From Desulfobacterales bacterium (GTDB lineage Bacteria; Desulfobacterota; Desulfobacteria; Desulfobacterales; JAAELO01): 64,000 bases of DNA. The stretch covers positions 1-64,000 of the forward strand of contig JAAELO010000154.1 in the NCBI GenBank assembly GCA_024226555.1, given 5' to 3'. The notes below the pieces were generated by a model, which saw nothing but the letters and a program-made list of their open reading frames with translations, was not told the origin of the DNA and made no database searches. Both the position numbers and the translations under genes were made by a program. Below, in pieces: positions 1 to 64,000 of the stretch (position 1 is the stretch's first letter; each line of letters opens with the position of its first letter).

Positions 1-324
1 ATTCAAAGTTTATAAAGGGAACCTCTAATAATTAAAATTTTGGATGAAATACAAGGCATTTCAAAAAATAACGAGCCGGTTTTATTACAGTTTTTTTTGG
101 AAATAACAATGTATTTCGCCAAAAGAGAGGTTATTAGAGATTCCCTAAAAGCTTTAGTTTTATAAAATCTCTACATTAGAAAAAATAACGAGCCGATTCG
201 TTTATAAAACGCTTTAATTTTATAAACATTACAACATTTTTTTTTCGTAATAATACTCCGTTGTTTTATTTTTTTTAAAACAACTTAAGTAGTTCCGTTA
301 AAAGGTGGTTGTTAGAGGTTCCCT
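1..324 (+). repeat. Palindromic element, long variant, interrupted by a second copy
   Basis: The right-hand end, GTTAGAGGTTCCCT, lies at about 311-324. The internal part (about 147-310) matches the copy at 15357-15580 read on the other strand, including the Kdo-unrelated conserved blocks TTTATAAAACGCTTTAATTTT and TTGTTTTATT. The left part is split: bases 8-14 (GTTTATA) continue after the inserted copy with AAAGCTTTAG at about 148, restoring the sequence seen uninterrupted in the copies at 4874, 15357 and 52312. The true left end is outside the window. Confidence 0.75.
15..146 (+). mobile_element. Palindromic element, short variant nested in another copy
   Basis: About 131 bp bounded by AGGGAACCTCTAATAA (16-31) and TTATTAGAGATTCCCT (131-146). 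It has no coding capacity. It sits inside a second copy of the same family. Removing it together with a 2-bp duplication (TA or AA, depending on where the boundary is drawn) restores the intact sequence of the host copy, so this looks like a true insertion. The family resembles miniature inverted-repeat elements that are moved by a transposase encoded elsewhere; no transposase is in this window. Confidence 0.75.
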
Positions 325-354
325 TGATAATTATTATCAAATGGAGTTTTAGCT

Positions 355-954
355 TTGGATAAGTATGTTAGTTTGGGAAATAGTGTTAAATGTTCCAGTT
401 GTAAGAAAACTTTAGATAAAGATCATTTTAATACGTCTAAATTTTACAGATGTCCGTTATGTTCTACAATGGAAGATGTGAGAGTTTTCCCAGCTCTTTA
501 TAAAGATCTTTCTAAACAAACTGTAAAGGAAGAGCTTGTAATTGATGATGAAGCAGGTTGTTTCTATCATCCTGAAAAAAAAGCAGCGACTCCCTGTTCC
601 GGTTGTGGTAGATTTCTTTGTGAGCTTTGTAATGTGGAGATGGGCAATAGTAACTATTGCCTGTCTTGTTTGGAAAAATCACAAAAAAAGAATGATGTAA
701 ATACTATTGAAAAAGCAAGAACCTTGTATGATAGAATGGCTCTTTTTATGGCTCTTGCTCCTTTCACAATAATTCTGTATTTCGTAACAATTATTACTGC
801 TCCGGTTTCTCTCTTCATTTCAATAAGATACTGGAATAAACCAATGAGCATTCTTCCAAGAACAAAATACAGGTTTATTATAGCTTTTATTGTTAGTTTA
901 GGTGAAATAATAGCAATGATAGTGTTTACATATTTTTTAATTAAAGAGTTTTAA
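355..954 (+). CDS. Zinc-ribbon/B-box-type membrane protein
   Basis: A 199-residue protein of unknown function. Two zinc-binding parts are visible: C13-x2-C16 with C33-x2-C36, and a B-box-like cluster (residues about 68-106) of one histidine and many cysteines, with the pattern CxxCGRFLCxLC and CLSC. Two hydrophobic segments near residues 130-155 and 168-195 make it a membrane protein with a cytoplasmic zinc head. The start is TTG, preceded by GGAG at suitable spacing. It opens a tightly packed operon leading to DUF4129, DUF4350 and MoxR genes, where small zinc-finger membrane proteins are common companions. The gene at 1900 carries a second B-box-like head. A role in recruiting or anchoring the MoxR system is inference only. 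Confidence 0.7.
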   Translation: MDKYVSLGNSVKCSSCKKTLDKDHFNTSKFYRCPLCSTMEDVRVFPALYKDLSKQTVKEELVIDDEAGCFYHPEKKAATPCSGCGRFLCELCNVEMGNSNYCLSCLEKSQKKNDVNTIEKARTLYDRMALFMALAPFTIILYFVTIITAPVSLFISIRYWNKPMSILPRTKYRFIIAFIVSLGEIIAMIVFTYFLIKEF

Positions 955-955
955 T

Positions 956-1900
956 ATGGATGATTTGAAATACAAAAAACTGGCAAAAAAGAGGTTTTTT
1001 CTTGGTTACAGCTCATTGTGGGAAAGTTCTGACCATCTCCTTCTTGCAAAATGCAGGGGCTTTACAGAGGAATATAAAAGATTCTACTTCAATGATATAC
1101 AAGCGATCTCGACTATAAAAACAAAGAGTCTTTTAGGTTGGAATATATTTTTTTCCATTATGCTAATTATTTGTTTTTTTACAATGATAAATAATGGAAC
1201 AATTTCCGTTTTTTTCTTTTTTCTTTTTGCAATATTAATACTGATACACTCATTAAAAGGGAAGACCTGCAAAACATATATAACCACAGCAGTTCAAAAA
1301 ACTGAACTTTTTCCATTAACAAGAAGAAATATATCAGCTAAAACAGTTAATAAAATCCAGGAACTTGTTAATCGTAATCAGGGAATCATAGATGAAGATG
1401 AGATTGACAACCCGGATAAACAGGATATATCGGTAAGAAAAATCAAGAAAGTTAGTAATGTCGTCCATACTAAATATCCAAAAATATTGTTTGGCTTAAT
1501 GCTGATTTATGGGTTTTTTGAAGCATTAATCTATTGGAAATACTATTATATTCTATCCTCAACAATTGTAATGATTTTGCTACTTTCTCTAATACTTGTT
1601 GCTGCTATAGTTTCATTAGCAAAAAGTAAAGCAAACATTATTCCATTGAAAGTTGCCATGATTAGTTCAATTGTTTTTTCTATCTCTCATTTTATAGCGA
1701 TGTATATTGGATTAATAGTTGAGTTGACAAAATTAAAATTAAAATTCCAAAACACAGGAAATTTAATACTAATGGTCCACGATTCAAATCCATTAAAGTA
1801 CACAGGATTTTATGTAGGTATTGTTGCATTTATAATTGGTTTAATTGGTATCTATTTTACTTTTGAACAGGGTAAAAAGATTTCGGCGGATGATAACTAA
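956..1900 (+). CDS. Hypothetical multi-spanning membrane protein
   Basis: A 314-residue protein that I do not recognise. The N-terminal part (residues 1-50) is soluble and looks like a short PH/bPH-type strand-rich segment ('LLLAKCRGFTEEYKRFYF'). A hydrophobic hairpin at about 65-100 follows, then a soluble stretch, then about four more membrane segments between residues 170 and 310. The start lies one base after the previous stop and the stop overlaps the next ATG, so it is translationally coupled to both neighbours. Its place between two zinc-finger membrane proteins suggests that the three form a unit, but nothing in the sequence gives an activity. Confidence 0.65.
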   Translation: MDDLKYKKLAKKRFFLGYSSLWESSDHLLLAKCRGFTEEYKRFYFNDIQAISTIKTKSLLGWNIFFSIMLIICFFTMINNGTISVFFFFLFAILILIHSLKGKTCKTYITTAVQKTELFPLTRRNISAKTVNKIQELVNRNQGIIDEDEIDNPDKQDISVRKIKKVSNVVHTKYPKILFGLMLIYGFFEALIYWKYYYILSSTIVMILLLSLILVAAIVSLAKSKANIIPLKVAMISSIVFSISHFIAMYIGLIVELTKLKLKFQNTGNLILMVHDSNPLKYTGFYVGIVAFIIGLIGIYFTFEQGKKISADDN

Positions 1901-2214
1901 TGGATATAAGTAGTAGTAAATGTCATAACCACCTGCAAAGAGAAGCAGTCGCAGTTTGCCTGAAATGCGGCAGATTTTATTGCAGGGAGTGTGTGACAGA
2001 GCATAACGATCAGGTAATTTGCAGCAGTTGTCTGATGGTTAAAGACGAACCCATATTTAAAAAATTTAAGTTAAGAAAACCATTTATCTATTCACTCCTT
2101 TTTTGTATTGGTATTTTTTCTGCCTGGATCTTCTTTTTTTATATTGGAGATATGCTATTATCTTTACCCTCTGATTTTCATGACGGAACAATTTGGGAAA
2201 GGGTAGTTAAATAA
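1900..2214 (+). CDS. Small B-box zinc-finger membrane protein
   Basis: A 104-residue protein. Residues 7-48 form a compact B-box-type zinc finger: CHNH near the start, then AVCLKCGRFYCRECV and a later CSSC pair. One hydrophobic segment (about 62-88) anchors it in the membrane, with the finger probably cytoplasmic. The ATG overlaps the stop of the previous gene, and its own stop abuts the next ATG. It resembles the zinc head of the protein at 355-954 and may have arisen from it. In bacteria such fingers are found next to membrane enzymes and MoxR-type operons; their ligand is unknown. Confidence 0.7.
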   Translation: MDISSSKCHNHLQREAVAVCLKCGRFYCRECVTEHNDQVICSSCLMVKDEPIFKKFKLRKPFIYSLLFCIGIFSAWIFFFYIGDMLLSLPSDFHDGTIWERVVK

Positions 2215-3804
2215 ATGAAAAGTTCCAATGATCAAACAGCAACACAAATAATAGAAGAGAGTGTACATGTTTTGAAATCTGTGCCACTTTTAATTATTTC
2301 AAAATATCTCATTGGCACAATCCCTTTTATTCTTTACTTTCTGTTTTTTTGGGGAGATATGAGCCACAGCTCTGGTATGGAATCATATTTAGCACCTTTC
2401 TCCCTTTCACTTGCTATCTTGTTTATTTGGATGAAGGTCTGGCAATCGATTTTTATGACAGAGATAAAAGCTTTTAAGGCTAATACCAAAGTTTTATGGA
2501 GTTTAAAAAGAGTCGTAAAACTAATACTCTATCAAACAATCATACAACCCACGGGATTATTTCTAATACATGCTACAGGTTTTTTACTATATTTGCCTTT
2601 TCCCTGGATTTTTGCTTTCTATCAGAATTATTCTATTGATAATAATGAACCTGGAATCAGAGGTAGAATTTTTAGTGCCTACAGATTAGGCTGTATTAAT
2701 CCAAGACAAAACATTAAGATTCTTTTTATATATAGTCTTTTTGGCTTTTTTGTTTTTTTAAATGTTTGCTCCGTACTCTACTTTCTGCCTTACTTACTAA
2801 GCAGAATCCTGGGTATTGAAACACTATTTTCCATGAGTGGTTTTAGTTTCTTAAATCCATCTTTTTTAGTGATTTCAATGGGTATAACCTATATATGTGT
2901 TGATCCATTTATTAAAACAACTTATGCCATCAGATGCTTCTATGGAAGCTCAATGCTCACAGGGGAAGACCTTACAGCTGAACTTAAAAGTTTTAAACAA
3001 AAAAGTATAGTTTTTGCCGTGATTCTGATTTTATTTCTTATTCCAATATCCATTTCTTCCCAAACAATTACCCACACTCCAAACGAACTTAATGAATCCA
3101 TTGAGGAAACTCTAAGCCAAAGAAAGTTTAAGTGGAAAATACCTAGGCCTCAGGAAGAAAGAGTAAGAACCGGGATGTTTGATTCATTTATTGACTGGAT
3201 TAAACCATATTTTAAGAGCTTTGAGAAAACCTTAAAAAAATGGTTTGAAAGTTCTTCAAGAAAACCAAGGGGTAGCAATAGGGATGTAAATAGCTACACC
3301 AGCAGCAGTCAGATCTCCTATACAAAAATATTTGTAATTTTAATAATAGCTCTGTTATGTATCGGATTAATTTTTTTCATTAGAAATTTTAAACTCAAAA
3401 AGAAAGATATTGGCGCAGGAGAGAATCCTTTACAAAGCGAGACACCAGACCTTACAGATGATTATGTTGATGCAGATAATTTAAAACATGACAAATGGCG
3501 CGAACTTGCAAATAAATTAATAGGAGAAGGATCGTACCGGCTGGCACTGAGAGCTCTTTTATTATCAATTTTATCCAATATGTCTGAAAAAAGATTTTTG
3601 CATATAGCACGTTACAAATCGAACCTTGATTATGGCTATGAGCTTGAAAGAAGAACCCACGACAATAAAGATCTTAATCTATTGTTTCGAAGCTTTGTAA
3701 AACGTTTTGACAGGGTGTGGTATGGATTACATGAAATATCTGAAACAGATATTTCCATATATGTTGCTGATCAGGAGAGGATATTAGGATTTGCGGAAAA
3801 ATAA
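2215..3804 (+). CDS. DUF4129 domain membrane protein
   Basis: A 529-residue protein. The N-terminal half has about six hydrophobic segments (residues 25-290). A basic, proline-rich stretch (about 300-365) leads to another membrane helix (about 375-392). The C-terminal 90 residues match DUF4129: WRELANKLIGEGSYRLALRA followed by an LARYKSNLDY-like motif. DUF4129 proteins accompany DUF4350, MoxR and DUF58 proteins in many phyla and are thought to work with them in a membrane-associated assembly or chaperone system; their exact activity is not known. It overlaps the next gene by 14 bp. Confidence 0.8.
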   Translation: MKSSNDQTATQIIEESVHVLKSVPLLIISKYLIGTIPFILYFLFFWGDMSHSSGMESYLAPFSLSLAILFIWMKVWQSIFMTEIKAFKANTKVLWSLKRVVKLILYQTIIQPTGLFLIHATGFLLYLPFPWIFAFYQNYSIDNNEPGIRGRIFSAYRLGCINPRQNIKILFIYSLFGFFVFLNVCSVLYFLPYLLSRILGIETLFSMSGFSFLNPSFLVISMGITYICVDPFIKTTYAIRCFYGSSMLTGEDLTAELKSFKQKSIVFAVILILFLIPISISSQTITHTPNELNESIEETLSQRKFKWKIPRPQEERVRTGMFDSFIDWIKPYFKSFEKTLKKWFESSSRKPRGSNRDVNSYTSSSQISYTKIFVILIIALLCIGLIFFIRNFKLKKKDIGAGENPLQSETPDLTDDYVDADNLKHDKWRELANKLIGEGSYRLALRALLLSILSNMSEKRFLHIARYKSNLDYGYELERRTHDNKDLNLLFRSFVKRFDRVWYGLHEISETDISIYVADQERILGFAEK

Positions 3805-4894
3805 ACAAAAAATAGTTTTCCTTTCGATAATAACCTTTTTCATCTTTGGGACTTACTGGCTTTTTTCTCTCCAGTTTGAAGCTGGTGATATTTACCCTCC
3901 CTACTCATCTTTAAGGTCTGATCCTTTAGGTACAAGAGCATTCTTTGAAAGTTGCGATAATTTAAATCAAATATCAACCGAAAGAAATTTTCTACCTTTT
4001 AAGCGTATTAAGTGGGAGAAAGCAGATACTTTCTTTTTTGCAGGCTCAAAAAGGCTACCAGTTAAAAGCAGAATGGAAGCATTTAACAAACAGGCTAAAA
4101 AGGGAAAGAGAATTGTTTATATGCTGTTTCCTGTTGATAGAATGGCTCGTTTAAAAAAAGAAAAAAGTATTGGTAGTTGGGAAACCAAGGGTTTTACTGT
4201 AAAAAAGTTCGACTGGAAGTCAAAAGATAAATCCATAGCTGACTACAGGTTTGATAACAGACTCTCTTTACACTCAAACAGATATTTTCAAATTAAAGAT
4301 AATAGCTGGAAAACAATATTATCATATCATAATTACCCTGTTATCATTGAAAAGAAGATTGGAAGTGGTAGTATTGTTATGACCACTGATTCCTATTATA
4401 TCAGTAATGAGATTCTGAAAAAAAATCCCACTCCTAAATTATTACTATGGTTAATAGGTGGAAAAACCAGAATTGTATTTGATGAAGCTCATTTTAATAT
4501 AAAAGCTAATTATGGTATTGCATCATTAATAAAAGAGTATGATCTGGTATTTTTCTTCATCACTATAATAATTGTTACTATACTTTTCATTTGGAAAAAT
4601 GCGACCCATTTTATTCCACCACTTTCAACAGGGACTTATGATGATGAAAATATTCTTATGGAAAAAGATAGCAGATCAGGACTGATTAATCTTCTTTATA
4701 GGAATATCAATAAAAAAGACTTATTAAATAAATGTATGGAAGAGTATAAAAGGACACTCAATAAACGAACCAACACAAAAGATACCATAACAAAAGCTGA
4801 AAATGTTGTGGATAATATAGAACCGAAAGAGATTATCTCAGGATATAATGAGATTTCAAAAATACTTTCAAAGAAGGAACCTCAAAATAATTAA
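3791..4894 (+). CDS. DUF4350 domain protein
   Basis: A 367-residue protein with an N-terminal signal anchor (residues about 9-27), a DUF4350 domain (YPPYSSLRSDPLGTRAFFES is its usual opening), a second membrane helix near residues 250-272 and a charged cytoplasmic tail. The domain resembles GATase-1-like folds and is found beside DUF4129 and MoxR genes. The TTG start overlaps the upstream gene, so translation is probably coupled. The last few codons (KEPQNN and stop) come from the left end of the palindromic element at 4874-5039. The native C terminus has therefore been replaced by element sequence. Confidence 0.8.
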   Translation: MRKNKQKIVFLSIITFFIFGTYWLFSLQFEAGDIYPPYSSLRSDPLGTRAFFESCDNLNQISTERNFLPFKRIKWEKADTFFFAGSKRLPVKSRMEAFNKQAKKGKRIVYMLFPVDRMARLKKEKSIGSWETKGFTVKKFDWKSKDKSIADYRFDNRLSLHSNRYFQIKDNSWKTILSYHNYPVIIEKKIGSGSIVMTTDSYYISNEILKKNPTPKLLLWLIGGKTRIVFDEAHFNIKANYGIASLIKEYDLVFFFITIIIVTILFIWKNATHFIPPLSTGTYDDENILMEKDSRSGLINLLYRNINKKDLLNKCMEEYKRTLNKRTNTKDTITKAENVVDNIEPKEIISGYNEISKILSKKEPQNN

Positions 4895-5039
4895 AATTTT
4901 GATTGAAATTCAACGTTTATAAAAGCTTATTTAGTTTTATAAAATCTCAGCATGAGAAAAAATAATGAGCGGTTTTACAACAGTTACTTTTTTTGAGTAA
5001 CGCAGTAGTTCGGTCAAAAGGCAATTATTAGAGGTTACT
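4874..5039 (+). repeat. Palindromic element, about 165 bp
   Basis: Degenerate left end AAGGAACCTCAAAATAATTAA and right end ATTATTAGAGGTTACT. An internal inverted repeat is also present (GAGAAAAAATAAT pairing with AGTTACTTTTTTTGAG). It lies inside the operon, between the DUF4350 gene and moxR. Transcribed through, it could fold into a long hairpin and act as a processing or attenuation point. It supplies the stop codon of the upstream gene. Confidence 0.75.
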
Positions 5040-5061
5040 ATAAATAAATTTGGGAGATAAA

Positions 5062-6027
5062 ATGGATAAAGAAACAGAAAAACTGATAGAAGCTTTGGAA
5101 CTTGCAAAAAAAGAAACCGCAAAAGTAATAATTGGACAGGAAGATATAATCAATAAACTACTTATTGCTATTTTCACAAACAACCATGTATTGATTGAGG
5201 GGGTTCCGGGAATAGCCAAAACGCTACTTGTGCGAACGTTGTCTAAAATTCTGGGAAGTGATTTTTCAAGAATCCAATTTACTCCCGACCTGATGCCTGC
5301 TGATATTACCGGTACTCATGTTTTTAATATGCAGAAGGGAAATTTTTCTCTTGTGAAAGGGCCGGTTTTCACAACTTTTTTGCTTGCAGATGAAATTAAC
5401 AGGGCTCCTGCTAAAACACAATCCGCTCTTCTGGAAGCGATGCAGGAAAGAACTGTAACAATAGATAGAAGAACACATGAACTTTCATCCAATTTTACCG
5501 TATTTGCTACACAGAACCCTATAGAGCATGAAGGAACATATCCCCTTCCTGAAGCGCAAAAGGACAGATTCATGCTCAAAGTTAATATGAATCCTCCCTC
5601 TTTTGAAGATGAATTGCTTCTTGCAAAAAGGATGATTGGGGATGATTCTCCAGAAAATGTTCTTCAAAAAGATGAAATTCAGGCAATTTTAACTCCGGAA
5701 ATTTTAGAATCATTACGCAAAAATCTTAATGAAATTATCATAAGTGATGATCTTGTTGATTATATTGTCAAACTGGTACGAAAAACCAGAACACATCAAA
5801 GTATTCTAAATGGAGCAGGGCCAAGAGCAACCCAGGCTTTAATATTATCAAGCAGGGCTTATGCTGCTATTTCAGGAAGAAATTTTGTTATACCAGATGA
5901 TGTTAAATATATGTCAGGATCTGTTCTTGAACATAGAATAATTTTAAGACCTGAATATGAAATTGAAGGATTAACAGAACAGGAAGTTATTGTGCAAATA
6001 CTTCAGGATACAGCAGTACCAAGGTAA
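5062..6027 (+). CDS. MoxR family AAA+ ATPase
   Basis: A 321-residue cytoplasmic ATPase. Walker A is GVPGIAKT (an Ala replaces the usual Gly before the Lys, as in many MoxR proteins). Walker B is LLADEINRAP, followed by AKTQSALLEAMQE and the TQNPIEHEGTYPLPEAQ segment that identifies MoxR. The C-terminal lid follows. ATG at 5062 is preferred over the in-frame TTG at 5050 because GGGAG at 5052-5056 sits at proper distance from it. MoxR ATPases work with VWA or DUF58 partners to mature or activate protein complexes. Here the partner is the DUF58 gene five bases downstream. Confidence 0.92.
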   Translation: MDKETEKLIEALELAKKETAKVIIGQEDIINKLLIAIFTNNHVLIEGVPGIAKTLLVRTLSKILGSDFSRIQFTPDLMPADITGTHVFNMQKGNFSLVKGPVFTTFLLADEINRAPAKTQSALLEAMQERTVTIDRRTHELSSNFTVFATQNPIEHEGTYPLPEAQKDRFMLKVNMNPPSFEDELLLAKRMIGDDSPENVLQKDEIQAILTPEILESLRKNLNEIIISDDLVDYIVKLVRKTRTHQSILNGAGPRATQALILSSRAYAAISGRNFVIPDDVKYMSGSVLEHRIILRPEYEIEGLTEQEVIVQILQDTAVPR

Positions 6028-6032
6028 TATTA

Positions 6033-7367
6033 ATGCTATCATTTAAACCAAATTACAGAATGATATTTCTTTCAGGTATTATACTTTTACCTTTAGGGAT
6101 AGCAAAAGCTTATACAGAAATAAGCAATCCAGCAATTACCGGATTGCTTATCCTGTTTATTATGTTTTTGCTTTTAGATATATTTATATCAAAAAACAGA
6201 TTAAAGTCTGTTTCTGTGAATACTCCTGAAATTGTCAGGATCTCAAAAGGCAGGGATGCTGATGTCAGATTTGAAGTTATCTCAGAAAACAAGTCTACTG
6301 CAAAGATCCGTATTGGAATCCAAAAACCTGATGGTGTATCTTCAGACAAATACCAGAAAACAATTTACCTGAATCAACCATTTCTATGGAAATTTAAAGG
6401 CACAAATACTGGTAAGTATAGTATAGAAAATATTTACTTTGAAACAGATTCATTTTTTGGTCTCTGGTCAATTAAGGATAGTTGTGGTTTAAAATTAACT
6501 TTCAGAGTTTATCCAGACCTCATATCTGAGCAAAAAGCTATTACTGCTTTTTTTAAAGGATTGAAATCAGGTATTCATTCCTTAAGACAAATTGGTAAAG
6601 GGCGGGAATTCGAACAGCTAAGAGATTATCTGCCAGGTGACAGTTATGAAGATATTCATTGGAAAGCCACATCAAGAAGAGCTTATCCTGTTTCCAAAAT
6701 CTACCGAATGGAAAGAACTCAGGATGTTTATATCATTATCGACAGCTCCAGACTAAGTGCAAGAAATGCTAATGTATTTAATAAAAATATTAATGATCAT
6801 GATGCAACAATACTTGAAAGATATATTGTGTCAGCACTTGTAACCGGAATGGCTGCTGTTAGAAATAGTGATAATTTCGGACTGTTAACTTTTTCAAATA
6901 AAATTAATGGTTTTCTTAAAGCTGGAAATGGTAAGAGTCATTTCAACTCCTGTAGAGATATGCTCTATACTCTTAAGCCCAACATTGTTTCACCCGATTA
7001 CCCTGAACTTTTTTCATATATCGGTACCAAAATAAGAAAGAGATCCCTTTTAATTTTTCTAACAAGTATGGATGATTCTATTCTTGCTGATAACTTTATA
7101 CAAAATATTGATGTCCTGAGTAAAAGGCATATTGTTCTTGTTAACATGATGAAACCATTTGGAGCAAAAGAGGTTTTTTCAGAGAATTTAGACTCACTAA
7201 ATGAGATCTATGAGAGTTTATGCGGACATTTTACATGGGAAAAACTTTTTGAAACTGAGAAAAAGCTTGGTACAAGTGGTGTTGGTTTTTCACTTCTTGA
7301 GAATGAAAAAATGACCATCGATCTTATTAACCAATATATGAATATTAAACAGAGGCAAATTCTTTGA
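6033..7367 (+). CDS. DUF58 domain protein (MoxR partner)
   Basis: A 444-residue protein. Two hydrophobic segments at the N terminus (about 8-25 and 30-50) anchor it in the membrane. The DUF58 core has the signature REFEQLRDYLPGDSYEDIHW, followed by K-A-T-S-R. After this comes a VWA-like fold starting at VYIIIDSSR, a D-x-S-type metal site variant. DUF58 proteins are the standard substrates or partners of MoxR ATPases. The stop overlaps the TTG start of the SpoIIM gene. The product of the cluster's action is unknown; cell-envelope processes are most often proposed. Confidence 0.9.
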   Translation: MLSFKPNYRMIFLSGIILLPLGIAKAYTEISNPAITGLLILFIMFLLLDIFISKNRLKSVSVNTPEIVRISKGRDADVRFEVISENKSTAKIRIGIQKPDGVSSDKYQKTIYLNQPFLWKFKGTNTGKYSIENIYFETDSFFGLWSIKDSCGLKLTFRVYPDLISEQKAITAFFKGLKSGIHSLRQIGKGREFEQLRDYLPGDSYEDIHWKATSRRAYPVSKIYRMERTQDVYIIIDSSRLSARNANVFNKNINDHDATILERYIVSALVTGMAAVRNSDNFGLLTFSNKINGFLKAGNGKSHFNSCRDMLYTLKPNIVSPDYPELFSYIGTKIRKRSLLIFLTSMDDSILADNFIQNIDVLSKRHIVLVNMMKPFGAKEVFSENLDSLNEIYESLCGHFTWEKLFETEKKLGTSGVGFSLLENEKMTIDLINQYMNIKQRQIL

Positions 7368-8362
7368 TTATTGATCTTGATAAATTTATTGAAGAAGAAA
7401 ACATTTTCTGGGAAGAACTTGAAAAGGTATTAAGAATTTCAGATGCAGAGCCTGGTCATAAGATGTCACTTGAAGAGTTAAAAAGGTTTCATTATCTCTA
7501 TGAGAGAACGTCAGCCGGACTTGCAAGGATTTCAACATTTTCAGCTAAACAGGAACTAAGAGAATATTTAGAATCTCTTGTTGCAAGAGCTTTTGCAAAT
7601 ATCCATGAAAACAGAAGAAGTAAAACTAAATTTTCACCTTTTAAGTGGTTTTTTCATACTTTTCCAACAACCTTTCGAAAATATATTAAGGCATTTACAA
7701 TTGCTCTGTTGATTATATCTGCAGGGGCCATTTTTGGTGGCGGAGCTGTTTATTTTGATACAGATGCCAAACAGGTTATAATGCCTTTTGAAGGACTAAA
7801 AAAGTCTCCCACTGAAAGAGTGAAAAAAGAGGAGTCATCTAAAGGTACGCATTTGGAAAACCGAAAATCATCCTTTGCATCCCATTTAATGGCAAATAAT
7901 ATAAGAGTTTCTATTTTCGTTCTTGCACTTGGAATGACCTTTGGAGTTGGAACCGTACTTGTTCTTTTTATTAACGGTATCTATCTTGGGGCTGTTATGG
8001 CAGATTATATTATGGCCGGACAAACCAAATTCCTTGCTGGCTGGCTTCTTCCCCATGGATCCATTGAAATTCCAGCCATAATTATAGCTGGGCAGGCAGG
8101 CTTGCTATTAGGAAGCGCTCTGATTGGCTGGGAAACTCCTGTTCCATTAGGGGACAGATTGAGAAAAATCGGTGGCGATTTAACAACACTTATTTTTGGT
8201 GTGGCTGTTTTACTGGTTTGGGCTGGTATTATAGAAAGCTTCTTTTCCCAATACCATGAACCTGTCATATCCTACTCTTTCAAAATAGTATTTGGATTTT
8301 TTCAGTTAACACTACTGGTGTTGCTTCTTTCAATTTCAGGTAGAGGTAAACAGCAGATATGA
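7364..8362 (+). CDS. SpoIIM/DUF95 family membrane protein
   Basis: A 332-residue protein. A soluble helical N-terminal part (residues 1-95) precedes about five membrane segments with the DUF95/SpoIIM pattern: NNIRVSIFVLALGMTFGVGT, then GWLLPHGSIEIPAIIIAGQA. The family is named after sporulation stage II protein M of Bacillus. In Gram-negative bacteria it belongs to MoxR-DUF58-RDD clusters and has no link to sporulation. The TTG start overlaps the DUF58 stop and the stop overlaps the RDD ATG, so the three are translated together. Confidence 0.88.
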   Translation: MIIDLDKFIEEENIFWEELEKVLRISDAEPGHKMSLEELKRFHYLYERTSAGLARISTFSAKQELREYLESLVARAFANIHENRRSKTKFSPFKWFFHTFPTTFRKYIKAFTIALLIISAGAIFGGGAVYFDTDAKQVIMPFEGLKKSPTERVKKEESSKGTHLENRKSSFASHLMANNIRVSIFVLALGMTFGVGTVLVLFINGIYLGAVMADYIMAGQTKFLAGWLLPHGSIEIPAIIIAGQAGLLLGSALIGWETPVPLGDRLRKIGGDLTTLIFGVAVLLVWAGIIESFFSQYHEPVISYSFKIVFGFFQLTLLVLLLSISGRGKQQI

Positions 8363-9114
8363 ATAAAACTAACAAACTAACAATAAGAACACCGGAAGGA
8401 ATAACATTTTCACTATTTCCTGCAAGTCCTGTCATAAGACTTCTTGCATATTCCATTGATTTTTTAATTATTATTACTCTTAATATGTTTGTAAGTAAAA
8501 TTATATCAATACTTTCCATATTCTCACAGGATCTTGCACAGGCTTTTTCCATTTTAATATTTTTTGCCATTTCAATAGCATACACAATTTTAATTGAATG
8601 GATTTGGAACGGTCAGACTGTTGGTAAGAAAATAATGAAAATAAGAGTGGTTGATAAAAATGGACTTAATCTTCGTTTTAGCCAGATAGTAATCCGAAAT
8701 CTACTGAGGTTTATTGATGCTTTTCCAGCGTTCTATTTACTTGGGGGAATATCTTCTCTAATTTCATCAAAATCACAAAGATTGGGAGATATTGCCGCAA
8801 ACACCGTTGTTATATGGAACAGGAATGTAAAAGAACCTAATTTTGAGAAACTCTTCAGTGGAAAATACAACTCTTTAAGAGAATACCCACATCTCATTGC
8901 CAGATTAAGACAGAAGGTGTCACCGGAGGAGGCAGACATTGCTCTACGTGCAATAATGAGAAGGGATGGTCTTAACCCCTCTTCCCGTGTTGAAATTTTC
9001 AACGTAATTAGTCAACACTTCAAAAAGATAACAGAGTTTGATGAAGAAACGCTTGAAGGCATTTCAGATGAACAATATGTTAGAAATATAGCTGATGTTC
9101 TTTATAATACATAA
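8359..9114 (+). CDS. RDD family membrane protein
   Basis: A 251-residue protein. Residues 12-155 form an RDD domain: SPVIRLLAYSIDFLIIITLN with its R and D, a second membrane segment, then EWIWNGQTVGKKIMKIRVVD and RNLLRFIDAFPAFYLLGG, ending in a QRLGDIAANTVVI motif. A soluble helical tail of about 95 residues follows. RDD proteins are small integral membrane proteins that regularly close MoxR-DUF58-SpoIIM operons. An element copy begins eight bases after the stop. Confidence 0.88.
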   Translation: MNKTNKLTIRTPEGITFSLFPASPVIRLLAYSIDFLIIITLNMFVSKIISILSIFSQDLAQAFSILIFFAISIAYTILIEWIWNGQTVGKKIMKIRVVDKNGLNLRFSQIVIRNLLRFIDAFPAFYLLGGISSLISSKSQRLGDIAANTVVIWNRNVKEPNFEKLFSGKYNSLREYPHLIARLRQKVSPEEADIALRAIMRRDGLNPSSRVEIFNVISQHFKKITEFDEETLEGISDEQYVRNIADVLYNT

Positions 9115-9121
9115 TTATTAG

Positions 9122-9253
9122 AGGGAATCTCTAATAACTGCCTTTTGATCGAACTACTGCGTTCTTCAAAATTAAAAACTGTAGTAAAAACAGCTCGTTA
9201 TTTATTTCTCAGCCTTGTATTTCAATAAAAATACTAGTTATTAGAGGTTCCCT
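9122..9253 (-). repeat. Palindromic element, short variant, inverted
   Basis: Read on the minus strand it runs from AGGGAACCTCTAATAA (right side here) to TTATTAGAGATTCCCT (left side, 9121-9136), with the usual inner block AACGCAGTAGTTCGATCAAAA. At the left junction TTATTAGAG occurs just before GGAATCTCTAATAA, as if a second element end abuts it. It lies directly 3' of the RDD gene. Confidence 0.72.
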
Positions 9254-9268
9254 AGAGTTTCCTTTAAT

Positions 9269-9307
9269 AAAAAAAAGGTATGGGAGGGGGCAATTTCTTC
9301 CCATACC
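9269..9307 (-). terminator. Rho-independent terminator (minus strand)
   Basis: Perfect 9-bp stem GGTATGGGA (9277-9285) with TCCCATACC (9299-9307). On the minus strand it is followed by eight T residues (A-run at 9269-9276). This is a strong intrinsic terminator for leftward transcription. The leftward gene nearest to it is the nitrilase, whose stop is 640 bp away. It may instead end a non-coding transcript from the region 9310-9710. Confidence 0.7.
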
Positions 9308-9311
9308 TGTT

Positions 9312-9667
9312 ACGCCTCTTTCATATGTAGTTTAAGTGTACTCTCTTTCACGCGCAAAACTGGTTCTGAACTGAAGAAAATCTTCAGTTACTATTTATTT
9401 CCTGGAAAATTCTGGAAATAATTTTTATTTACACAAAAAAACAAATGTTTTGTGTAGACATAAAAAGCTTAAGTTTCCCCTGAGCAAAAAAACTAAAGCA
9501 ATTCCATGTAGATCCAGTTCAATTCACCCAACAATCAAGTAAGAACACAGTAAAAAAGCTGGCGATTTACAAACCAATACAGCATTTGTAACAGTTTCGA
9601 TGTGTTTTTTTGGACTTGATTTATAGTGTTTAAGTGAAAAAACTGCCCCGGCGTGTGAAAGAGGCGT
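9312..9667. repeat. Relic bounded by 12-bp inverted repeats
   Basis: ACGCCTCTTTCA at 9312-9323 is exactly inverted at 9656-9667 (TGAAAGAGGCGT). A further partial copy, CTCTCTTTCACGCGC, lies at 9342-9356 and also matches the right end in inverted form. The 356-bp interior has no convincing gene. It may be a decayed insertion element or MITE, or the closing stem of a large RNA. No direct target duplication is obvious. Confidence 0.4.
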
Positions 9668-9744
9668 TGACGGAATGGCGGACTTTCTGTAAAAAAGATG
9701 TTAGACATCTACTTTTCTCCGTGGTTGAGAAGAGTTTTTGTTCA

Positions 9745-9780
9745 GAGTTAACATGGAAGTTGTCGCTTCCGTGTTGACTC
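9745..9780 (+). ncRNA. Long RNA-like hairpin, function unknown
   Basis: GAGTTAACATGGAAG (9745-9759) pairs with CTTCCGTGTTGACTC (9766-9780) over 15 consecutive pairs around a 6-base loop. Two of the pairs are G-U only if the plus strand is transcribed, which argues for a plus-strand RNA. A second small hairpin (GATGT-TAG-ACATC) lies at 9698-9710. No T-run follows, so it is not a simple terminator. I could not match it to 6S, SRP, tmRNA or RNase P RNA. Confidence 0.35.
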
Positions 9781-9943
9781 GCCGAATACAATTAATACAA
9801 TCAGTTAAACAATAACCGCAAAAATAAACAAATATCAAGATAAAAATTAATTATTTTTAAACAAAATTATTTGGGCCTGTTTATTTTTGAATAATTTGTT
9901 TTTCCCATGACAATCAAATTTATGTTTTTAATATAAAGAATAT

Positions 9944-10753
9944 CTACAAATTATAAATTTCAGGTCTTCTGTTTGGAAAGAAATACCTCATTTCATGTCC
10001 TCTGACATGTTCAAATATCTCTTTTGTCAGATCCACAACAAGCATTCCCTCGCTATTATCTAATCTCTGGTCAATTACTTCCCCTGATGGATCTATAGCA
10101 ACAGAAACACCTGAAAACGATAAGCCCATTCCATTTTCACCAGACTGATTACAGGCTACAATGAATATACTATTATCAAATGCCCTTGCTCTTAAATGTC
10201 TCATCCAGGATTGATATTTTGTATCAGGAGTGCCTCTTGGTGAAGCATGGGGAACAAAAATTATTTCAGCAGAGCCTTTTGTCATTGCAGTTGTCAGTTC
10301 AGGAAAATGGATATCATAACATAGCTGAACACCACATTTTATATCTTTAATATTGAATAGTGAAAGATCATTTCCCTGTTCATACAGTTTCTTTTCAGGA
10401 GGAGCGAGATGAATTTTTCTATATATTGTGATCTCACCATCTGAATTAAATATAAGGTGCGATGCATATCTTTTACCACTTGAATCTTTTTCAGCAAGGC
10501 CTGCTAATACAGTAATTTTTTTATCCTTTGAAATTTCAGACAGTCTGTCAGTAATTTCAGAAGGAACAGTAACAGCATTTTCTGTAAAAATCTCTTTTGA
10601 ACTATAACCAGTTAATGAAAGTTCAGGAAAACATATGACATCAACATTATCTGATGCTGCTTTTTTTATCCATTCAATATGCTTTTCCAAATTCTCTTCT
10701 GTTTTTCCACACACAGAATTAAGGGTTATTAAAGCAACACGAATATCTTCCAT
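9944..10753 (-). CDS. Carbon-nitrogen hydrolase (nitrilase superfamily)
   Basis: A 269-residue cytoplasmic amidohydrolase of usual family length. The Glu-Lys-Cys triad is visible: Glu in CFPELSLTGY, Lys in YRKIHLAPPE and Cys in GVQLCYDIHFPE. The last of these is the typical nucleophile context. Such enzymes cleave amides or nitrile-like C-N bonds; candidates include omega-amidase, N-carbamoyl hydrolase and NAD synthetase-type amidase branches. The substrate cannot be read from the sequence. The start is 24 bp downstream of the U32 peptidase gene on the same strand, so the two are probably cotranscribed. Confidence 0.88.
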   Translation of the reverse strand: MEDIRVALITLNSVCGKTEENLEKHIEWIKKAASDNVDVICFPELSLTGYSSKEIFTENAVTVPSEITDRLSEISKDKKITVLAGLAEKDSSGKRYASHLIFNSDGEITIYRKIHLAPPEKKLYEQGNDLSLFNIKDIKCGVQLCYDIHFPELTTAMTKGSAEIIFVPHASPRGTPDTKYQSWMRHLRARAFDNSIFIVACNQSGENGMGLSFSGVSVAIDPSGEVIDQRLDNSEGMLVVDLTKEIFEHVRGHEMRYFFPNRRPEIYNL

Positions 10754-10777
10754 TTTAAACCTCAGCCAAGAATAATT

Positions 10778-12739
10778 TTACTTCAATACAAGATCCCAGT
10801 TCCAGAGACCAGCTCTTTCTTTAAGATGAATACCCTTTGGAATATTTTCATTTAAATGTAGAAATATTTTGTAACCATTTTTAACTAACACATCTCTTTT
10901 TGAAGAGAGATCTATTTTCCAGTTTGGAAATATCCAGTAATCAGCCCCTCTTTTTTCAACCCAGAACTGTTCCCCCATAGGACTAGTTATGATCTGTTTT
11001 AGTCTAATGTCCTCTGAAACTGTTCTTGCTATTGTTAAAGGAAAATGTCCGGTTAAAATAATTCCAAGAGGTAATGTGCTTTTCTTTGCTAAAGAGAAAT
11101 AATTTTTACTGTTTAGTTCTGGTGATACGAAAACCCCGTTAAATCCCATTTCTTTTAGTACATCTATAGAAATATCATTACTGATATTACAAAACGGACC
11201 GGCCCACAGGTTAAGTTTCTTCTTAAAATTTTTAAAATAAACTGTTTGAAACGGCCCATTTAGTATGAAATTTTTAGCTCCCCATTTAAGAGCTGTTTGA
11301 ATTAACTTTGTAAAAGCTTCTTCATTATCAGGCCAGATTACAGGAGGTAGGATAAACCAGTAATTTCCTATCATTTTTCCCGGAACACTTTTCAGTGATT
11401 CAAAAGTAAGCCAAACAGCACTCGGACTGTTTTTCACTATTTTACCATGCCTCTTGCTTGCATGGATATCAAATTTAGGGTGTTTAATCTGAATATTTTT
11501 TTCGATATCAGGAGTCGTTTTTACATCAGCTTTTTTGTATTTAACTGCTTTTATACCCTTGAGCTCATCCTCAAGGCCTTCTATTAAATCGTTTAGTTGT
11601 TTCTCTCTTCTATCAATAAGAAAAACAGTTGTTTCATTTCTAACACCTTTTACTTTTTTGAGGTGAAGTTTTCCTTTTTTTGGAACATTTAAAGTTACCT
11701 TATAAATGCTGTGACCCTTCTCATCTTCATATCCTATTCTAAGAAGATCATCTTTTAACAGCCCTTCCCGTGGTATGATAAAAGGCTTTGCACCACCTTT
11801 AATTTTACCGATTACTCTTCCTGATGCGGTAAATCCTTTTGTATTGACTGGATTTTGAGGTCTTTGTGAAAGGAAATTATAGTGCGTGCCAACTCGTCCA
11901 AGAGCTTGATCAAGCAGACCAAGAGCTTCCTTTTTTTTCTGTGGATCACTTCCTTCATCCCGTAAAATTTTGTAAGCTGTTGTAGTATAATAAACGTAAT
12001 GGGGACCTTTCTTTCTTCCTTCAATTTTCCAGGTAGCTATTTGCGGGACTTCTTTCATAACTTTTACCAGAACATCGACACTTAAATCCTGGCAGGAGAA
12101 AAATCTTTTTCTTTGACCTTTCTGTTCATAGTTACGTCTGCATGGCTGGACACATCTTCCCCTTAATCCACTTTTCCCTCCTAAAAAACTACTCCAGTAA
12201 CAACGCCCTGAAACCCCGTAACAAAGGGCACCATGTATGAAGACTTCTAAATCAACATCTTTACAATCACTGGCAAGTGATTTTATTTCATCAATGCTTA
12301 ACTCCCGTGGAACAACAACCCTATCTATACCATAAAGATTTGCTTCTGAAAGTCCTTTGCCAAAGGTTTGATTGAAGAGTGTTGAAAGATGAAGTTCACC
12401 TTTATAATTTATATCTCTGGCTATTTTTACAAAAGCGAGATCCTGAATAATTATGGCATCAGGTTTTACATATTTTGCAAGATCAGAAAATTCCTGAGTA
12501 ACTCTATCAACCTCGTCTGGCTTTATGAGAGTGTTAAAAGTAACATATACTTTAATGTTTTTACTATGAGCTAATTTTGTTAAGCCTGAGAGGTCTTCTA
12601 TACTGAAATTTTTGGCTTCCATTCTTGCTGAAAAACTTTTTAATCCGCAAAAAATGGCGTCTGCCCCTGCTGCAACTGCAGCAAGAAATGATTGTCTGGA
12701 TCCTGCTGGTGCTAATATTTCTGGTTTTTTATGATGCAT
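10778..12739 (-). CDS. Peptidase U32 family protein
   Basis: A 653-residue protein. It starts with the family opening LAPAGSRQSFLAAVAAGADA. The U32 signature lies near residues 165-205: EVFIHGALCYGVSGRCYWSS, then GLRGRCVQPCRR, with the conserved cysteines. The C-terminal 250 residues are a second, less conserved barrel-like region. Members of the family include collagenase-like proteins and the tRNA- and rRNA-hydroxylating enzymes TrhP and RlhA, in which the cysteines hold an Fe-S cluster. An RNA-hydroxylating role is therefore as likely as proteolysis. It lies between the CDF transporter and nitrilase genes, with short spacers, on the minus strand. Confidence 0.85.
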   Translation of the reverse strand: MHHKKPEILAPAGSRQSFLAAVAAGADAIFCGLKSFSARMEAKNFSIEDLSGLTKLAHSKNIKVYVTFNTLIKPDEVDRVTQEFSDLAKYVKPDAIIIQDLAFVKIARDINYKGELHLSTLFNQTFGKGLSEANLYGIDRVVVPRELSIDEIKSLASDCKDVDLEVFIHGALCYGVSGRCYWSSFLGGKSGLRGRCVQPCRRNYEQKGQRKRFFSCQDLSVDVLVKVMKEVPQIATWKIEGRKKGPHYVYYTTTAYKILRDEGSDPQKKKEALGLLDQALGRVGTHYNFLSQRPQNPVNTKGFTASGRVIGKIKGGAKPFIIPREGLLKDDLLRIGYEDEKGHSIYKVTLNVPKKGKLHLKKVKGVRNETTVFLIDRREKQLNDLIEGLEDELKGIKAVKYKKADVKTTPDIEKNIQIKHPKFDIHASKRHGKIVKNSPSAVWLTFESLKSVPGKMIGNYWFILPPVIWPDNEEAFTKLIQTALKWGAKNFILNGPFQTVYFKNFKKKLNLWAGPFCNISNDISIDVLKEMGFNGVFVSPELNSKNYFSLAKKSTLPLGIILTGHFPLTIARTVSEDIRLKQIITSPMGEQFWVEKRGADYWIFPNWKIDLSSKRDVLVKNGYKIFLHLNENIPKGIHLKERAGLWNWDLVLK

Positions 12740-12763
12740 TTTTTTTACAATTATCCTTAAAAA

Positions 12764-13669
12764 CTAATGTTTAATATCTGGTTCTATGAAGCTCCACTCC
12801 AGAGAAGGAAATTTGAGCTTCAGATTTTTTTCAATTTCATTTATTTTCTTACAGGCATCCTCTATGTTAATTGTACTTTCCATCTTTATTTTAGCTGCGA
12901 GCATAACATAAGGACCATTTTGGATTGTTAGAATATTTAAAACTTCATCAACACCAGATCCATCTTTTATCGCTTCTTCAATTTGGCCTTGAAGCTCAGG
13001 ATCTGCAGACTTTCCTATAAGCAGAGCTTTCATTCTAAAAATCAGAAAGAAAGATACACAAAGCAGAATTACTCCAATTGCAATGGATCCCACAGCATCA
13101 AGAACAGGCATACTCAGCGCATGTGAAAGATAAACAAATATAAATGCAATGACAAGTCCTAAAACAGCGGCAGTATCTTCACCTAAAACTATTATAAGTT
13201 CAGAGCTTCTGGTATGTTTAAGCCATTTAAAAAAAGGCTGATCACCTTTAAGAGAGTTTATCTCTTTAATGGCGCCTAACAGGCTCAGGGATTCAAGAAC
13301 AACGGAAACAGCAAGAACAGTTAATGCAATCCACACTCTTTGAATAGGTTCATCTGAATTGAATTTATGTACACCTTCGTATATTGAGAACAAACCACCA
13401 ATGCTAAATAGCATTAAAGCCACAACAAAACTCCAGAAATAGATATCTTTACCATAACCAAGAGGGTGGGATTTGTCAGGCAATCTTTTTGCGCTTTTTA
13501 ATCCAAACAAGAGCAATAGCTGATTAACGCAATCTGCAAGGGAATGAATTGTTTCAGCCAACATACTTCCAGACATTGTAAAGAAGGTCGCGACTCCCTT
13601 TGCCACTGCAATTCCAAAGTTTGCAAAAAGAGCATAGTAGATCGCTTTTGTTCCGTGTTCTGCAGACAT
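12764..13669 (-). CDS. Cation diffusion facilitator family transporter
   Basis: A 301-residue inner-membrane metal transporter with six membrane helices and a C-terminal cytoplasmic metal-sensing domain (residues about 215-300). The helix-2 metal site is HSLADCVNQ. In helix 5 the usual HxxxD is replaced by EDTAAVLG, which is typical of the ZnT9-like branch of CDF proteins. It probably exports Zn2+, Mn2+ or a similar ion in exchange for protons. AAGGA lies at good distance upstream of the ATG. It heads the minus-strand three-gene group and is divergent from the gene at 13928. Confidence 0.88.
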   Translation of the reverse strand: MSAEHGTKAIYYALFANFGIAVAKGVATFFTMSGSMLAETIHSLADCVNQLLLLFGLKSAKRLPDKSHPLGYGKDIYFWSFVVALMLFSIGGLFSIYEGVHKFNSDEPIQRVWIALTVLAVSVVLESLSLLGAIKEINSLKGDQPFFKWLKHTRSSELIIVLGEDTAAVLGLVIAFIFVYLSHALSMPVLDAVGSIAIGVILLCVSFFLIFRMKALLIGKSADPELQGQIEEAIKDGSGVDEVLNILTIQNGPYVMLAAKIKMESTINIEDACKKINEIEKNLKLKFPSLEWSFIEPDIKH

Positions 13670-13927
13670 ATTAGCTTTATCCTTTTTAATTATTGTCCTA
13701 ATAATCTTGTAGTTTGTATCTATAGATCCTGCTAAAAGATTTTTTTATGTCCATATTATGAATAAAACTTTTTTTCAAATTGATTCTCTTGTTTTTCATT
13801 ATATTTATTGTTTATAAAAATTACCTTGAGAATTAGTAAATCGGGTGTTACGAATAATAACAATATCACAGCAAATATTTATTATATATGTTTTTCAATA
13901 ACCTATTTTTATTGAAGAGGATTTTTT

Positions 13928-14578
13928 ATGAATTTTGACCTGTTTAATGTCCCTTTTCTACTTGATCTGACAAATCTCTCTTTTGATGACACAATTATCT
14001 TTATAGTGGCAATTTTATCTGCAATTCTCTTTAATGGAGAGGCTCAGGGCTATGCGGCAACTTTTCTTGGAGATGTGCAGAATGATAAAAGCAAAAGACA
14101 TCATTTCAATCTATTTTTACATATTGATATAATAGGCTTTATCTGCTTTTTTTTAGGAGGTTTTGGATGGGGAAAACGAGTTGAGATCAACAGGGATAAT
14201 CTTAAAAAACCCTTTTTACATACCTTAATTATAAGATTTTCAGGACCAATAGCGAATTTATTACTTGCGAATATCATTTGCAGCATTATTTGGGTACTGC
14301 ATAAATATGAAGTTCAGGATAAAACTTTTTCTATTATTGCAGCTGTTAATATAATGGTAGCAGTTTATGGTCTTATTCCAATCCCGCCTCTTGCAATGGG
14401 TTCAGTCTTTAATTATTTCAGAAAATCTGTAAAATCCAATAAATTTTTGGATTATTATCAGCAGGCAGGTCCATTTATAATATTAGCTGTGGTACTCATA
14501 GAAAAGATCACAAAAATTGAAATTTTTGGACTTTTAAAACCTTTGGTTGTGGGACTTTTTAATATGATTTATTATTAG
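13928..14578 (+). CDS. Site-2-protease-like membrane protein lacking catalytic residues
   Basis: A 216-residue protein with four to five membrane helices and the recognisable layout of the small site-2 protease family: an N-terminal helix with the HExxH position, then 'HIDIIGFICFFLGGFGWGK', then FSGPIANLLLA and finally an IPIPPL motif. Every metal ligand has been lost. HExxH is G37-E38-A39-Q40-G41, and the distal PPLDG motif reads PPLAMG. I therefore call it a pseudoprotease. AGAGGA precedes the ATG at 13928. It stands alone, convergent with the LysE gene. Such inactive relatives can act as scaffolds or regulators; that is inference. Confidence 0.72.
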   Translation: MNFDLFNVPFLLDLTNLSFDDTIIFIVAILSAILFNGEAQGYAATFLGDVQNDKSKRHHFNLFLHIDIIGFICFFLGGFGWGKRVEINRDNLKKPFLHTLIIRFSGPIANLLLANIICSIIWVLHKYEVQDKTFSIIAAVNIMVAVYGLIPIPPLAMGSVFNYFRKSVKSNKFLDYYQQAGPFIILAVVLIEKITKIEIFGLLKPLVVGLFNMIYY

Positions 14579-14651
14579 AAATTTCCTATAGATTACAGAT
14601 TGGAAATTAAAGATGTTAAGGGCCTTTTAATAAGAAATCATTTTATAAATA

Positions 14652-15302
14652 TTAATTCTTCTCAAGAGCAAGTCGAATTCCAAGACCTATTAAAATTGTT
14701 CCGCATGTTCCATCTATCCATTTAGCTGTGGAAGGTTTTGTGATAAAATTTCTTATATAACCAAGAATAAATGATAAAGTGATCAGCCACACCATACCCA
14801 TTGCAAAATGGATTCCTGCAAGCATTATTGATTTAAGTAAAACCGGATCTTTTGGTGTTATAAATTGAGGAAGAAATGCAAAATAAAATATTGCAGGTTT
14901 TGGATTAAGAACGTTGGATAAAACACCTTCACGTAGTGATTGAACAATATTGATATCTCTTTTGTTTGTATTGTTCTCAACAGCTATTGTACTCTTCCCT
15001 TTGTAGGCAGACCATATTGTTTTTATTCCTAAATAGAGCAGATAGCAGGCACCCACAAACTTCATAATTGAAAAAGCGATTGCAGAGTTTACAAGAATAA
15101 CTGATATCCCAAGAGCAGAAAGAGATGCATGTACAAAAAGACCTGAACAGATTCCAATAGTGGTTATTATTCCATCCAATTTCCCGCCCCTTAATACATT
15201 ACGTATTACAAGCATTGTGTCTACTCCAGGACTTAGAGTCAGAGCAAGTGTTACCATGGAAAAAGTTATTAATTGTTGATCTGTCATATTTAAAAAAGTC
15301 AT
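14652..15302 (-). CDS. LysE/RhtB family amino-acid exporter
   Basis: A 216-residue inner-membrane protein with six hydrophobic segments. The N-terminal family motif is LALTLSPGVDTMLVIRNVLR, followed by G-x-x-x-G; later come NVLNPKPAIFYFAFLPQFI and a C-terminal helix. LysE/RhtB proteins export amino acids such as homoserine, threonine or lysine. The substrate is not predictable here. It is a single minus-strand gene, divergent from the radical SAM gene, with an element copy in the shared upstream region that could separate or carry promoter sequence. Confidence 0.9.
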   Translation of the reverse strand: MTFLNMTDQQLITFSMVTLALTLSPGVDTMLVIRNVLRGGKLDGIITTIGICSGLFVHASLSALGISVILVNSAIAFSIMKFVGACYLLYLGIKTIWSAYKGKSTIAVENNTNKRDINIVQSLREGVLSNVLNPKPAIFYFAFLPQFITPKDPVLLKSIMLAGIHFAMGMVWLITLSFILGYIRNFITKPSTAKWIDGTCGTILIGLGIRLALEKN

Positions 15303-15356
15303 TTTGTTATACCTTAAAAATTAGAGCAAGTTTCTGTTACTTAAAAAATCAAATAT

Positions 15357-15580
15357 AGGGAACCTCTAAAAACTGCCTTTGTCTGAATTACTTATGTTTT
15401 TTTAAACAATAATAAAACAACAGAGTATACGAGAAAAAAATAACTGTAAACTTTATAAAAATAAGACCTTTTTATAAACGAATCATCTCGTTACATTTTT
15501 CTCAAGCAGAGATTTTATAAAACTAAAGCTTTTATAAACGTTGTATTTCAAACCAAAATTTTAATTTTTAGAGGTTCCTT
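15357..15580 (-). repeat. Palindromic element, long variant, inverted
   Basis: Ends TAGGGAACCTCTAAAAACTG (15356-15375) and TTTTTAGAGGTTCCTTTA (about 15565-15582). At 224 bp it is the longest intact copy and defines the long variant. It has an extra block containing TTGTTTTATTATTGTTTAAA and a second TTTATAAA cluster, compared with the 165-bp copies. It fills most of the 15303-15669 intergenic interval between the divergent LysE and radical SAM genes. The rest of that interval (15581-15669) shows nothing notable. Confidence 0.78.
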
Positions 15581-15669
15581 TATATATCAGGTTTTTATCA
15601 CTTTGTATAATTGCAGAATTTAGTTTAATATCCTTAAGATTGGTTGCGTTTTTATGTGGTTCTTCTTAA

Positions 15670-17331
15670 ATGAAAACTGAAAAGTACATTAATTACAGGG
15701 ATACAATGGATAACAGTTTAAATATATATAAATCTAAAGTCGAAAAACTAAGAGACAATCTGATTGCTAAAATGGTTTCAAATAACCATGAAACTATCAG
15801 AGAAGCTTTAAAGAGTTTGTATGAATATTTAGACAGTATCCCCACAGAAAATGACCAGAAATCTATTAACCAGGCACTCCATTGCTATAAAACCTTTTCA
15901 AATAATATAGATAATAAAATTCGTATTGTAACTGATAAATTATACAGACAAATTAAGAAAAGATTTGCGGAACATGTAAGGATTGAAACTAAAAATCCAA
16001 AGCAAATATCATTTGAAGAGTGGTCTGATAAAAACAAGCTCTCAGAGATACAGTTTAATAATGTTCTGAAAAATCTCTCAACCCTTCAAATAACATCGGG
16101 TTGCAGCAACTGTTGCAGAAGATGTAATGAATGGTCTCTACCATTTCCAAGAAAACATTTTACCTATGAAGCTATCAAAATATTTTTAAATAACCTTTCA
16201 AAAGTTAATAACAGAAATTTTTCGCTATATAGTGCTTCTGACCCTCTTGACTGGGAGTCTTTTGATAAAGATATCTCAGATATCAATGATCTTTTAAACA
16301 ACATGGGATTTTCAAGTGAATTTGGTATCCTTACAAAAGTTCCAGGGGGAAAATCCGAGGTTTTTAAAAGATTGCTAAAAAAAAATGCTGACATTGGAAT
16401 CAGCATAACTTCAAAAAACAGGAGTAAAATAGAAACTCTTTCAAAAGAGATTGGAATGGATTTGTTTCATCAGCATGATCTTGATGAACTTACCATTGAA
16501 GCTGGCCTTGATGAAGATTTTACTACAATCAAACCATCAATTACAGATAGTTATGGCATAGAAGTTACAACAGATGGAATTTTTCAAATTTTACCCACTT
16601 TTACAAGTGCTCTATCTCCAACTGGTCAGGCAAGAATATCTGTAACCACAAATACATCTCTTTTTATTATACAGAAAACAGGAAGAGCTGCTCTTCCTGT
16701 ACAATACTTTAAACCACTAACGTTAGAGAGTGTTGATGGAGAAAAAATAACTCTTTCATATCTACTTGAACCTCAGATAGAAAATATACTATTGGATCAA
16801 AGTAACGAGAATGTAGACTCTCCGGGAATGATGAATTTAAAGGAATATTTCAAAACCTTTGAATTCAGTGCTGTGAAAAAGAGAAATGAACTTCTGCCTA
16901 CAGTTATTGAAGATTTTAAAATAAGATATATGGATGGATCTGAGGAGTTTAACAGATATAAAAAATCATATCTTAAAACATGTGATATTGAAAAAGTCAG
17001 AGATCTTAGAGTTAACGCTTTCATCTTTTTTCTAATCGAAATAAAAAAATATCTATCTGAAAATCATGATAGCAAGAGTATAGTAGCTCATTTAAGAAGA
17101 AGTGATATTGAAAGAAACGAGAAAATTTCTGAGAATTTAACCAAAAAAAATCTAATAGAGGTTATAAAAGAATGCGATATTCAGATTTTTGATCTTTTTC
17201 AAATACTCCTGCTTAAATTAGTTCAAGAACCAAAGGCACCCGAAATTGAATCGTTCTTAAGAACAAGGGATGTTATTTATAGTCCATTTGAGGATCAGTT
17301 TATAATAACTGCTATCAGTATTAATCAATAA
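15670..17331 (+). CDS. Radical SAM domain protein of unknown function
   Basis: A 553-residue protein. C145-SNC-C149-RR-C152 fits the radical SAM CxxxCxxC motif, with an extra cysteine (C148) inside it. It is followed by a barrel-like region with YSASDPLDWESF (residues 203-214), the usual region for SAM contacts. Residues 1-135 are helical, and the C-terminal 200 residues match nothing I know. It stands alone, with no radical SAM substrate peptide, methyltransferase or cofactor gene nearby. The upstream ATG has a weak ribosome site. ATG at 15706, preceded by AGGGA, may be the true start and would give 541 residues. The Fe-S assignment is firm, the reaction unknown. Confidence 0.7.
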   Translation: MKTEKYINYRDTMDNSLNIYKSKVEKLRDNLIAKMVSNNHETIREALKSLYEYLDSIPTENDQKSINQALHCYKTFSNNIDNKIRIVTDKLYRQIKKRFAEHVRIETKNPKQISFEEWSDKNKLSEIQFNNVLKNLSTLQITSGCSNCCRRCNEWSLPFPRKHFTYEAIKIFLNNLSKVNNRNFSLYSASDPLDWESFDKDISDINDLLNNMGFSSEFGILTKVPGGKSEVFKRLLKKNADIGISITSKNRSKIETLSKEIGMDLFHQHDLDELTIEAGLDEDFTTIKPSITDSYGIEVTTDGIFQILPTFTSALSPTGQARISVTTNTSLFIIQKTGRAALPVQYFKPLTLESVDGEKITLSYLLEPQIENILLDQSNENVDSPGMMNLKEYFKTFEFSAVKKRNELLPTVIEDFKIRYMDGSEEFNRYKKSYLKTCDIEKVRDLRVNAFIFFLIEIKKYLSENHDSKSIVAHLRRSDIERNEKISENLTKKNLIEVIKECDIQIFDLFQILLLKLVQEPKAPEIESFLRTRDVIYSPFEDQFIITAISINQ

Positions 17332-18361
17332 TTTCAAATCTTGCCTTGCTTACACATTTTATTATGAGGAAAAATTACTAATCAATCCATTTTTTTTAAA
17401 TATCTATTTTTTTATGCTTTCAAAATTACTACTTACAAATATTATTAGTTGCGAAAGTGAGCTTTTTCACTATCTGTTCATTAGATTTTAAAAAATATAT
17501 TTTCAAATTAAATGTCCCCGATAATGTGATTCGTTTTTTTAATTTATAAAAAAGTACACTCGTAGTTTTTGATTTAACTTGCTGAAATATTTTATTTTTA
17601 TATGGAAACTAAATTGGTTTCTTAAATGTGTAGAGTAATATTTAATATAAAACCCACTGAAAATAATTATATTTAACTTGACAGACATAATCAATGGGGA
17701 TATTAAAATTTTGTTTTTAAAATTAAATAATTTTGGGTAAACTTTTAATTTTTAATACTAAATAGAATAAACATTAACTATATATTATTAATTATTATTA
17801 GTTTGATAAATTTGTAAAAGTTGTGATTGGTTACGTTTTTTTACACAAGCACAATTTTTATAAACTTATTTTCATTAATGAGTAACTACAAAAGTTTTCA
17901 AAGTATTTTTGAATTTCTATTCATATGATGGGCATAGGCCGCATAAGCCTAAAATCTATTGTCCACAATACTTTTTTGAAAGTTATTCGTTTCCATCAGA
18001 AAATAAGCCTCAACTATTATTCATTTTTAAATATTTAATAAACATATCTATATTTGAATTAGACGATTTTCTGTATGTAATTCAAAGTGGCGGAGCTTTA
18101 TTTAAAAATAAATGATTTACTACATGTAAATCAAGATAGCAGAGCTGAATCTTTTTATAATACAAATACTTTTAACATTTATTATAAATTTGGTTAATAT
18201 TAAATAAATAATAACTACAGAACCCCTAAAACAGTACAATATCTTAATCTAAACACTTTTTTTCATTTTTATAATTATGTCATTTTTTGATTCCATATTG
18301 AGTATAACCCTCTACAATAAAGATTTATTGTTTAATAAATCGAAAAATAATTAAAAGTTCT
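17332..18361. other. A+T-rich gene-free leader upstream of the capsule locus
   Basis: About 1 kb of extremely A+T-rich sequence without a convincing gene. It contains a candidate sigma-70 promoter (17678-17706) and a pair of diverged direct repeats (18071-18100 and 18120-18149) sharing TGTAATTCAAAG/TGTAAATCAAGA and CGGAGCTTTA/CAGAGCTGAA, with a period of 49. I found no RfaH ops element (GGCGGTAG) and no transposase remnant. A 68-codon TTG-started frame (17909-18115) has no ribosome site and is probably chance. Confidence 0.5.
17678..17706 (+). promoter_or_regulatory. Candidate sigma-70 promoter, capsule leader
   Basis: TTGACA (17678-17683), a 17-base spacer and TATTAA (17701-17706). The -35 box is perfect, the -10 box fair. 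Transcription from here would give a leader of about 650 bases before kpsM. In such A+T-rich DNA a chance match is quite possible. Confidence 0.3.
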
Positions 18362-19141
18362 ATGAATAAAAGAAGCTCATGGGAAATTCAAAAGGCTGTT
18401 GTTACCTCCCTTTTTCTAAGAGAGTTAAAAACACGTTTTGGAAAACAAAAGTTTGGCTATTTCTGGGCTATTGTTGAGCCTGCTGCAATTATAGTAGTTT
18501 TTTGGGTAATGTTTGGTTTTAGTATGAGGAAATCGACAACCGGAATAGATTTTCCAATGTTTCTTATGACCGGGATGGTTCCATTTCAGCTTTTTTCAAA
18601 AATTGTTAACCGTTCTATGGTTTCATTTCAAGCAAATAGAGGTTTGTTTAACTACAGACAGGTAAAACCTATTGATACTATTATTGCCAGAGTGCTTGTG
18701 GAATGTTTGGTCTATTTCATAGTCTTTAACATTTTTATATTGATAGGTTTTTTACTCGGATTTAATGCACGTGTTGATAATATTTTAGGTTTATTATTTA
18801 TAATGATTGAGTTAATTTTTTTTTCATCTGGATTCGGGCTAATTTGTGCTGCCATAGGGCACTTTTCTGAAACTTTTATAAAAGTTATTGGACTTATAAT
18901 GAGGCCTCTTTTCTTCTGTTCAGGGATTTATTTTACTGTTGAAATTGTTCCTGAACAATTTCGTTCTCTTTTGCTAATAAACCCACTACTACATTTTCTA
19001 GAAAAAATAAGATCGGTATATTTTGAATCTTTTTATTCTCCTTATGCCAGTGATACATATATATTACTCTGGACTGTATCCCTAACTATTATATCATTAT
19101 GGCTTTATACAAAGCTGCAAAATAAAATTATTGCATCATGA
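18362..19141 (+). CDS. kpsM: Capsule ABC exporter, permease
   Basis: A 259-residue inner-membrane protein with six helices and the ABC2-type polysaccharide permease layout (LKTRFGKQKFGYFWAIVEPA near residue 20). KpsM forms the channel that, with KpsT, moves the finished lipid-linked polysaccharide across the inner membrane. The next gene overlaps it by four bases (ATGA). It opens the 34-kb plus-strand capsule locus. Group 2 capsule genes elsewhere are arranged similarly as kpsMT next to kpsED. Confidence 0.92.
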   Translation: MNKRSSWEIQKAVVTSLFLRELKTRFGKQKFGYFWAIVEPAAIIVVFWVMFGFSMRKSTTGIDFPMFLMTGMVPFQLFSKIVNRSMVSFQANRGLFNYRQVKPIDTIIARVLVECLVYFIVFNIFILIGFLLGFNARVDNILGLLFIMIELIFFSSGFGLICAAIGHFSETFIKVIGLIMRPLFFCSGIYFTVEIVPEQFRSLLLINPLLHFLEKIRSVYFESFYSPYASDTYILLWTVSLTIISLWLYTKLQNKIIAS

Positions 19142-19794
19142 TAAATCTAAAAAATGTAACAAAATATTATAAAGTTAATGATGAAAAAAAATATATTTTA
19201 AAAAATGTAACCCTAACAATTCCAACAGGCACAAATTTAGGTATCATAGGTCGAAATGGGGCTGGTAAATCAACTTTTTTAAGAATGCTTGGAGGGATTG
19301 ATTTTCCAAACTCAGGTAGAATAGAATCTGATGTTAGATTTTCGTGGCCAATGGGATTATCCGGCGGTTTTCAAGGTAGTTTGACAGGTAGAGAAAATGC
19401 AAAATTCGTTTGTAGATTTTATGGTCTATCAAAACGAGATATTTCAAATACGTTAAATTATATCGATGATTTCAGCGAACTTGGAAAATATTTTGATATG
19501 CCAATAAAGACATACTCATCTGGTATGCGTGGTAGACTTAACTTTGCAATGAGTATGGCTTTTGAGTTTGACTGTTATTTAATAGATGAATTATTAGCTG
19601 TTGGAGATAAAAATTTTAAAGAAAAATGTGCTAAAACTCTTAATGAAAGAAAAAAAAATAAAACAATTTTACTTGTAAATCATAGTATGGGTACTCTTAA
19701 GAAGATGTGTGACTCAGGTGTACTTCTTGAAAATGGGACTTTAAGTTATTTTGAAAATATTAATGATGCAATTGTAGAGTATGAAAAAATATAA
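19138..19794 (+). CDS. kpsT: Capsule ABC exporter, ATP-binding subunit
   Basis: A 218-residue ATPase. Walker A is GRNGAGKST. The short KpsT-type Q-loop region has SGGFQGSLTGRENAKFV. The signature is YSSGMRGRLNFAMSMAFEFD, then Walker B CYLIDELLAVGD, the family's usual replacement of the Glu-containing motif, and the switch His in LVNHSMGT. Length fits the KpsT type, which lacks the C-terminal carbohydrate-binding domain of Wzt. It powers export through KpsM. It overlaps kpsM and abuts kpsE with no gap. Confidence 0.93.
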   Translation: MINLKNVTKYYKVNDEKKYILKNVTLTIPTGTNLGIIGRNGAGKSTFLRMLGGIDFPNSGRIESDVRFSWPMGLSGGFQGSLTGRENAKFVCRFYGLSKRDISNTLNYIDDFSELGKYFDMPIKTYSSGMRGRLNFAMSMAFEFDCYLIDELLAVGDKNFKEKCAKTLNERKKNKTILLVNHSMGTLKKMCDSGVLLENGTLSYFENINDAIVEYEKI

Positions 19795-21072
19795 ATGCCA
19801 AAAACAAACAAAATACTGAATGAAATACCAAAAGCTCTTGAACCAATAGATCAGAGTAATGTGGAAGATGTACTTTTTAATCCTGAAATAATTGAACCAA
19901 AAAAAAGAAGTTCTTTTCGAAGAAGTTTAAGAAAACTATATAAACACCCGATATTTTTTTTTAGGGATATTAAACTATTAAATCAACTGAAATCTTTCGT
20001 ATATATAAAACAATTTTTGTTTATTATTCTACCAATGTTGGTAACAACAATATATCTATATGGTTTTTCAATTGAAAAATATTGTTCCTCCACTACATAT
20101 CTGATCAGAGACAATAAGACTACGAATACTCTTGGTATAGACTTTGGAATATTTGGTTCGGGTTCATCTTCAAGAACAATTGACAACAAAGTACTTGTGA
20201 CATATCTAAGCTCATTTGACACACTTGACTCTGTTGATAAAAAATTTAAATTAAACAAACTTTACCATTCTGATCAAACAGATATTTTAGAAAGACTATT
20301 CACTTTTTCATCAAAAGAAGATTTTTTAGAACTATACCAAAAAAATCTTTTAATTGAAACAGATTCAAAAACAGGTTTAACAGAACTTTCATTTATGAGT
20401 AATAACCCTTCAATGTCAAAAAATATTGTAGGCTTTTTATTAATAAAAGGAGAGAGTTTTCTTAATGAATTAAATAAAAATAATGCGGAGAAGAAAATCT
20501 CATTTATAGATATACGACTTAAAGAGAATAAAAGAAAAATGAACGTTGCTATTCATAATCTTAAGTTATTTCAAAACATACATAAAATTATTAATCCAAC
20601 AGCAAATATGGAAGTTCAAAATTCAATAATTGCAAAGTTGGAAGGTTCTCTTGTTGAGAAAAACGCTGAAAAAAATCAGCTACTAAATTATATGAATAAA
20701 AATTCTCTTGATATATTACGGCTTGAAAATGAAATTAAGGAACTAAAATCATCTCTACACAATGTAAAATCCAGATTATCCGGTGAAAAAAAAGAAAGAC
20801 TAAATGAACTGTTTTTCCAGTATGAAAAATTAAAAGCAGAGGCTGATTTTTCTAAAGAAGTTTATACAAAAACTCTTATACAATATGAAGTGGGAAGAAT
20901 AGAAGCTTTGCAGGAATCTAAAATACTTGAAATAATAACTACTCCGACAAATCCTGATAGCTATTCATACCCTGAAAAATTTAGAACACTTTTAACTCTG
21001 TTTTTTCTATTAATTGTTTCTTATAAAATTATCAGCTTAATAATAATAATCGTTCAGGATCATAAGGATTAG
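19795..21072 (+). CDS. kpsE: Capsule export inner-membrane/periplasmic protein (PCP-3 type)
   Basis: A 425-residue protein. A cytoplasmic N-terminal tail of about 70 residues precedes a first membrane helix (72-92). A periplasmic domain with long coiled coil follows (about 225-370), then a second helix near the C terminus (about 397-418). This is the polysaccharide co-polymerase type 3 layout of KpsE/CtrB, which links the ABC exporter to the outer-membrane KpsD. Just before helix 1 lies the motif SLRKLYKHPIFFFRDIK (44-60), which is like the C-terminal tails of two other proteins of this locus. Its ATG directly follows the kpsT stop. Confidence 0.88.
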   Translation: MPKTNKILNEIPKALEPIDQSNVEDVLFNPEIIEPKKRSSFRRSLRKLYKHPIFFFRDIKLLNQLKSFVYIKQFLFIILPMLVTTIYLYGFSIEKYCSSTTYLIRDNKTTNTLGIDFGIFGSGSSSRTIDNKVLVTYLSSFDTLDSVDKKFKLNKLYHSDQTDILERLFTFSSKEDFLELYQKNLLIETDSKTGLTELSFMSNNPSMSKNIVGFLLIKGESFLNELNKNNAEKKISFIDIRLKENKRKMNVAIHNLKLFQNIHKIINPTANMEVQNSIIAKLEGSLVEKNAEKNQLLNYMNKNSLDILRLENEIKELKSSLHNVKSRLSGEKKERLNELFFQYEKLKAEADFSKEVYTKTLIQYEVGRIEALQESKILEIITTPTNPDSYSYPEKFRTLLTLFFLLIVSYKIISLIIIIVQDHKD

Positions 21073-21078
21073 GTTTTA

Positions 21079-22719
21079 ATGAAAAAAATAAAAGTAATAC
21101 TAATATTTATATTAATAAATCATATATGCATTTATAATATTACTGCTGGTACTAATTTTTCCATAAGCGAATCAACAGTTGTTGATGAAAAAAATGAATC
21201 ATTAAATGAAAAAAATATTTCGAATAAAACACGTGTATTTGGGTGGAATCTTTTCCAGGGAAATTTTAAAAACATAAAAAAACCAGGATATAATCCTGAT
21301 TACAGAATTGATATTGGTGATATAATTAACATTAAACTTTGGGGCGCCTTTGAACATGCGCAGGATATGCCTGTTGATAATCAGGGAAATATTTTTATAC
21401 CAAAAGTTGGTAATGTTAATGTTTTAGGTGTTGTTAATTCACAATTGGTAAAATTAATAAGAAAAAAAATCAGAACATTATACAGAGATAAAGTATATGT
21501 CTATGCGAATGTCGCTAACTACCAACCTATTTCAGTTTTTGTTGCAGGAAATGTTAATAAACCTGGTTTATACGAAGGGATGTCTTCAGACTCAATTATT
21601 CAGTTTCTTGATAAGGCAAAAGGTATTAATCCTGAATACGGAAGTTATCGCAAAGTAAATATTATAAGAAAAAACAAAATAATCAAAACAATAGACCTTT
21701 ATTCTTTTCTTACAAATGGAAGGCTTGATTTGTTCCAGTTTCAAAATGGTGACGTAATCTCAGTTACTAATGTAATACATAGAATAACAGTTACTGGTGA
21801 TGTTAAAAGGCCGTATATGTTTGAATTAACAGAAAACAAAATTTCACTTTCTAAAATTCTTAATATTGCAATATTAAACCCTACAGCCACAAACGTAACA
21901 ATAACGAGATGGGGTAAAAATAACAAAAAAATGTTAAAATCCACTACTATTAAAAAAAGCGGTTCATTATCTGTATTTTCTGGAGAATCCATAAATGTTT
22001 TTCAGGATCATTCTACAAATTTAAATACAATAACAATTTCAGGAGAACATGACGGTCTTCATACAATACTTGTTAGAAAAGATGATACTTTGGGTAAGAT
22101 TTTAAATCGGATTAATTTCAATTCAAGATCAGATATTCACTCCATTCAACTTTTTAGGGAAAGTGTAGCAGAAAAGCAGAAACAACTTCTTCTTGCTAAT
22201 TTAAAGGAACTTGAAAGACAAATTTTAACTACACCATCCGTTACTAAAGAAGAAAGTCTAATGCGGACACAGGAATCAAAGTCCATTCTTACATTTATTG
22301 AACGGGCAAAAAAAGTAGAACCAAAGGGTCAGATTGTAATTAATAAAAAAACAGACCTTGATGAAATATTTCTTGAAGATAACGATACTATATATATTCC
22401 TGGTAAAACCAATATAGTTCTTGTTCAGGGTGAAGTCTCCTTTCCAGGTGCCCATACATATGCAAAAAATCTTACCATTGAAGATTACATAAAATATGCT
22501 GGTGATTTAAATGAAAGAGCTGACGAAGACAAGATTCTTATTATTCACCATAATGGAAGAGTTGAAAAGTGTGATGATATATCAGATACCAAAGTTATTA
22601 ATGGAGATTCAATTCTAATTCTTCCAAAGTATGAAGGTAAAGGTCTTCAGATCACAAAAGATATTACTCAAATCTTATTTCAAATTGCTGTAACTTCTGG
22701 AATTCTCTTAGCTTTATAA
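21079..22719 (+). CDS. kpsD: Capsule export outer-membrane/periplasmic protein
   Basis: A 546-residue protein with a signal peptide (residues 1-23). The polysaccharide-export domain begins YRIDIGDIINIKLWG, followed by repeated SLBB-type segments such as ISVFVAGNVNKPGLYEG, HRITVTGDVKRPYMFEL and TNIVLVQGEVSFPGAHTYA. It ends in a hydrophobic segment (about 528-545), as KpsD proteins do. KpsD forms the outer-membrane exit of the exporter together with KpsE. It lies six bases after kpsE. About 150 bp without notable structure follow before kpsF. Confidence 0.88.
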   Translation: MKKIKVILIFILINHICIYNITAGTNFSISESTVVDEKNESLNEKNISNKTRVFGWNLFQGNFKNIKKPGYNPDYRIDIGDIINIKLWGAFEHAQDMPVDNQGNIFIPKVGNVNVLGVVNSQLVKLIRKKIRTLYRDKVYVYANVANYQPISVFVAGNVNKPGLYEGMSSDSIIQFLDKAKGINPEYGSYRKVNIIRKNKIIKTIDLYSFLTNGRLDLFQFQNGDVISVTNVIHRITVTGDVKRPYMFELTENKISLSKILNIAILNPTATNVTITRWGKNNKKMLKSTTIKKSGSLSVFSGESINVFQDHSTNLNTITISGEHDGLHTILVRKDDTLGKILNRINFNSRSDIHSIQLFRESVAEKQKQLLLANLKELERQILTTPSVTKEESLMRTQESKSILTFIERAKKVEPKGQIVINKKTDLDEIFLEDNDTIYIPGKTNIVLVQGEVSFPGAHTYAKNLTIEDYIKYAGDLNERADEDKILIIHHNGRVEKCDDISDTKVINGDSILILPKYEGKGLQITKDITQILFQIAVTSGILLAL

Positions 22720-22869
22720 TTCGTCTTCTATAATTAAAATTCACTTATTCTTTTTTCATTTTAACTATAAATTCATTTATGAATTTATATCATAAGTTTT
22801 GATTTCGGCAGGTTTGTTTAAATTCAAATTATATCTAAATTAATAAAATAAAAAAAAGGAAAATAACAG

Positions 22870-23820
22870 ATGGAAAGTATTCTTGAATCTGCAAAAAAAA
22901 CATTTAATGTCGAATCTAAAGCTATTGCAGGACTTTCTGAAAAACTTACAAACGATTTTATAAAAGTTGTTGATTTAATAAATTCAAAAAGAGAATCCCA
23001 TGTTATTCTTACAGGTATGGGTAAATCTGGATTAATAGGGAAGAAAATAGCTTCTACTATGTCTAGTACTGGTACTCCTTCATTTTTCTTGCACCCTGCA
23101 GAAGCAATACATGGTGATGTGGGAATGTTAACTTGTCATGATGTGGTCATAGCCATATCATACTCTGGAGAAACTGAAGAACTTATAAGATTGATACCAA
23201 TTATTAAAAAAATGAATACTAAATTGATTGCAATTACCGGAAACTCTGAATCCACTCTTGCAAAAGAAGCTGATTATTTTCTAAATGCTGGAGTTGATAA
23301 CGAGGCATGCCCTCTTCAATTAGCACCAACTTCATCAACAACAGCTGCTCTTGCTATGGGAGATGCATTATCGATTGCTTTGATGGAAATGAAAAATTTT
23401 ACTCCAACCGATTTTGCTTACAGACACCCCGGAGGAAGTCTTGGAAGGAGACTTATCACAAAAGTTAAGGATGTTATGCATTCAGAAAACTTACCCGTTC
23501 TATCAAAAGATTCAGGGGTTAAAGAGGTAATTTCATCTTTATCAAAAAGTAAAATGGGTATTACTGTAATAACAGAAGATGAAAAAATCATTGGAGCTGT
23601 CACAGACGGTGATATTTGCAGAGCTTTTGACAAGTATAATGGTAATTTTCTATCTCTTACAGCCGAGAGTATCATGACTGATAACCCAAAAACAATTGGT
23701 CAGGATGAATTAATAATTGATGCAGAAGAAATAATGCAACTAAATGAGATTGTTTCAATTATTGTTGAAGAGAAAGATTCTAAAAAATTAGCAGGTATTA
23801 TTCAAAGGCATGAAATTTAA
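22870..23820 (+). CDS. kpsF: Arabinose-5-phosphate isomerase
   Basis: A 316-residue cytoplasmic enzyme: a SIS sugar-isomerase domain (about 35-170) with TGMGKSGLIGKKIASTMSST and SYSGETEE, then two CBS domains (about 200-316). It interconverts ribulose 5-phosphate and arabinose 5-phosphate, the first step of Kdo synthesis. HPGGSLGRR between the domains is typical of KdsD/KpsF/GutQ. With kdsA, kdsC and kdsB further down, the locus has all dedicated CMP-Kdo genes, which fits the poly-Kdo linker made by KpsC and KpsS. Confidence 0.93.
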   Translation: MESILESAKKTFNVESKAIAGLSEKLTNDFIKVVDLINSKRESHVILTGMGKSGLIGKKIASTMSSTGTPSFFLHPAEAIHGDVGMLTCHDVVIAISYSGETEELIRLIPIIKKMNTKLIAITGNSESTLAKEADYFLNAGVDNEACPLQLAPTSSTTAALAMGDALSIALMEMKNFTPTDFAYRHPGGSLGRRLITKVKDVMHSENLPVLSKDSGVKEVISSLSKSKMGITVITEDEKIIGAVTDGDICRAFDKYNGNFLSLTAESIMTDNPKTIGQDELIIDAEEIMQLNEIVSIIVEEKDSKKLAGIIQRHEI

Positions 23821-23889
23821 CAATAAAATTACTAAATATTATTTTTAATTAAACAGAAATTTAATAAACTAAAATAGGTTTAAAAAAAA

Positions 23890-24789
23890 ATGACAAACTA
23901 CAAATCAAAAAGAAAAGGGATAATTCTTGCTGGTGGTAACGGAACGAGACTATATCCATTAACACAGGCTGTAAGTAAGCAACTAATGCCTGTGTATGAC
24001 AAACCTATGATTTTTTATCCTTTATCAACACTAATGCTAACAGGTATTCAGGATATCCTGATTATAACAACACCCCACGATGAACTTCAGTTTAAAAAAC
24101 TTTTAGGTAATGGTAATAAATGGGGAATAAATATTGAATATGCAGTACAACCATCTCCAGACGGACTTGCACAGGCATTTATAATTGGAGAGGATTTTCT
24201 TAAAGATTCATGTTGTTCGTTAATTTTGGGAGATAATCTGTTTTATGGACATAACTTTAGTGAAAAATTAATAAAAGCAGACCAAAGAGAATCAGGGGCT
24301 ACAGTATTCAGCTATCATGTAAAAAACCCAACTGCATATGGTGTTGTTGATTTTAATGAAAATGGTAGAGCAATTTCAATTGAGGAAAAACCAGAAAATC
24401 CTAAATCAAACTATGCTGTTACAGGGCTTTACTTTTATGATAACCGAGTGATAGACATCGCAAAATCAGTTAAACCTTCTGCAAGAGGAGAGCTTGAGAT
24501 TACATCTGTAAATGATATTTATCTTAAAGAATCTAATCTTTTTGTTGAACAGTTAGGACGAGGGTCCACATGGCTTGATACTGGAACTCATAAAGATCTT
24601 ATGTTAGCTGCAAGTTTTATAGAAACAATTGAGTCAAGGCAAGGGCTCAAAATTGCCTGTCCTGAAGAGATCGCTTATAGAAAAGGCTTTATAACAGCTA
24701 AAGAATTAGAGAATATTGCAGAACCTCTTCTTAAAAGTGGTTATGGAGAATATCTATTGGAAATTTGTAACGAAAGTCAGGTCGCATGA
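23890..24789 (+). CDS. rfbA: Glucose-1-phosphate thymidylyltransferase
   Basis: A 299-residue cytoplasmic nucleotidyltransferase. The opening [20 protein letters not shown] is the nucleotide-binding loop, followed by [20 protein letters not shown]. It makes dTDP-glucose from dTTP and glucose 1-phosphate, the first step of the dTDP-L-rhamnose pathway. It overlaps rfbC by four bases. The order A-C-D-B is complete here, so the capsule probably contains rhamnose or another dTDP-6-deoxyhexose derived from the same intermediates. Confidence 0.94.
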
Positions 24790-25376
24790 AGATAGTAGAA
24801 ACAAAAATTCCTGATCTGAAAGTTATTGAACCAGAAGTATTTGGTGATGATCGCGGTTTTTTCATGGAAACATATCAAAAGAAAAAACTTCTATCTGCCG
24901 GAATTTCTGATGATTTTGTTCAGGATAACCACAGTAAATCAACACAGGGTATTTTGAGAGGCCTTCACTTTCAAAAAAAAAATACTCAGGGAAAATTTGT
25001 AAGGGTTATCAGTGGCGAGGTTTTCGATGCAGCTGTTGACCTGAGAAAAGATTCTCCTACATATGGAATGTGGGAAGGTGTAATTTTATCTGCAGAAAAC
25101 AAAAAAATGTTCTGGGTCCCTGAAGGATTTGCCCACGGATTTTACGTAACATCAGAAAGCGCAGAATTTATCTATAAATGCACCAACTACTATGACCCAG
25201 AGTACGAATGCTCAATAGCATGGAATGATCCTACAATCGGAATTGAGTGGCCTCTTACTAACAGCCAGCTACCTTCTCTCTCCCAGAAAGATAATAAAGG
25301 AGTAACGCTTGAAGAGGCAGGATACTTTATTCAAGGAGAGTGGGAATCAGGTGAAATGGTTAAGAGAAGTGCATAG
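24786..25376 (+). CDS. rfbC: dTDP-4-dehydrorhamnose 3,5-epimerase
   Basis: A 196-residue cupin-fold enzyme. The motifs [31 protein letters not shown] and [19 protein letters not shown] are all present. The active-site His is in RGLHFQ, with Tyr in [10 protein letters not shown]. It epimerises dTDP-4-keto-6-deoxyglucose at C3 and C5, in the third step of dTDP-L-rhamnose synthesis. Translation is coupled to rfbA by overlap. A 78-bp gap separates it from rfbD. Confidence 0.94.
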
Positions 25377-25454
25377 GACTTCAGGGCTAAAACCTGAGGA
25401 AAAATATCTAAAAAAAGAGTTATCAAACAAAAAATTTGTTTTGAAAGTTTTATT

Positions 25455-26327
25455 ATGAAAGTACTTATCACAGGATCGGATGGACAGCTTGGGTATGAGC
25501 TTGTCAAAATGCAAACTCAAGGGGTTGAAATTCACGCGTTCGATATTTTCGATCTTGATATTACAAATTTTAATGATGTTTCAAAAAAGGTTATGGAATT
25601 GAACCCTGATGTCATTATTAATGCTGCTGCATACACTGCAGTTGATAAGGCGGAAATAGACTCTGAGGCTGCATATCTTGTTAATGAAACAGGTGCCGAA
25701 AATCTTGGGCGTGCCTGTGCTGAGAATAACTGTAGAATGATCCATGTATCCACGGATTTTGTTTTTGACGGTTCATCATCCAGACCTTATACGTCTGATG
25801 ATACTCCCTCCCCTGTTGGAGTTTACGGATTAAGTAAGCTTAAAGGGGAAGAAGCAGTCTTTAGAGAAACAAATGGTAATGCTCTAATAATTCGAACTGC
25901 CTGGGTTTACTCAGCCCATGGAAACAACTTTGTTAAAACAATGCTGCGCCTGATGGCAGAAAAAGACCAGTTAAGCGTTGTCGCAGATCAAATAGGGACA
26001 CCATCATGGGCCTGCGGCCTTGCCAAAACAATCTGGAAAGCACTGAATTTCCGAGAAGTTAAAGGAGTCTTTCACTGGACTGACGCAGGTATTGCAAGCT
26101 GGTATGATTTTGCCGTCGCAATTCAGAAGGAAGCATTAAAACTGGGACTTCTTAAAAAAAGAATCCCGATAAAACCGATAAAAACTATCGACTTCCCTAC
26201 TCCGGCAAAAAGACCTTCATACAGCGTTCTTGATAAAACCATGACCTGGGAAACTTTTGGGATTGAGAGTCAGCACTGGGGTGAAGCATTGAAAGAAATG
26301 ATGGAAGAGATAGAAAAAAAGGACTAA
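25455..26327 (+). CDS. rfbD: dTDP-4-dehydrorhamnose reductase
   Basis: A 290-residue short-chain reductase of the RmlD type. N-terminal VLITGSDGQLGYELVK is the dinucleotide site, and V-Y-G-L-S-K-L-K-G-E carries the catalytic Tyr and Lys. It reduces dTDP-4-keto-L-rhamnose to dTDP-L-rhamnose with NADPH, the last step of the pathway. rfbB follows after nine bases. Base use in rfbD and rfbB is richer in G+C than in the glycosyltransferase genes that follow, as expected for conserved cassette genes of different origin. Confidence 0.93.
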   Translation: MKVLITGSDGQLGYELVKMQTQGVEIHAFDIFDLDITNFNDVSKKVMELNPDVIINAAAYTAVDKAEIDSEAAYLVNETGAENLGRACAENNCRMIHVSTDFVFDGSSSRPYTSDDTPSPVGVYGLSKLKGEEAVFRETNGNALIIRTAWVYSAHGNNFVKTMLRLMAEKDQLSVVADQIGTPSWACGLAKTIWKALNFREVKGVFHWTDAGIASWYDFAVAIQKEALKLGLLKKRIPIKPIKTIDFPTPAKRPSYSVLDKTMTWETFGIESQHWGEALKEMMEEIEKKD

Positions 26328-26336
26328 AAAAAATAT

Positions 26337-27428
26337 ATGCACTCAAACACAATTACAAAACGGAATCTCTTAGTAACCGGTGGTGCCGGTTTTATTGGAT
26401 CAAATTTTGTGCATTACTGGCTCGGGAAATACTCTGAGGATAAGGTCATTGTTCTTGATGCACTGACTTACGCAGGAAATAGGGCCAACCTTGATCCTGT
26501 TAAGGAAAATCCGAATTTCGAATTTGTTCACGGCAATATCTGTGATCAGGCTCTTGTGGAAAAAATGCTTACCGAACATGACATAAACACCATCGTTCAT
26601 TTTGCAGCCGAATCCCATGTAGATAGATCAATAACCGGACCAGATGAGTTTATTGAAACAAATATTATTGGGACATATACACTTCTAAAAGCTGCAAAAA
26701 AAGTATGGCTTGATAGTAAGAAATTGATACCTCACCGCTTTCATCATATTTCAACTGATGAAGTATATGGCACGCTTGGTATGGATGACCCTGCTTTTAC
26801 TGAAGAAACTCCTTATGCACCGAACTCCCCATATTCTGCAAGCAAAGCATCTTCAGACCATTTGGTAAGAGCTTATCACCACACTTATGGACTTGAAGTA
26901 ACAACCAGCAACTGCTCCAATAATTATGGACCGTATCATTTCCCAGAAAAACTAATTCCACTGATTATCACCAATATTCTCTTGGACAAACCACTGCCGG
27001 TTTATGGTGATGGTCAGCAGATCCGCGATTGGTTATATGTGGAAGATCATGCCCGTGGTATCGAGTTGGTTTTAAATAAAGGGAGCTTAGGTGAAAACTA
27101 TAATATCGGAGGTCATAACGAATGGACCAATATCGATATTGTCAAACTTGTGTGTAAACTTTTAAACGAGCAATTCCAAAGCAATAATGCACTATCCGTT
27201 AGATACCCGTTAGCCAAAGCCACTTTAGAAAACAGAGCCGAAGAGTTAATCACTTTTGTACAAGACAGAGCCGGCCACGACTGGCGCTATGCGATTGATG
27301 CCACTAAAACGAATAATGAACTGGGTTATAAACCGGTAGAATCCTTTGAAACAGGGATTAAAAAAACGGTAGAATGGTATTTGGGGAATGATAATTGGTG
27401 GGAGGTGTTGCATGCTTCAAGCTTCTAA
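26337..27428 (+). CDS. rfbB: dTDP-glucose 4,6-dehydratase
   Basis: A 363-residue extended short-chain dehydrogenase. [20 protein letters not shown] is the NAD site, [12 protein letters not shown] and [12 protein letters not shown] follow, and YSASKASSD carries the catalytic Tyr and Lys. It converts dTDP-glucose to dTDP-4-keto-6-deoxyglucose, the second step to dTDP-rhamnose. It is slightly longer than the common 350-residue form because of an insertion before [11 protein letters not shown]. Its last 17 bases overlap the start of the next gene. Confidence 0.94.
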
Positions 27429-29310
27429 AATGATTTGGAAAGTACCTAAAATGATCTGGAAAGGTCGTGAAAAAACAACGCTAAATATTAGTGATGTTAA
27501 AAAAGTTTCTAATAAACTTCAATACAATGACTTTATAAATCAATTATGTATAGCTAGACCTGACTTAGAAAAAAACTTTATTATAAAATTGTTAATTGAT
27601 GAAAATGAATATTTCCGAAAATATCCTGATGTAAAAAATTCTGGAATGTCTGCTATTAAACATTATATTTCACATGGTTTTTATGAAAAAAGAGATTTAC
27701 CTATCCCGAAAAACATACCTTATGTAACAATAGATAAAAAAGATCAGGAAAAATGTATCTATTTTTCTAATGGACTTAAAGAAGATGGTGCGTTTCAATA
27801 TGAAAAATATAAAGATAGCCTTGTGTTTAACAACACATCAGATTTTAAACAAATTGTTATATCAATATTTTTAGGTAACAAATTAATTTATTCCTGTGCA
27901 GAATTTGATGACATGGGTTTATATGTTATTGAACTATCTAAAAAAATAGGTGTGACCACTATGCTAAGTAGTGATGATATTGTAAACAATGATGAGACAA
28001 TGGGTTCTGTAAGTTCAATTATTTCATCTGTTAAATCTTTGGTTAAGCATGTTTCTGATCTTGATCTTGAATACAATAAATTTTTAAAAGATTTGTGCAA
28101 CGCCAGACCTGACATAGGCAAAAAATATATTAGTGAACTGTTAATTGATGAAAGGCAATATTTTAGAGATTATCCAGATATAAAGAAAATAGGAATATCT
28201 GCTGCCCAGCATTATTTTACACATGGCATTAAAGAAAATCGAAATTTACCAATCCCTAAATTCTTGCCATATTTGGTAAGAGGTGAAGAACCCCACGGGA
28301 CATATTTATATTTCTCTAATGCTCCGTTGCGAGATGGTTCGTTTCAATATAGATGCGTATTTCAGGCCGAAAAATACAAACAGAGTCTTGTGTATAACAG
28401 CACTTCAGATTTAAAAAAAATCATTAGAGCTCTGTTTATAAGTAAAACAATAATCTTTTCACGGCCAGAAGTTAGTAGTATAAGTCAATACATTATTAAA
28501 TTAGCAAAAAGAATAGGTGTAATTGTCGAGTTTGATTATGATGATTTACTTTTACCGGAATATTCAGATTATTTAGGACATGTCCGTTCCAAGTTTAGTA
28601 GTCCGGAGTCAGCGAATAAAAATATAATTGCTAAATTACCGTATTTGTATTTAGCAGATAGTTTTCGGTGTACATCGCCTTTGATTGCATCTCATTTATC
28701 AAAATTGAGTAAGCCTGTTAGTATCCACCAAAATAAATTACCATTGCACATGTCTAATCGAGAGCAAGATGTTGTAGATAAGTTGAAAGATATAAATAAC
28801 AGAAAAATAAACATTATCTATTTATCTGGTACAGCCACGCATAAAAAAGATTATTCAGTAATTCATGGCTTGTTAATTAAGCTCGCTCAACAGTACCCAG
28901 ATAAATTTACTCTTACATTTTTAGGTAATACACAGCAAAATATTGATCCATTTAACCTCTTATTAGGGGAGGATAATGTAAAGGTTATCCAAAGAGTTAA
29001 TTTCCAGGAAATGTTAAAAATTATTGCAAAGCATGATGTGGGCTTAGTACCGCTGGAAAATACAATATTTAATAACGCCAAATCCAATATTAAATTTATT
29101 GAATGTGGTTCACAAGGAACCCCCGTCATAGCTAGTGATGCGAATGAGTTCAAGTCATCCATTATAAATGGGAAAACTGGATGGTTATGTTCGAATCAAT
29201 CTCAATGGATTGATATTCTAAGCAAGATAATTAATAAAAATGTAGATATATTACCAGTATCTTTAAATGCAAAACAGCAAGTTGAAGCTGATTTTATGAT
29301 AGGTAAATAA
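27412..29310 (+). CDS. Glycosyltransferase with duplicated N-terminal module
   Basis: A 632-residue protein. ATG at 27412 is preferred over 27388 because GGAGG lies six bases upstream of it. Residues 38-190 and 219-380 are two copies of one module: each has ARPDxxKK...LLIDE.xYFRxYPDxK..G.SA..HY..HG..E.R.LPIPK, then YFSN...DG.FQY. The YPDV...HY..HG part is a known add-on in capsule and adhesion proteins. The C-terminal 250 residues are a GT-B-like glycosyltransferase with [44 protein letters not shown] and ASDANEF. The same landmarks occur in the proteins at 41684 and 44896, and more weakly at 43883. The sugar is unknown. Confidence 0.75.
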
Positions 29311-30407
29311 TGATGAATAAAAAAACAATAATGGCAAGTTTTTGTGATTGCCATGAAAATGCGGGCAAGGCATTTATCTATATAACTAATAATGAATCTC
29401 AACTTGAACTTGCTCTATTATCAGTATGTGAATCTAAATTCGAGTTTTTGATATTTATTGAAAAAGATTTATATGACATCAGAATGAACTTTATTATTCC
29501 CGATAACGTAAAAGTAACAAATGACGTCGGCAGTGTAGTAATGTTAATGCCAAAATTTAATGGAATCATAACTACAGTAGGTCATTTGAGTCCTGTTTTA
29601 AGTATTGCTATAAAAAAATTATTCAAAGCTGGTGCACAATTAAATTTACCTTTAATTGAGGTTCCCCATGGATTGTATCAATGGGGATATAATTTGGAGG
29701 ATAACTCCCAATTTGTTAATGTAGCCTCATTTGAATATGGTGCAGGTGGTTCGGTTCCAACAATTGCAGAAAATCAAATTAATTGGTTTTGTGAAGAGGG
29801 ACCTGGCTATCCAAGATATCAGCCGTCATCATTGAGAAAAAAGGTAGAAACTATAGTTCCTGAATACACTGTTATAACTACAAATACTAATTGGTATATG
29901 TACGGTCACTTTGAGCAACGTATTTTGTTTAACATTATTTTTTCTTATGCTTTAAAAAATCCAAATAAAATATTTATATGGTGTCCACACCCAGCTGAAG
30001 TACAAAAAGATACACTTCTGTCTAATATGATAGAGGTTAAACCTCAGAATATTTTTCTATATGGATTAACTAAGGAAATCTATTTTAATGGGATAGATAC
30101 AACAGAGGATGTTATAAAATATGCTGAGAATGGTATATCAACTGTATCTTCATGCTTACTTGATTATGAAATACATGAAACACCTGTCATGCTATTCGAA
30201 AGCGATGGACTTTCTAAAATTATTGAATCTATGAATATCTCAAGTTGTTTTAGATCGACAGAAGAATTCACAAAAAAATGTGCAGGTTTAATAAAAACAA
30301 ATAAGTTATATCCTTATCGTATTAAAGTATTTGATGATATGTTGGACAACTATAGTGATGTCAATAAATTAGAAATTAGAAATTTAATTAATTCTTTAGA
30401 ACTATAG
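29310..30407 (+). CDS. Putative capsule glycosyltransferase, GT-B-like
   Basis: A 365-residue cytoplasmic protein without a clear family name. Landmarks are LIEVPHGLYQWGYN (about 120-135), NTNWYMYGHFEQRILFNIIF and KIFIWCPHPAE, then STVSSCLLDYEIHETPVMLF. The CPHPAE and late TVSS...PVMLFE segments recall CDP-glycerol glycerophosphotransferase-like and KpsC/KpsS-like enzymes. The C-terminal half is related to the 292-residue protein at 46187, which lacks the first 165 residues. Its start codon overlaps the stop of the previous gene by one base. The substrate is not predictable. Confidence 0.5.
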   Translation: MMNKKTIMASFCDCHENAGKAFIYITNNESQLELALLSVCESKFEFLIFIEKDLYDIRMNFIIPDNVKVTNDVGSVVMLMPKFNGIITTVGHLSPVLSIAIKKLFKAGAQLNLPLIEVPHGLYQWGYNLEDNSQFVNVASFEYGAGGSVPTIAENQINWFCEEGPGYPRYQPSSLRKKVETIVPEYTVITTNTNWYMYGHFEQRILFNIIFSYALKNPNKIFIWCPHPAEVQKDTLLSNMIEVKPQNIFLYGLTKEIYFNGIDTTEDVIKYAENGISTVSSCLLDYEIHETPVMLFESDGLSKIIESMNISSCFRSTEEFTKKCAGLIKTNKLYPYRIKVFDDMLDNYSDVNKLEIRNLINSLEL

Positions 30408-30415
30408 GAAATAAT

Positions 30416-31348
30416 ATGGAAGAATTCCAAATTAATATCATTAGAGATGCAGCATTAAATATAGAAGATTCTCATTTAGAAGTTGCTTTAAAATTAATGA
30501 AAATTTGTCAGAGTTTTAGACCTAAAGGACCCTTGATCAAACAAAAAGTATTACAATATTCTGACTTAATAAAAAAAAACAAAAATTTGCATAAACCAAA
30601 TAAAAAAAAAATTGAAAGCTTAGAAAAAAACATAGAATTACTTCGCGATAAAACTTTTCAAATCCACGAAGCTATGAACTATCTTGATCTTCTTGAAATT
30701 AAAGAAATTGACGACCCTGCTGCTAAATTATCACCGGTAGAAATAGTTAATAAAAAATCAACTAAGACATTGATTGTTTTTGGAGGGATGGCTTTACAAC
30801 CATCAATGCCACCAAAAGAGTTTTTCAGATCATTTTCAGATAAAGAGTTAAATCTGGTTTTTGTAAAAGATTTTAAACAGTGTTGGTATCAAAAAGGTCT
30901 TTTAGGTAAATCAAATGATATTAAATCAACTATAAAATACCTTAAATCGATAATACCCAATACAACGCAAAAATTAATTACATTAGGTACATCCTCTGGA
31001 GGTTATGCAGCAATTCGTTTAGGGGTAGAGCTTAATGCTAATAAAATTATTGCGTTTTCCCCTCAAACTAAAATTGCAAATTCAGTTTTTAAAAGGTTTA
31101 AATCTATTGATTCTCGTATCATAGATATAGATTTTGAGAATGTTGATCTAGATCTGGAACTGTATTTATCAAAACATAAGAATTTAAACATTGATGTTTA
31201 TTATGGAAATGAAAATATAGAAGATAAATTAGCAGTAGATCATATTAATCAACATGTAAATGCTTACCCTTTTCCAACCAAATCCCATAGCATTGCTAAC
31301 TATCTAAAGAAAAATAACAAACTAGATATTATTCTTTCAAAAATATAA
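30416..31348 (+). CDS. Alpha/beta-hydrolase-like protein with capsule helical module
   Basis: A 310-residue protein. Residues 8-52 carry a helical module (IRDAALNIEDSHLEVALKLM, then FRPKGPLIKQK) shared with the next two genes. A coiled segment (60-95) links it to a hydrolase-like domain beginning at LIVFGGMA. The nucleophile elbow GTSSGGYAAIRLG (about 190-202) puts Ser in GxSxGG context. A late His in TKSHSIANYL could complete a triad. It could be an esterase or acyltransferase acting on the polysaccharide. Nine bases separate it from the upstream gene. Confidence 0.55.
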   Translation: MEEFQINIIRDAALNIEDSHLEVALKLMKICQSFRPKGPLIKQKVLQYSDLIKKNKNLHKPNKKKIESLEKNIELLRDKTFQIHEAMNYLDLLEIKEIDDPAAKLSPVEIVNKKSTKTLIVFGGMALQPSMPPKEFFRSFSDKELNLVFVKDFKQCWYQKGLLGKSNDIKSTIKYLKSIIPNTTQKLITLGTSSGGYAAIRLGVELNANKIIAFSPQTKIANSVFKRFKSIDSRIIDIDFENVDLDLELYLSKHKNLNIDVYYGNENIEDKLAVDHINQHVNAYPFPTKSHSIANYLKKNNKLDIILSKI

Positions 31349-31375
31349 TAATAAAAATAATTAAGAGGTTATTCC

Positions 31376-32221
31376 ATGAACAATATTGTCTATTCGCGTG
31401 AATTTGATATTGCCTTTATTACAAATCCTAAAGTAGCTTGCACTACAATTAAAAATTCATTGCTAAAAGGTAAAGTCAAGGGAAGTGTTCATAAAGGTAA
31501 GTTGTTCAATTATACTCAGGATTTTGATACAAAATTATTTTGTTTAACTCGAAATCCATACAGTAGAGCTCTTTCTGCTTATCGTGATAAAATTGGACCT
31601 GATAGCAAAGCAAGAGCTTGGGATGAATTTTGTGATAAATACAAAATTAATAAAGACAAACATATCTCTTTCTTTGAATTTTTAACTATCTTAGACTCCG
31701 ACCCTGACATACATAATTTTGATCAGCATTTTAGATCTCAATATATTAATTTACATCACGAATCAATAAAACCTGATTTTATAGGAAGAATTGAAAATAT
31801 CAAGGATGTTGCTGAATTTTTAAATGAAAGAGGGATTGAATTATTGACCAGCAGACCACATAAGACAAATTCTTCAAAATCTTATCGAGAAATCATTACT
31901 GAACCTGAAGTAAAGTTAATTGAGAGAATATATAAAAAAGATTTTGATACTTATGGGTACGAAATGTCTTTAAAAAGCCATTTTATCCCACCGACAATAA
32001 AACAAGAGCAAAAAACTTCTAATGAATATATAGAGTACCTGATTATGAAAAAGTCTGGATTAACAGCTGATGAGCTTAGGGATTTAGGGATTAAAAAAGA
32101 GAATAATAGCAACATAGGTGCGGCACACTTTTTAATGAACTTAGCCTTGAAAGCGAGACCAGATGGTCATGTAATCAAGAAGAAATTAACTAAATATAAA
32201 AAAGAATTAGGTTTTATTTAA
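31376..32221 (+). CDS. Sulfotransferase family protein with C-terminal helical module
   Basis: A 281-residue protein. The PAPS 5'-phosphosulfate loop is NPKVACTTIKNSL (17-29). The 3'-phosphate site is CLTRNPYSRALSAYRD (56-71), with R and S in the usual places, as in the carbohydrate sulfotransferase 2 family. The last 49 residues (233-281) repeat the LRD..E..LM.LA...RP.G..IKKK module. It would transfer sulfate from PAPS to the polysaccharide. After the stop the sequence still reads GKLIANK in frame with homology to the tail of the protein at 32517, so the native tail was a few residues longer. This marks a duplicated edge. Confidence 0.8.
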   Translation: MNNIVYSREFDIAFITNPKVACTTIKNSLLKGKVKGSVHKGKLFNYTQDFDTKLFCLTRNPYSRALSAYRDKIGPDSKARAWDEFCDKYKINKDKHISFFEFLTILDSDPDIHNFDQHFRSQYINLHHESIKPDFIGRIENIKDVAEFLNERGIELLTSRPHKTNSSKSYREIITEPEVKLIERIYKKDFDTYGYEMSLKSHFIPPTIKQEQKTSNEYIEYLIMKKSGLTADELRDLGIKKENNSNIGAAHFLMNLALKARPDGHVIKKKLTKYKKELGFI

Positions 32222-32516
32222 ATTATTTTAGGTAAGCTAATTGCAAATAAATAACTCTCATTTGAGTTCTTAAATGCTAGGTTCAACAATCTAATTTAGT
32301 TAAAGACAATAATTATGTTCTTAATTTCAGGCCCTGTAGCTCATATAAAAATAGAGTCAAATTTCAAGATTTGGGAGTTAATTATATTTCCGTTCCCCAA
32401 ATATATCTTCAATGCGGATAAAAAGACCATAGCAAAGATCATTTGGTGGTTGCTGCGATTATTCAAAATAAATCCTGATTATCCAATTTTTTACATAACT
32501 CAATAAGTTACTAACA
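32222..32516 (+). pseudogene. Duplicated kdsA 5' edge (truncated remnant)
   Basis: ATTGCAAATAAATAA...TTAAATGCTAGGTTCAACAAT...GACAATAATTATGTTCTTAATTTCAGGCCC (about 32240-32335) closely matches 33790-33884, the end of the gene at 32517 plus the upstream region and first codons of kdsA. Like kdsA it begins MFLISGP, then the similarity stops abruptly and the frame (32315-32506) continues as unrelated A+T-rich sequence. This is a copied kdsA start left at the border of an inserted cassette, not a working gene. Confidence 0.7.
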
Positions 32517-33809
32517 ATGAACAAAATTTGTTTAATAGGCGGCTCTAACTCTGTAATGAAAACGGGGTTGAGCTTAGGCGTTTGTGATAAAGGAGACCAT
32601 CTATTAGCATTAGGTGCATCATCTTCTATTCAAAATATACATTCAATTTGTTCATGTTCAAAACAAATTGATGAATCAGACTATATAATTACAGAATCAA
32701 ATGTGAACGTTGCGTACAACATTTATCATGTTGGATATGATAAATCCTTGATTCTTGAAAATATCAAATCTTTATATGATGAACTTTATAGGACAGGGAA
32801 AAATATAATATCGATAATTTTGCCCATGAAACACTATAGCAATACTGTTGCACCATCAACCGTAGTTAATGAAGTTAATTCACTTCATAGGGAACTATCA
32901 ATTAAGTATGGTTTTTACTTAATTGATTTAGCACAACACTTTTCTAATTTAGATGCTTCTTTATTTTCCACGAAATTTATTCAACCTGATTCTTTACACC
33001 TTTTAGAATCATTCATGTATACCTTAGGTTGTAATATTAAAAAATTCGTATTGGAGCAAGCAAGTAGTGATGATTTGATACGAAGATATACCTCAAACTT
33101 TATAGTAGTAAGCTTGAGTGTAAACTGTAATAAGGGCAATTCAAAGTTCGTTCGTTCTCTGCATGAATTAAAAGAAACAACAAAGGTATCCATCGATGGC
33201 GCGAAGTTAGTTGGTATTGAAACTTGGTCGGACGGTTTGAGCGAACTATTAATAGAAACTGATGGAACAAAGGTTATTAAACAATTTAGCTCAAATCTTT
33301 CCTTTAATGAGATTCAAAGCACAAACCCTATGGCTCTCAATCTTTCTAGTAATGTAGGGGAGTCTTTAAATATTTCTGAACCAAGTGTAAATGTTGAGAA
33401 TAAATCAATTGTAAAGAACCGTGTAAAAATATCCTCATTGCTATTTATTAAAAATGAGTCACAAATTATTAATGTATTACCCAACCATCAAAATCCAAGC
33501 GCAAGAATACCTTCAAGAAGTCTCAACATTCCTACGGGTAACAAACCGAAAACTCTAGATTTTCTAATTCCCAAAGTGGAAGCTTTTTCGAATGGTATTG
33601 CTCGATTTTTAGATAAAAATGTACCTTCAATAACCAAAAGGAAAACGGCTGATTACTTAAGGGATGCTGCGGTAAAGCTTGAACATATTGATATTAAGCT
33701 CAGTTTTCATTTAATGAATATAGCTCATGAAATTAGACCTAAAGGACTATTTATCAAGAAAAAAAAAGAAGAGTATAAGGGAAAACTCATTGCAAATAAA
33801 AAAATCTAA
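32517..33809 (+). CDS. SGNH-hydrolase-like protein with C-terminal helical module
   Basis: A 430-residue protein. The N terminus (CLIGGSNSVMKTGLS) resembles the GDSL/SGNH block I with G-G-S-N. Residues about 145-165 have IDLAQHFS followed by PDSLHLLES, like the block with the catalytic Asp and His. The middle 200 residues match nothing known to me. Residues 380-430 carry the helical module LRDAAVKLEHIDIKLSFHLM, then EIRPKGLFIKKKKEEY. An O-acetyl or other ester hydrolase acting on the polysaccharide is plausible. The gene and its flanks look like a cassette inserted just upstream of kdsA. Confidence 0.5.
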   Translation: MNKICLIGGSNSVMKTGLSLGVCDKGDHLLALGASSSIQNIHSICSCSKQIDESDYIITESNVNVAYNIYHVGYDKSLILENIKSLYDELYRTGKNIISIILPMKHYSNTVAPSTVVNEVNSLHRELSIKYGFYLIDLAQHFSNLDASLFSTKFIQPDSLHLLESFMYTLGCNIKKFVLEQASSDDLIRRYTSNFIVVSLSVNCNKGNSKFVRSLHELKETTKVSIDGAKLVGIETWSDGLSELLIETDGTKVIKQFSSNLSFNEIQSTNPMALNLSSNVGESLNISEPSVNVENKSIVKNRVKISSLLFIKNESQIINVLPNHQNPSARIPSRSLNIPTGNKPKTLDFLIPKVEAFSNGIARFLDKNVPSITKRKTADYLRDAAVKLEHIDIKLSFHLMNIAHEIRPKGLFIKKKKEEYKGKLIANKKI

Positions 33810-33863
33810 ATTAGAGCACTTAAATGCTCTGTTCAACAATATAATCATTTAAAGGCAATAATT

Positions 33864-34661
33864 ATGTTCTTAATCTCAGGCCCATGTGTAATTGAATCAG
33901 AAGAGTTAGTTTTTGAAGTCGCTTCTCATATGAAAAGTGTCACTCAAGAATTAGGTATAGATTATATTTTCAAAGCGAGCTTTGATAAAGCAAACCGTAG
34001 TTCAACCAGAAGTTTCAGAGGCCCTGGTATTGATAAAGGGTTGCAAATATTGTCTAAATTAAAGAATGAATTAGGATTAAAAATACTTACTGATGTCCAT
34101 GAAGATACGCCGATTGATGAAGTAGCTTCGGTTGTTGATGTTATGCAGACTCCAGCATTTTTGGTACGTCAAACCAATTTCATACAGAAAGTGGCTTCAT
34201 TTGGTAAACCTGTTAATATCAAAAAAGGTCAATTTCAAGCGCCTTGGGATATGGAGCAAGTAGTAAATAAATGCTATGAGGTTGGAAATAAAAATATTTG
34301 GATTTGTGACCGTGGCACATCATTTGGTTATAATACATTAGTATCAGATATGCGTGGTTTATCGGTAATGCGTCAAACTGGTTGCAAAGTGGTTTTTGAT
34401 GCCACTCATTCAGTACAGCAGCCAGGAGGTAATGGCGCAACGTCTGGAGGGCAAAGTGAAATGGTACCAGTACTTGCTCGTGCGGCTGTTGCTGTTGGTA
34501 TTGATGGACTATTTATGGAAACACATCCGAATCCAGCTGTAGCCTTAAGTGATGGGCCTAATATGCTGCCTTTACATCATATGAGAGAGTTATTAGAAAC
34601 ATTATTAGAGATAGATGAAGTTGTTAATCGCAGACCATTAATTGAGTCGAAATTGTTGTAA
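33864..34661 (+). CDS. kdsA: 3-deoxy-8-phosphooctulonate synthase
   Basis: A 265-residue cytoplasmic aldolase. It opens directly with [19 protein letters not shown]. Further landmarks are [60 protein letters not shown] and [12 protein letters not shown]. It condenses arabinose 5-phosphate with phosphoenolpyruvate to Kdo 8-phosphate. It is shorter at the N terminus than the E. coli enzyme but complete. Its stop overlaps the kdsC start by one base. kdsA, kdsC and kdsB use CGT arginine codons more than their neighbours, which suggests acquisition as a block. Confidence 0.95.
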
Positions 34662-35227
34662 TGATAGCTAATACAGAGCAAGTGAAGAATATAAAGTTAG
34701 TCTTATTCGATGTCGATGGCGTGTTAACAGATGGCTCTATCTTTATATCTGAGCAGGGTGAAATATTTAAACAATTCAATGTTAAGGATGGCTTAGCTAT
34801 TGAACTGCTACATAGGTATGGCATCACTACAGGGGTCATTTCCGGAAAGACAAGTCCTGCGTTAACAAGACGTTGTCAACAACTTGGATTTAATATTGTG
34901 ATTACCGGATGTAAAAACAAGTTACCTAAGCTACATGAGATCGCTTCTGTTCGAGGGATAAGCTTCGAAAATATTGCTTTTTGTGGCGATGATGTTTTAG
35001 ATCTTCCGGTTATGAATGTTTGCGGTTTAAGCATCTCTCCTGCAGATGCGCATTCTCTTGTATTAGATTCCGCAGATTGGGTCATGACACTGGAGGGCGG
35101 GAGAGGGATGGTAAGGGAGTTCGCAGATAAGCTCCTTACACTTCAATTGGGCATTTCTCTTTGTGAAATTTATAACCCACTAATGGATAAGATAAAATCT
35201 GATGATGTGAGTGGTATTCATCAATGA
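34661..35227 (+). CDS. kdsC: Kdo 8-phosphate phosphatase
   Basis: A 188-residue HAD-family phosphatase. Motif I is LFDVDGVLTDG with both Asp residues, then VISGKTSPALTRRCQQLG and FCGDDVLDLPVM as the last metal-binding motif. It removes phosphate from Kdo 8-phosphate to give free Kdo. It is a little longer than typical KdsC at the C terminus. It overlaps both kdsA and kdsB by a few bases, so the three Kdo genes are translated together. Confidence 0.93.
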   Translation: MIANTEQVKNIKLVLFDVDGVLTDGSIFISEQGEIFKQFNVKDGLAIELLHRYGITTGVISGKTSPALTRRCQQLGFNIVITGCKNKLPKLHEIASVRGISFENIAFCGDDVLDLPVMNVCGLSISPADAHSLVLDSADWVMTLEGGRGMVREFADKLLTLQLGISLCEIYNPLMDKIKSDDVSGIHQ

Positions 35228-35976
35228 ACACACAAATAAAAGTAGTCATTCCTGCCCGCTATGGATCAACTCGTTTACCTGGAAAACCATTGCTGGAACT
35301 TAATGACAAACCGATATATTGGCATGTTGTACAAAGGGTTTTAGAAGCGGGCATTCAAATTCAAAATATTGTAGTTGCAACCGATAATGAACGAATAGCG
35401 CAAAGTGCCATAAATGAATCTGTTCCGGTGCAGTTGACTGCAGAAGATCATGTTAGCGGTACTGATCGTATTAATGAGGTTGCGTTCCTAAAAGGGTGGG
35501 GAAATGATGTTATTGTACTTAATGTACAAGGTGATGAGCCCCTTATTCCCCATCAGCTAATTTCTAATTTAGCTGAATTTACGCGCAGTAATCCTAATTT
35601 TTCAATAACTACAGCAGTTTCTCCTATTAAGACAGAACGTGACTATATTAACCCAAATGTTGTTAAAGCGGTAATAGGGGAAGAAAATAGAGCTTTGTAC
35701 TTTACCCGCTCACCCAGCCCTTTTAATCGCAATGATCCTAACAGTTATGCACAAGCTTATCGCCATATTGGTATTTATGGATACCGTGTTGGCGCTCTTA
35801 AAAAGTTTTGTTCATATTCAGAATCCAGATTAGAAGAGTGCGAAAAATTAGAGCAGTTAAGAGCGCTTAGCCATGGCATGTCAATTGGCGCAATAATCAT
35901 TGAGGATGCCCCTCCTCATGGCGTTGATACAGCGCAGGACTATGAGCAATTAAAGTTATTAATGGATACTAAATAA
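35224..35976 (+). CDS. kdsB: CMP-Kdo synthetase
   Basis: A 250-residue cytidylyltransferase. VVIPARYGSTRLPGKPL is the nucleotide-binding opening. VATDNERI, DHVSGTDRINEV and VLNVQGDEPLIP are family landmarks. It activates Kdo with CTP to CMP-Kdo, the donor used by KpsC and KpsS. Length is normal. It ends the kdsA-kdsC-kdsB block and is followed by a 27-bp gap. Confidence 0.95.
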   Translation: MNTQIKVVIPARYGSTRLPGKPLLELNDKPIYWHVVQRVLEAGIQIQNIVVATDNERIAQSAINESVPVQLTAEDHVSGTDRINEVAFLKGWGNDVIVLNVQGDEPLIPHQLISNLAEFTRSNPNFSITTAVSPIKTERDYINPNVVKAVIGEENRALYFTRSPSPFNRNDPNSYAQAYRHIGIYGYRVGALKKFCSYSESRLEECEKLEQLRALSHGMSIGAIIIEDAPPHGVDTAQDYEQLKLLMDTK

Positions 35977-36003
35977 TGCAAATTACAAAAAATAGGGGAT
36001 AAG

Positions 36004-38253
36004 GTGATTAAAAAAAAAACTCCGATATTATGGAGTTTAATTCTTCGTTATTATGGAGAGGTTAAACGTCAATTTCTGAGGTACATTAAATTCAATATAG
36101 AACCGTATCATGACATTGATATAATCGATAACAAGTTGGTATCAAAAAGTAATAATCCTGCATTAATATTAAAACCACATTTTAAGATCGGATTTAAAGG
36201 TTGGTATATGATTGAATTAAAAATGAAATTTAATTCAGTTAAGGAAATAAGCCAATTTTTTTTTGATTATGGAAATGGATTTAATGAAGAAGACTCTATT
36301 TTTATTCCTTTTAAAAATGGTGTTTTATCAAAAAGGCTAACTTTTTTTGCCACTTTTCCAAAGGCTATTAGATTTAATCCAGTTGAATCGAAAGGTGATT
36401 TGCATATTCAAACTCTCAGGTTTGTAAAAGTTACTAATAACTTTGCTAAAGACCGGGTTTTTCGGAAAATTAACAACTTTGGATATTCTAATGATAAAAA
36501 ATTGATTAATGATAAAATGCTTTTATCCGCTTACAATAATATTTTTGACCCAAAATATATGGAAAAGAAAGATTATAAAAACTGGATTCTACAAAATGAA
36601 TTTAAAAAGTATTCAAACCGTAACGAAATAAGCGAACAAATCAATCAGTTTTATTATAAACCTCTTATTTCTATTATAGTTCCTGTTTATAATACTGATG
36701 AAACATATTTACGATTATGTATTGAATCTGTATTAAACCAGTCCTACAAAAATTGGGAATTGTGCATAGCAGATGATGCTTCATCCCAAAAGCATGTCAT
36801 AAAAATTTTAAAAGAGTATGCTCAAAAAGAGATCCGTATAAAGTATACTGTTCGAAGGACAAACGGACATATTTCTGAAGCTTCAAATTCAGCACTGGCA
36901 CTTGCACAAGGTGAATTTGTGGCGCTGCTTGATCATGATGACGAACTCTTTCCACATGCACTTTTTGAAGTCGTAAAAGAGCTGAACCAATATCCCGAAG
37001 CAGACATTATCTACAGTGATGAAGATAAAATTGATGAAAAGGGGAATAGATTCAATCCTCATTTTAAATCGGACTGGAACCCTGCACTTCTATATTCTCA
37101 GAACTATGTATCTCACTTAGGAGTTTATCGTACAGAAATTATAGAAAAAATAGGTGGTTTTAGAAAAGGTTTTGAAGGATCTCAGGATTATGATCTTCTT
37201 TTAAGAAGTGTTGCTGAAACATCAGCAGAAAAAATCCGTCATATTCCATGGGTACTATATCACTGGAGAGCTATTGAAGGTTCAACGGCATTGGCTTCAG
37301 AAGAAAAAGATTACACAACGAAAGCAGGTATCAAAGCTTTAAAAGATTATTTTTCAAAACAAGATAAAAAAACCACAGTAGTATCAGGATTATTGCCAAA
37401 TACCTATAAGGTTAATTATGAGATAATCAATCAACCACTTGTTACTCTTCTTATACCAACCCGTGATAGATATGATATTCTATCACAATGTGTAGACAGT
37501 ATTATAAATAAAACAACATACAAAAACTACGAAATTATTGTACTTGATAATCAGAGTAGTGATCCCAAAACTCTTGATTATTTTGATAAACTCAAAAATA
37601 CTTCAAATATTAGAATACTTCGATATGATAAACCTTTTAATTTTTCTGCAATTAATAATTATGGTGTTCAACATGCTGCAGGTTCAATTATTGGTTTGTT
37701 TAATAATGATATTGAGGTAATCAGCCCCCACTGGCTAGATGAAATGGTATCCCTTGCAATACAGGATGAAAACGGATGTGTTGGAGCAAAACTATATTAT
37801 AGTAATGACACACTACAACATGCAGGGGTTTTACTCGGAGTTGGAGGAGTTGGAGGACATTCTCACAAACATTTTAAAAGATCTGATCCTGGTTATTTCG
37901 GCCGTTTAACTGTAAGACAAAATTTTTCTGCTGTTACTGCAGCATGTCTGCTTGTTCGAAAAGAGATATACAATATGGTTAACGGCTTGGATCAAAAATT
38001 GGCAATTGCTTTTAACGATGTGGATTTCTGTCTCAGAGTAAGAGAAGCTGGTTACAAAAACATATGGACCCCCTATGCTGAGTTGTATCATCATGAGTCT
38101 GTAAGTCGAGGAAATGAAGATACTCCTGAAAAACAACTCAGATTTCAAGGAGAGGTCAACTATATGAAAAAACACTGGGGTTGCCTCCTTGAAAAGGACC
38201 CTTACTATAATCCGCACTTAACAAATAGCAGAGAAGATTTTTCAATTAAATAG
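36004..38253 (+). CDS. Two-domain family 2 glycosyltransferase
   Basis: A 749-residue protein beginning at GTG after an AGGGG site. Residues 1-215 are an uncharacterised N-terminal domain. The first GT-A domain (about 220-440) has PLISIIVPVYNTDETYLRLC, ADDASSQ and the metal motif LLDHDDELFP. The second (about 480-740) has PLVTLLIPTRDRYDILSQCV, LDNQSSDP and LFNNDIEVISPHWLDEM with NDID-type metal binding, ending YHHESVSRG. This pairing is typical of RgpF/rhamnan-type bifunctional enzymes, which fits the rhamnose genes upstream. The sugars are not proven. Confidence 0.85.
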   Translation: MIKKKTPILWSLILRYYGEVKRQFLRYIKFNIEPYHDIDIIDNKLVSKSNNPALILKPHFKIGFKGWYMIELKMKFNSVKEISQFFFDYGNGFNEEDSIFIPFKNGVLSKRLTFFATFPKAIRFNPVESKGDLHIQTLRFVKVTNNFAKDRVFRKINNFGYSNDKKLINDKMLLSAYNNIFDPKYMEKKDYKNWILQNEFKKYSNRNEISEQINQFYYKPLISIIVPVYNTDETYLRLCIESVLNQSYKNWELCIADDASSQKHVIKILKEYAQKEIRIKYTVRRTNGHISEASNSALALAQGEFVALLDHDDELFPHALFEVVKELNQYPEADIIYSDEDKIDEKGNRFNPHFKSDWNPALLYSQNYVSHLGVYRTEIIEKIGGFRKGFEGSQDYDLLLRSVAETSAEKIRHIPWVLYHWRAIEGSTALASEEKDYTTKAGIKALKDYFSKQDKKTTVVSGLLPNTYKVNYEIINQPLVTLLIPTRDRYDILSQCVDSIINKTTYKNYEIIVLDNQSSDPKTLDYFDKLKNTSNIRILRYDKPFNFSAINNYGVQHAAGSIIGLFNNDIEVISPHWLDEMVSLAIQDENGCVGAKLYYSNDTLQHAGVLLGVGGVGGHSHKHFKRSDPGYFGRLTVRQNFSAVTAACLLVRKEIYNMVNGLDQKLAIAFNDVDFCLRVREAGYKNIWTPYAELYHHESVSRGNEDTPEKQLRFQGEVNYMKKHWGCLLEKDPYYNPHLTNSREDFSIK

Positions 38254-38261
38254 AGGTATTA

Positions 38262-39215
38262 ATGAAATTACCCCACATGTTCATCCATATTCCCAAAACT
38301 GCAGGAACAAGCTTTAGACTTGGTGCTGAGCAATATTTCAGCTCTTCTGCCATAGCTAAAGATTATGGTCAAAAATCACAAGAGACTACTCAATTGGTTC
38401 TTGATCATATCTATAAAAATAATGATGTATTCGGATTCAACCAATCACTGCTTAAAAACAATATTAAGTTCTTAACCGGTCATTATCACATTAGTAAATA
38501 TTTGCCAGTCTTTCACGCTGCGATGATAACAACTTTTATGCGTGAACCTGTCCAAAGAGTTATTTCGGAATACAAACATCTTGTAAAAAACAATAACCTT
38601 CAAGTCAGCCTGCAGGAGTTTTACAGAACGCAAAATCAGATCAACAAGCAACGAAAACAATTTAGAGGAATTCCGATCGAAGCAATCGGTTTTATCGGTA
38701 TAACAGAACGGTATCAGCAATCACTTGAAATGATCAATAAAAAATATGATATTGAGATCCCATTGCTATTCAGAAATCTTGGAAAAAAAAACGTTCGGGA
38801 TAATCATGAAGTCCCAAAAGAAACACTAAAAGAGATTCAACGATTAAACCATGCTGATTTGACACTATACGATTCAGCTTGCCAAATTTTTGAAAAGCGA
38901 TGGGATTTTTTCAGTAAAAATTTACCGTATACCATGGGACGTATTGCAGGTGTTGCAAATAATAATGTTTTAGGGTGGGCTTCCTATGAGCACAGTATAG
39001 ATCCCGTTAAAATTGATGTCTTGGTTGAGGAAAAAAGTAAAGGAACTGCAACAGCAGTCGATTATCGTCCTCATCTCCGTCAAATCGGAATGAATCGTTC
39101 CGGATGTATCGGTTACACCTTTCCCCTCGGAAATGTTAAGCAGGGGGATAAGATCCGCTGTATTGTTACCGAAACCGGTCAAGAATTGCAAAACAGCCCC
39201 TTTACAGTCAGTTAA
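38262..39215 (+). CDS. Sulfotransferase family protein with C-terminal GWA domain
   Basis: A 317-residue protein. The PAPS 5'-phosphosulfate loop is HIPKTAGTSFRLG (9-21) and the 3'-phosphate site TTFMREPVQRVISEYKH. Residues about 225-317 form a beta-rich add-on starting MGRIAGVANNNVLGWAS, with IDVLVEE and DYRPHL, a small domain attached to many capsule enzymes and thought to bind sugars or act in targeting. It is eight bases from the glycosyltransferase gene and just upstream of the APS kinase that makes its donor. Confidence 0.8.
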   Translation: MKLPHMFIHIPKTAGTSFRLGAEQYFSSSAIAKDYGQKSQETTQLVLDHIYKNNDVFGFNQSLLKNNIKFLTGHYHISKYLPVFHAAMITTFMREPVQRVISEYKHLVKNNNLQVSLQEFYRTQNQINKQRKQFRGIPIEAIGFIGITERYQQSLEMINKKYDIEIPLLFRNLGKKNVRDNHEVPKETLKEIQRLNHADLTLYDSACQIFEKRWDFFSKNLPYTMGRIAGVANNNVLGWASYEHSIDPVKIDVLVEEKSKGTATAVDYRPHLRQIGMNRSGCIGYTFPLGNVKQGDKIRCIVTETGQELQNSPFTVS

Positions 39216-39258
39216 TCAAGAACATTCGACACTTATAGCACCAGATAGGCATTAAATA

Positions 39259-39879
39259 ATGAAAAAAAACATAGTTTGGCACAAACACAACATCAACAAA
39301 TCTCATAGAGCAACTCAAAAATACCAGAAATCGTGTCTCTTATGGTTCACAGGTTTGAGCGGTTCTGGAAAATCTACTGTAGCAGGTGCGGTTGATGAAC
39401 TTCTGTTCGAGGAGAACTACCACAGCTATCTTCTTGATGGAGACAACGTTCGCTACGGACTAAATAAAGACCTCGGTCTTTCTGACACAGACAGAAGGGA
39501 AAATATCAGGCGTATCGGTGAAATGTCCCGACTTTTTGTTGATGCAGGCATGATAACAATCTGTGCGTTTATCTCGCCGTTTATAGATGACCGAAAACAA
39601 GTTCGGGATCTGCTTGATGCTGATGAATTCATGGAAGTGTATATCAGCACCCCACTTGAGGAGTGTGAACAGCGTGATCCCAAAGGGTTGTATAAAAAAG
39701 CACGAAAAGGTGAGATAAAGAATTTTACCGGTATTGACGGAACCTATGAGGTTCCCCTAAACCCTGAAATCATAGTTGATACCACAAATCACTCACCCAG
39801 AGAGTGTGCAGAGCAGATTGTCAACTTCCTCAGGGAGAGGAACATCATTCTTGAGAATGGTGGAACACAAGTTGCGTAA
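39259..39879 (+). CDS. cysC: Adenylylsulfate (APS) kinase
   Basis: A 206-residue cytoplasmic kinase. Walker A is GLSGSGKST (32-40). Further landmarks are [38 protein letters not shown] and CAFISPF, as in E. coli CysC. It makes PAPS from APS and ATP. No ATP sulfurylase or PAPS reductase gene is nearby, so APS would come from elsewhere in the genome. In this context PAPS is most likely made for the three sulfotransferases of this locus rather than for assimilation. Confidence 0.95.
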
Positions 39880-39934
39880 GTTGAAAGAAATATTTTAAAT
39901 ATCTGAAAATTATAATCACTAAAGGCAATCAATC

Positions 39935-40732
39935 ATGACCCGTTTTTTTCGTTTTAGTTGTTCAAATTACAATAATCTCAAAAATAACCCCAAACACAAA
40001 TTTGCACAGAACCATTCACTGAATATATATGAAGTAGATGCAATCTACAGTTTTATACCGAAGAATGCCTGCTCTACACTTAGAACTACAATAGCTCATG
40101 CTAACGGATGTATAAAAGAAAAGTCAGATTTTAACTGGATTCATAAGAACAATAATACATTCTCAGCTAATATATCGGAGTTAATTAAAGCTAAGTATAC
40201 GTTCACGATATTGAGATGCCCATTTGCCAGATTGGTTAGTGTGTATTTAGATAAAATAGTGAATAGAGATCCAGTAGCATGGAATTATATCGATTTGCAT
40301 AAGCAGAAAATTAATATGGAGGATATAACTTTTGATTTTTTTGTTAAAAGTATGCGTAACCCTCATATCAAAAATGGAAACATTCATTGGAGACCCCAAA
40401 TAGATTTTCTAGTATATGAGGAATATGATGATTTTTTTTCCTTAGAAAATTTTTCAGAGGCAGTAAAAACAATTAAAGAAAAATTAGGAATTGATGTAAT
40501 AGATGCAAGACCTTTGACTAAACATGGATTGGATGGATATGCATTTTTAGAAGAGAAAAACTATTATGACTTAAAACCATTTGAATTGTTAAATCTAAAA
40601 ATAAAAGGATCATTACCTCACCCTTGCAAAATGTATAATGATGAATTGATAAAGATTGTAAGGAATACTTATAAAAATGATATTCAACTATACAAAAAAA
40701 AGATAGGTCCTGATAATTTAATGTTTAAATAA
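39935..40732 (+). CDS. Sulfotransferase family protein
   Basis: A 265-residue protein without the extra domains of the other two. The PAPS loop is FIPKNACSTLRTTIA (40-54) and the 3'-phosphate site ILRCPFARLVSVYLDKI. It is the third sulfotransferase of the locus. Its A+T-rich codon use is unlike that of cysC just upstream and more like the glycosyltransferase genes. The three proteins differ enough to act at different positions on the polysaccharide. Confidence 0.82.
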   Translation: MTRFFRFSCSNYNNLKNNPKHKFAQNHSLNIYEVDAIYSFIPKNACSTLRTTIAHANGCIKEKSDFNWIHKNNNTFSANISELIKAKYTFTILRCPFARLVSVYLDKIVNRDPVAWNYIDLHKQKINMEDITFDFFVKSMRNPHIKNGNIHWRPQIDFLVYEEYDDFFSLENFSEAVKTIKEKLGIDVIDARPLTKHGLDGYAFLEEKNYYDLKPFELLNLKIKGSLPHPCKMYNDELIKIVRNTYKNDIQLYKKKIGPDNLMFK

Positions 40733-40791
40733 TGAAATTATAGAATTTTACAAATTTTACATCACTTCTTATTTAAAGTTAGGAAATACTA

Positions 40792-41598
40792 ATGCAAAAT
40801 CTATTGAACAAGACAACATTAGAAAAAATTATAGAGATTTCAAAATTAGCTAGTAACGAAATCTTAAAAATATATAACAGTGAAATTGAAGTCATAGAAA
40901 AAAAAGACAACAGCCCATTAACGCAAGCGGATCTTGCTTCACACAGATTAATTGTAAAAGAGCTCAAAAAGCTAACACCAAATTTACCTATCCTGTCAGA
41001 GGAATCTGCTGAAATTGAGTGGACTGAAAGACAAAAATGGGAAACATATTGGTTAATAGATCCCCTTGATGGAACAAAAGAATTTGTTAAACGAAATGGT
41101 GAGTTTACTGTAAATATTGCTCTAATTCATGGTGATCAATCAGTACTTGGAGTAGTTTATGCTCCTGTGACAGATTCTTATTATGCTGCTGCAAAAGGAA
41201 TAAACTCATTTAAAGGTACTCCAGATGGAAAAAGAATTAAGTGTAAAGTTGATGCACATGAAAATGGATCCAAGTGGAAAGTAGTAGGTAGCCGTTCACA
41301 TACAAATAAACAAACGGAAGAGTTTCTAAATCAATTAGAAGATTATGAAATTATTCCCATGGGAAGTTCCCTAAAGCTTTGTATGGTTGCAGAAGGAGCT
41401 GCGGATTTATATCCACGAATAGGTTTAACCTCAGAATGGGATACCGCAGCAGCGCAGTGTGTTGTAGAGCAGGCAGGTGGTCACGTGTTAGACCTTGATA
41501 TGAGTGCTTTGAAATACAATTCGAAAGAATCATTACTAAACAGTTATTTTATAGTCTGTGGTGATAATCTTAATTACGTAAAGAAATTCAAATTTTAA
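40792..41598 (+). CDS. cysQ: 3'(2'),5'-bisphosphate nucleotidase
   Basis: A 268-residue inositol-monophosphatase-family enzyme. Residues 69-72 (SEES) and the core D90-PLDGTKEF-98 hold the metal ions. GSSLKLCMVAEGAADLYPR and SEWDTAAAQ complete the site. CysQ hydrolyses PAP, the inhibitory by-product of sulfotransfer, to AMP. With cysC and three sulfotransferases this closes the PAPS cycle within the locus. Confidence 0.92.
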   Translation: MQNLLNKTTLEKIIEISKLASNEILKIYNSEIEVIEKKDNSPLTQADLASHRLIVKELKKLTPNLPILSEESAEIEWTERQKWETYWLIDPLDGTKEFVKRNGEFTVNIALIHGDQSVLGVVYAPVTDSYYAAAKGINSFKGTPDGKRIKCKVDAHENGSKWKVVGSRSHTNKQTEEFLNQLEDYEIIPMGSSLKLCMVAEGAADLYPRIGLTSEWDTAAAQCVVEQAGGHVLDLDMSALKYNSKESLLNSYFIVCGDNLNYVKKFKF

Positions 41599-41683
41599 CC
41601 TTAATTAAACACCAAAATCTTAATATCTAAAGCAAATCTCCATTTTATAAATATTTGAAGTAAATTTCTATTAGTCATACAAT

Positions 41684-42733
41684 ATGAACTTTTTGTTTAT
41701 TACAAACTCAAGTCGAATACAGAACTATTTTTTAGATCCTGCAGTTCGCTATCGTTGCTACAACACAGCATATGATCTCCAACAAGAAGGCCATACCGCT
41801 GATGTTTGCCACATGAAGGTTTTATCAACAAAGCTTATAGAAAATTATGATGTTTTTATCTTTCACCGGCCCTCGTTCAACAAAAAACTTCGAAAAATAT
41901 GTAATATAATTAAAAAGAAAAAAAAATTATTGATAGCAGATTACGATGACTTAATCTTTGATGAACAACAAGTGTTGTTCGATCCTTTAATAATAAATAA
42001 CAAAACATCACTTTCAATTGCCCGTTCAATGGTTAGAGAGAATCATAAAGCTCTTTTATTATTTGAAAATATAACTGTATCAACATCCCCTTTAAAAAGA
42101 AAAGTTATAGAATCCAATCCATTTGCAAAAGTAAAAATAATTTATAACGGTTTGTCTCATATATGGTTAAAGCATGCAGAAATATACAGGAAGAATGAGT
42201 GCAAAAAAGTTATTTCCTACATGTCCGGCACTAACAGTCACGATATGGATTTTAAGGAGTTTGAGGAACCTCTGGAACAATTTTTAATTGAAAGCCCTGA
42301 ATTTAATTTTGAATCTGTGGGTCCTGTGCAGGTTAATTTTAAGAGTTGTAATAAACAGGTTCGAAAAAAAGAAGGTGTGGACTTTTTTTCACTACCAGAT
42401 TTAATAAAAAATAGTTGGGTTACAATCGCACCTTTGCAAAAAACAATTTTTAATGAATGCAAGTCATCTATAAAATTCCTTGAATCTGCAGCATTTGGTG
42501 TTCCTGTCTTATGTTCCCCAATTCCCGATATGATGAGATTTAAGGATTCTGGATTGATTATATGCAATTCAGCGGATCAATTTTATTATGGTTTAAAAAT
42601 GTTGAAAGATCCTTACAATTACAAGTTAATTGCTAAAAAGATAAAGAATTTTGTATGGCAAAATACACTATCAGTTGACCAAACCCATACTTTTATAAAA
42701 TTTGTTAATAAGATAAAGGGTATGGAGGTTTAA
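41684..42733 (+). CDS. Putative glycosyltransferase, GT-B-like
   Basis: A 349-residue cytoplasmic protein. Landmarks are LDPAVRYRCYN at the N terminus, LLIADYDDLIFDE (about 84-96), SYMSGTNSHDMDFKEFE (about 175-191) and IAPLQKTIFNECKSSIKFLE (about 248-267), followed by FGVPVLCSPIPDM. The DYDDLIF and late SIKFLE...GVPVL motifs are shared with the proteins at 27412 and 44896, so these are paralogues that probably add different sugars. It lies two bases before the next start. Confidence 0.7.
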   Translation: MNFLFITNSSRIQNYFLDPAVRYRCYNTAYDLQQEGHTADVCHMKVLSTKLIENYDVFIFHRPSFNKKLRKICNIIKKKKKLLIADYDDLIFDEQQVLFDPLIINNKTSLSIARSMVRENHKALLLFENITVSTSPLKRKVIESNPFAKVKIIYNGLSHIWLKHAEIYRKNECKKVISYMSGTNSHDMDFKEFEEPLEQFLIESPEFNFESVGPVQVNFKSCNKQVRKKEGVDFFSLPDLIKNSWVTIAPLQKTIFNECKSSIKFLESAAFGVPVLCSPIPDMMRFKDSGLIICNSADQFYYGLKMLKDPYNYKLIAKKIKNFVWQNTLSVDQTHTFIKFVNKIKGMEV

Positions 42734-42734
42734 A

Positions 42735-43865
42735 TTGAAACTGTTAATTGTTATTTCTAAAATTAAATATGATAATAATACAGATGTTTATTTGAGTCGT
42801 TTACTTAGGGAGCTAAGTTTATCATCGTCTTTTAAAAAAATACGTCTACTCGACTTTACTGGTAGGTTAAAAAAACAAAAATCTGTATACAGCTATGGCA
42901 TTTTTAATAAAGCAATTGTTTTAGGAAAAATCCAAAATGAGTTCAGTTATGATTGCATTATTGATATAGGAGGATTGTACAAAAGATATTATAGTAAAAA
43001 TCACAATTCTACTCCTGTTATTACAATATTATCTGATATGCCTGGAAAGACATTTTATAAATCATTTTATATTTTAAGGGATAAAACAATAAGAGAATTC
43101 TATGATTCATTTAAAGAGAAATCTCCTTTTACTGAAAGGGAGAAATCATTTCATAATACAGGATTAAATAACAATTACTTCCACCAAATTGATATTCCTC
43201 TAAAAGATAAAAAGTTTAGAAGACTATACAAAATGCAAGCCTGTGCTTTTGTTAAAATATCAAACATAGAAGACAGATTCGAAAGATATTGCAGTGGTAT
43301 AAATAAACTATCGTCTAAAGGTATTTGTTGCTTTGTATCAATAAAAAGAGATGCCTCATCTCTCAAATTTTCAAAATTATTTTATAAAAATAAAAATGTT
43401 ATATTTTTATATAATTTTAACGAATCAAAAATACTACCTCTTATAAATAAAGTAAATTATGTTGTCTTAAATGAGTATGAAGATTGTATAGATGCCGTTC
43501 TGATGGAAAAAAAGATAGTTTTGATTGATTATCTTGCTAATTCAAAAAATTGGAAAACAAAAATACCTGATCCAAAAAAATTGCGTGGGATTTGTCTTTA
43601 TTACTTCATGATTCCTTTTTATTCAATTTTTGATTCTGCACAATTAGAATATCTTACTAAAATTAATAATTATGAAACTATTATTAACAGGAAAATTACA
43701 AACATTAATATGCTTGTTAATTCTGAAAAAGTAACAACTAAAAAGAATTGGATTTCTGAATGGTTTAGATTGCAAAAGAAATTCAGGAAATTAAAACGTG
43801 ATCCAAAGCGTTTTTTATTAGATGCTAAAAACCCTTTTGTAAGAAAACTAAATATTTTGTTTTAG
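42735..43865 (+). CDS. Capsule-locus protein of unknown function with tail motif
   Basis: A 376-residue protein started by TTG after GGAGG. I do not recognise a family. The second half has IEDRFERYCSGINKLSSKG, VIFLYNFNES and NYVVLNEYEDCIDAVLMEKK, like the nucleotide-sugar half of a GT-B enzyme. The C-terminal tail FRKLKRDPKRFLLDA (350-364) matches the N-terminal tail of KpsE and the end of the protein at 46187. A glycosyltransferase role is inferred from position only. Confidence 0.45.
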   Translation: MKLLIVISKIKYDNNTDVYLSRLLRELSLSSSFKKIRLLDFTGRLKKQKSVYSYGIFNKAIVLGKIQNEFSYDCIIDIGGLYKRYYSKNHNSTPVITILSDMPGKTFYKSFYILRDKTIREFYDSFKEKSPFTEREKSFHNTGLNNNYFHQIDIPLKDKKFRRLYKMQACAFVKISNIEDRFERYCSGINKLSSKGICCFVSIKRDASSLKFSKLFYKNKNVIFLYNFNESKILPLINKVNYVVLNEYEDCIDAVLMEKKIVLIDYLANSKNWKTKIPDPKKLRGICLYYFMIPFYSIFDSAQLEYLTKINNYETIINRKITNINMLVNSEKVTTKKNWISEWFRLQKKFRKLKRDPKRFLLDAKNPFVRKLNILF

Positions 43866-43882
43866 TATGCAATTTAAATATA

Positions 43883-44899
43883 ATGAATAATGTCTTTAAT
43901 TTTATAATAAAAAAATATTTCATAATAATACTTTCCATCAAACATTGTATTTCATTAATATTGAAATATTTTATACCATTGTCAAATGTAAATTATGGGA
44001 ATATCACAAATAGAAATATCACAATATCCGATAAGAGTAATGCGACAGTTTATTACTATTTACAAGGTTCTTTTTATATAACAAAAGATTATCTAAATAA
44101 CATTCAATATGGTGATTATATATATATTGTTAGAGGATTGAGCTTAAAATCCTGGATAAATATTTTTAAAGTAAGAAAAAAATTATCAGGTATAGGATAT
44201 ATAATAGATGATAATATATTTCACTTTTCATATAGAGATAGAAGTGTTCCACTTAAGTATTTAAATACACTTATTAATAACAGGCTTAAATTATATTTAT
44301 TTTCATTTTTTATTTCAGATTTTTTTGTTTCTAACAAAAAATTATTAGAGTTTCTTCCAAATGCAAAAATAATAAAACCAAAGCCCGGGAAAGAAATAGA
44401 AACAAAAAATAAGATAACAGTTTTTTATGATGGTTCTTCATCTCATGTGAAAGAATTCGATTTTGTATTCAAACTTATTTTAAAGTTAAATATTATAAAT
44501 AAAAATTTCATTTTTTTCATTTATGCTAATTCAGAAATAAAAAAAAAATTTAGTTTGTTTAACAATGTAACGATTATGTACCCAACAAGCTGGAGTAATT
44601 ATAAATTAAGAAAATTTTATTCCCCAATAAATATAGGTCTTTGCCCTTTGTTAAAAGGAACTCTTAATGACTATAGAACACATACAAAATTTTTCGATAT
44701 AACCAGGGCAAACGGTGTTGGTTTATATTCGGATCACCAAGTATACAATACAATCATCCATGACAAATCAACTGGTGTTCTACTTAAAAATAATATTGAT
44801 GAATGGGTTAATGCTATCATCAATCTTTCATCCAATAAAAATGAATATGATAAGATATTGCATAATGCCAGAATCAAATACAATGAAGAGGCGGCATGA
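43883..44899 (+). CDS. Putative glycosyltransferase, GT-B-like
   Basis: A 338-residue protein of very low G+C. It has IGYIIDDNIFHFS (about 108-120) in place of the DxDDLIF motif of its paralogues, ITVFYDGSSSHVKEFDFV (about 178-195) and INIGLCPLLKGTLNDYRTHT, then FFDITRANGVGLYSDHQVYN. This is the same order of landmarks as in the proteins at 41684 and 44896, so it is a diverged member of the group. The stop overlaps the next ATG (ATGA). Sugar and acceptor are unknown. Confidence 0.6.
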   Translation: MNNVFNFIIKKYFIIILSIKHCISLILKYFIPLSNVNYGNITNRNITISDKSNATVYYYLQGSFYITKDYLNNIQYGDYIYIVRGLSLKSWINIFKVRKKLSGIGYIIDDNIFHFSYRDRSVPLKYLNTLINNRLKLYLFSFFISDFFVSNKKLLEFLPNAKIIKPKPGKEIETKNKITVFYDGSSSHVKEFDFVFKLILKLNIINKNFIFFIYANSEIKKKFSLFNNVTIMYPTSWSNYKLRKFYSPINIGLCPLLKGTLNDYRTHTKFFDITRANGVGLYSDHQVYNTIIHDKSTGVLLKNNIDEWVNAIINLSSNKNEYDKILHNARIKYNEEAA

Positions 44900-46008
44900 G
44901 CAGAGAAGTTAATAAAGAATGCTATCTTCAATATGATTCAGATATTTGTGTTCCAGTTGGAAAAAGAAGCTTAAAAAAGAAATCAATTTTATTCGTTTCT
45001 GAAACTAACAAAAAAACGGATGCATCAAGATTCTATAGATGTCATCAACCAGCTGAAGCACTTTCAAAAATATTTTTTGCGTCTAATATAATTTCAATTT
45101 CACAACTGTCCAAATATCCATACCTAAACTATGATATAATCATATTTTCCAGGACTCAACTAACAAAATCTCTTTTTAGTGTTATCTGTGAATGTAGAAA
45201 AAAGAACATTCTTTGTTTATATGATGTGGATGATCTGATTTTTGACTCAGAACACTTTAATTCCATTGGTGCAGTGAGATCAGGAGCTTTATCAGAAAAT
45301 GATTCTGTCAAAAATTCATTTGATAGAAGATTGTCTTTTTTATTATTATGTGATGGTGCAATAACTACAACTTATGAGTTAAAGGATCAAATTGAGAAAT
45401 TAGGCTTAACAACTCTGCGTATGCCAAATAAAATTGATAAAAAATATTTAGAGTATAAATTTCAAAATGAGAATCCGGAAATCATAAAATTACTTTATAT
45501 GTCTGGAACTTACACTCATGGAAATGATTTTAACTTAGTAAATGATATTATATTTGATTTTATAAAAGTAAACAAAGATAAGGTTCATCTTACTTTAATG
45601 GGAGAAATATTTAATATTGATAGATATAAAAATCTATCAAATACCACGATTTATCCAAGATTACCTTACAATGAGATGATGAGAGTTATAAATGAGATTG
45701 ATATATGTTTATTCCCATTAGAAAATACAGTTTTTAATGACTCAAAATCTGTTTTAAAATGGATTGAATGTGGTGCTAAAGGAAAAGTTTTAATCGCTTC
45801 AAATGTTAGAGAATATAGTTCTGTTATTGATCATGGAATTAATGGGTTTTTAGTTGAAAATGATTCCTGGTCAGATATCTTAGAATCTTTATTATTAGAG
45901 GATTTAGATATTTCAAAAATATCGAAGAATGTTTTTAACACTATATCAAATGAATATACAACCGATACAATTAAAAATGAGTTCTGTGAGTTTATTTTAA
46001 GTATATAA
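44896..46008 (+). CDS. Putative glycosyltransferase, GT-B-like, C terminus set by a repeat
   Basis: A 370-residue protein. Landmarks are ASRFYRCHQPAEAL (about 35-48), CLYDVDDLIFDSEHF, LLYMSGTYTHGNDFNLV, ICLFPLENTVFNDSKSVLKW followed by IECGAKGK, and IASNVREY. These match the proteins at 27412 and 41684. The stop (TAA at 46006-46008) lies at the left edge of a truncated palindromic element, so the last residues were probably changed when the element arrived. It overlaps the previous gene. Confidence 0.72.
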   Translation: MSREVNKECYLQYDSDICVPVGKRSLKKKSILFVSETNKKTDASRFYRCHQPAEALSKIFFASNIISISQLSKYPYLNYDIIIFSRTQLTKSLFSVICECRKKNILCLYDVDDLIFDSEHFNSIGAVRSGALSENDSVKNSFDRRLSFLLLCDGAITTTYELKDQIEKLGLTTLRMPNKIDKKYLEYKFQNENPEIIKLLYMSGTYTHGNDFNLVNDIIFDFIKVNKDKVHLTLMGEIFNIDRYKNLSNTTIYPRLPYNEMMRVINEIDICLFPLENTVFNDSKSVLKWIECGAKGKVLIASNVREYSSVIDHGINGFLVENDSWSDILESLLLEDLDISKISKNVFNTISNEYTTDTIKNEFCEFILSI

Positions 46009-46108
46009 AATCTCTGCTTGAGAAAAATGTAATGAGACGATTATACAACAGTTATATTTTTCTCGTAACGCAGTAATTCGGATAAAAGGCTCTTTTTAGA
46101 GGTCCCCT
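46003..46108 (+). repeat. Palindromic element, left half missing
   Basis: From TATAAAATCTCTGCTTGAG (46004-46022) the sequence follows the family through CAACAGTTATATTTTTCTCGTAACGCAGTAATTCGG to the right end TTTTTAGAGGTCCCCT (about 46092-46107). The left 60 bases are missing. The copy lies between two glycosyltransferase-like genes. The one on its right has lost its N-terminal part, which suggests a deletion that removed both the left half of the element and neighbouring coding sequence. Confidence 0.7.
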
Positions 46109-46186
46109 ATATCTAAATCATTTCATTATTCAAACTCTCAAGAGATAATACATGAAGTCAACAATTGAAAGAAATAAATCTGAATC

Positions 46187-47065
46187 ATGTTTTCACAAGT
46201 TATAATGAAATATATATCAAAAAATACAGGATTTAGAAATAATGTTGGAAAGGGTTTATCAATAAAAACGTATGATATTTTGATATTGAGTAATATGAAT
46301 TGGCATATATACTCAAATAAAGAACGTCATGTGTTTGCATCATTAATTCTTGCATTGGCATTAACATATCCAAATTTGAAAATTAAATGGAGACCACATT
46401 CTTCAGAAAAAAAAAATATAGCTTATAAAAATATTTCTCCTTTGTTTAAAAAGCTAGAAAATATAGATATTCAAGAGTATAACCATAAAATAATTTCTGA
46501 TGTTTGCATTGATATATCAAAGACAAAATTTGCGATTAGTACAATTAGTCCAACAATAGCTGATTTATATATTAATAATATACCCACTGTAATATATAAG
46601 CCTTCAAGTATTTTTGATGGTTTTTCTGAATCAATAAAATGGTCTACTTTTGAGAATAAAAAAGAACTCTTTTCATTTTTTTATAATACTAACCTTATTA
46701 AAATACCTATGATTAATAAATTTAAGAGATGTGATGATAATGCATTTATCAAATTATTATCAAATTCTAAAAATAAAAAGGAATCAATGTTTGATCCTTT
46801 AATAGCTGATCAATATTTGAAATTATCAAATGCTGATATTGAATCAAAGCTAATTGAAGTAAAAAAAAAAGCATCAGCTAACTATATTAAAAATAATATA
46901 TTAGAAATATCTAATAAAATAGGCCATAAAAAAACTATTTATAATGTTCAAGCTCAAAAAAAAAATAGTTTCAATAGAAAATTTAGATTTAATAGAAAAC
47001 TCGAAAAACTAAAGAAAACCCCTATTTTATTTTTAAAAGATGCAATAAAAAACAGATTATCATAA
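46187..47065 (+). CDS. Truncated capsule glycosyltransferase-like protein
   Basis: A 292-residue protein related to residues 165-365 of the protein at 29310: TYDILILSNMNWHIYSNKER and LKIKWRPHSSE parallel its NTNWYMYGHFEQR and CPHPAE. The first 165 residues of the relative are missing, and the gene begins shortly after a broken element copy. It also has a longer C-terminal part ending RKLEKLKKTPILFLKDA (270-286), the tail motif shared with KpsE and the protein at 42735. It may be a non-functional remnant or a shortened enzyme. The frame is intact and no internal stop is seen. Confidence 0.5.
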   Translation: MFSQVIMKYISKNTGFRNNVGKGLSIKTYDILILSNMNWHIYSNKERHVFASLILALALTYPNLKIKWRPHSSEKKNIAYKNISPLFKKLENIDIQEYNHKIISDVCIDISKTKFAISTISPTIADLYINNIPTVIYKPSSIFDGFSESIKWSTFENKKELFSFFYNTNLIKIPMINKFKRCDDNAFIKLLSNSKNKKESMFDPLIADQYLKLSNADIESKLIEVKKKASANYIKNNILEISNKIGHKKTIYNVQAQKKNSFNRKFRFNRKLEKLKKTPILFLKDAIKNRLS

Positions 47066-47239
47066 ATTGTTTATAATTGCGTTATTCTATATATTATCAT
47101 TTTTTACTATCTTGGGTAATTGACAATTCTAAACTACCTATCCAACAGAATCATTTAAAAATAAATCCTTGTGGCAAGTTGTATTAGATACACATATATT
47201 AATTAAGTCATTCAAACTATATCAACTCTAAGTAGTATA

Positions 47240-48901
47240 ATGAATAAAAAAAATCCATTGCAAACATATTCCTGGCAGAAGTTGATCAAACATTTCAAGA
47301 AAATGGATAATATTCATTTAAAAGATCTTTTTTTATGTAAAAGGCGATTTGAAAATTTTTCTTTTAAATTTAATGAACTTTTTTTTGATTATTCAAAAAA
47401 TTTGATAACAGAAGAAACTATTGATTTATTTATCGATCTTGCTAAGGAGATGGATCTTGAGAAAGCTATTGATGACATGTTTTCAGGTCAAAAAATTAAT
47501 GAAACTGAAGGTAGAGCTGTTTTACATACTGCCTTAAGAAATATATCAAATGAACCTGTATATTCTGATGGTTGTAATATAATGCCTGAAATAAAAGCTG
47601 TTCTTTTTAAAATGAAAACTTTTTCTGAGAAAATCAGATCAGGTCAATGGAAAGGTTTCTCAGGTAAACCCATCAAAGATATCGTCAATATAGGAATTGG
47701 TGGCTCTGATCTTGGTCCGATGATGGTAACGGAAGCCCTTTCATTTTACTCTAATGATAATTTGAATGTCCATTTTGTTTCAAACGTTGATGGAACACTT
47801 ATTACTAATACATTAAAAAAAAATGATCCGGAAACAACTCTTTTTATTATAGCTTCAAAGTCGTTTTCTACTAAGGAAACACTTACAAATGCAAACACAG
47901 CAAAAAAGTGGTTTCTTAAAACAGCTAAGGATGAATCAGCTATAAAAAATAATTTTGTTACTCTTTCTGTAAATAGAGAAAAAGTAATTGAATTCGGAAT
48001 AAATCCTGAAAATATGTTTCAGGTCTGGGATTATGTTGGTGGAAGATTCTCTTTATGGTCTGCAATTGGACTTTCAATATCATGTTATATTGGTTATGAA
48101 AATTTTCTATCATTGCTTAAAGGTGCCTATGATGTGGATGAACATTTCAGAAAAGCACCTTTTAAAGAGAATATACCTGTTGTTCTAGGCTTATTAGGTA
48201 TTTGGTATAACAATTTTTTTGGTGCAGAAACTGAAGCAATTCTTCCATATGATCAATATCTCCATAAATTCCCGGCATATCTGCAGCAAGCAGTTATGGA
48301 GAGTAACGGAAAATGTGTAGATCGAAACGGAAAACCTGTTGACTATCAGACAAGTCAAATCATATGGGGGGAGGCAGGTACTAATGGTCAACATGCTTTT
48401 TATCAATTGATTCATCAGGGAACAAAGATGATTCCTGCAACTTTTCTTGCAGCAGTGACTCCACTTAATGAGTGTGGAGATCATCATGATATTCTTTTGT
48501 CTAATTTTTTTGCTCAGACGGAAGCATTAATGAATGGAAAAACTGAAGAAGAAGTTCATAAAGAACTAAAAGAAAGTAATATGACCAATAAGGAGATAGA
48601 AAAACTGATACCTTATAAAGTTTTTGAAGGGAACAAACCTACTACTTCTATTTTATATAAAAAATTAACACCGGAAGTTTTAGGAAACTTAATAGCAATA
48701 TATGAACACAAGATATTTGTTCAGGGTATAATATGGAATGTATACAGTTTTGATCAGTGGGGAGTTGAGTTGGGAAAAAAACTTGCTGATAATATTTTAT
48801 ATGAACTGAAAGATGATGAAGAATCATTAAATCATGATTGTTCTACAAATGGCCTGATCAATGTTTTTAAAGAGATGAGACAAATTAAAACAATTTTTTA
48901 A
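47240..48901 (+). CDS. pgi: Glucose-6-phosphate isomerase
   Basis: A 553-residue cytoplasmic enzyme of full family length. Landmarks are [73 protein letters not shown] and ESNGK, with the late DQWGVELGK signature. It interconverts glucose 6-phosphate and fructose 6-phosphate. Within the capsule locus it would balance hexose phosphate between the glucose 1-phosphate/dTDP-rhamnose and pentose-phosphate/Kdo routes. It may also simply be the housekeeping copy. It lies directly upstream of kpsC. Confidence 0.95.
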
Positions 48902-48918
48902 AGCTATAAGAAGTGAAT

Positions 48919-51000
48919 ATGCTGGAATTTATTAAGACTGATACTGTTACCTTTTCAAAAGGTATTATTGACCACACTATAATAAGGTCAATCTGTGAGA
49001 ATAAAACTCATTATAAAAAACACAATGTATCCAGAGATACATCTGTGATAGGTTGGGGAACGAAACCAAACACAAAATCAGCTAAAAAATATGCACAAAT
49101 CCATAATCTACCATTCATAACCCTTGAGGATGGATTTATTCGTTCAATAGGTTTAGGAGTTCAAAATTCACTTTCATTCTCAATTATCTCCGATAATTCA
49201 GGCGTTTATTATGATGCTACCAGATCATCAGATCTTGAAAATATTTTAAATACACACAATTTTCAGAACGATAAAGAACTAATTGACCAAGCAAGAAAAT
49301 CAATCTCCTTAATAAAAAGACATCATATTTCAAAATACAACGCTTCACCAGATCTTGAAAATGATCAATTTCAAGAAACAGATAAAAAAAGAATTCTTAT
49401 AATAGCTCAAACTGCTGGTGATATGTCCTTACAATATGGTTTAGGAAATAATTTTTCAACAAATGACATCATAAATGCAGCGATCAATGAAAATCCAGAT
49501 GCAGAAATATTTATTAAAATTCATCCTGATGTTATTGCCGGAAAGAAAAAATCTAATTTTAATATTAAGGTTGTTTCAGAAAATTGTAATATTATTAGTG
49601 ATGAAGTGAATCCGATATCATTACTTAAAAAATTCTATAAAATCTATACTAAAACATCCCAGATGGGGTTCGAGGCGCTTCTTCTTAATAAGGAGGTTGT
49701 TTGTTTTGGGATGCCTTTTTATGCAGGTTGGGGTCTGACAGATGATAGGGTTCAATGTAAACGAAGAATACGAAAACTTACTGTGGAAGAGATCTTTGCG
49801 GGAGCTTATATTCTTTATACAAATTATTACAATCCATACACAAATCAAAAATCTGATATAGTTGATACTATTAATACTATTAAGAAATATCGAAATATTG
49901 AATTAACTAACAATGCTAATCTATATTTTTTTGGATTCTCTCTATGGAAACATTGGTTACACAAATGTTTTTTTAAATCCTATGGTAAAAATTCAATCAA
50001 CTTTTGTTCAAATCCAGCGAAGGCTATAAAAAAAGGATTTAGAGATAAGTCAAAAATCTTCATTTGGGGCAAAGAAGATTTCCTGGATATTGAAATATAT
50101 GCAAAAGAGAAAAAAATACCGGTCTATAGGGTAGAAGATGGTTTTATTCGTTCTGTATCATTAGGTTCAGATCTTACGATGCCCTATTCGTTAGTAGTGG
50201 ATTCAAGAGGGATCTATTTTGATCCAACAAAGGAGAGTGATTTAGAGGTTATATATAATACTTATGATTTTGACTCACATGAAAATATTCTTGAAAGAGC
50301 GGAAATTGTTTCAAGAAAAATAACTCAGTCAAAAATTTCAAAATACAACAACCTTCCCCACAAGAAGCTTTCAATTGACAGATCAGCTTATGACAAAATT
50401 ATTCTTATACCTGGGCAGGTTGAAGATGATGCTTCCATTCGCTTTGGTGGATATGGAATGACAAATAGTTCACTTTTGAAACAGGTTCGTAATGAAAACC
50501 CAGATTCATATCTGATTTATAAACCACATCCTGATGTTCTTGCTGGAAATAGAAAAGGCAATATTGATAAGGAATTTATGCACCAGCATTGTGATCAAGT
50601 AGCAAGAAATCAAAGTATTGACAGTTGTCTTGATGTTTCTGATGAGGTACATACAATAACCTCTTTATGCGGTTTTGATGGTTTGCTCCGGGGTAAAAAA
50701 GTAGTTACATATGGTATGCCTTTTTATGCTGGCTGGGGATTAACAGAAGATAAGCTTAAATGTAAACGTAGGACTCGCAAGCTTTCACTCTATGAACTCG
50801 TTGCAGGAGCACTTATTATATATCCAAGATATGTAAATCCAAGAACAAAGGAGTTTTGTGAGATTGAAATTGTGCTTGAAGAGATAGAAAAAGAGAAGGA
50901 AAAGTATTTTTCATCTATTTATTATAGAATAAAAAGGGACTTACGTAATTTTTTATTAAGAAAAGTCAGAAGGTTATATGAAATTATAACTTTTTCATAA
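48919..51000 (+). CDS. kpsC: Capsule beta-Kdo transferase KpsC
   Basis: A 693-residue protein made of two homologous halves. Each half has an ITLEDGFIRSIGLG or YRVEDGFIRSVSLG segment, a KIHPDVIAG or KPHPDVLAG site, and an ending GMPFYAGWGLT. In KpsC these two GT domains build the beta-linked poly-Kdo linker on phosphatidylglycerol after KpsS has added the first Kdo. ATG at 48919 is preferred over the GTG at 48913 because the purine-rich ribosome site AAGAAG abuts the latter. It is followed by kpsS. Confidence 0.93.
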   Translation: MLEFIKTDTVTFSKGIIDHTIIRSICENKTHYKKHNVSRDTSVIGWGTKPNTKSAKKYAQIHNLPFITLEDGFIRSIGLGVQNSLSFSIISDNSGVYYDATRSSDLENILNTHNFQNDKELIDQARKSISLIKRHHISKYNASPDLENDQFQETDKKRILIIAQTAGDMSLQYGLGNNFSTNDIINAAINENPDAEIFIKIHPDVIAGKKKSNFNIKVVSENCNIISDEVNPISLLKKFYKIYTKTSQMGFEALLLNKEVVCFGMPFYAGWGLTDDRVQCKRRIRKLTVEEIFAGAYILYTNYYNPYTNQKSDIVDTINTIKKYRNIELTNNANLYFFGFSLWKHWLHKCFFKSYGKNSINFCSNPAKAIKKGFRDKSKIFIWGKEDFLDIEIYAKEKKIPVYRVEDGFIRSVSLGSDLTMPYSLVVDSRGIYFDPTKESDLEVIYNTYDFDSHENILERAEIVSRKITQSKISKYNNLPHKKLSIDRSAYDKIILIPGQVEDDASIRFGGYGMTNSSLLKQVRNENPDSYLIYKPHPDVLAGNRKGNIDKEFMHQHCDQVARNQSIDSCLDVSDEVHTITSLCGFDGLLRGKKVVTYGMPFYAGWGLTEDKLKCKRRTRKLSLYELVAGALIIYPRYVNPRTKEFCEIEIVLEEIEKEKEKYFSSIYYRIKRDLRNFLLRKVRRLYEIITFS

Positions 51001-51060
51001 AATTATGTTGATATTTAAACTTACCTAATACAATCAGATAAAAACAAAGAAGAAAAACAA

Positions 51061-52323
51061 TTGAAAAAAAGAATTTTATTTTTACAAGGCCCCATGGGTT
51101 ATTTCTTTAGGAAGCTTGATTTAAGATTTCAGCGATTCGGTTATGAAACATATAAGATATGTTTTAATGGTGGGGACTATTTTTATTCAGATAAGAACAA
51201 TATTACGAATTATAACGGTACCAGGAGTAATTGGATTGAATTTATAAAATCCTATTTAATTGATAAAAAGATAACTACAATTTTTCTATTGGGTGATTGC
51301 AGGTTTTTCCATAGAAATGCTATTGAAGTTGCGAAGAAATTAAATATTGATGTTTTTGTTTTTGAAGAAGGTTATGTCAGGCCGAATTATATAACTGTAG
51401 AAAAAAATGGTGTTAATGCTTTAAGTAGTATTCCAAGAGAAAAACAATTTTATAAAAAATTACCAAATGAAAATTCTGTTGAGGAGAATAATGTTTTTAT
51501 AAAGTTTGGATACCAGAAGATGGCATTACAGGCTGCAATTTATTATTTTTTTAAGGCACTGCTAAAATTTAGATATCCATTTTATAAGCACCATCGCAAT
51601 CCTTCTGTATTTGATGAAATTCTATTTGGTATTCGTAATTTTATTAGAAAATATAAAAACAAGATTGTTGAACTGAATTTTGAAGATAGATTGAATAATG
51701 ATTTAGCTAAAAAATACTATTTTGTACCACTTCAGACTTATAGTGATTTTCAGGTTAGAATTCATTCGGACTTTGGAAGTATAGAAAGTTTTTTAAAAGG
51801 AGTAATTCTATCGTTTTCAAAAAATGCACCTAAAGAGACTTTTTTATTATTAAAGCACCATCCCATGGATAGAGGAATTAAAAATTATTCAAAACTAATA
51901 AAAAAATTAGCCTCTGAAATCGGGATAAGTAATAGAGTTATTGTTGTATCAGATGTTCATCTACCTACCTGTCTAAAAAATGCTATAGGTACGGTGACTA
52001 TAAACAGTACTGTGGGAATATCTTCTTTATACCATGGGGCACCCACACTTACTTTAGGAAGAGCTTGTTATGATATTGACGGGCTTACCTGTAAAAATAT
52101 GAAGCTTGATGACTTTTGGAATGATTTTATAAAGCCAGATAAAGATTTATTTGAGAAATTCAGGACTTATCTTATTGAAAAGACACAGACTAAGGGCTCT
52201 TTTTATAGTAGATTTCCAGATGATTTAATGGATAATTTTTCTCTTGATAGAAGAGTAGATACAGAGGATGATTATTTGAATAATTATATAGATGAAGAGG
52301 AAGTTATTTATGAGAGCCTCTAA
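51061..52323 (+). CDS. kpsS: Capsule Kdo transferase KpsS
   Basis: A 420-residue protein with the usual opening LFLQGPMGYFFRKLDLRFQR, then FVFEEGYVRPNYITVE, FVPLQTYSDFQVRIHSDFGS, LLKHHPMDRG and TINSTVGISSLYHGAPTLTL. KpsS adds the first beta-Kdo to phosphatidylglycerol; KpsC extends the chain. TTG is the start. The last codons, including the stop, fall in the left end of an element copy. Without the element the frame would continue TAT-GTA-AAA-TAA, so only the last few residues appear changed. Confidence 0.93.
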   Translation: MKKRILFLQGPMGYFFRKLDLRFQRFGYETYKICFNGGDYFYSDKNNITNYNGTRSNWIEFIKSYLIDKKITTIFLLGDCRFFHRNAIEVAKKLNIDVFVFEEGYVRPNYITVEKNGVNALSSIPREKQFYKKLPNENSVEENNVFIKFGYQKMALQAAIYYFFKALLKFRYPFYKHHRNPSVFDEILFGIRNFIRKYKNKIVELNFEDRLNNDLAKKYYFVPLQTYSDFQVRIHSDFGSIESFLKGVILSFSKNAPKETFLLLKHHPMDRGIKNYSKLIKKLASEIGISNRVIVVSDVHLPTCLKNAIGTVTINSTVGISSLYHGAPTLTLGRACYDIDGLTCKNMKLDDFWNDFIKPDKDLFEKFRTYLIEKTQTKGSFYSRFPDDLMDNFSLDRRVDTEDDYLNNYIDEEEVIYESL

Positions 52324-52477
52324 TAATCAGAATTTTTTGATGAAATACAACGTTTATAAAAGCTTTCAGTGTTATAAAATCTCTGCATAACAAAAAATAA
52401 CGAGCTGACTTTTAAAACAGTTTTTTTTTGAATATAACATAGCATTTCGGAAAAAGAGCAATTGATAGAGGTTCCCT
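52312..52477 (+). repeat. Palindromic element at the kpsS 3' end
   Basis: Left end GAGAGCCTCTAATAA (52312-52326) and right end ATTGATAGAGGTTCCCT (52461-52477), about 165 bp. TATG flanks both sides (left at 52308-52311 and right at 52479-52482), a possible short target duplication. The element supplies the kpsS stop codon (TAA at 52321-52323) and lies in the convergent interval with the phospholipase gene. Confidence 0.75.
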
Positions 52478-52502
52478 TATGTAAAATAAAAGTATTGAAA
52501 TA

Positions 52503-53276
52503 TTATATTTTTAATCCAATCATAATCGCTGAACTTTTCCTGTCATAGTCAATCAGACCATTTATCCCATATCCGTTTTCATATCTTATATAAAGCAAAG
52601 TATTAAAATATTCTCTTAATAACTTAAATTCCAATGTTAATATATGTTTCCCTCTATCTGTATTAAAGGTTCCCCCCGGGGTATATTGGTATAGTATCTT
52701 TCCATCTTCAATTATACTGCCTTCTTCATTAAATTTTGCAAAAAATGTAAAATCAAAAATACCGCAATATTCTTCATAATCAATATTTGTATTAGGTAAC
52801 CCAAAGTAATTCCTTACAGTAATGCCTCCTCCAACATTAATATCATCTCCGTAACTTACCTGAGTTTGTCCATATACATAATTAATCCCCCTTGATTTTT
52901 CGCCATCTTCTCCATTACTAATATGTGCGATTCCCATCTGATAAAAATCAAACGAATCATATCTTAAAAAACTATCTCTTTTATAGAACAGATCTGCAGC
53001 ATAATTATGTTCCATTACTGGCTTGGACTTTTCATATATCTGCCACCAGAAAGTACCAGTATAACCGAAATAGATCTGGCTTTGCCATGGTTCCATTATT
53101 TTATATTTAACTGAGAACTGACCTTTTGACTGGGTGTCTCCTTCATCGGAATCACTTTCGCCAGCTGTAACAAAATAGTTACTTTTGTATAACGAAAAAG
53201 GTGTATTTTCATATGAAAATGAATAGTTATAAAGAAATGTTGAAAATACTACGAATATTAAAATTGTTTTTTTCAT
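52503..53276 (-). CDS. pldA: Outer-membrane phospholipase A
   Basis: A 257-residue protein with a signal peptide (residues 1-21) and a beta-barrel pattern. H118, S120 and N132 have exactly the spacing of the E. coli OmpLA catalytic His142-Ser144-Asn156, in the context GIAHISNGEDGEKSRGINY. FWWQIYEKSKPVMEHNY is the other family landmark. It would hydrolyse phospholipids in the outer membrane in response to membrane stress, after calcium-dependent dimerisation. It is a single minus-strand gene that converges with the capsule operon. Confidence 0.85.
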   Translation of the reverse strand: MKKTILIFVVFSTFLYNYSFSYENTPFSLYKSNYFVTAGESDSDEGDTQSKGQFSVKYKIMEPWQSQIYFGYTGTFWWQIYEKSKPVMEHNYAADLFYKRDSFLRYDSFDFYQMGIAHISNGEDGEKSRGINYVYGQTQVSYGDDINVGGGITVRNYFGLPNTNIDYEEYCGIFDFTFFAKFNEEGSIIEDGKILYQYTPGGTFNTDRGKHILTLEFKLLREYFNTLLYIRYENGYGINGLIDYDRKSSAIMIGLKI

Positions 53277-53918
53277 TGCTTATCCTTAAATAATACTAAT
53301 CTATCTAAGTTCAAAGTTAATTAAATTTATTTTGAACACTCTTTAAAATGGCGATAAAAAATAGCCGAATTGCGAAAAATGTTAAAAATAAATATAACAG
53401 CAAATGAAAATTCAATTTTCCCTAAAGTTTTAACTTTAGTTGAATTTTAAAAAATAATTGTTGATTGTTGTGAGTTTTTAATTAATCTAAAATCAAATAA
53501 CAAAAGTTTAATTTTAGTTAAGCCTCAGGGTTATCAATAAATATTTTTCTATTTAATTCAAAATTAGAAATTATAAAAGAAGTGATTATATCTTCTTATT
53601 CTGATTTTGGATTAAGAAGTGAAATATTTAAAAATAGTGTCTGTTCCTTTTAGATTATGATTTAAATTAATTTTACGGCTTTAAAAAAACTATGTCAATA
53701 TAGAATTTATAAAAAAACAAAAATTGAGTATAATTTCATTAGCATACTCCTGACCACAGTTTACAGGCTATCAATCATATTTTATAATAAACTCAATATC
53801 TTTTGTGCTAGTAAAAAAAATTATAGAAACCACCTCAAAAAATACTAAATAAATATTTTTTCCTTAAAAAGCATGGATTCCTGACTCAGATTTGGAAATA
53901 AAAACAATCCAAATCTTC

Positions 53919-54158
53919 GAGGCTGTGTCACAAATAAGAAAATTAAATAAAAACCTCTGGATTTGCTTATAAAAACCGAAAGAAGAAATAAAATTAAAGC
54001 CTTTTATTTCTTATAGTTTATAAAAGCGACCTGATACGATTAAGAACAAGCTTTAATCAGGTTCTGGAATGACGACCGTTCGTACTAAATATTTTGAAGC
54101 TCAAATTTCAAAATATTTTCACTCTAAAGAAGAGAAAATTGATTTGTGACACAGCCTC
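53919..54158. mobile_element. MITE-like element with 17-bp inverted ends
   Basis: GAGGCTGTGTCACAAAT (53919-53935) is exactly inverted at 54142-54158 (ATTTGTGACACAGCCTC). The 240 bp between the ends encode nothing. A third related end, TTGTGACAGCCTC, lies at 54280-54292. Inside and beside it, GTTCTGGAATGACG occurs at about 54062 and 54190, with AGGAATGACGACC at about 54303. GGCTGTGTCACAAA-type ends are common on insertion sequences, so this is probably a transposase-less derivative. Confidence 0.6.
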
Positions 54159-54425
54159 ACGCTCCTAAAAAGCAAGTTTCTTGTAGCGTTCTGGAATGAC
54201 GCGCGTTCTTAGGTTTATATGGTTTCATATCTGTAACTTTCATTGTTAAAAACATGAATAATAAGGTTCAAAAATTGAATTGTGACAGCCTCAATCATTC
54301 TCAGGAATGACGACCAGTATATTTAAAAAATGTGTTATCAAACTTTTCAAAAGTTTAGAGATAAATAGAACAAAGCATTTAATTATAAGTACCTTCAAAA
54401 TTACATCATTTAATATTGTAATCTA

Positions 54426-54558
54426 AAACTAATTCTGCATCAGGTGGAATCAAAAAGTTTGGCCTGGAATTTGTAATAGATAAGTGGAAAAAGGTGATGA
54501 AATATCTGCAGTTCATTATGAAGCTGTGGATGAATACTTACCTATTTGTACATATTGA
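54426..54558 (+). pseudogene. Decayed C-terminal flhB remnant
   Basis: Translated from 54426, the DNA reads KLILHQVESKSLAWNL, then stops; after a frame change it continues from 54484 as VEKGDEISAVHYEAVDEYLP and stops at 54558. In FlhB proteins the matching C-terminal stretch is of the form VENKPLARNLY..VE.GDEIP..LYEAVAE.LAY, in the same order and spacing. Its position directly upstream of flhA is where flhB normally lies. The match is by eye and covers only about 40 residues with a frameshift and stops, so this remains a candidate. A working flhB would have to be elsewhere. Confidence 0.45.
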
Positions 54559-54675
54559 AGGTTCGAACAATGTAAATTTATCTCTGTGAATGACGATTGT
54601 TAAGCACAGGAATAACCGTTTTTTCGTCATCAATCCGACATTTTTGCCAAAAAACGGACAGATCCGGGGAATTAT

Positions 54676-56748
54676 ATGGATTGGATTAAAAAATTTTTTA
54701 GTGGGCTACTGGCAGAATCAGCTGATGTTGTAATGGTTCTTACAGTTATTGGGATTTTGTTAGCTATGGTTCTTCCCATACACCCGGTATTACTGGATCT
54801 ACTCCTAGCAATGAACATAACATTAGCTATAATAATCCTAATTACAACTATATACACTGAAACACCTCTTGATTTCTCAATTTTTCCATCTATGCTTTTA
54901 GTTCTTACTCTGTTTCGATTGTCACTGAATGTAGCTTCCACACGTCTTATTCTTCTGAATGGTAATCAGACAGGTGGTGTAGGATCAGTTATTACGTCGT
55001 TTGGTAATTTTGTGGTTGGCGGTAACTATGTTGTTGGTATGATCATTTTTGTTATTCTTGTTTTGATAAACTTCATGGTTATAACAAAAGGTTCTGGTCG
55101 TATTGCTGAAGTTGCTGCAAGATTTGCACTTGATTCCATGCCGGGTAAGCAGATGGCTGTTGATGCAGACCTGAATGCTGGTATTATCGATGAAGATGAA
55201 GCAAAGGACAGACGTAAGGAGATTGCAAGGGAATCAGAATTCCATGGAGCTATGGATGGTGCCAGTAAGTTTGTAAAAGGGGATGCCATAGCAGGTATCA
55301 TAATCACAGCGATAAATATCTGTGGTGGTTTTGTTATTGGTGTTTTTCAGAACGATATGGCTGTTATGGAAGCAGCCTCAACATATACATTATTAACAGT
55401 TGGAGATGGACTGGTTAGTCAGATCCCTGCTCTAATTATTTCCACAGCAGCCGGTCTTCTTGTTTCTAGAGCCGGTTCTGAAGAGAAGATGGGTTTTGAG
55501 TTCAAAAAACTCATTGTGGGCAAGCCGATGCCAATTTACATTGGATCTGCCGTGATATTTTTTATGGGTGTTGTTCCAGGGCTTCCCGGACCTCCCTTTA
55601 TTCTATTAGCACTTGCATTATCAGGATCTCTTTTCTGGTTTCAAAGAAAAGAGAAGAAAGCTGATGATGATGAGGTTATTGCTGATCTTGATGATGAAGA
55701 ATCAGGTCCTGAAAATGTTGAGAACTTTCTTGCTCTTGATACTATGGAGCTTGAAGTCGGATATGGTTTGATACCTCTTGTTGATAAGTCCCAGGATGGA
55801 TCACTCCTTGGAAGAATACGTTCAATAAGAAGACAATTTGCCAGTGATTTTGGTATTGTTATTCCACCTATACATATTAGGGATAATTTAAAACTTAAGC
55901 CCCCTGAATACAGATTTATTGTTAAAGGTGTGGAAATTACAAGGGGTGAGTTAATGATAAATCACTTTCTTGCAATGGATCCTGGGGATGTAGTCCAGGA
56001 GATAGAAGGAATTCCAACAACAGAACCTGCATTTAACCTTCCTGCAATATGGATTGCGGAAGAGAAAGAGGAAGATGCTAAATTTGCCGGATATACAGTA
56101 GTTGATAACTCCACTGTTTTAGCCACACATATAACTGAACTTATTAAAGAAAACTCTCCTTCACTGCTTGGAAGACAGGAAGTTCAACACCTTCTTGACA
56201 ATCTTTCAAAAACGAATCCGAAAGCTGTTGAGGAACTTGTTCCAAATCTTCTATCACTTGGGCAGGTTCAAAAAGTGCTTCAAAATCTTCTCAGTGAGAG
56301 GGTTTCAGTACGTGATTTGCTCACAGTAATCGAAACTCTTGCTGATTATGCACCAATGAGTAAAGATCCTGATCTTCTTACTGAATATGTAAGGCAACAG
56401 TTAGGTCGTTCAATTGTAGGACAATATATTCAGGCTGATAACTCTTTATCGGTCATTGCAATAGGTCAGAAAGAGGAGGAAATTATAGCCAAATCTCTTC
56501 AGCAAACTGACCAGGGTTCTTTTCTGTCACTTGATCCAACAACAGCAGAAGCTCTTATCCGTTCTGTGAAAGATGAAGTTGGAAAATGTATGAATCTGAA
56601 TATACAGCCGATTATTTTATGCTCACCAGGGATCAGAAGACATTTCAGACACTTAATAGAGCAGCATGTTCCTGCTGTAGCTGTAATTTCACATGCTGAA
56701 ATTATTCAGAATGTTAATATTAAATCAACGGGAAAGGTTTCCCTGTAA
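54676..56748 (+). CDS. flhA: Flagellar export gate protein FlhA
   Basis: A 690-residue protein of full length. About eight membrane helices lie in residues 15-330, including the FHIPEP-type region (here LLVLTLFRLSLNVASTRLIL) and SRSGSGRIAEVAARFALD-like GKQMAVDADLNAGIIDEDEA. The C-terminal cytoplasmic half (from about 350) is the FlhA ring that selects substrates. It is the ring-forming gate of the flagellar type III secretion system. GGGGA precedes the ATG. It leads the flhA-flhF-flhG-fliA operon; flhF begins without a gap. Confidence 0.96.
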   Translation: MDWIKKFFSGLLAESADVVMVLTVIGILLAMVLPIHPVLLDLLLAMNITLAIIILITTIYTETPLDFSIFPSMLLVLTLFRLSLNVASTRLILLNGNQTGGVGSVITSFGNFVVGGNYVVGMIIFVILVLINFMVITKGSGRIAEVAARFALDSMPGKQMAVDADLNAGIIDEDEAKDRRKEIARESEFHGAMDGASKFVKGDAIAGIIITAINICGGFVIGVFQNDMAVMEAASTYTLLTVGDGLVSQIPALIISTAAGLLVSRAGSEEKMGFEFKKLIVGKPMPIYIGSAVIFFMGVVPGLPGPPFILLALALSGSLFWFQRKEKKADDDEVIADLDDEESGPENVENFLALDTMELEVGYGLIPLVDKSQDGSLLGRIRSIRRQFASDFGIVIPPIHIRDNLKLKPPEYRFIVKGVEITRGELMINHFLAMDPGDVVQEIEGIPTTEPAFNLPAIWIAEEKEEDAKFAGYTVVDNSTVLATHITELIKENSPSLLGRQEVQHLLDNLSKTNPKAVEELVPNLLSLGQVQKVLQNLLSERVSVRDLLTVIETLADYAPMSKDPDLLTEYVRQQLGRSIVGQYIQADNSLSVIAIGQKEEEIIAKSLQQTDQGSFLSLDPTTAEALIRSVKDEVGKCMNLNIQPIILCSPGIRRHFRHLIEQHVPAVAVISHAEIIQNVNIKSTGKVSL

Positions 56749-57930
56749 ATGGGTGCAAAAAAATATACTGCCACAAGCCTTCAGGCCGCTGTTAATAAAA
56801 TAAAAGAAGATATCGGCCCGAATGCAATGATCCTCTCAACAAAAAGGATTCCAAGAAATCTGAGGGATCCTTACGGGCAGGATCTTTTCGAAGTTGTTGC
56901 AGCACCCCATGATTCTGATAATAAGGAATTGGTACCTCAGGAAAGCAGTGGAAACTCAGAAAGCAAAGAGATCGAGTCATATGAAGGCTCTGTCCCCACT
57001 ACTGCTCAGGATGATATGGATCCTGAACGAATTGATATTGAAACAATAAAAGCAGAGCTTGTCTCTATTAAAGAAATGTTATATCTTATAAATAGAAGTG
57101 ACGGGCTTCCTGGTCTTTTACATACGCACCCGGAATGCTTGAATATGTATGCTAAACTTGTTAAATCAGGTTTATCTGAAAGACGTTCTCAGGCATTTAT
57201 GAACAAAGGTTGTGCTTTTTTGGACTCGAGAAAGCCAGAACCTAAAGATATTGCAACAAAAGTTTTAAAAGAGATTTTAAATGTTATTAACGTTGTTAAT
57301 CTATTTGAAACTGATAGTAAGAGACCGGATAAAAAACATTTGGCAGCTTTTGTTGGACCAACTGGAGTTGGTAAAACAACTACAATAGCAAAGCTTGCAG
57401 CAGAATTGAGTTTGAAGCAGAAAAAAAGTGTGGGATTAGTATCTATAGATGGATATAGAATAGGGGCTTTAGAACAATTGAGAACGTATTCATCCATTAT
57501 GGGCCTTCCCTGTCTTCCGGCGTTTACGCCAGAGGAACTAAAACTTGCTGTTAAAAAATTGAAGAACAAGGATATTATACTGATTGACACAGCAGGACAG
57601 AGTCATTTTGATGTTGGAAGAATGAATGAACTTGCAGGATTAATTGGTGGAGATCTGTCAATATCTTGCCATCTTGTTCTAAGTGCAACAACTAACAGCC
57701 TTGACATGAAAGATGCTGGGGAAAAGTTTCAAAAACTAAACCCGGAATCATATATTTTTACAAAATTTGACGAAACACTTAGAAGAGGTGCTATAATAGA
57801 TCAGGTTCTGGATTTGAATCTCCCCATCTCATTTGTCACGAATGGGCAAAGAGTTCCGGAAGATTTTATCCAGGCAACTAAAAAAAATATCCTGAAACTT
57901 ATTTTTGAAAATAAATCTCAGGAAATATAA
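56749..57930 (+). CDS. flhF: Flagellar SRP-like GTPase FlhF
   Basis: A 393-residue cytoplasmic protein. The basic N-terminal domain (1-60) begins with MGAKKYTATSLQAAVNKIKE. A charged linker follows, then the NG GTPase domain: FVGPTGVGKTTTIAKLAAEL, LVSIDGYRIGALEQLRTYS, IDTAGQSHFD and FTKFDET. FlhF sets the site of polar flagella and recruits early flagellar components. It is counteracted by FlhG, which is encoded next. The ATG directly follows the flhA stop. Confidence 0.95.
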   Translation: MGAKKYTATSLQAAVNKIKEDIGPNAMILSTKRIPRNLRDPYGQDLFEVVAAPHDSDNKELVPQESSGNSESKEIESYEGSVPTTAQDDMDPERIDIETIKAELVSIKEMLYLINRSDGLPGLLHTHPECLNMYAKLVKSGLSERRSQAFMNKGCAFLDSRKPEPKDIATKVLKEILNVINVVNLFETDSKRPDKKHLAAFVGPTGVGKTTTIAKLAAELSLKQKKSVGLVSIDGYRIGALEQLRTYSSIMGLPCLPAFTPEELKLAVKKLKNKDIILIDTAGQSHFDVGRMNELAGLIGGDLSISCHLVLSATTNSLDMKDAGEKFQKLNPESYIFTKFDETLRRGAIIDQVLDLNLPISFVTNGQRVPEDFIQATKKNILKLIFENKSQEI

Positions 57931-57984
57931 TATTAATTATAAAAAAATTATTAAGTTCTGATAATAAGAAAATGGAGATATAAC

Positions 57985-58887
57985 GTGGATCAGGCTAGCA
58001 GCTTAAGAAAAATTGTTCGCAAGGAAAGTCAGGATCTTAAAAAGAAAAATAACAAAGGTAAAAAATCATCTGAAGATCCCAGAGTTATTTCTGTAACCAG
58101 TGGAAAAGGTGGTGTTGGTAAGACCAATATGGTTGGAAATCTTGCCATAGCATTTACGAAATTAAATAAAAATGTTCTCATTATTGATGCTGATTTGGGG
58201 CTTGCAAATATAGATATTATATTTGGTATAAAACCGAAATATAACATCGGGCATGTTCTTAACGGTGAGCAGAAACTTGAGGATGTTATCGTTGAAATAG
58301 AAAATGGGATAAAAATTATACCCGCTGGCTCGGGTTTTGCAAATCTAACTGAATTAAGTGAAATTCAGAAAATGAATCTCCTAACTGAGTTTGAATCTCT
58401 TGATGCTGAACTTGATGTTGTTCTGATCGATACAGGAGCTGGAATTTCATCAAATGTACTGTATTTTAATCTTGCTGCGGATGAATGTCTGGTTGTTGCA
58501 ACTGGTGAACCGACCTCGATGACAGATGCGTACGCAACAATAAAGGTTATGTATACACAACATGGTGTTAAATATTTTAAGCTTTTGGTTAATATGGTAA
58601 AGGACGAAGAGGAGGCAAAATATGTCTATTCTACTCTTAGTCAGGCTATGGATCAGTTTTTGAGCGGTGTTCTACTTGAATATATTGGTTTTGTACCTTC
58701 TGATGAGAAACTTGCTAAAGCGGTTGTAAGTCGAAAACCTGTTATGGAACTGCATCCGGATGCAGCATCCAGTAAAAAAGTTATGGAAATTGCAGAATCT
58801 CTTCTTAAATCACCAAAAAGAAGAGAATCTGATGGAAATATTAAGTTTTTTCTGAATCGTTTTATTGATTACAGGGTAACAGAATAA
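57985..58887 (+). CDS. flhG: Flagellar number regulator FlhG (MinD-like ATPase)
   Basis: A 300-residue ParA/MinD-family ATPase. It starts with GTG after GGAGATA. A short N-terminal tail ASSLRKIVRKE resembles the DQAxxLR motif by which FlhG stimulates FlhF. The deviant Walker A is VTSGKGGVGKTNMVGNLA, followed by IIDADLGLANIDIIFG and IDTGAGISSNV. It limits the number of flagella by acting on FlhF. fliA begins 26 bases further on. Confidence 0.94.
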   Translation: MDQASSLRKIVRKESQDLKKKNNKGKKSSEDPRVISVTSGKGGVGKTNMVGNLAIAFTKLNKNVLIIDADLGLANIDIIFGIKPKYNIGHVLNGEQKLEDVIVEIENGIKIIPAGSGFANLTELSEIQKMNLLTEFESLDAELDVVLIDTGAGISSNVLYFNLAADECLVVATGEPTSMTDAYATIKVMYTQHGVKYFKLLVNMVKDEEEAKYVYSTLSQAMDQFLSGVLLEYIGFVPSDEKLAKAVVSRKPVMELHPDAASSKKVMEIAESLLKSPKRRESDGNIKFFLNRFIDYRVTE

Positions 58888-58913
58888 AAAACCTAATTTA
58901 AGGTAAAAAAATT

Positions 58914-59675
58914 ATGCTCCAAGAATATGTTAACGAAGGTAAATCTGCAAAAAAGCGTGGTTTTGATCCTGTTAAACGAGAAGAGATGATCGTTAAATAT
59001 GCTTATTTGGTTAAGTTTATTGCAGGAAGAATGATTTCAAGGCTCCCTTCCAGCGTTTCCTTTGATGAGCTTATTAGTGCTGGTTCCATGGGGCTTATTG
59101 ATGCCGTTGATAAATTTGATGCGGAAAAAGGAGTAACCCTTAAAACCTATGCTCAGTTTAGAATCAAAGGATCTATTTTAGATGAATTAAGAAGTATGGA
59201 CTGGTATTCAAGGTCTATGAGGAAGTGGATCACAGATATTGAAAAGGCAATGGTCAGGGTTGAAAATGAGAAAGGTTCCCCGGCTACTGAAGAGGAAGTC
59301 GCAGAAGAATTAGATCTGACTCTTGAAAAATACCATGATATTTTATCCAAAATTCATAGAACAGCCTTATTAAGACTCGATTCGTTTATTGGTTCAGATA
59401 GTGATAAAGGAGCAACTTTTAAAGATCAGCTTAAAAGTACAGATAGTCCGGAAGATGTTGTTGATAGAAAAGAGCTTAAAAAAGTTCTTGCTGAAGCGAT
59501 CAGAAAAATATCAGAAAAAGAACAGATTGTTATATCTCTATACTATTATGAAGAATTAACCCTAAGAGAGATTGGGGAAGTTTTGAGTTTGACAGAGTCA
59601 AGAATTTGCCAGATTCATACTACAGCGTTAATAAAACTTAAAGCTAAACTTAAAAGTTATATAGAGCACCTCTAA
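58914..59675 (+). CDS. fliA: Flagellar sigma factor FliA (sigma-28)
   Basis: A 253-residue sigma factor of the FliA/WhiG family. Region 2 (about 25-100) has LPSSVSFDELISAGSMGLID and TYAQFRIKGSILDELRSMDW, followed by Y-S-R-S-M-R. Region 3 lies in the middle. Region 4 ends in LTLREIGEVLSLTESRICQI, which contains the helix-turn-helix. It directs transcription of late flagellar and motility genes. The stop codon (TAA at 59673-59675) lies within a small palindrome made of element ends (59669-59690). Confidence 0.94.
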   Translation: MLQEYVNEGKSAKKRGFDPVKREEMIVKYAYLVKFIAGRMISRLPSSVSFDELISAGSMGLIDAVDKFDAEKGVTLKTYAQFRIKGSILDELRSMDWYSRSMRKWITDIEKAMVRVENEKGSPATEEEVAEELDLTLEKYHDILSKIHRTALLRLDSFIGSDSDKGATFKDQLKSTDSPEDVVDRKELKKVLAEAIRKISEKEQIVISLYYYEELTLREIGEVLSLTESRICQIHTTALIKLKAKLKSYIEHL

Positions 59676-59690
59676 TGGTAACTATTAGAG
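59669..59690. repeat. Minimal palindrome of element ends at the fliA stop
   Basis: CCTCTAATGGTAACTATTAGAG: CTCTAAT and ATTAGAG are inverted around a 6-7 base spacer. These are the inner parts of the two ends of the window's palindromic element. It may be a copy whose interior has been deleted. It provides the fliA stop codon. Confidence 0.45.
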
Positions 59691-59763
59691 TTTGCATGAG
59701 TTAAGAATGTTTTTATTCTACTCTTTAGTTTTAAAAAAAAAATAAATAAAAGAGAGAAAAGCC

Positions 59764-61338
59764 ATGGCAGACAATAAATATGAATCGAGTTTGTTATCCC
59801 AGGATCATATTGATAATCTACTTGAAGATGCTATGAAAGAAGACACTGCAGAAGATACGGATTCTGCTCTTCAGGATAATAGTGATTCAGGGCTGATAAC
59901 TGAAGATGAAATAAATATGCTGCTTGATGGGTCATCAGATGATGATGTTGATGTTCTGCCTGTGGAAAATGTTGCTGATCTGGATCAAAGTGATGATTCA
60001 GGCTTAGTATCACAGGGTGATATAGATGGTCTTTTAAATGGAAATGCCAGTGAAGAAGAGGACTCCGGGCTCATATCCCAGGGAGATCTTGATGGACTTT
60101 TAGATGGCAATGCAGATGAGGGGGAAAGCTCTGATCTTGTATCCCAGGATGATATTGAAAACCTTCTGAGTGGAGGAGAGGAAACAGAACTTGTCTCTCA
60201 GGATGATATTGAGAATCTTCTTGAAGAAGGAGATGCTGATAATTCATCCGATGATCAGGCTGGATTAGATGCTCTTATTAATGCAGGTGATAATGAGGAT
60301 GCTGTAGAGAGTGAGTTAATATCACAAAGCGACATTGATAACCTTCTTGAAGGTGGAATGGGTGATGATGATATGGACAGACCAGAAAGTGAAGAAGTTC
60401 CAGCAGAAGAAGCTGCCTTGCCACCACAGGATGAAATAGGAGAGCTTCTCGATAGCTCAGATGATGAAGATGAAAATAGCCTGATATCCCAGGGAGATAT
60501 TGATAAACTACTTTCTGGTGATATAGATGATGATGATGGAGATGAAGAATCAGACCTTATTTCCCAGGATGACATCAGCAGTCTTCTTAGTACTGAAGAG
60601 GATGAACCTGCTGAGACTGAAGAATCTTTAATATCACAGGATGATATAAATAAATTAATGAATCTGGATGATGACTTTGAAGAACCAGATGACCTATCGC
60701 CCGAACCAGAGGCTGACACTTCAGATCCTGTTGATGATGAATCTATAGAAGAATTACTTCAGGGTGATGACGAATCCGATCCTGTAATATTAGATAGTCC
60801 AGATGAGAAAAAGAGTTGGAAATCAAAAGTTGTTGCCCTTGTTGTTATTCTACTTGTAATTTCAGTGGGAACATTCTCATATTATAAATTTTTCGGGGAA
60901 CCAAAGCCGGTTGTTACTGATATTCCAGAACAGATTGAGGAAGTTGAGAAAGAAGATGTTGTCGAAAAACCAGTTGAAGAGGAAAAAATTCCTGTTGAAA
61001 AACCATTTGAAGAAGAGAAAGAAGATCCTCTTGTTGATGATGAAATAGTTTTTGCCAAGATGGCTAATTTCATAGTGCTTACGCCAAAAGAGGTTAAGGA
61101 TATAACTTATATTTCAGGGGATCTCTCTATTGAGATGATGTCTTCGTCTTTAAAGAAAATTAAAGAAAATAAACCGAAATACCGAGATATTATATACAGA
61201 GCTATAAAAGCATCAATAGCTGAAAAAGGTAATGTTAAGATTGTAAAGGAAGATCTTGCTGAAGAGTTAAAAAACAGACTGATTGAAGAAGACCTTACAG
61301 TTGAGAATGTTGTCTTTACTGATTTTGAAAAAGGTTAG
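59764..61338 (+). CDS. FliL-like membrane protein with multiple FliM-N-like peptides
   Basis: A 524-residue protein. The acidic N-terminal part (1-350) has tandem peptides of the form L(I/V)SQxDI(D/E)xLL at 10-20, 44-54, 81-91, 103-113, 125-135, 143-153, 185-195, 219-229, 240-250, 265-275 and 289-299, plus degenerate copies at 165-173 and 323-332. They closely resemble the N-terminal peptide of FliM (LSQAEIDALL), which binds phosphorylated CheY. A membrane helix (355-377) and a charged linker follow. Residues 425-524 look FliL-like: NFIVLT, then NKPKYRDIIYRAIKASIAEK, LKNRL and ENVVFTDF. FliL has the same N-in topology and supports the stators. That it captures CheY, FliN-type or FliM-binding partners near the motor is inference. 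RBS AGAGAG precedes the ATG. Confidence 0.65.
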   Translation: MADNKYESSLLSQDHIDNLLEDAMKEDTAEDTDSALQDNSDSGLITEDEINMLLDGSSDDDVDVLPVENVADLDQSDDSGLVSQGDIDGLLNGNASEEEDSGLISQGDLDGLLDGNADEGESSDLVSQDDIENLLSGGEETELVSQDDIENLLEEGDADNSSDDQAGLDALINAGDNEDAVESELISQSDIDNLLEGGMGDDDMDRPESEEVPAEEAALPPQDEIGELLDSSDDEDENSLISQGDIDKLLSGDIDDDDGDEESDLISQDDISSLLSTEEDEPAETEESLISQDDINKLMNLDDDFEEPDDLSPEPEADTSDPVDDESIEELLQGDDESDPVILDSPDEKKSWKSKVVALVVILLVISVGTFSYYKFFGEPKPVVTDIPEQIEEVEKEDVVEKPVEEEKIPVEKPFEEEKEDPLVDDEIVFAKMANFIVLTPKEVKDITYISGDLSIEMMSSSLKKIKENKPKYRDIIYRAIKASIAEKGNVKIVKEDLAEELKNRLIEEDLTVENVVFTDFEKG

Positions 61339-61530
61339 TGTTGTAGCTTAAAAAATTTCAAGCAACGACAGGGAGATGTTTTAATGGTTTTGGTTTGGGA
61401 ATGTATTCGTTTATTGGCGGGTTCATTTCAGGCCTTAATAAAGATAGAATGAAATTTGTAAATGTTAAGTTGTATGTGGATGCCTGAATAAAACCTGCTT
61501 TATATCAGTAAATCTGATATCAAAGAAAGG

Positions 61531-61554
61531 TGTAAAAAAGAAATCTTTTTTACA
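61531..61554. promoter_or_regulatory. Perfect palindrome upstream of the basic flagellar-locus gene
   Basis: TGTAAAAAAGA-AA-TCTTTTTTACA is fully symmetrical and lies just before the ribosome site of the next gene. A second inverted pair, ATATCAG-TAAAT-CTGATAT, lies about 20 bases upstream (61501-61520). Either could be a regulator binding site or an RNA hairpin controlling the downstream genes. Confidence 0.35.
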
Positions 61555-61569
61555 TGAGAGGTGAAAATC

Positions 61570-61887
61570 ATGACAACTATTCCAAACTTAAATGTCGTGA
61601 TACAGCAGGGTGGGAATGCAAGAGATGCTCAAAATGTTAGGAATCAACCACAACATACTAATTCATATGTTGAAAATCAAATGCCTGATAAAATTCAGGA
61701 ACAAAGAACCAGTGTAAATGAATTGGAAGAAGCTGAGCACTCAAAACTGAACAAGGATAAAGAAGGTAAAAGAAGCTATTTGAGGAAGAAGCGGGAAGCT
61801 GCAAAGAAAAGGAAAAAGAAAAGTAAAAAAGCAGCGCGTTTTGAACACCCAAATGGAAGTGGTAGGCTTTTAGACACAATTGTTTAG
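61570..61887 (+). CDS. Small basic protein of the flagellar locus, unknown function
   Basis: A 105-residue protein from ATG at 61570, chosen over GTG at 61561 because GAGAGGTG lies eight bases before the ATG. The first half is polar and rich in Gln and Asn. The second half is very basic (residues about 72-92, with RKKREAAKKRKKKSKKAARF) and ends GSGRLLDTIV. Short proteins ending in a GxxLDxxV-type tail occur next to DUF6115 genes in deltaproteobacterial flagellar loci. I know no function. The next gene's ATG is 11 bases after its stop. Confidence 0.6.
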   Translation: MTTIPNLNVVIQQGGNARDAQNVRNQPQHTNSYVENQMPDKIQEQRTSVNELEEAEHSKLNKDKEGKRSYLRKKREAAKKRKKKSKKAARFEHPNGSGRLLDTIV

Positions 61888-61897
61888 GGAATTTTTA

Positions 61898-62467
61898 ATG
61901 GAAATTTTTGCAATAGAATTTTATATTGTACTTCAACTTCTGATAAACCTGGCTTTAGTTTTTCTTATTGTGTATTTTCTTAGAAAAATGAGAGCTGCTA
62001 TGCAAAAAGACGCTTCCAGAGATGCGGCCAGACAGGTCGCGACTATGATGGATCCATTGCTTAAGGAAGCTGATAAAGTAGCACATCTTTTTGAGAGTCA
62101 GATAAATGAAAAAAAACAGATTATAGATTCAATTAATGATAAACTTGACTCAAGAATTCTTGATTTGAAGTTTATGCTTGAAAAAGCAGAAAAAACTATG
62201 AAAAAAGCAGCTGAGAATCTGGCTGGTTCAAATATTCAGGTAAAAAAAGAGTTAATAAAAGATAGTAATAAAGTCGAAGTTGAAGATATAGAAGATCTTC
62301 CAGAAAGAAAAGCCAAACCTTTGTCCACCCAACAGGATATGATTTTTGAGCTCCATAATAGAGGTTATGATGCAGAAGATATTGCAAAAGAACTCTCTTT
62401 ATTGAAGCGAGAAGTCAATCTTGCCCTTTCTCTAAAGAAAAAACTGATGTTTATGGAGAAGAGTTAG
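61898..62467 (+). CDS. DUF6115 coiled-coil membrane protein
   Basis: A 189-residue protein from ATG at 61898, with AGGGA seven bases upstream. An N-terminal membrane helix (about 8-27) is followed by a long helical coiled coil (about 35-115) and a small C-terminal helix-turn-helix-like motif, NRGYDAEDIAKELSLLKREV, with LALSLKKK after it. This matches DUF6115, which is found in flagellar loci of Desulfobacterota and relatives. The C-terminal motif resembles DNA-binding or protein-binding helices, but the membrane anchor makes a DNA role less likely. Confidence 0.72.
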   Translation: MEIFAIEFYIVLQLLINLALVFLIVYFLRKMRAAMQKDASRDAARQVATMMDPLLKEADKVAHLFESQINEKKQIIDSINDKLDSRILDLKFMLEKAEKTMKKAAENLAGSNIQVKKELIKDSNKVEVEDIEDLPERKAKPLSTQQDMIFELHNRGYDAEDIAKELSLLKREVNLALSLKKKLMFMEKS

Positions 62468-62493
62468 ATATTCTCACATATCAATCTGTTTTT

Positions 62494-62528
62494 AGTCGTA
62501 TTTTATAATCATATGACTATTTTTTATC
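62494..62528 (+). terminator. Weak hairpin with T-run
   Basis: AGTCGTA (62494-62500) pairs with TATGACT (62512-62518), followed by ATTTTTTAT. The stem is short and A+T-rich, so it may only attenuate transcription between the DUF6115 gene and the next gene. Confidence 0.3.
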
Positions 62529-62556
62529 AGGTTTAAACTATTGTTTAGGATCAACC

Positions 62557-64000
62557 ATGATAATCAAACCAAAAATCAGTGATTTATCTGAAAAAGGAAG
62601 TATTTTAGAAAAACTGGTTCAGATGAAAACCGGTGATACTCTTGAAGCCACAGTTTTAAAAGTAATGGCTCAAAATCGAGCAGAGCTAATGGTAATGGGC
62701 CAGAAAATGCTTGTTGATTCCGATGCTGCCCTTCAAAAAGGACAAAAACTCCTTTTAAAAGTCGCAAAAAACAGTTCTAAACAAACCATCCTTAAATTAA
62801 TGGGTGATATTAATTCGGATAAAATATTAAAAAATGGAAGTAAAAAAGATGCTGGTAAAATTATACCCAGAGGTAGAGAAAATCAGCAAAATATTTCAAC
62901 ATATAGTAGAGATCTAAAAAATGAAGGTTATTTCGACAAATCTGCTAATCTTTTAAAGGCGAGACCAGAAGATAATATTAAAACTTCGGATTTGAAGAAC
63001 GAAACAAGAATACCCATTGGAAAATATTCTGATGATAGTTCTCTAAAAAATGAGGTCAGGCTTGAACTTAAAGATCTGAATAAGATCTTAAAAGCAAACA
63101 ATATAAAAGAGGGAACCGTTTTAAAGGCAGAAGTTGCTGAAATAAAAGAAAGTGGTAAATATATCCTTAAAATTAATGAAAAATTTACAGAAGCTACCAT
63201 CACTAATTTGAAAGGTAGTAATCAACCTGAAATAAAAAATGGAGATCACCTAAGATTAATTGTAAATAGTTCAGATAAAGAAAATACTTTTGTAACTATA
63301 AAAAATCCCTCAAATATTTCAAAAGTACTTATATCTTCCGCAGATATAATTCCTGAAGATAAACTACCTTTTCAAATAAAAAACGGGGATGTTTTAAAAG
63401 GAAAAGTTCTCAATGTTTACTCTCCAAGAGTTGCAAATATAGAAATAAAAGGTAAAGAGATTCAGGTAAGAATGAATGTTCCTCTTGAAGAGGGTGAAAA
63501 TATACTTTTGAGAGCAACAAAAAAAGGTATGAATGAGTCATTTAGGATTATAAAAAATGAAACAGGTAACCCCCTGAATATTAGAGAGGGACTACTAAGA
63601 GCTCTTGGTAAATCAGGGCCCTTTGAAAACCTGACAGAAATTTTAAAATTTTCTGAGTCTGATATAAAAGATAAAGATCTAAACCCTGAAATAATTTCAC
63701 GTTTTAAATCTATCATAAAGGAGATATCTTTAAAATCAGGAATAACAGATATTGATCTGTTAAAAACACTTGTAAGAAAAAGCGGACTGTCATGGGAAAA
63801 TAAACTGTCTAACCTTTTATATAACCCAAAAGGTATGTCAGAAAAACCAGCGGCATATGTAGAAAATGACCTAAAAGCTCTAACCATGGATTTTCTTGCA
63901 AAGTTTGGTGATGATTCTGAACAGGGTATAAGAGTTAGGAGTTTTGTAGAAACACTGGAACAATTTCAACTATTAAATAGTCAGACATCTGAAGAATCTG
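62557..64000 (+). CDS. FliK-like hook-length control protein (partial, runs off the window)
   Basis: An open frame from ATG at 62557 with no stop up to the window end (481 complete codons). The first 360 residues contain three similar beta-rich segments of about 60 residues: TGDTLEATVLKVMAQNRAEL, GTVLKAEVAEIKESGKYILK and GDVLKGKVLNVYSPRVANIE, each followed by a PL..GQ.LLL-type strand pair. This arrangement is known from deltaproteobacterial FliK-like proteins in flagellar loci. The diagnostic C-terminal hook-length domain would lie beyond the window. The family call is therefore from context and the N-terminal half only. Confidence 0.5.
   Translation, partial: MIIKPKISDLSEKGSILEKLVQMKTGDTLEATVLKVMAQNRAELMVMGQKMLVDSDAALQKGQKLLLKVAKNSSKQTILKLMGDINSDKILKNGSKKDAGKIIPRGRENQQNISTYSRDLKNEGYFDKSANLLKARPEDNIKTSDLKNETRIPIGKYSDDSSLKNEVRLELKDLNKILKANNIKEGTVLKAEVAEIKESGKYILKINEKFTEATITNLKGSNQPEIKNGDHLRLIVNSSDKENTFVTIKNPSNISKVLISSADIIPEDKLPFQIKNGDVLKGKVLNVYSPRVANIEIKGKEIQVRMNVPLEEGENILLRATKKGMNESFRIIKNETGNPLNIREGLLRALGKSGPFENLTEILKFSESDIKDKDLNPEIISRFKSIIKEISLKSGITDIDLLKTLVRKSGLSWENKLSNLLYNPKGMSEKPAAYVENDLKALTMDFLAKFGDDSEQGIRVRSFVETLEQFQLLNSQTSEES

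Follow-up and report, generated by a model that had tools for sequence, protein, structure and literature searches.

A 64,000-nucleotide stretch of Desulfobacterales DNA (the window) encodes, at positions 59764–61338 of the forward strand, a 524-residue FliL paralogue with an N-terminal tail that carries an array of peptides resembling the N-terminus of FliM (FliM-N). The protein belongs to a family of sulfate reducers that spans the order with a strongly conserved gene order, and is not the single strange protein of the preliminary description of this DNA. The reading to which we lean, with confidence slightly better than even, is that this second FliL acts through its tail as a multivalent dock for phosphorylated CheY (CheY-P) at the stator ring and would provide a local reservoir or buffer. 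A membrane-bound FliL that carries FliM-N-type peptides in variable number appears to be an undescribed combination of known families; neither the architecture nor the motif strings found a match in the open-licence papers that were searched.

Architecture of the array protein

The gene was delimited by its open reading frame and its orthologues. It starts with ATG, 88 nt after the end of fliA, in the position directly after that gene initially proposed. Residues 1–345 form an N-terminal tail with a net charge of −119 and an Asp + Glu content of 36%. When scored by BLOSUM62 for similarity to LSQxEIDxLL, the published consensus for CheY binding (PMC5677366), this tail contains 10 copies with a score of at least 22 of 36, most of them with Asp replacing Glu at position 10. 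Shuffled sequences of the same composition (n = 5000) contain 0.09 copies on average and 2 at most, and the likeness to FliM-N claimed earlier therefore stands. With a strict position matrix built from 22 FliM-N peptides most repeats had scored low, since so small a sample shows no variation at E10 and hardly any at V11; the BLOSUM62 scoring against the consensus took its place.

All copies lie on the forward strand. The clear copies are LLSQDHIDNLL (59791–59823, residues 10–20, score 31), LITEDEINMLL (59893–59925, residues 44–54, score 23), LVSQGDIDGLL (60004–60036, residues 81–91, score 30), LISQGDLDGLL (60070–60102, residues 103–113, score 29), two copies of LVSQDDIENLL (60136–60168, residues 125–135, and 60190–60222, residues 143–153, score 26 each), LISQSDIDNLL (60316–60348, residues 185–195, score 31), LISQGDIDKLL (60481–60513, residues 240–250, score 31), LISQDDISSLL (60556–60588, residues 265–275, score 25) and LISQDDINKLM (60628–60660, residues 289–299, score 24). 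Their cores begin at residues 11, 45, 82, 104, 126, 144, 186, 241, 266 and 290, and the one at residue 45 (ITEDEINMLL) is weak yet counted among the clear ones. Three degenerate copies have cores at residues 163 (DDQAGLDALI; 60247–60279, residues 162–172, score 13), 220 (copy LPPQDEIGELL; 60418–60450, residues 219–229, score 17) and 323 (VDDESIEELL; 60727–60759, residues 322–332, score 15). The total of 13 copies agrees with the preliminary description, but its division into 11 clear and 2 degenerate copies becomes 10 and 3.

Residues 356–374 (60829–60885, forward strand; hydropathy 2.36) form the single hydropathy peak of the protein and are also helical in the structural model. Because the flank on the N side of this membrane helix is basic, the tail is predicted to be cytoplasmic and the C-terminal domain to lie outside, which is the topology with one membrane helix proposed at the outset. 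The acidic tail of ~350 residues is probably disordered. The Pfam scan of the 524-residue protein revealed neither a FliM core nor a FliMN_C domain, and among Pfam matches up to E = 1 there was no CheC-like, LysM or FimV-type C-terminal domain. A weak PADLOC match to Drt3a (17 bits) was regarded as a chance hit.

A DNA pattern encoding the motif was run over the whole 7.7-Mb genome and gave 5 in-frame matches within this gene and 8 matches elsewhere. One of the latter is in frame (NQNDIETLF, contig C432); it belongs to an unrelated protein and seems to be a chance occurrence. The presence of the peptide array at 59764–61338 is confirmed.

The C-terminal FliL domain

Residues 433–521 (61060–61326, forward strand) correspond to Pfam family PF03748 and have an SPFH-like fold. 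The scan of the full protein yields 22.4 bits, under the curated cut-off of 24.6, whereas the C-terminal region alone (26.2 bits) and the genome search (27.1 bits) exceed it. Alignment of a profile of 17 orthologues with the canonical FliL profile by hhalign results in a probability of 97.3% and an E value of 1.7e-11. An AlphaFold2 model computed from 13 sequences has pLDDT values above 90 across most of the C-terminal domain. The top Foldseek match of the modeled domain is H. pylori FliL (E = 3e-4), and VIA-align gives Z scores of 12.1 for H. pylori FliL, 11.2 and 11.0 for Vibrio FliL, and 8.9 for the next fold. By profile and predicted fold the domain belongs to FliL, in keeping with its first assignment.

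The array protein has in common with FliL, a stator-associated protein, the profile and fold of the C-terminal domain, one membrane helix, the N-in topology and a place in the flagellar cluster. However, the cytoplasmic N-terminus of FliL comprises 2–28 residues (PMC10127578) compared with ~350 residues with a peptide array here, and the FliL name is therefore applied to the C-terminal domain alone. The usual fliL gene is next to fliM, whereas the array gene sits after fliA and exists alongside a canonical fliL. The sole FliM gene of the genome, on contig C883, encodes an ordinary N-terminal peptide (MSDILSQEEVDSLL) and is preceded by an ordinary fliL, separate from the array gene. Because the ordinary FliL adjoins fliM elsewhere in the genome, the array protein is an extra FliL and not the usual one. 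A third FliL-domain protein of the same genome (G000, contig C680:14946–15269; locus L002:1432–2295, reverse strand) begins like a lipoprotein (CSSFYSCKS), and the surrounding 3 kb showed no flagellar genes; whether this is a FliL domain outside the flagellum is a question that it raises.

The array shares with the FliM-N peptide (LSQxEIDxLL; EIDAL motif), which FliM normally carries once to bind CheY, the hydrophobic and acidic contact positions. It differs in its many copies, in being part of a membrane protein, in the Asp at position 10, in an Ile for the Val of FliM from the same genomes and in the absence of a FliM core. FliY of Bacillus is a C-ring protein that contains a CheC-like domain and is not known to have a membrane helix or a peptide array, and HubP/FimV proteins are membrane-anchored with an acidic cytoplasmic repeat region. 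The array protein differs from HubP/FimV in having no LysM/FimV-type domain among its Pfam matches, in the sequence of its repeats and in the FliL domain on the outside. FliY is a second carrier of the EIDAL motif (PMC12826062) and resembles the array protein as a second motor protein with it; HubP is a polar landmark that recruits FlhF (PMC12826062).

Gene order and distribution

Upstream of the array gene are flhG (57985–58887), coding for a MinD-like ATPase and candidate rival partner of the peptides, and fliA (58914–59675), coding for the flagellar sigma factor and invariant as the upstream neighbor, both identified by Pfam and synteny. Downstream are two conserved genes, one for a protein of ~110 residues (61561–61887; synteny) and one for a DUF6115-like protein with an N-terminal membrane helix (61880–62467; Pfam and synteny). 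All four are on the forward strand. The order in ~50 fully read loci is, with few gaps, fliL-fliM-fliN-...-flhA-flhF-flhG-fliA-[array gene]-110-residue protein-DUF6115-like-fliK-like. The array gene adjoins the flhG region and not chemotaxis genes, which counts against the CheY reading. The 110-residue protein carries the segment M(T)TIPNLNxxIQQGG close to its N-terminus, and its gene and the DUF6115-like gene are syntenic across the order. At window position 54676, flhA-flhF-flhG-fliA follows a polysaccharide gene region, and fliL-fliM-fliN are on another contig (C883); the flagellar cluster looks split in this genome because the two groups are ~3–4 kb apart in relatives.

Orthologues in ~60 further genomes contain 1–18 peptides and always directly follow flhF-flhG-fliA; these carriers usually have a canonical fliL beside fliM as well. 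A search with the single protein found a match in 18 of 96 genomes, that of the window counted; a profile search extended this to many more. FliA was used as an unbiased bait to sample loci of named genomes, and the array occurs at all 11 loci with a FliA identity of at least 57%. These include Desulfospira joergensenii DSM 10085, Desulfobotulus alkaliphilus ASO4-4, a Desulfosudis oleivorans MAG, and MAGs of Desulfobacula, Desulfotignum and Desulfamplus. None of the remaining 69 bait loci has an array; one is from a Desulfobacteria MAG with a zero-peptide relative and the others are more distant. The named carriers are all Desulfobacterales, as are the named loci closest to that of the window. 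Among the matches listed for the DNA pattern in 395 genomes of the phylum, no carrier-like count lies outside the order, which is weak evidence of absence because the pattern misses DLD variants (genome G001 scores 0 and has 11 copies).

Seven relatives at the same locus, with flhG, have no peptides, which suggests that the array grew upon a pre-existing FliL paralogue. Near-identical copies within one protein (TLSQDDIEALLS, ELSQDDIDGLMG; loci L089 and L090 of genomes G026 and G104, and L105 of G235) suggest recent growth of the array by duplication of the unit. In a carrier assembled as a single contig (L278, G126 C1:4298800–4304500), a frame change splits the peptide region from the FliL domain; the gene may be decaying or the assembly may be in error, and the zero-peptide count of this genome was excluded because the reading frame is split. 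Other in-frame motif matches in carrier genomes are isolated and fall in unrelated proteins (IS66 transposase, histidine kinase and others). Two IS66-like transposase copies (L202 and L209, G116) start with LTQEEIDALL, near the FliM-N core, and single motif matches are therefore uninformative. A degenerate form of the motif, LTEEELNAL, begins a FliN within an acidic N-terminal extension (L041:2363–2821).

Conservation of the peptides and of CheY

The contacts between E. coli FliM-N and CheY include FliM residues L6, Q8, I11, D12, L14, L15 and 16 (PMC3774744, PDB accession 1F4V). In 337 copies from 38 orthologues, position 6 is Ile, Leu or Val in 96%, position 8 is Gln in 93%, position 11 is Ile or Leu in 97%, position 12 is Asp in 83% and Glu in 9%, position 14 is Leu in 92% and position 15 is Leu or Met in 87%. 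The non-contact position 13 is free to vary, and position 9 is loosely acidic. As read from the aligned copies, the positions that stay constant are the ones in contact with CheY in the FliM–CheY structure. Silent sites between copies are saturated (pS 0.69) and the protein is kept (pN 0.24, a value biased low because the copies were selected by similarity).

The FliM N-terminus of the same genomes is near-invariant, (I/V)L(S/T)Q(D/E/N)EVD(S/N)LL, and the repeats differ from it systematically (QDDID versus Q[DE]EVDSLL) by E10 to Asp and V11 to Ile; the partner or the affinity may therefore differ. Residue 10 is missing from the contact table of PMC3774744, and Ile at position 11 is the residue of E. 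coli FliM.

The preliminary description had named a genome without CheY as evidence against its reading; both CheY and CheA are present. The CheY of the genome (G000, contig C358:37844–38209) is 61% identical to E. coli CheY and keeps D57, T87, A90, K92, Y106, V108, K109, K119 and K122; by these residues the FliM-binding face of the motor-type CheY is intact. The genome has 7 CheA genes and many CheY-like proteins, at least 5 of them standalone.

Peptide number and CheA number

CheA genes were counted in the carrier genomes, which are partly draft, to separate a CheY partner from an FlhG partner. Peptide number correlates with CheA number over 62 genomes (rho = 0.51, p = 2e-5). Phylogenetic contrasts on a FliA + FlhG tree result in r = 0.35 (p = 0.006), and in r = 0.31 (p = 0.017) when genome size is controlled for; in contrasts minus the four CheA-less genomes the relation is not significant (p = 0.14). 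These four genomes, in which no CheA was detected, have 2, 2, 4 and 5 peptides versus a median of 8.5 (p = 0.002). CheW is absent in both of the two that were checked, and the FliM peptide is retained where read. The 2–5 peptides kept without CheA suggest another partner or genes missing from draft assemblies. The trend favors a link with chemotaxis, and CheY over FlhG, the correlation being modest.

Discussion

FliL is located at the stator elsewhere (PMC6426602, PMC10127578, PMC12222027), and homology to it suggests a stator location for the array protein; that these genomes usually have the canonical FliL too counts against it. The FliL/SPFH domain and the membrane helix would place the protein at the motor and most probably at its stator, where its ~10 amphipathic FliM-N-type peptides (1–18 across species) would bind phosphorylated CheY. 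The array would then be a dense docking reservoir surrounding the C-ring and would retain CheY-P beside the switch, raise its concentration there or buffer it, and it could couple chemotactic signaling to stator behavior. A CheY-P dock is favored because the contact positions are the conserved ones, the FliM-binding face of CheY is intact and the peptide number tracks CheA. A more specific version is possible but distinctly more tentative, namely that the stator FliL paralogue is a tunable multivalent CheY-P reservoir with a peptide number that evolved to the number of chemosensory systems, and that it buffers or time-filters the signal or couples it to torque.

The preliminary description did not weigh FlhG as the partner of the peptides. 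The peptides would in that case mimic the FliM N-terminus, and the protein would be a HubP-like membrane landmark or sink for flagellar number and C-ring assembly. FlhG is a serious rival because it binds the N-terminus of FliM in monotrichous or polar flagellates, according to a review (PMC12826062), and is encoded two genes upstream, a spacing that is always kept. Moreover, the acidic repeat tail on a membrane anchor is reminiscent of the polar landmark HubP, and some peptides are retained in CheA-less genomes. Nonetheless, we consider this reading unlikely, as peptide number follows CheA number, the seven peptide-less relatives have flhG at the same locus, and Pfam detects no LysM/FimV-type domain. 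Docking of a CheY-like or other response regulator in place of the motor CheY, which would couple another signal to the stator, seems more improbable. Caulobacter offers a precedent in its c-di-GMP-responsive Cle proteins, which bind FliM-N (PMC5677366), the genome holds numerous CheY-like candidates, and the repeat consensus is constantly unlike FliM-N (E10D, V11I). However, these changes affect a non-contact residue and a conservative Val/Ile pair with the E. coli residue, and ordinary CheY binding would therefore be expected.

Two further readings dispense with a role in signaling at the motor. If the protein were spread across the membrane as a remote sink that lowers free CheY-P, its sites would presumably far outnumber the expected FliM, and the acidic, probably disordered tail would suit it; the stator location of FliL domains in other bacteria and the gene order that ties the array gene to flagellar genes make it very improbable. 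Slightly less credible still is a structural acidic tail, the amphipathic helices of which associate with one another or make contact with the stator or rotor and resemble FliM-N by chance. The core is also that of a generic capped helix, and IS66 transposases and other unrelated proteins show single matches by chance, but Q8, I11, D12 and L14 are strictly retained in the 337 copies, and the tail has 10 copies against 0.09 expected.

The C. jejuni motor was modeled with 68 FliL (17 × 4). If the array protein reached this number, ~10 peptides each would by extrapolation amount to several hundred CheY sites, which would surround a C-ring holding a few dozen FliM. Models of chemotaxis put the CheY-P sites of the motor on FliM. 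If the CheY-P dock is true, the many extra sites by the switch would change occupancy, noise and the setting of the response time across a bacterial order, and FliL, the role of which is disputed, would gain a signaling function. The 0–18 peptides at one locus are a natural variation through which the effect of site number can be tested directly. If FlhG is instead the partner, the array would represent a new route for the control of flagellar number.
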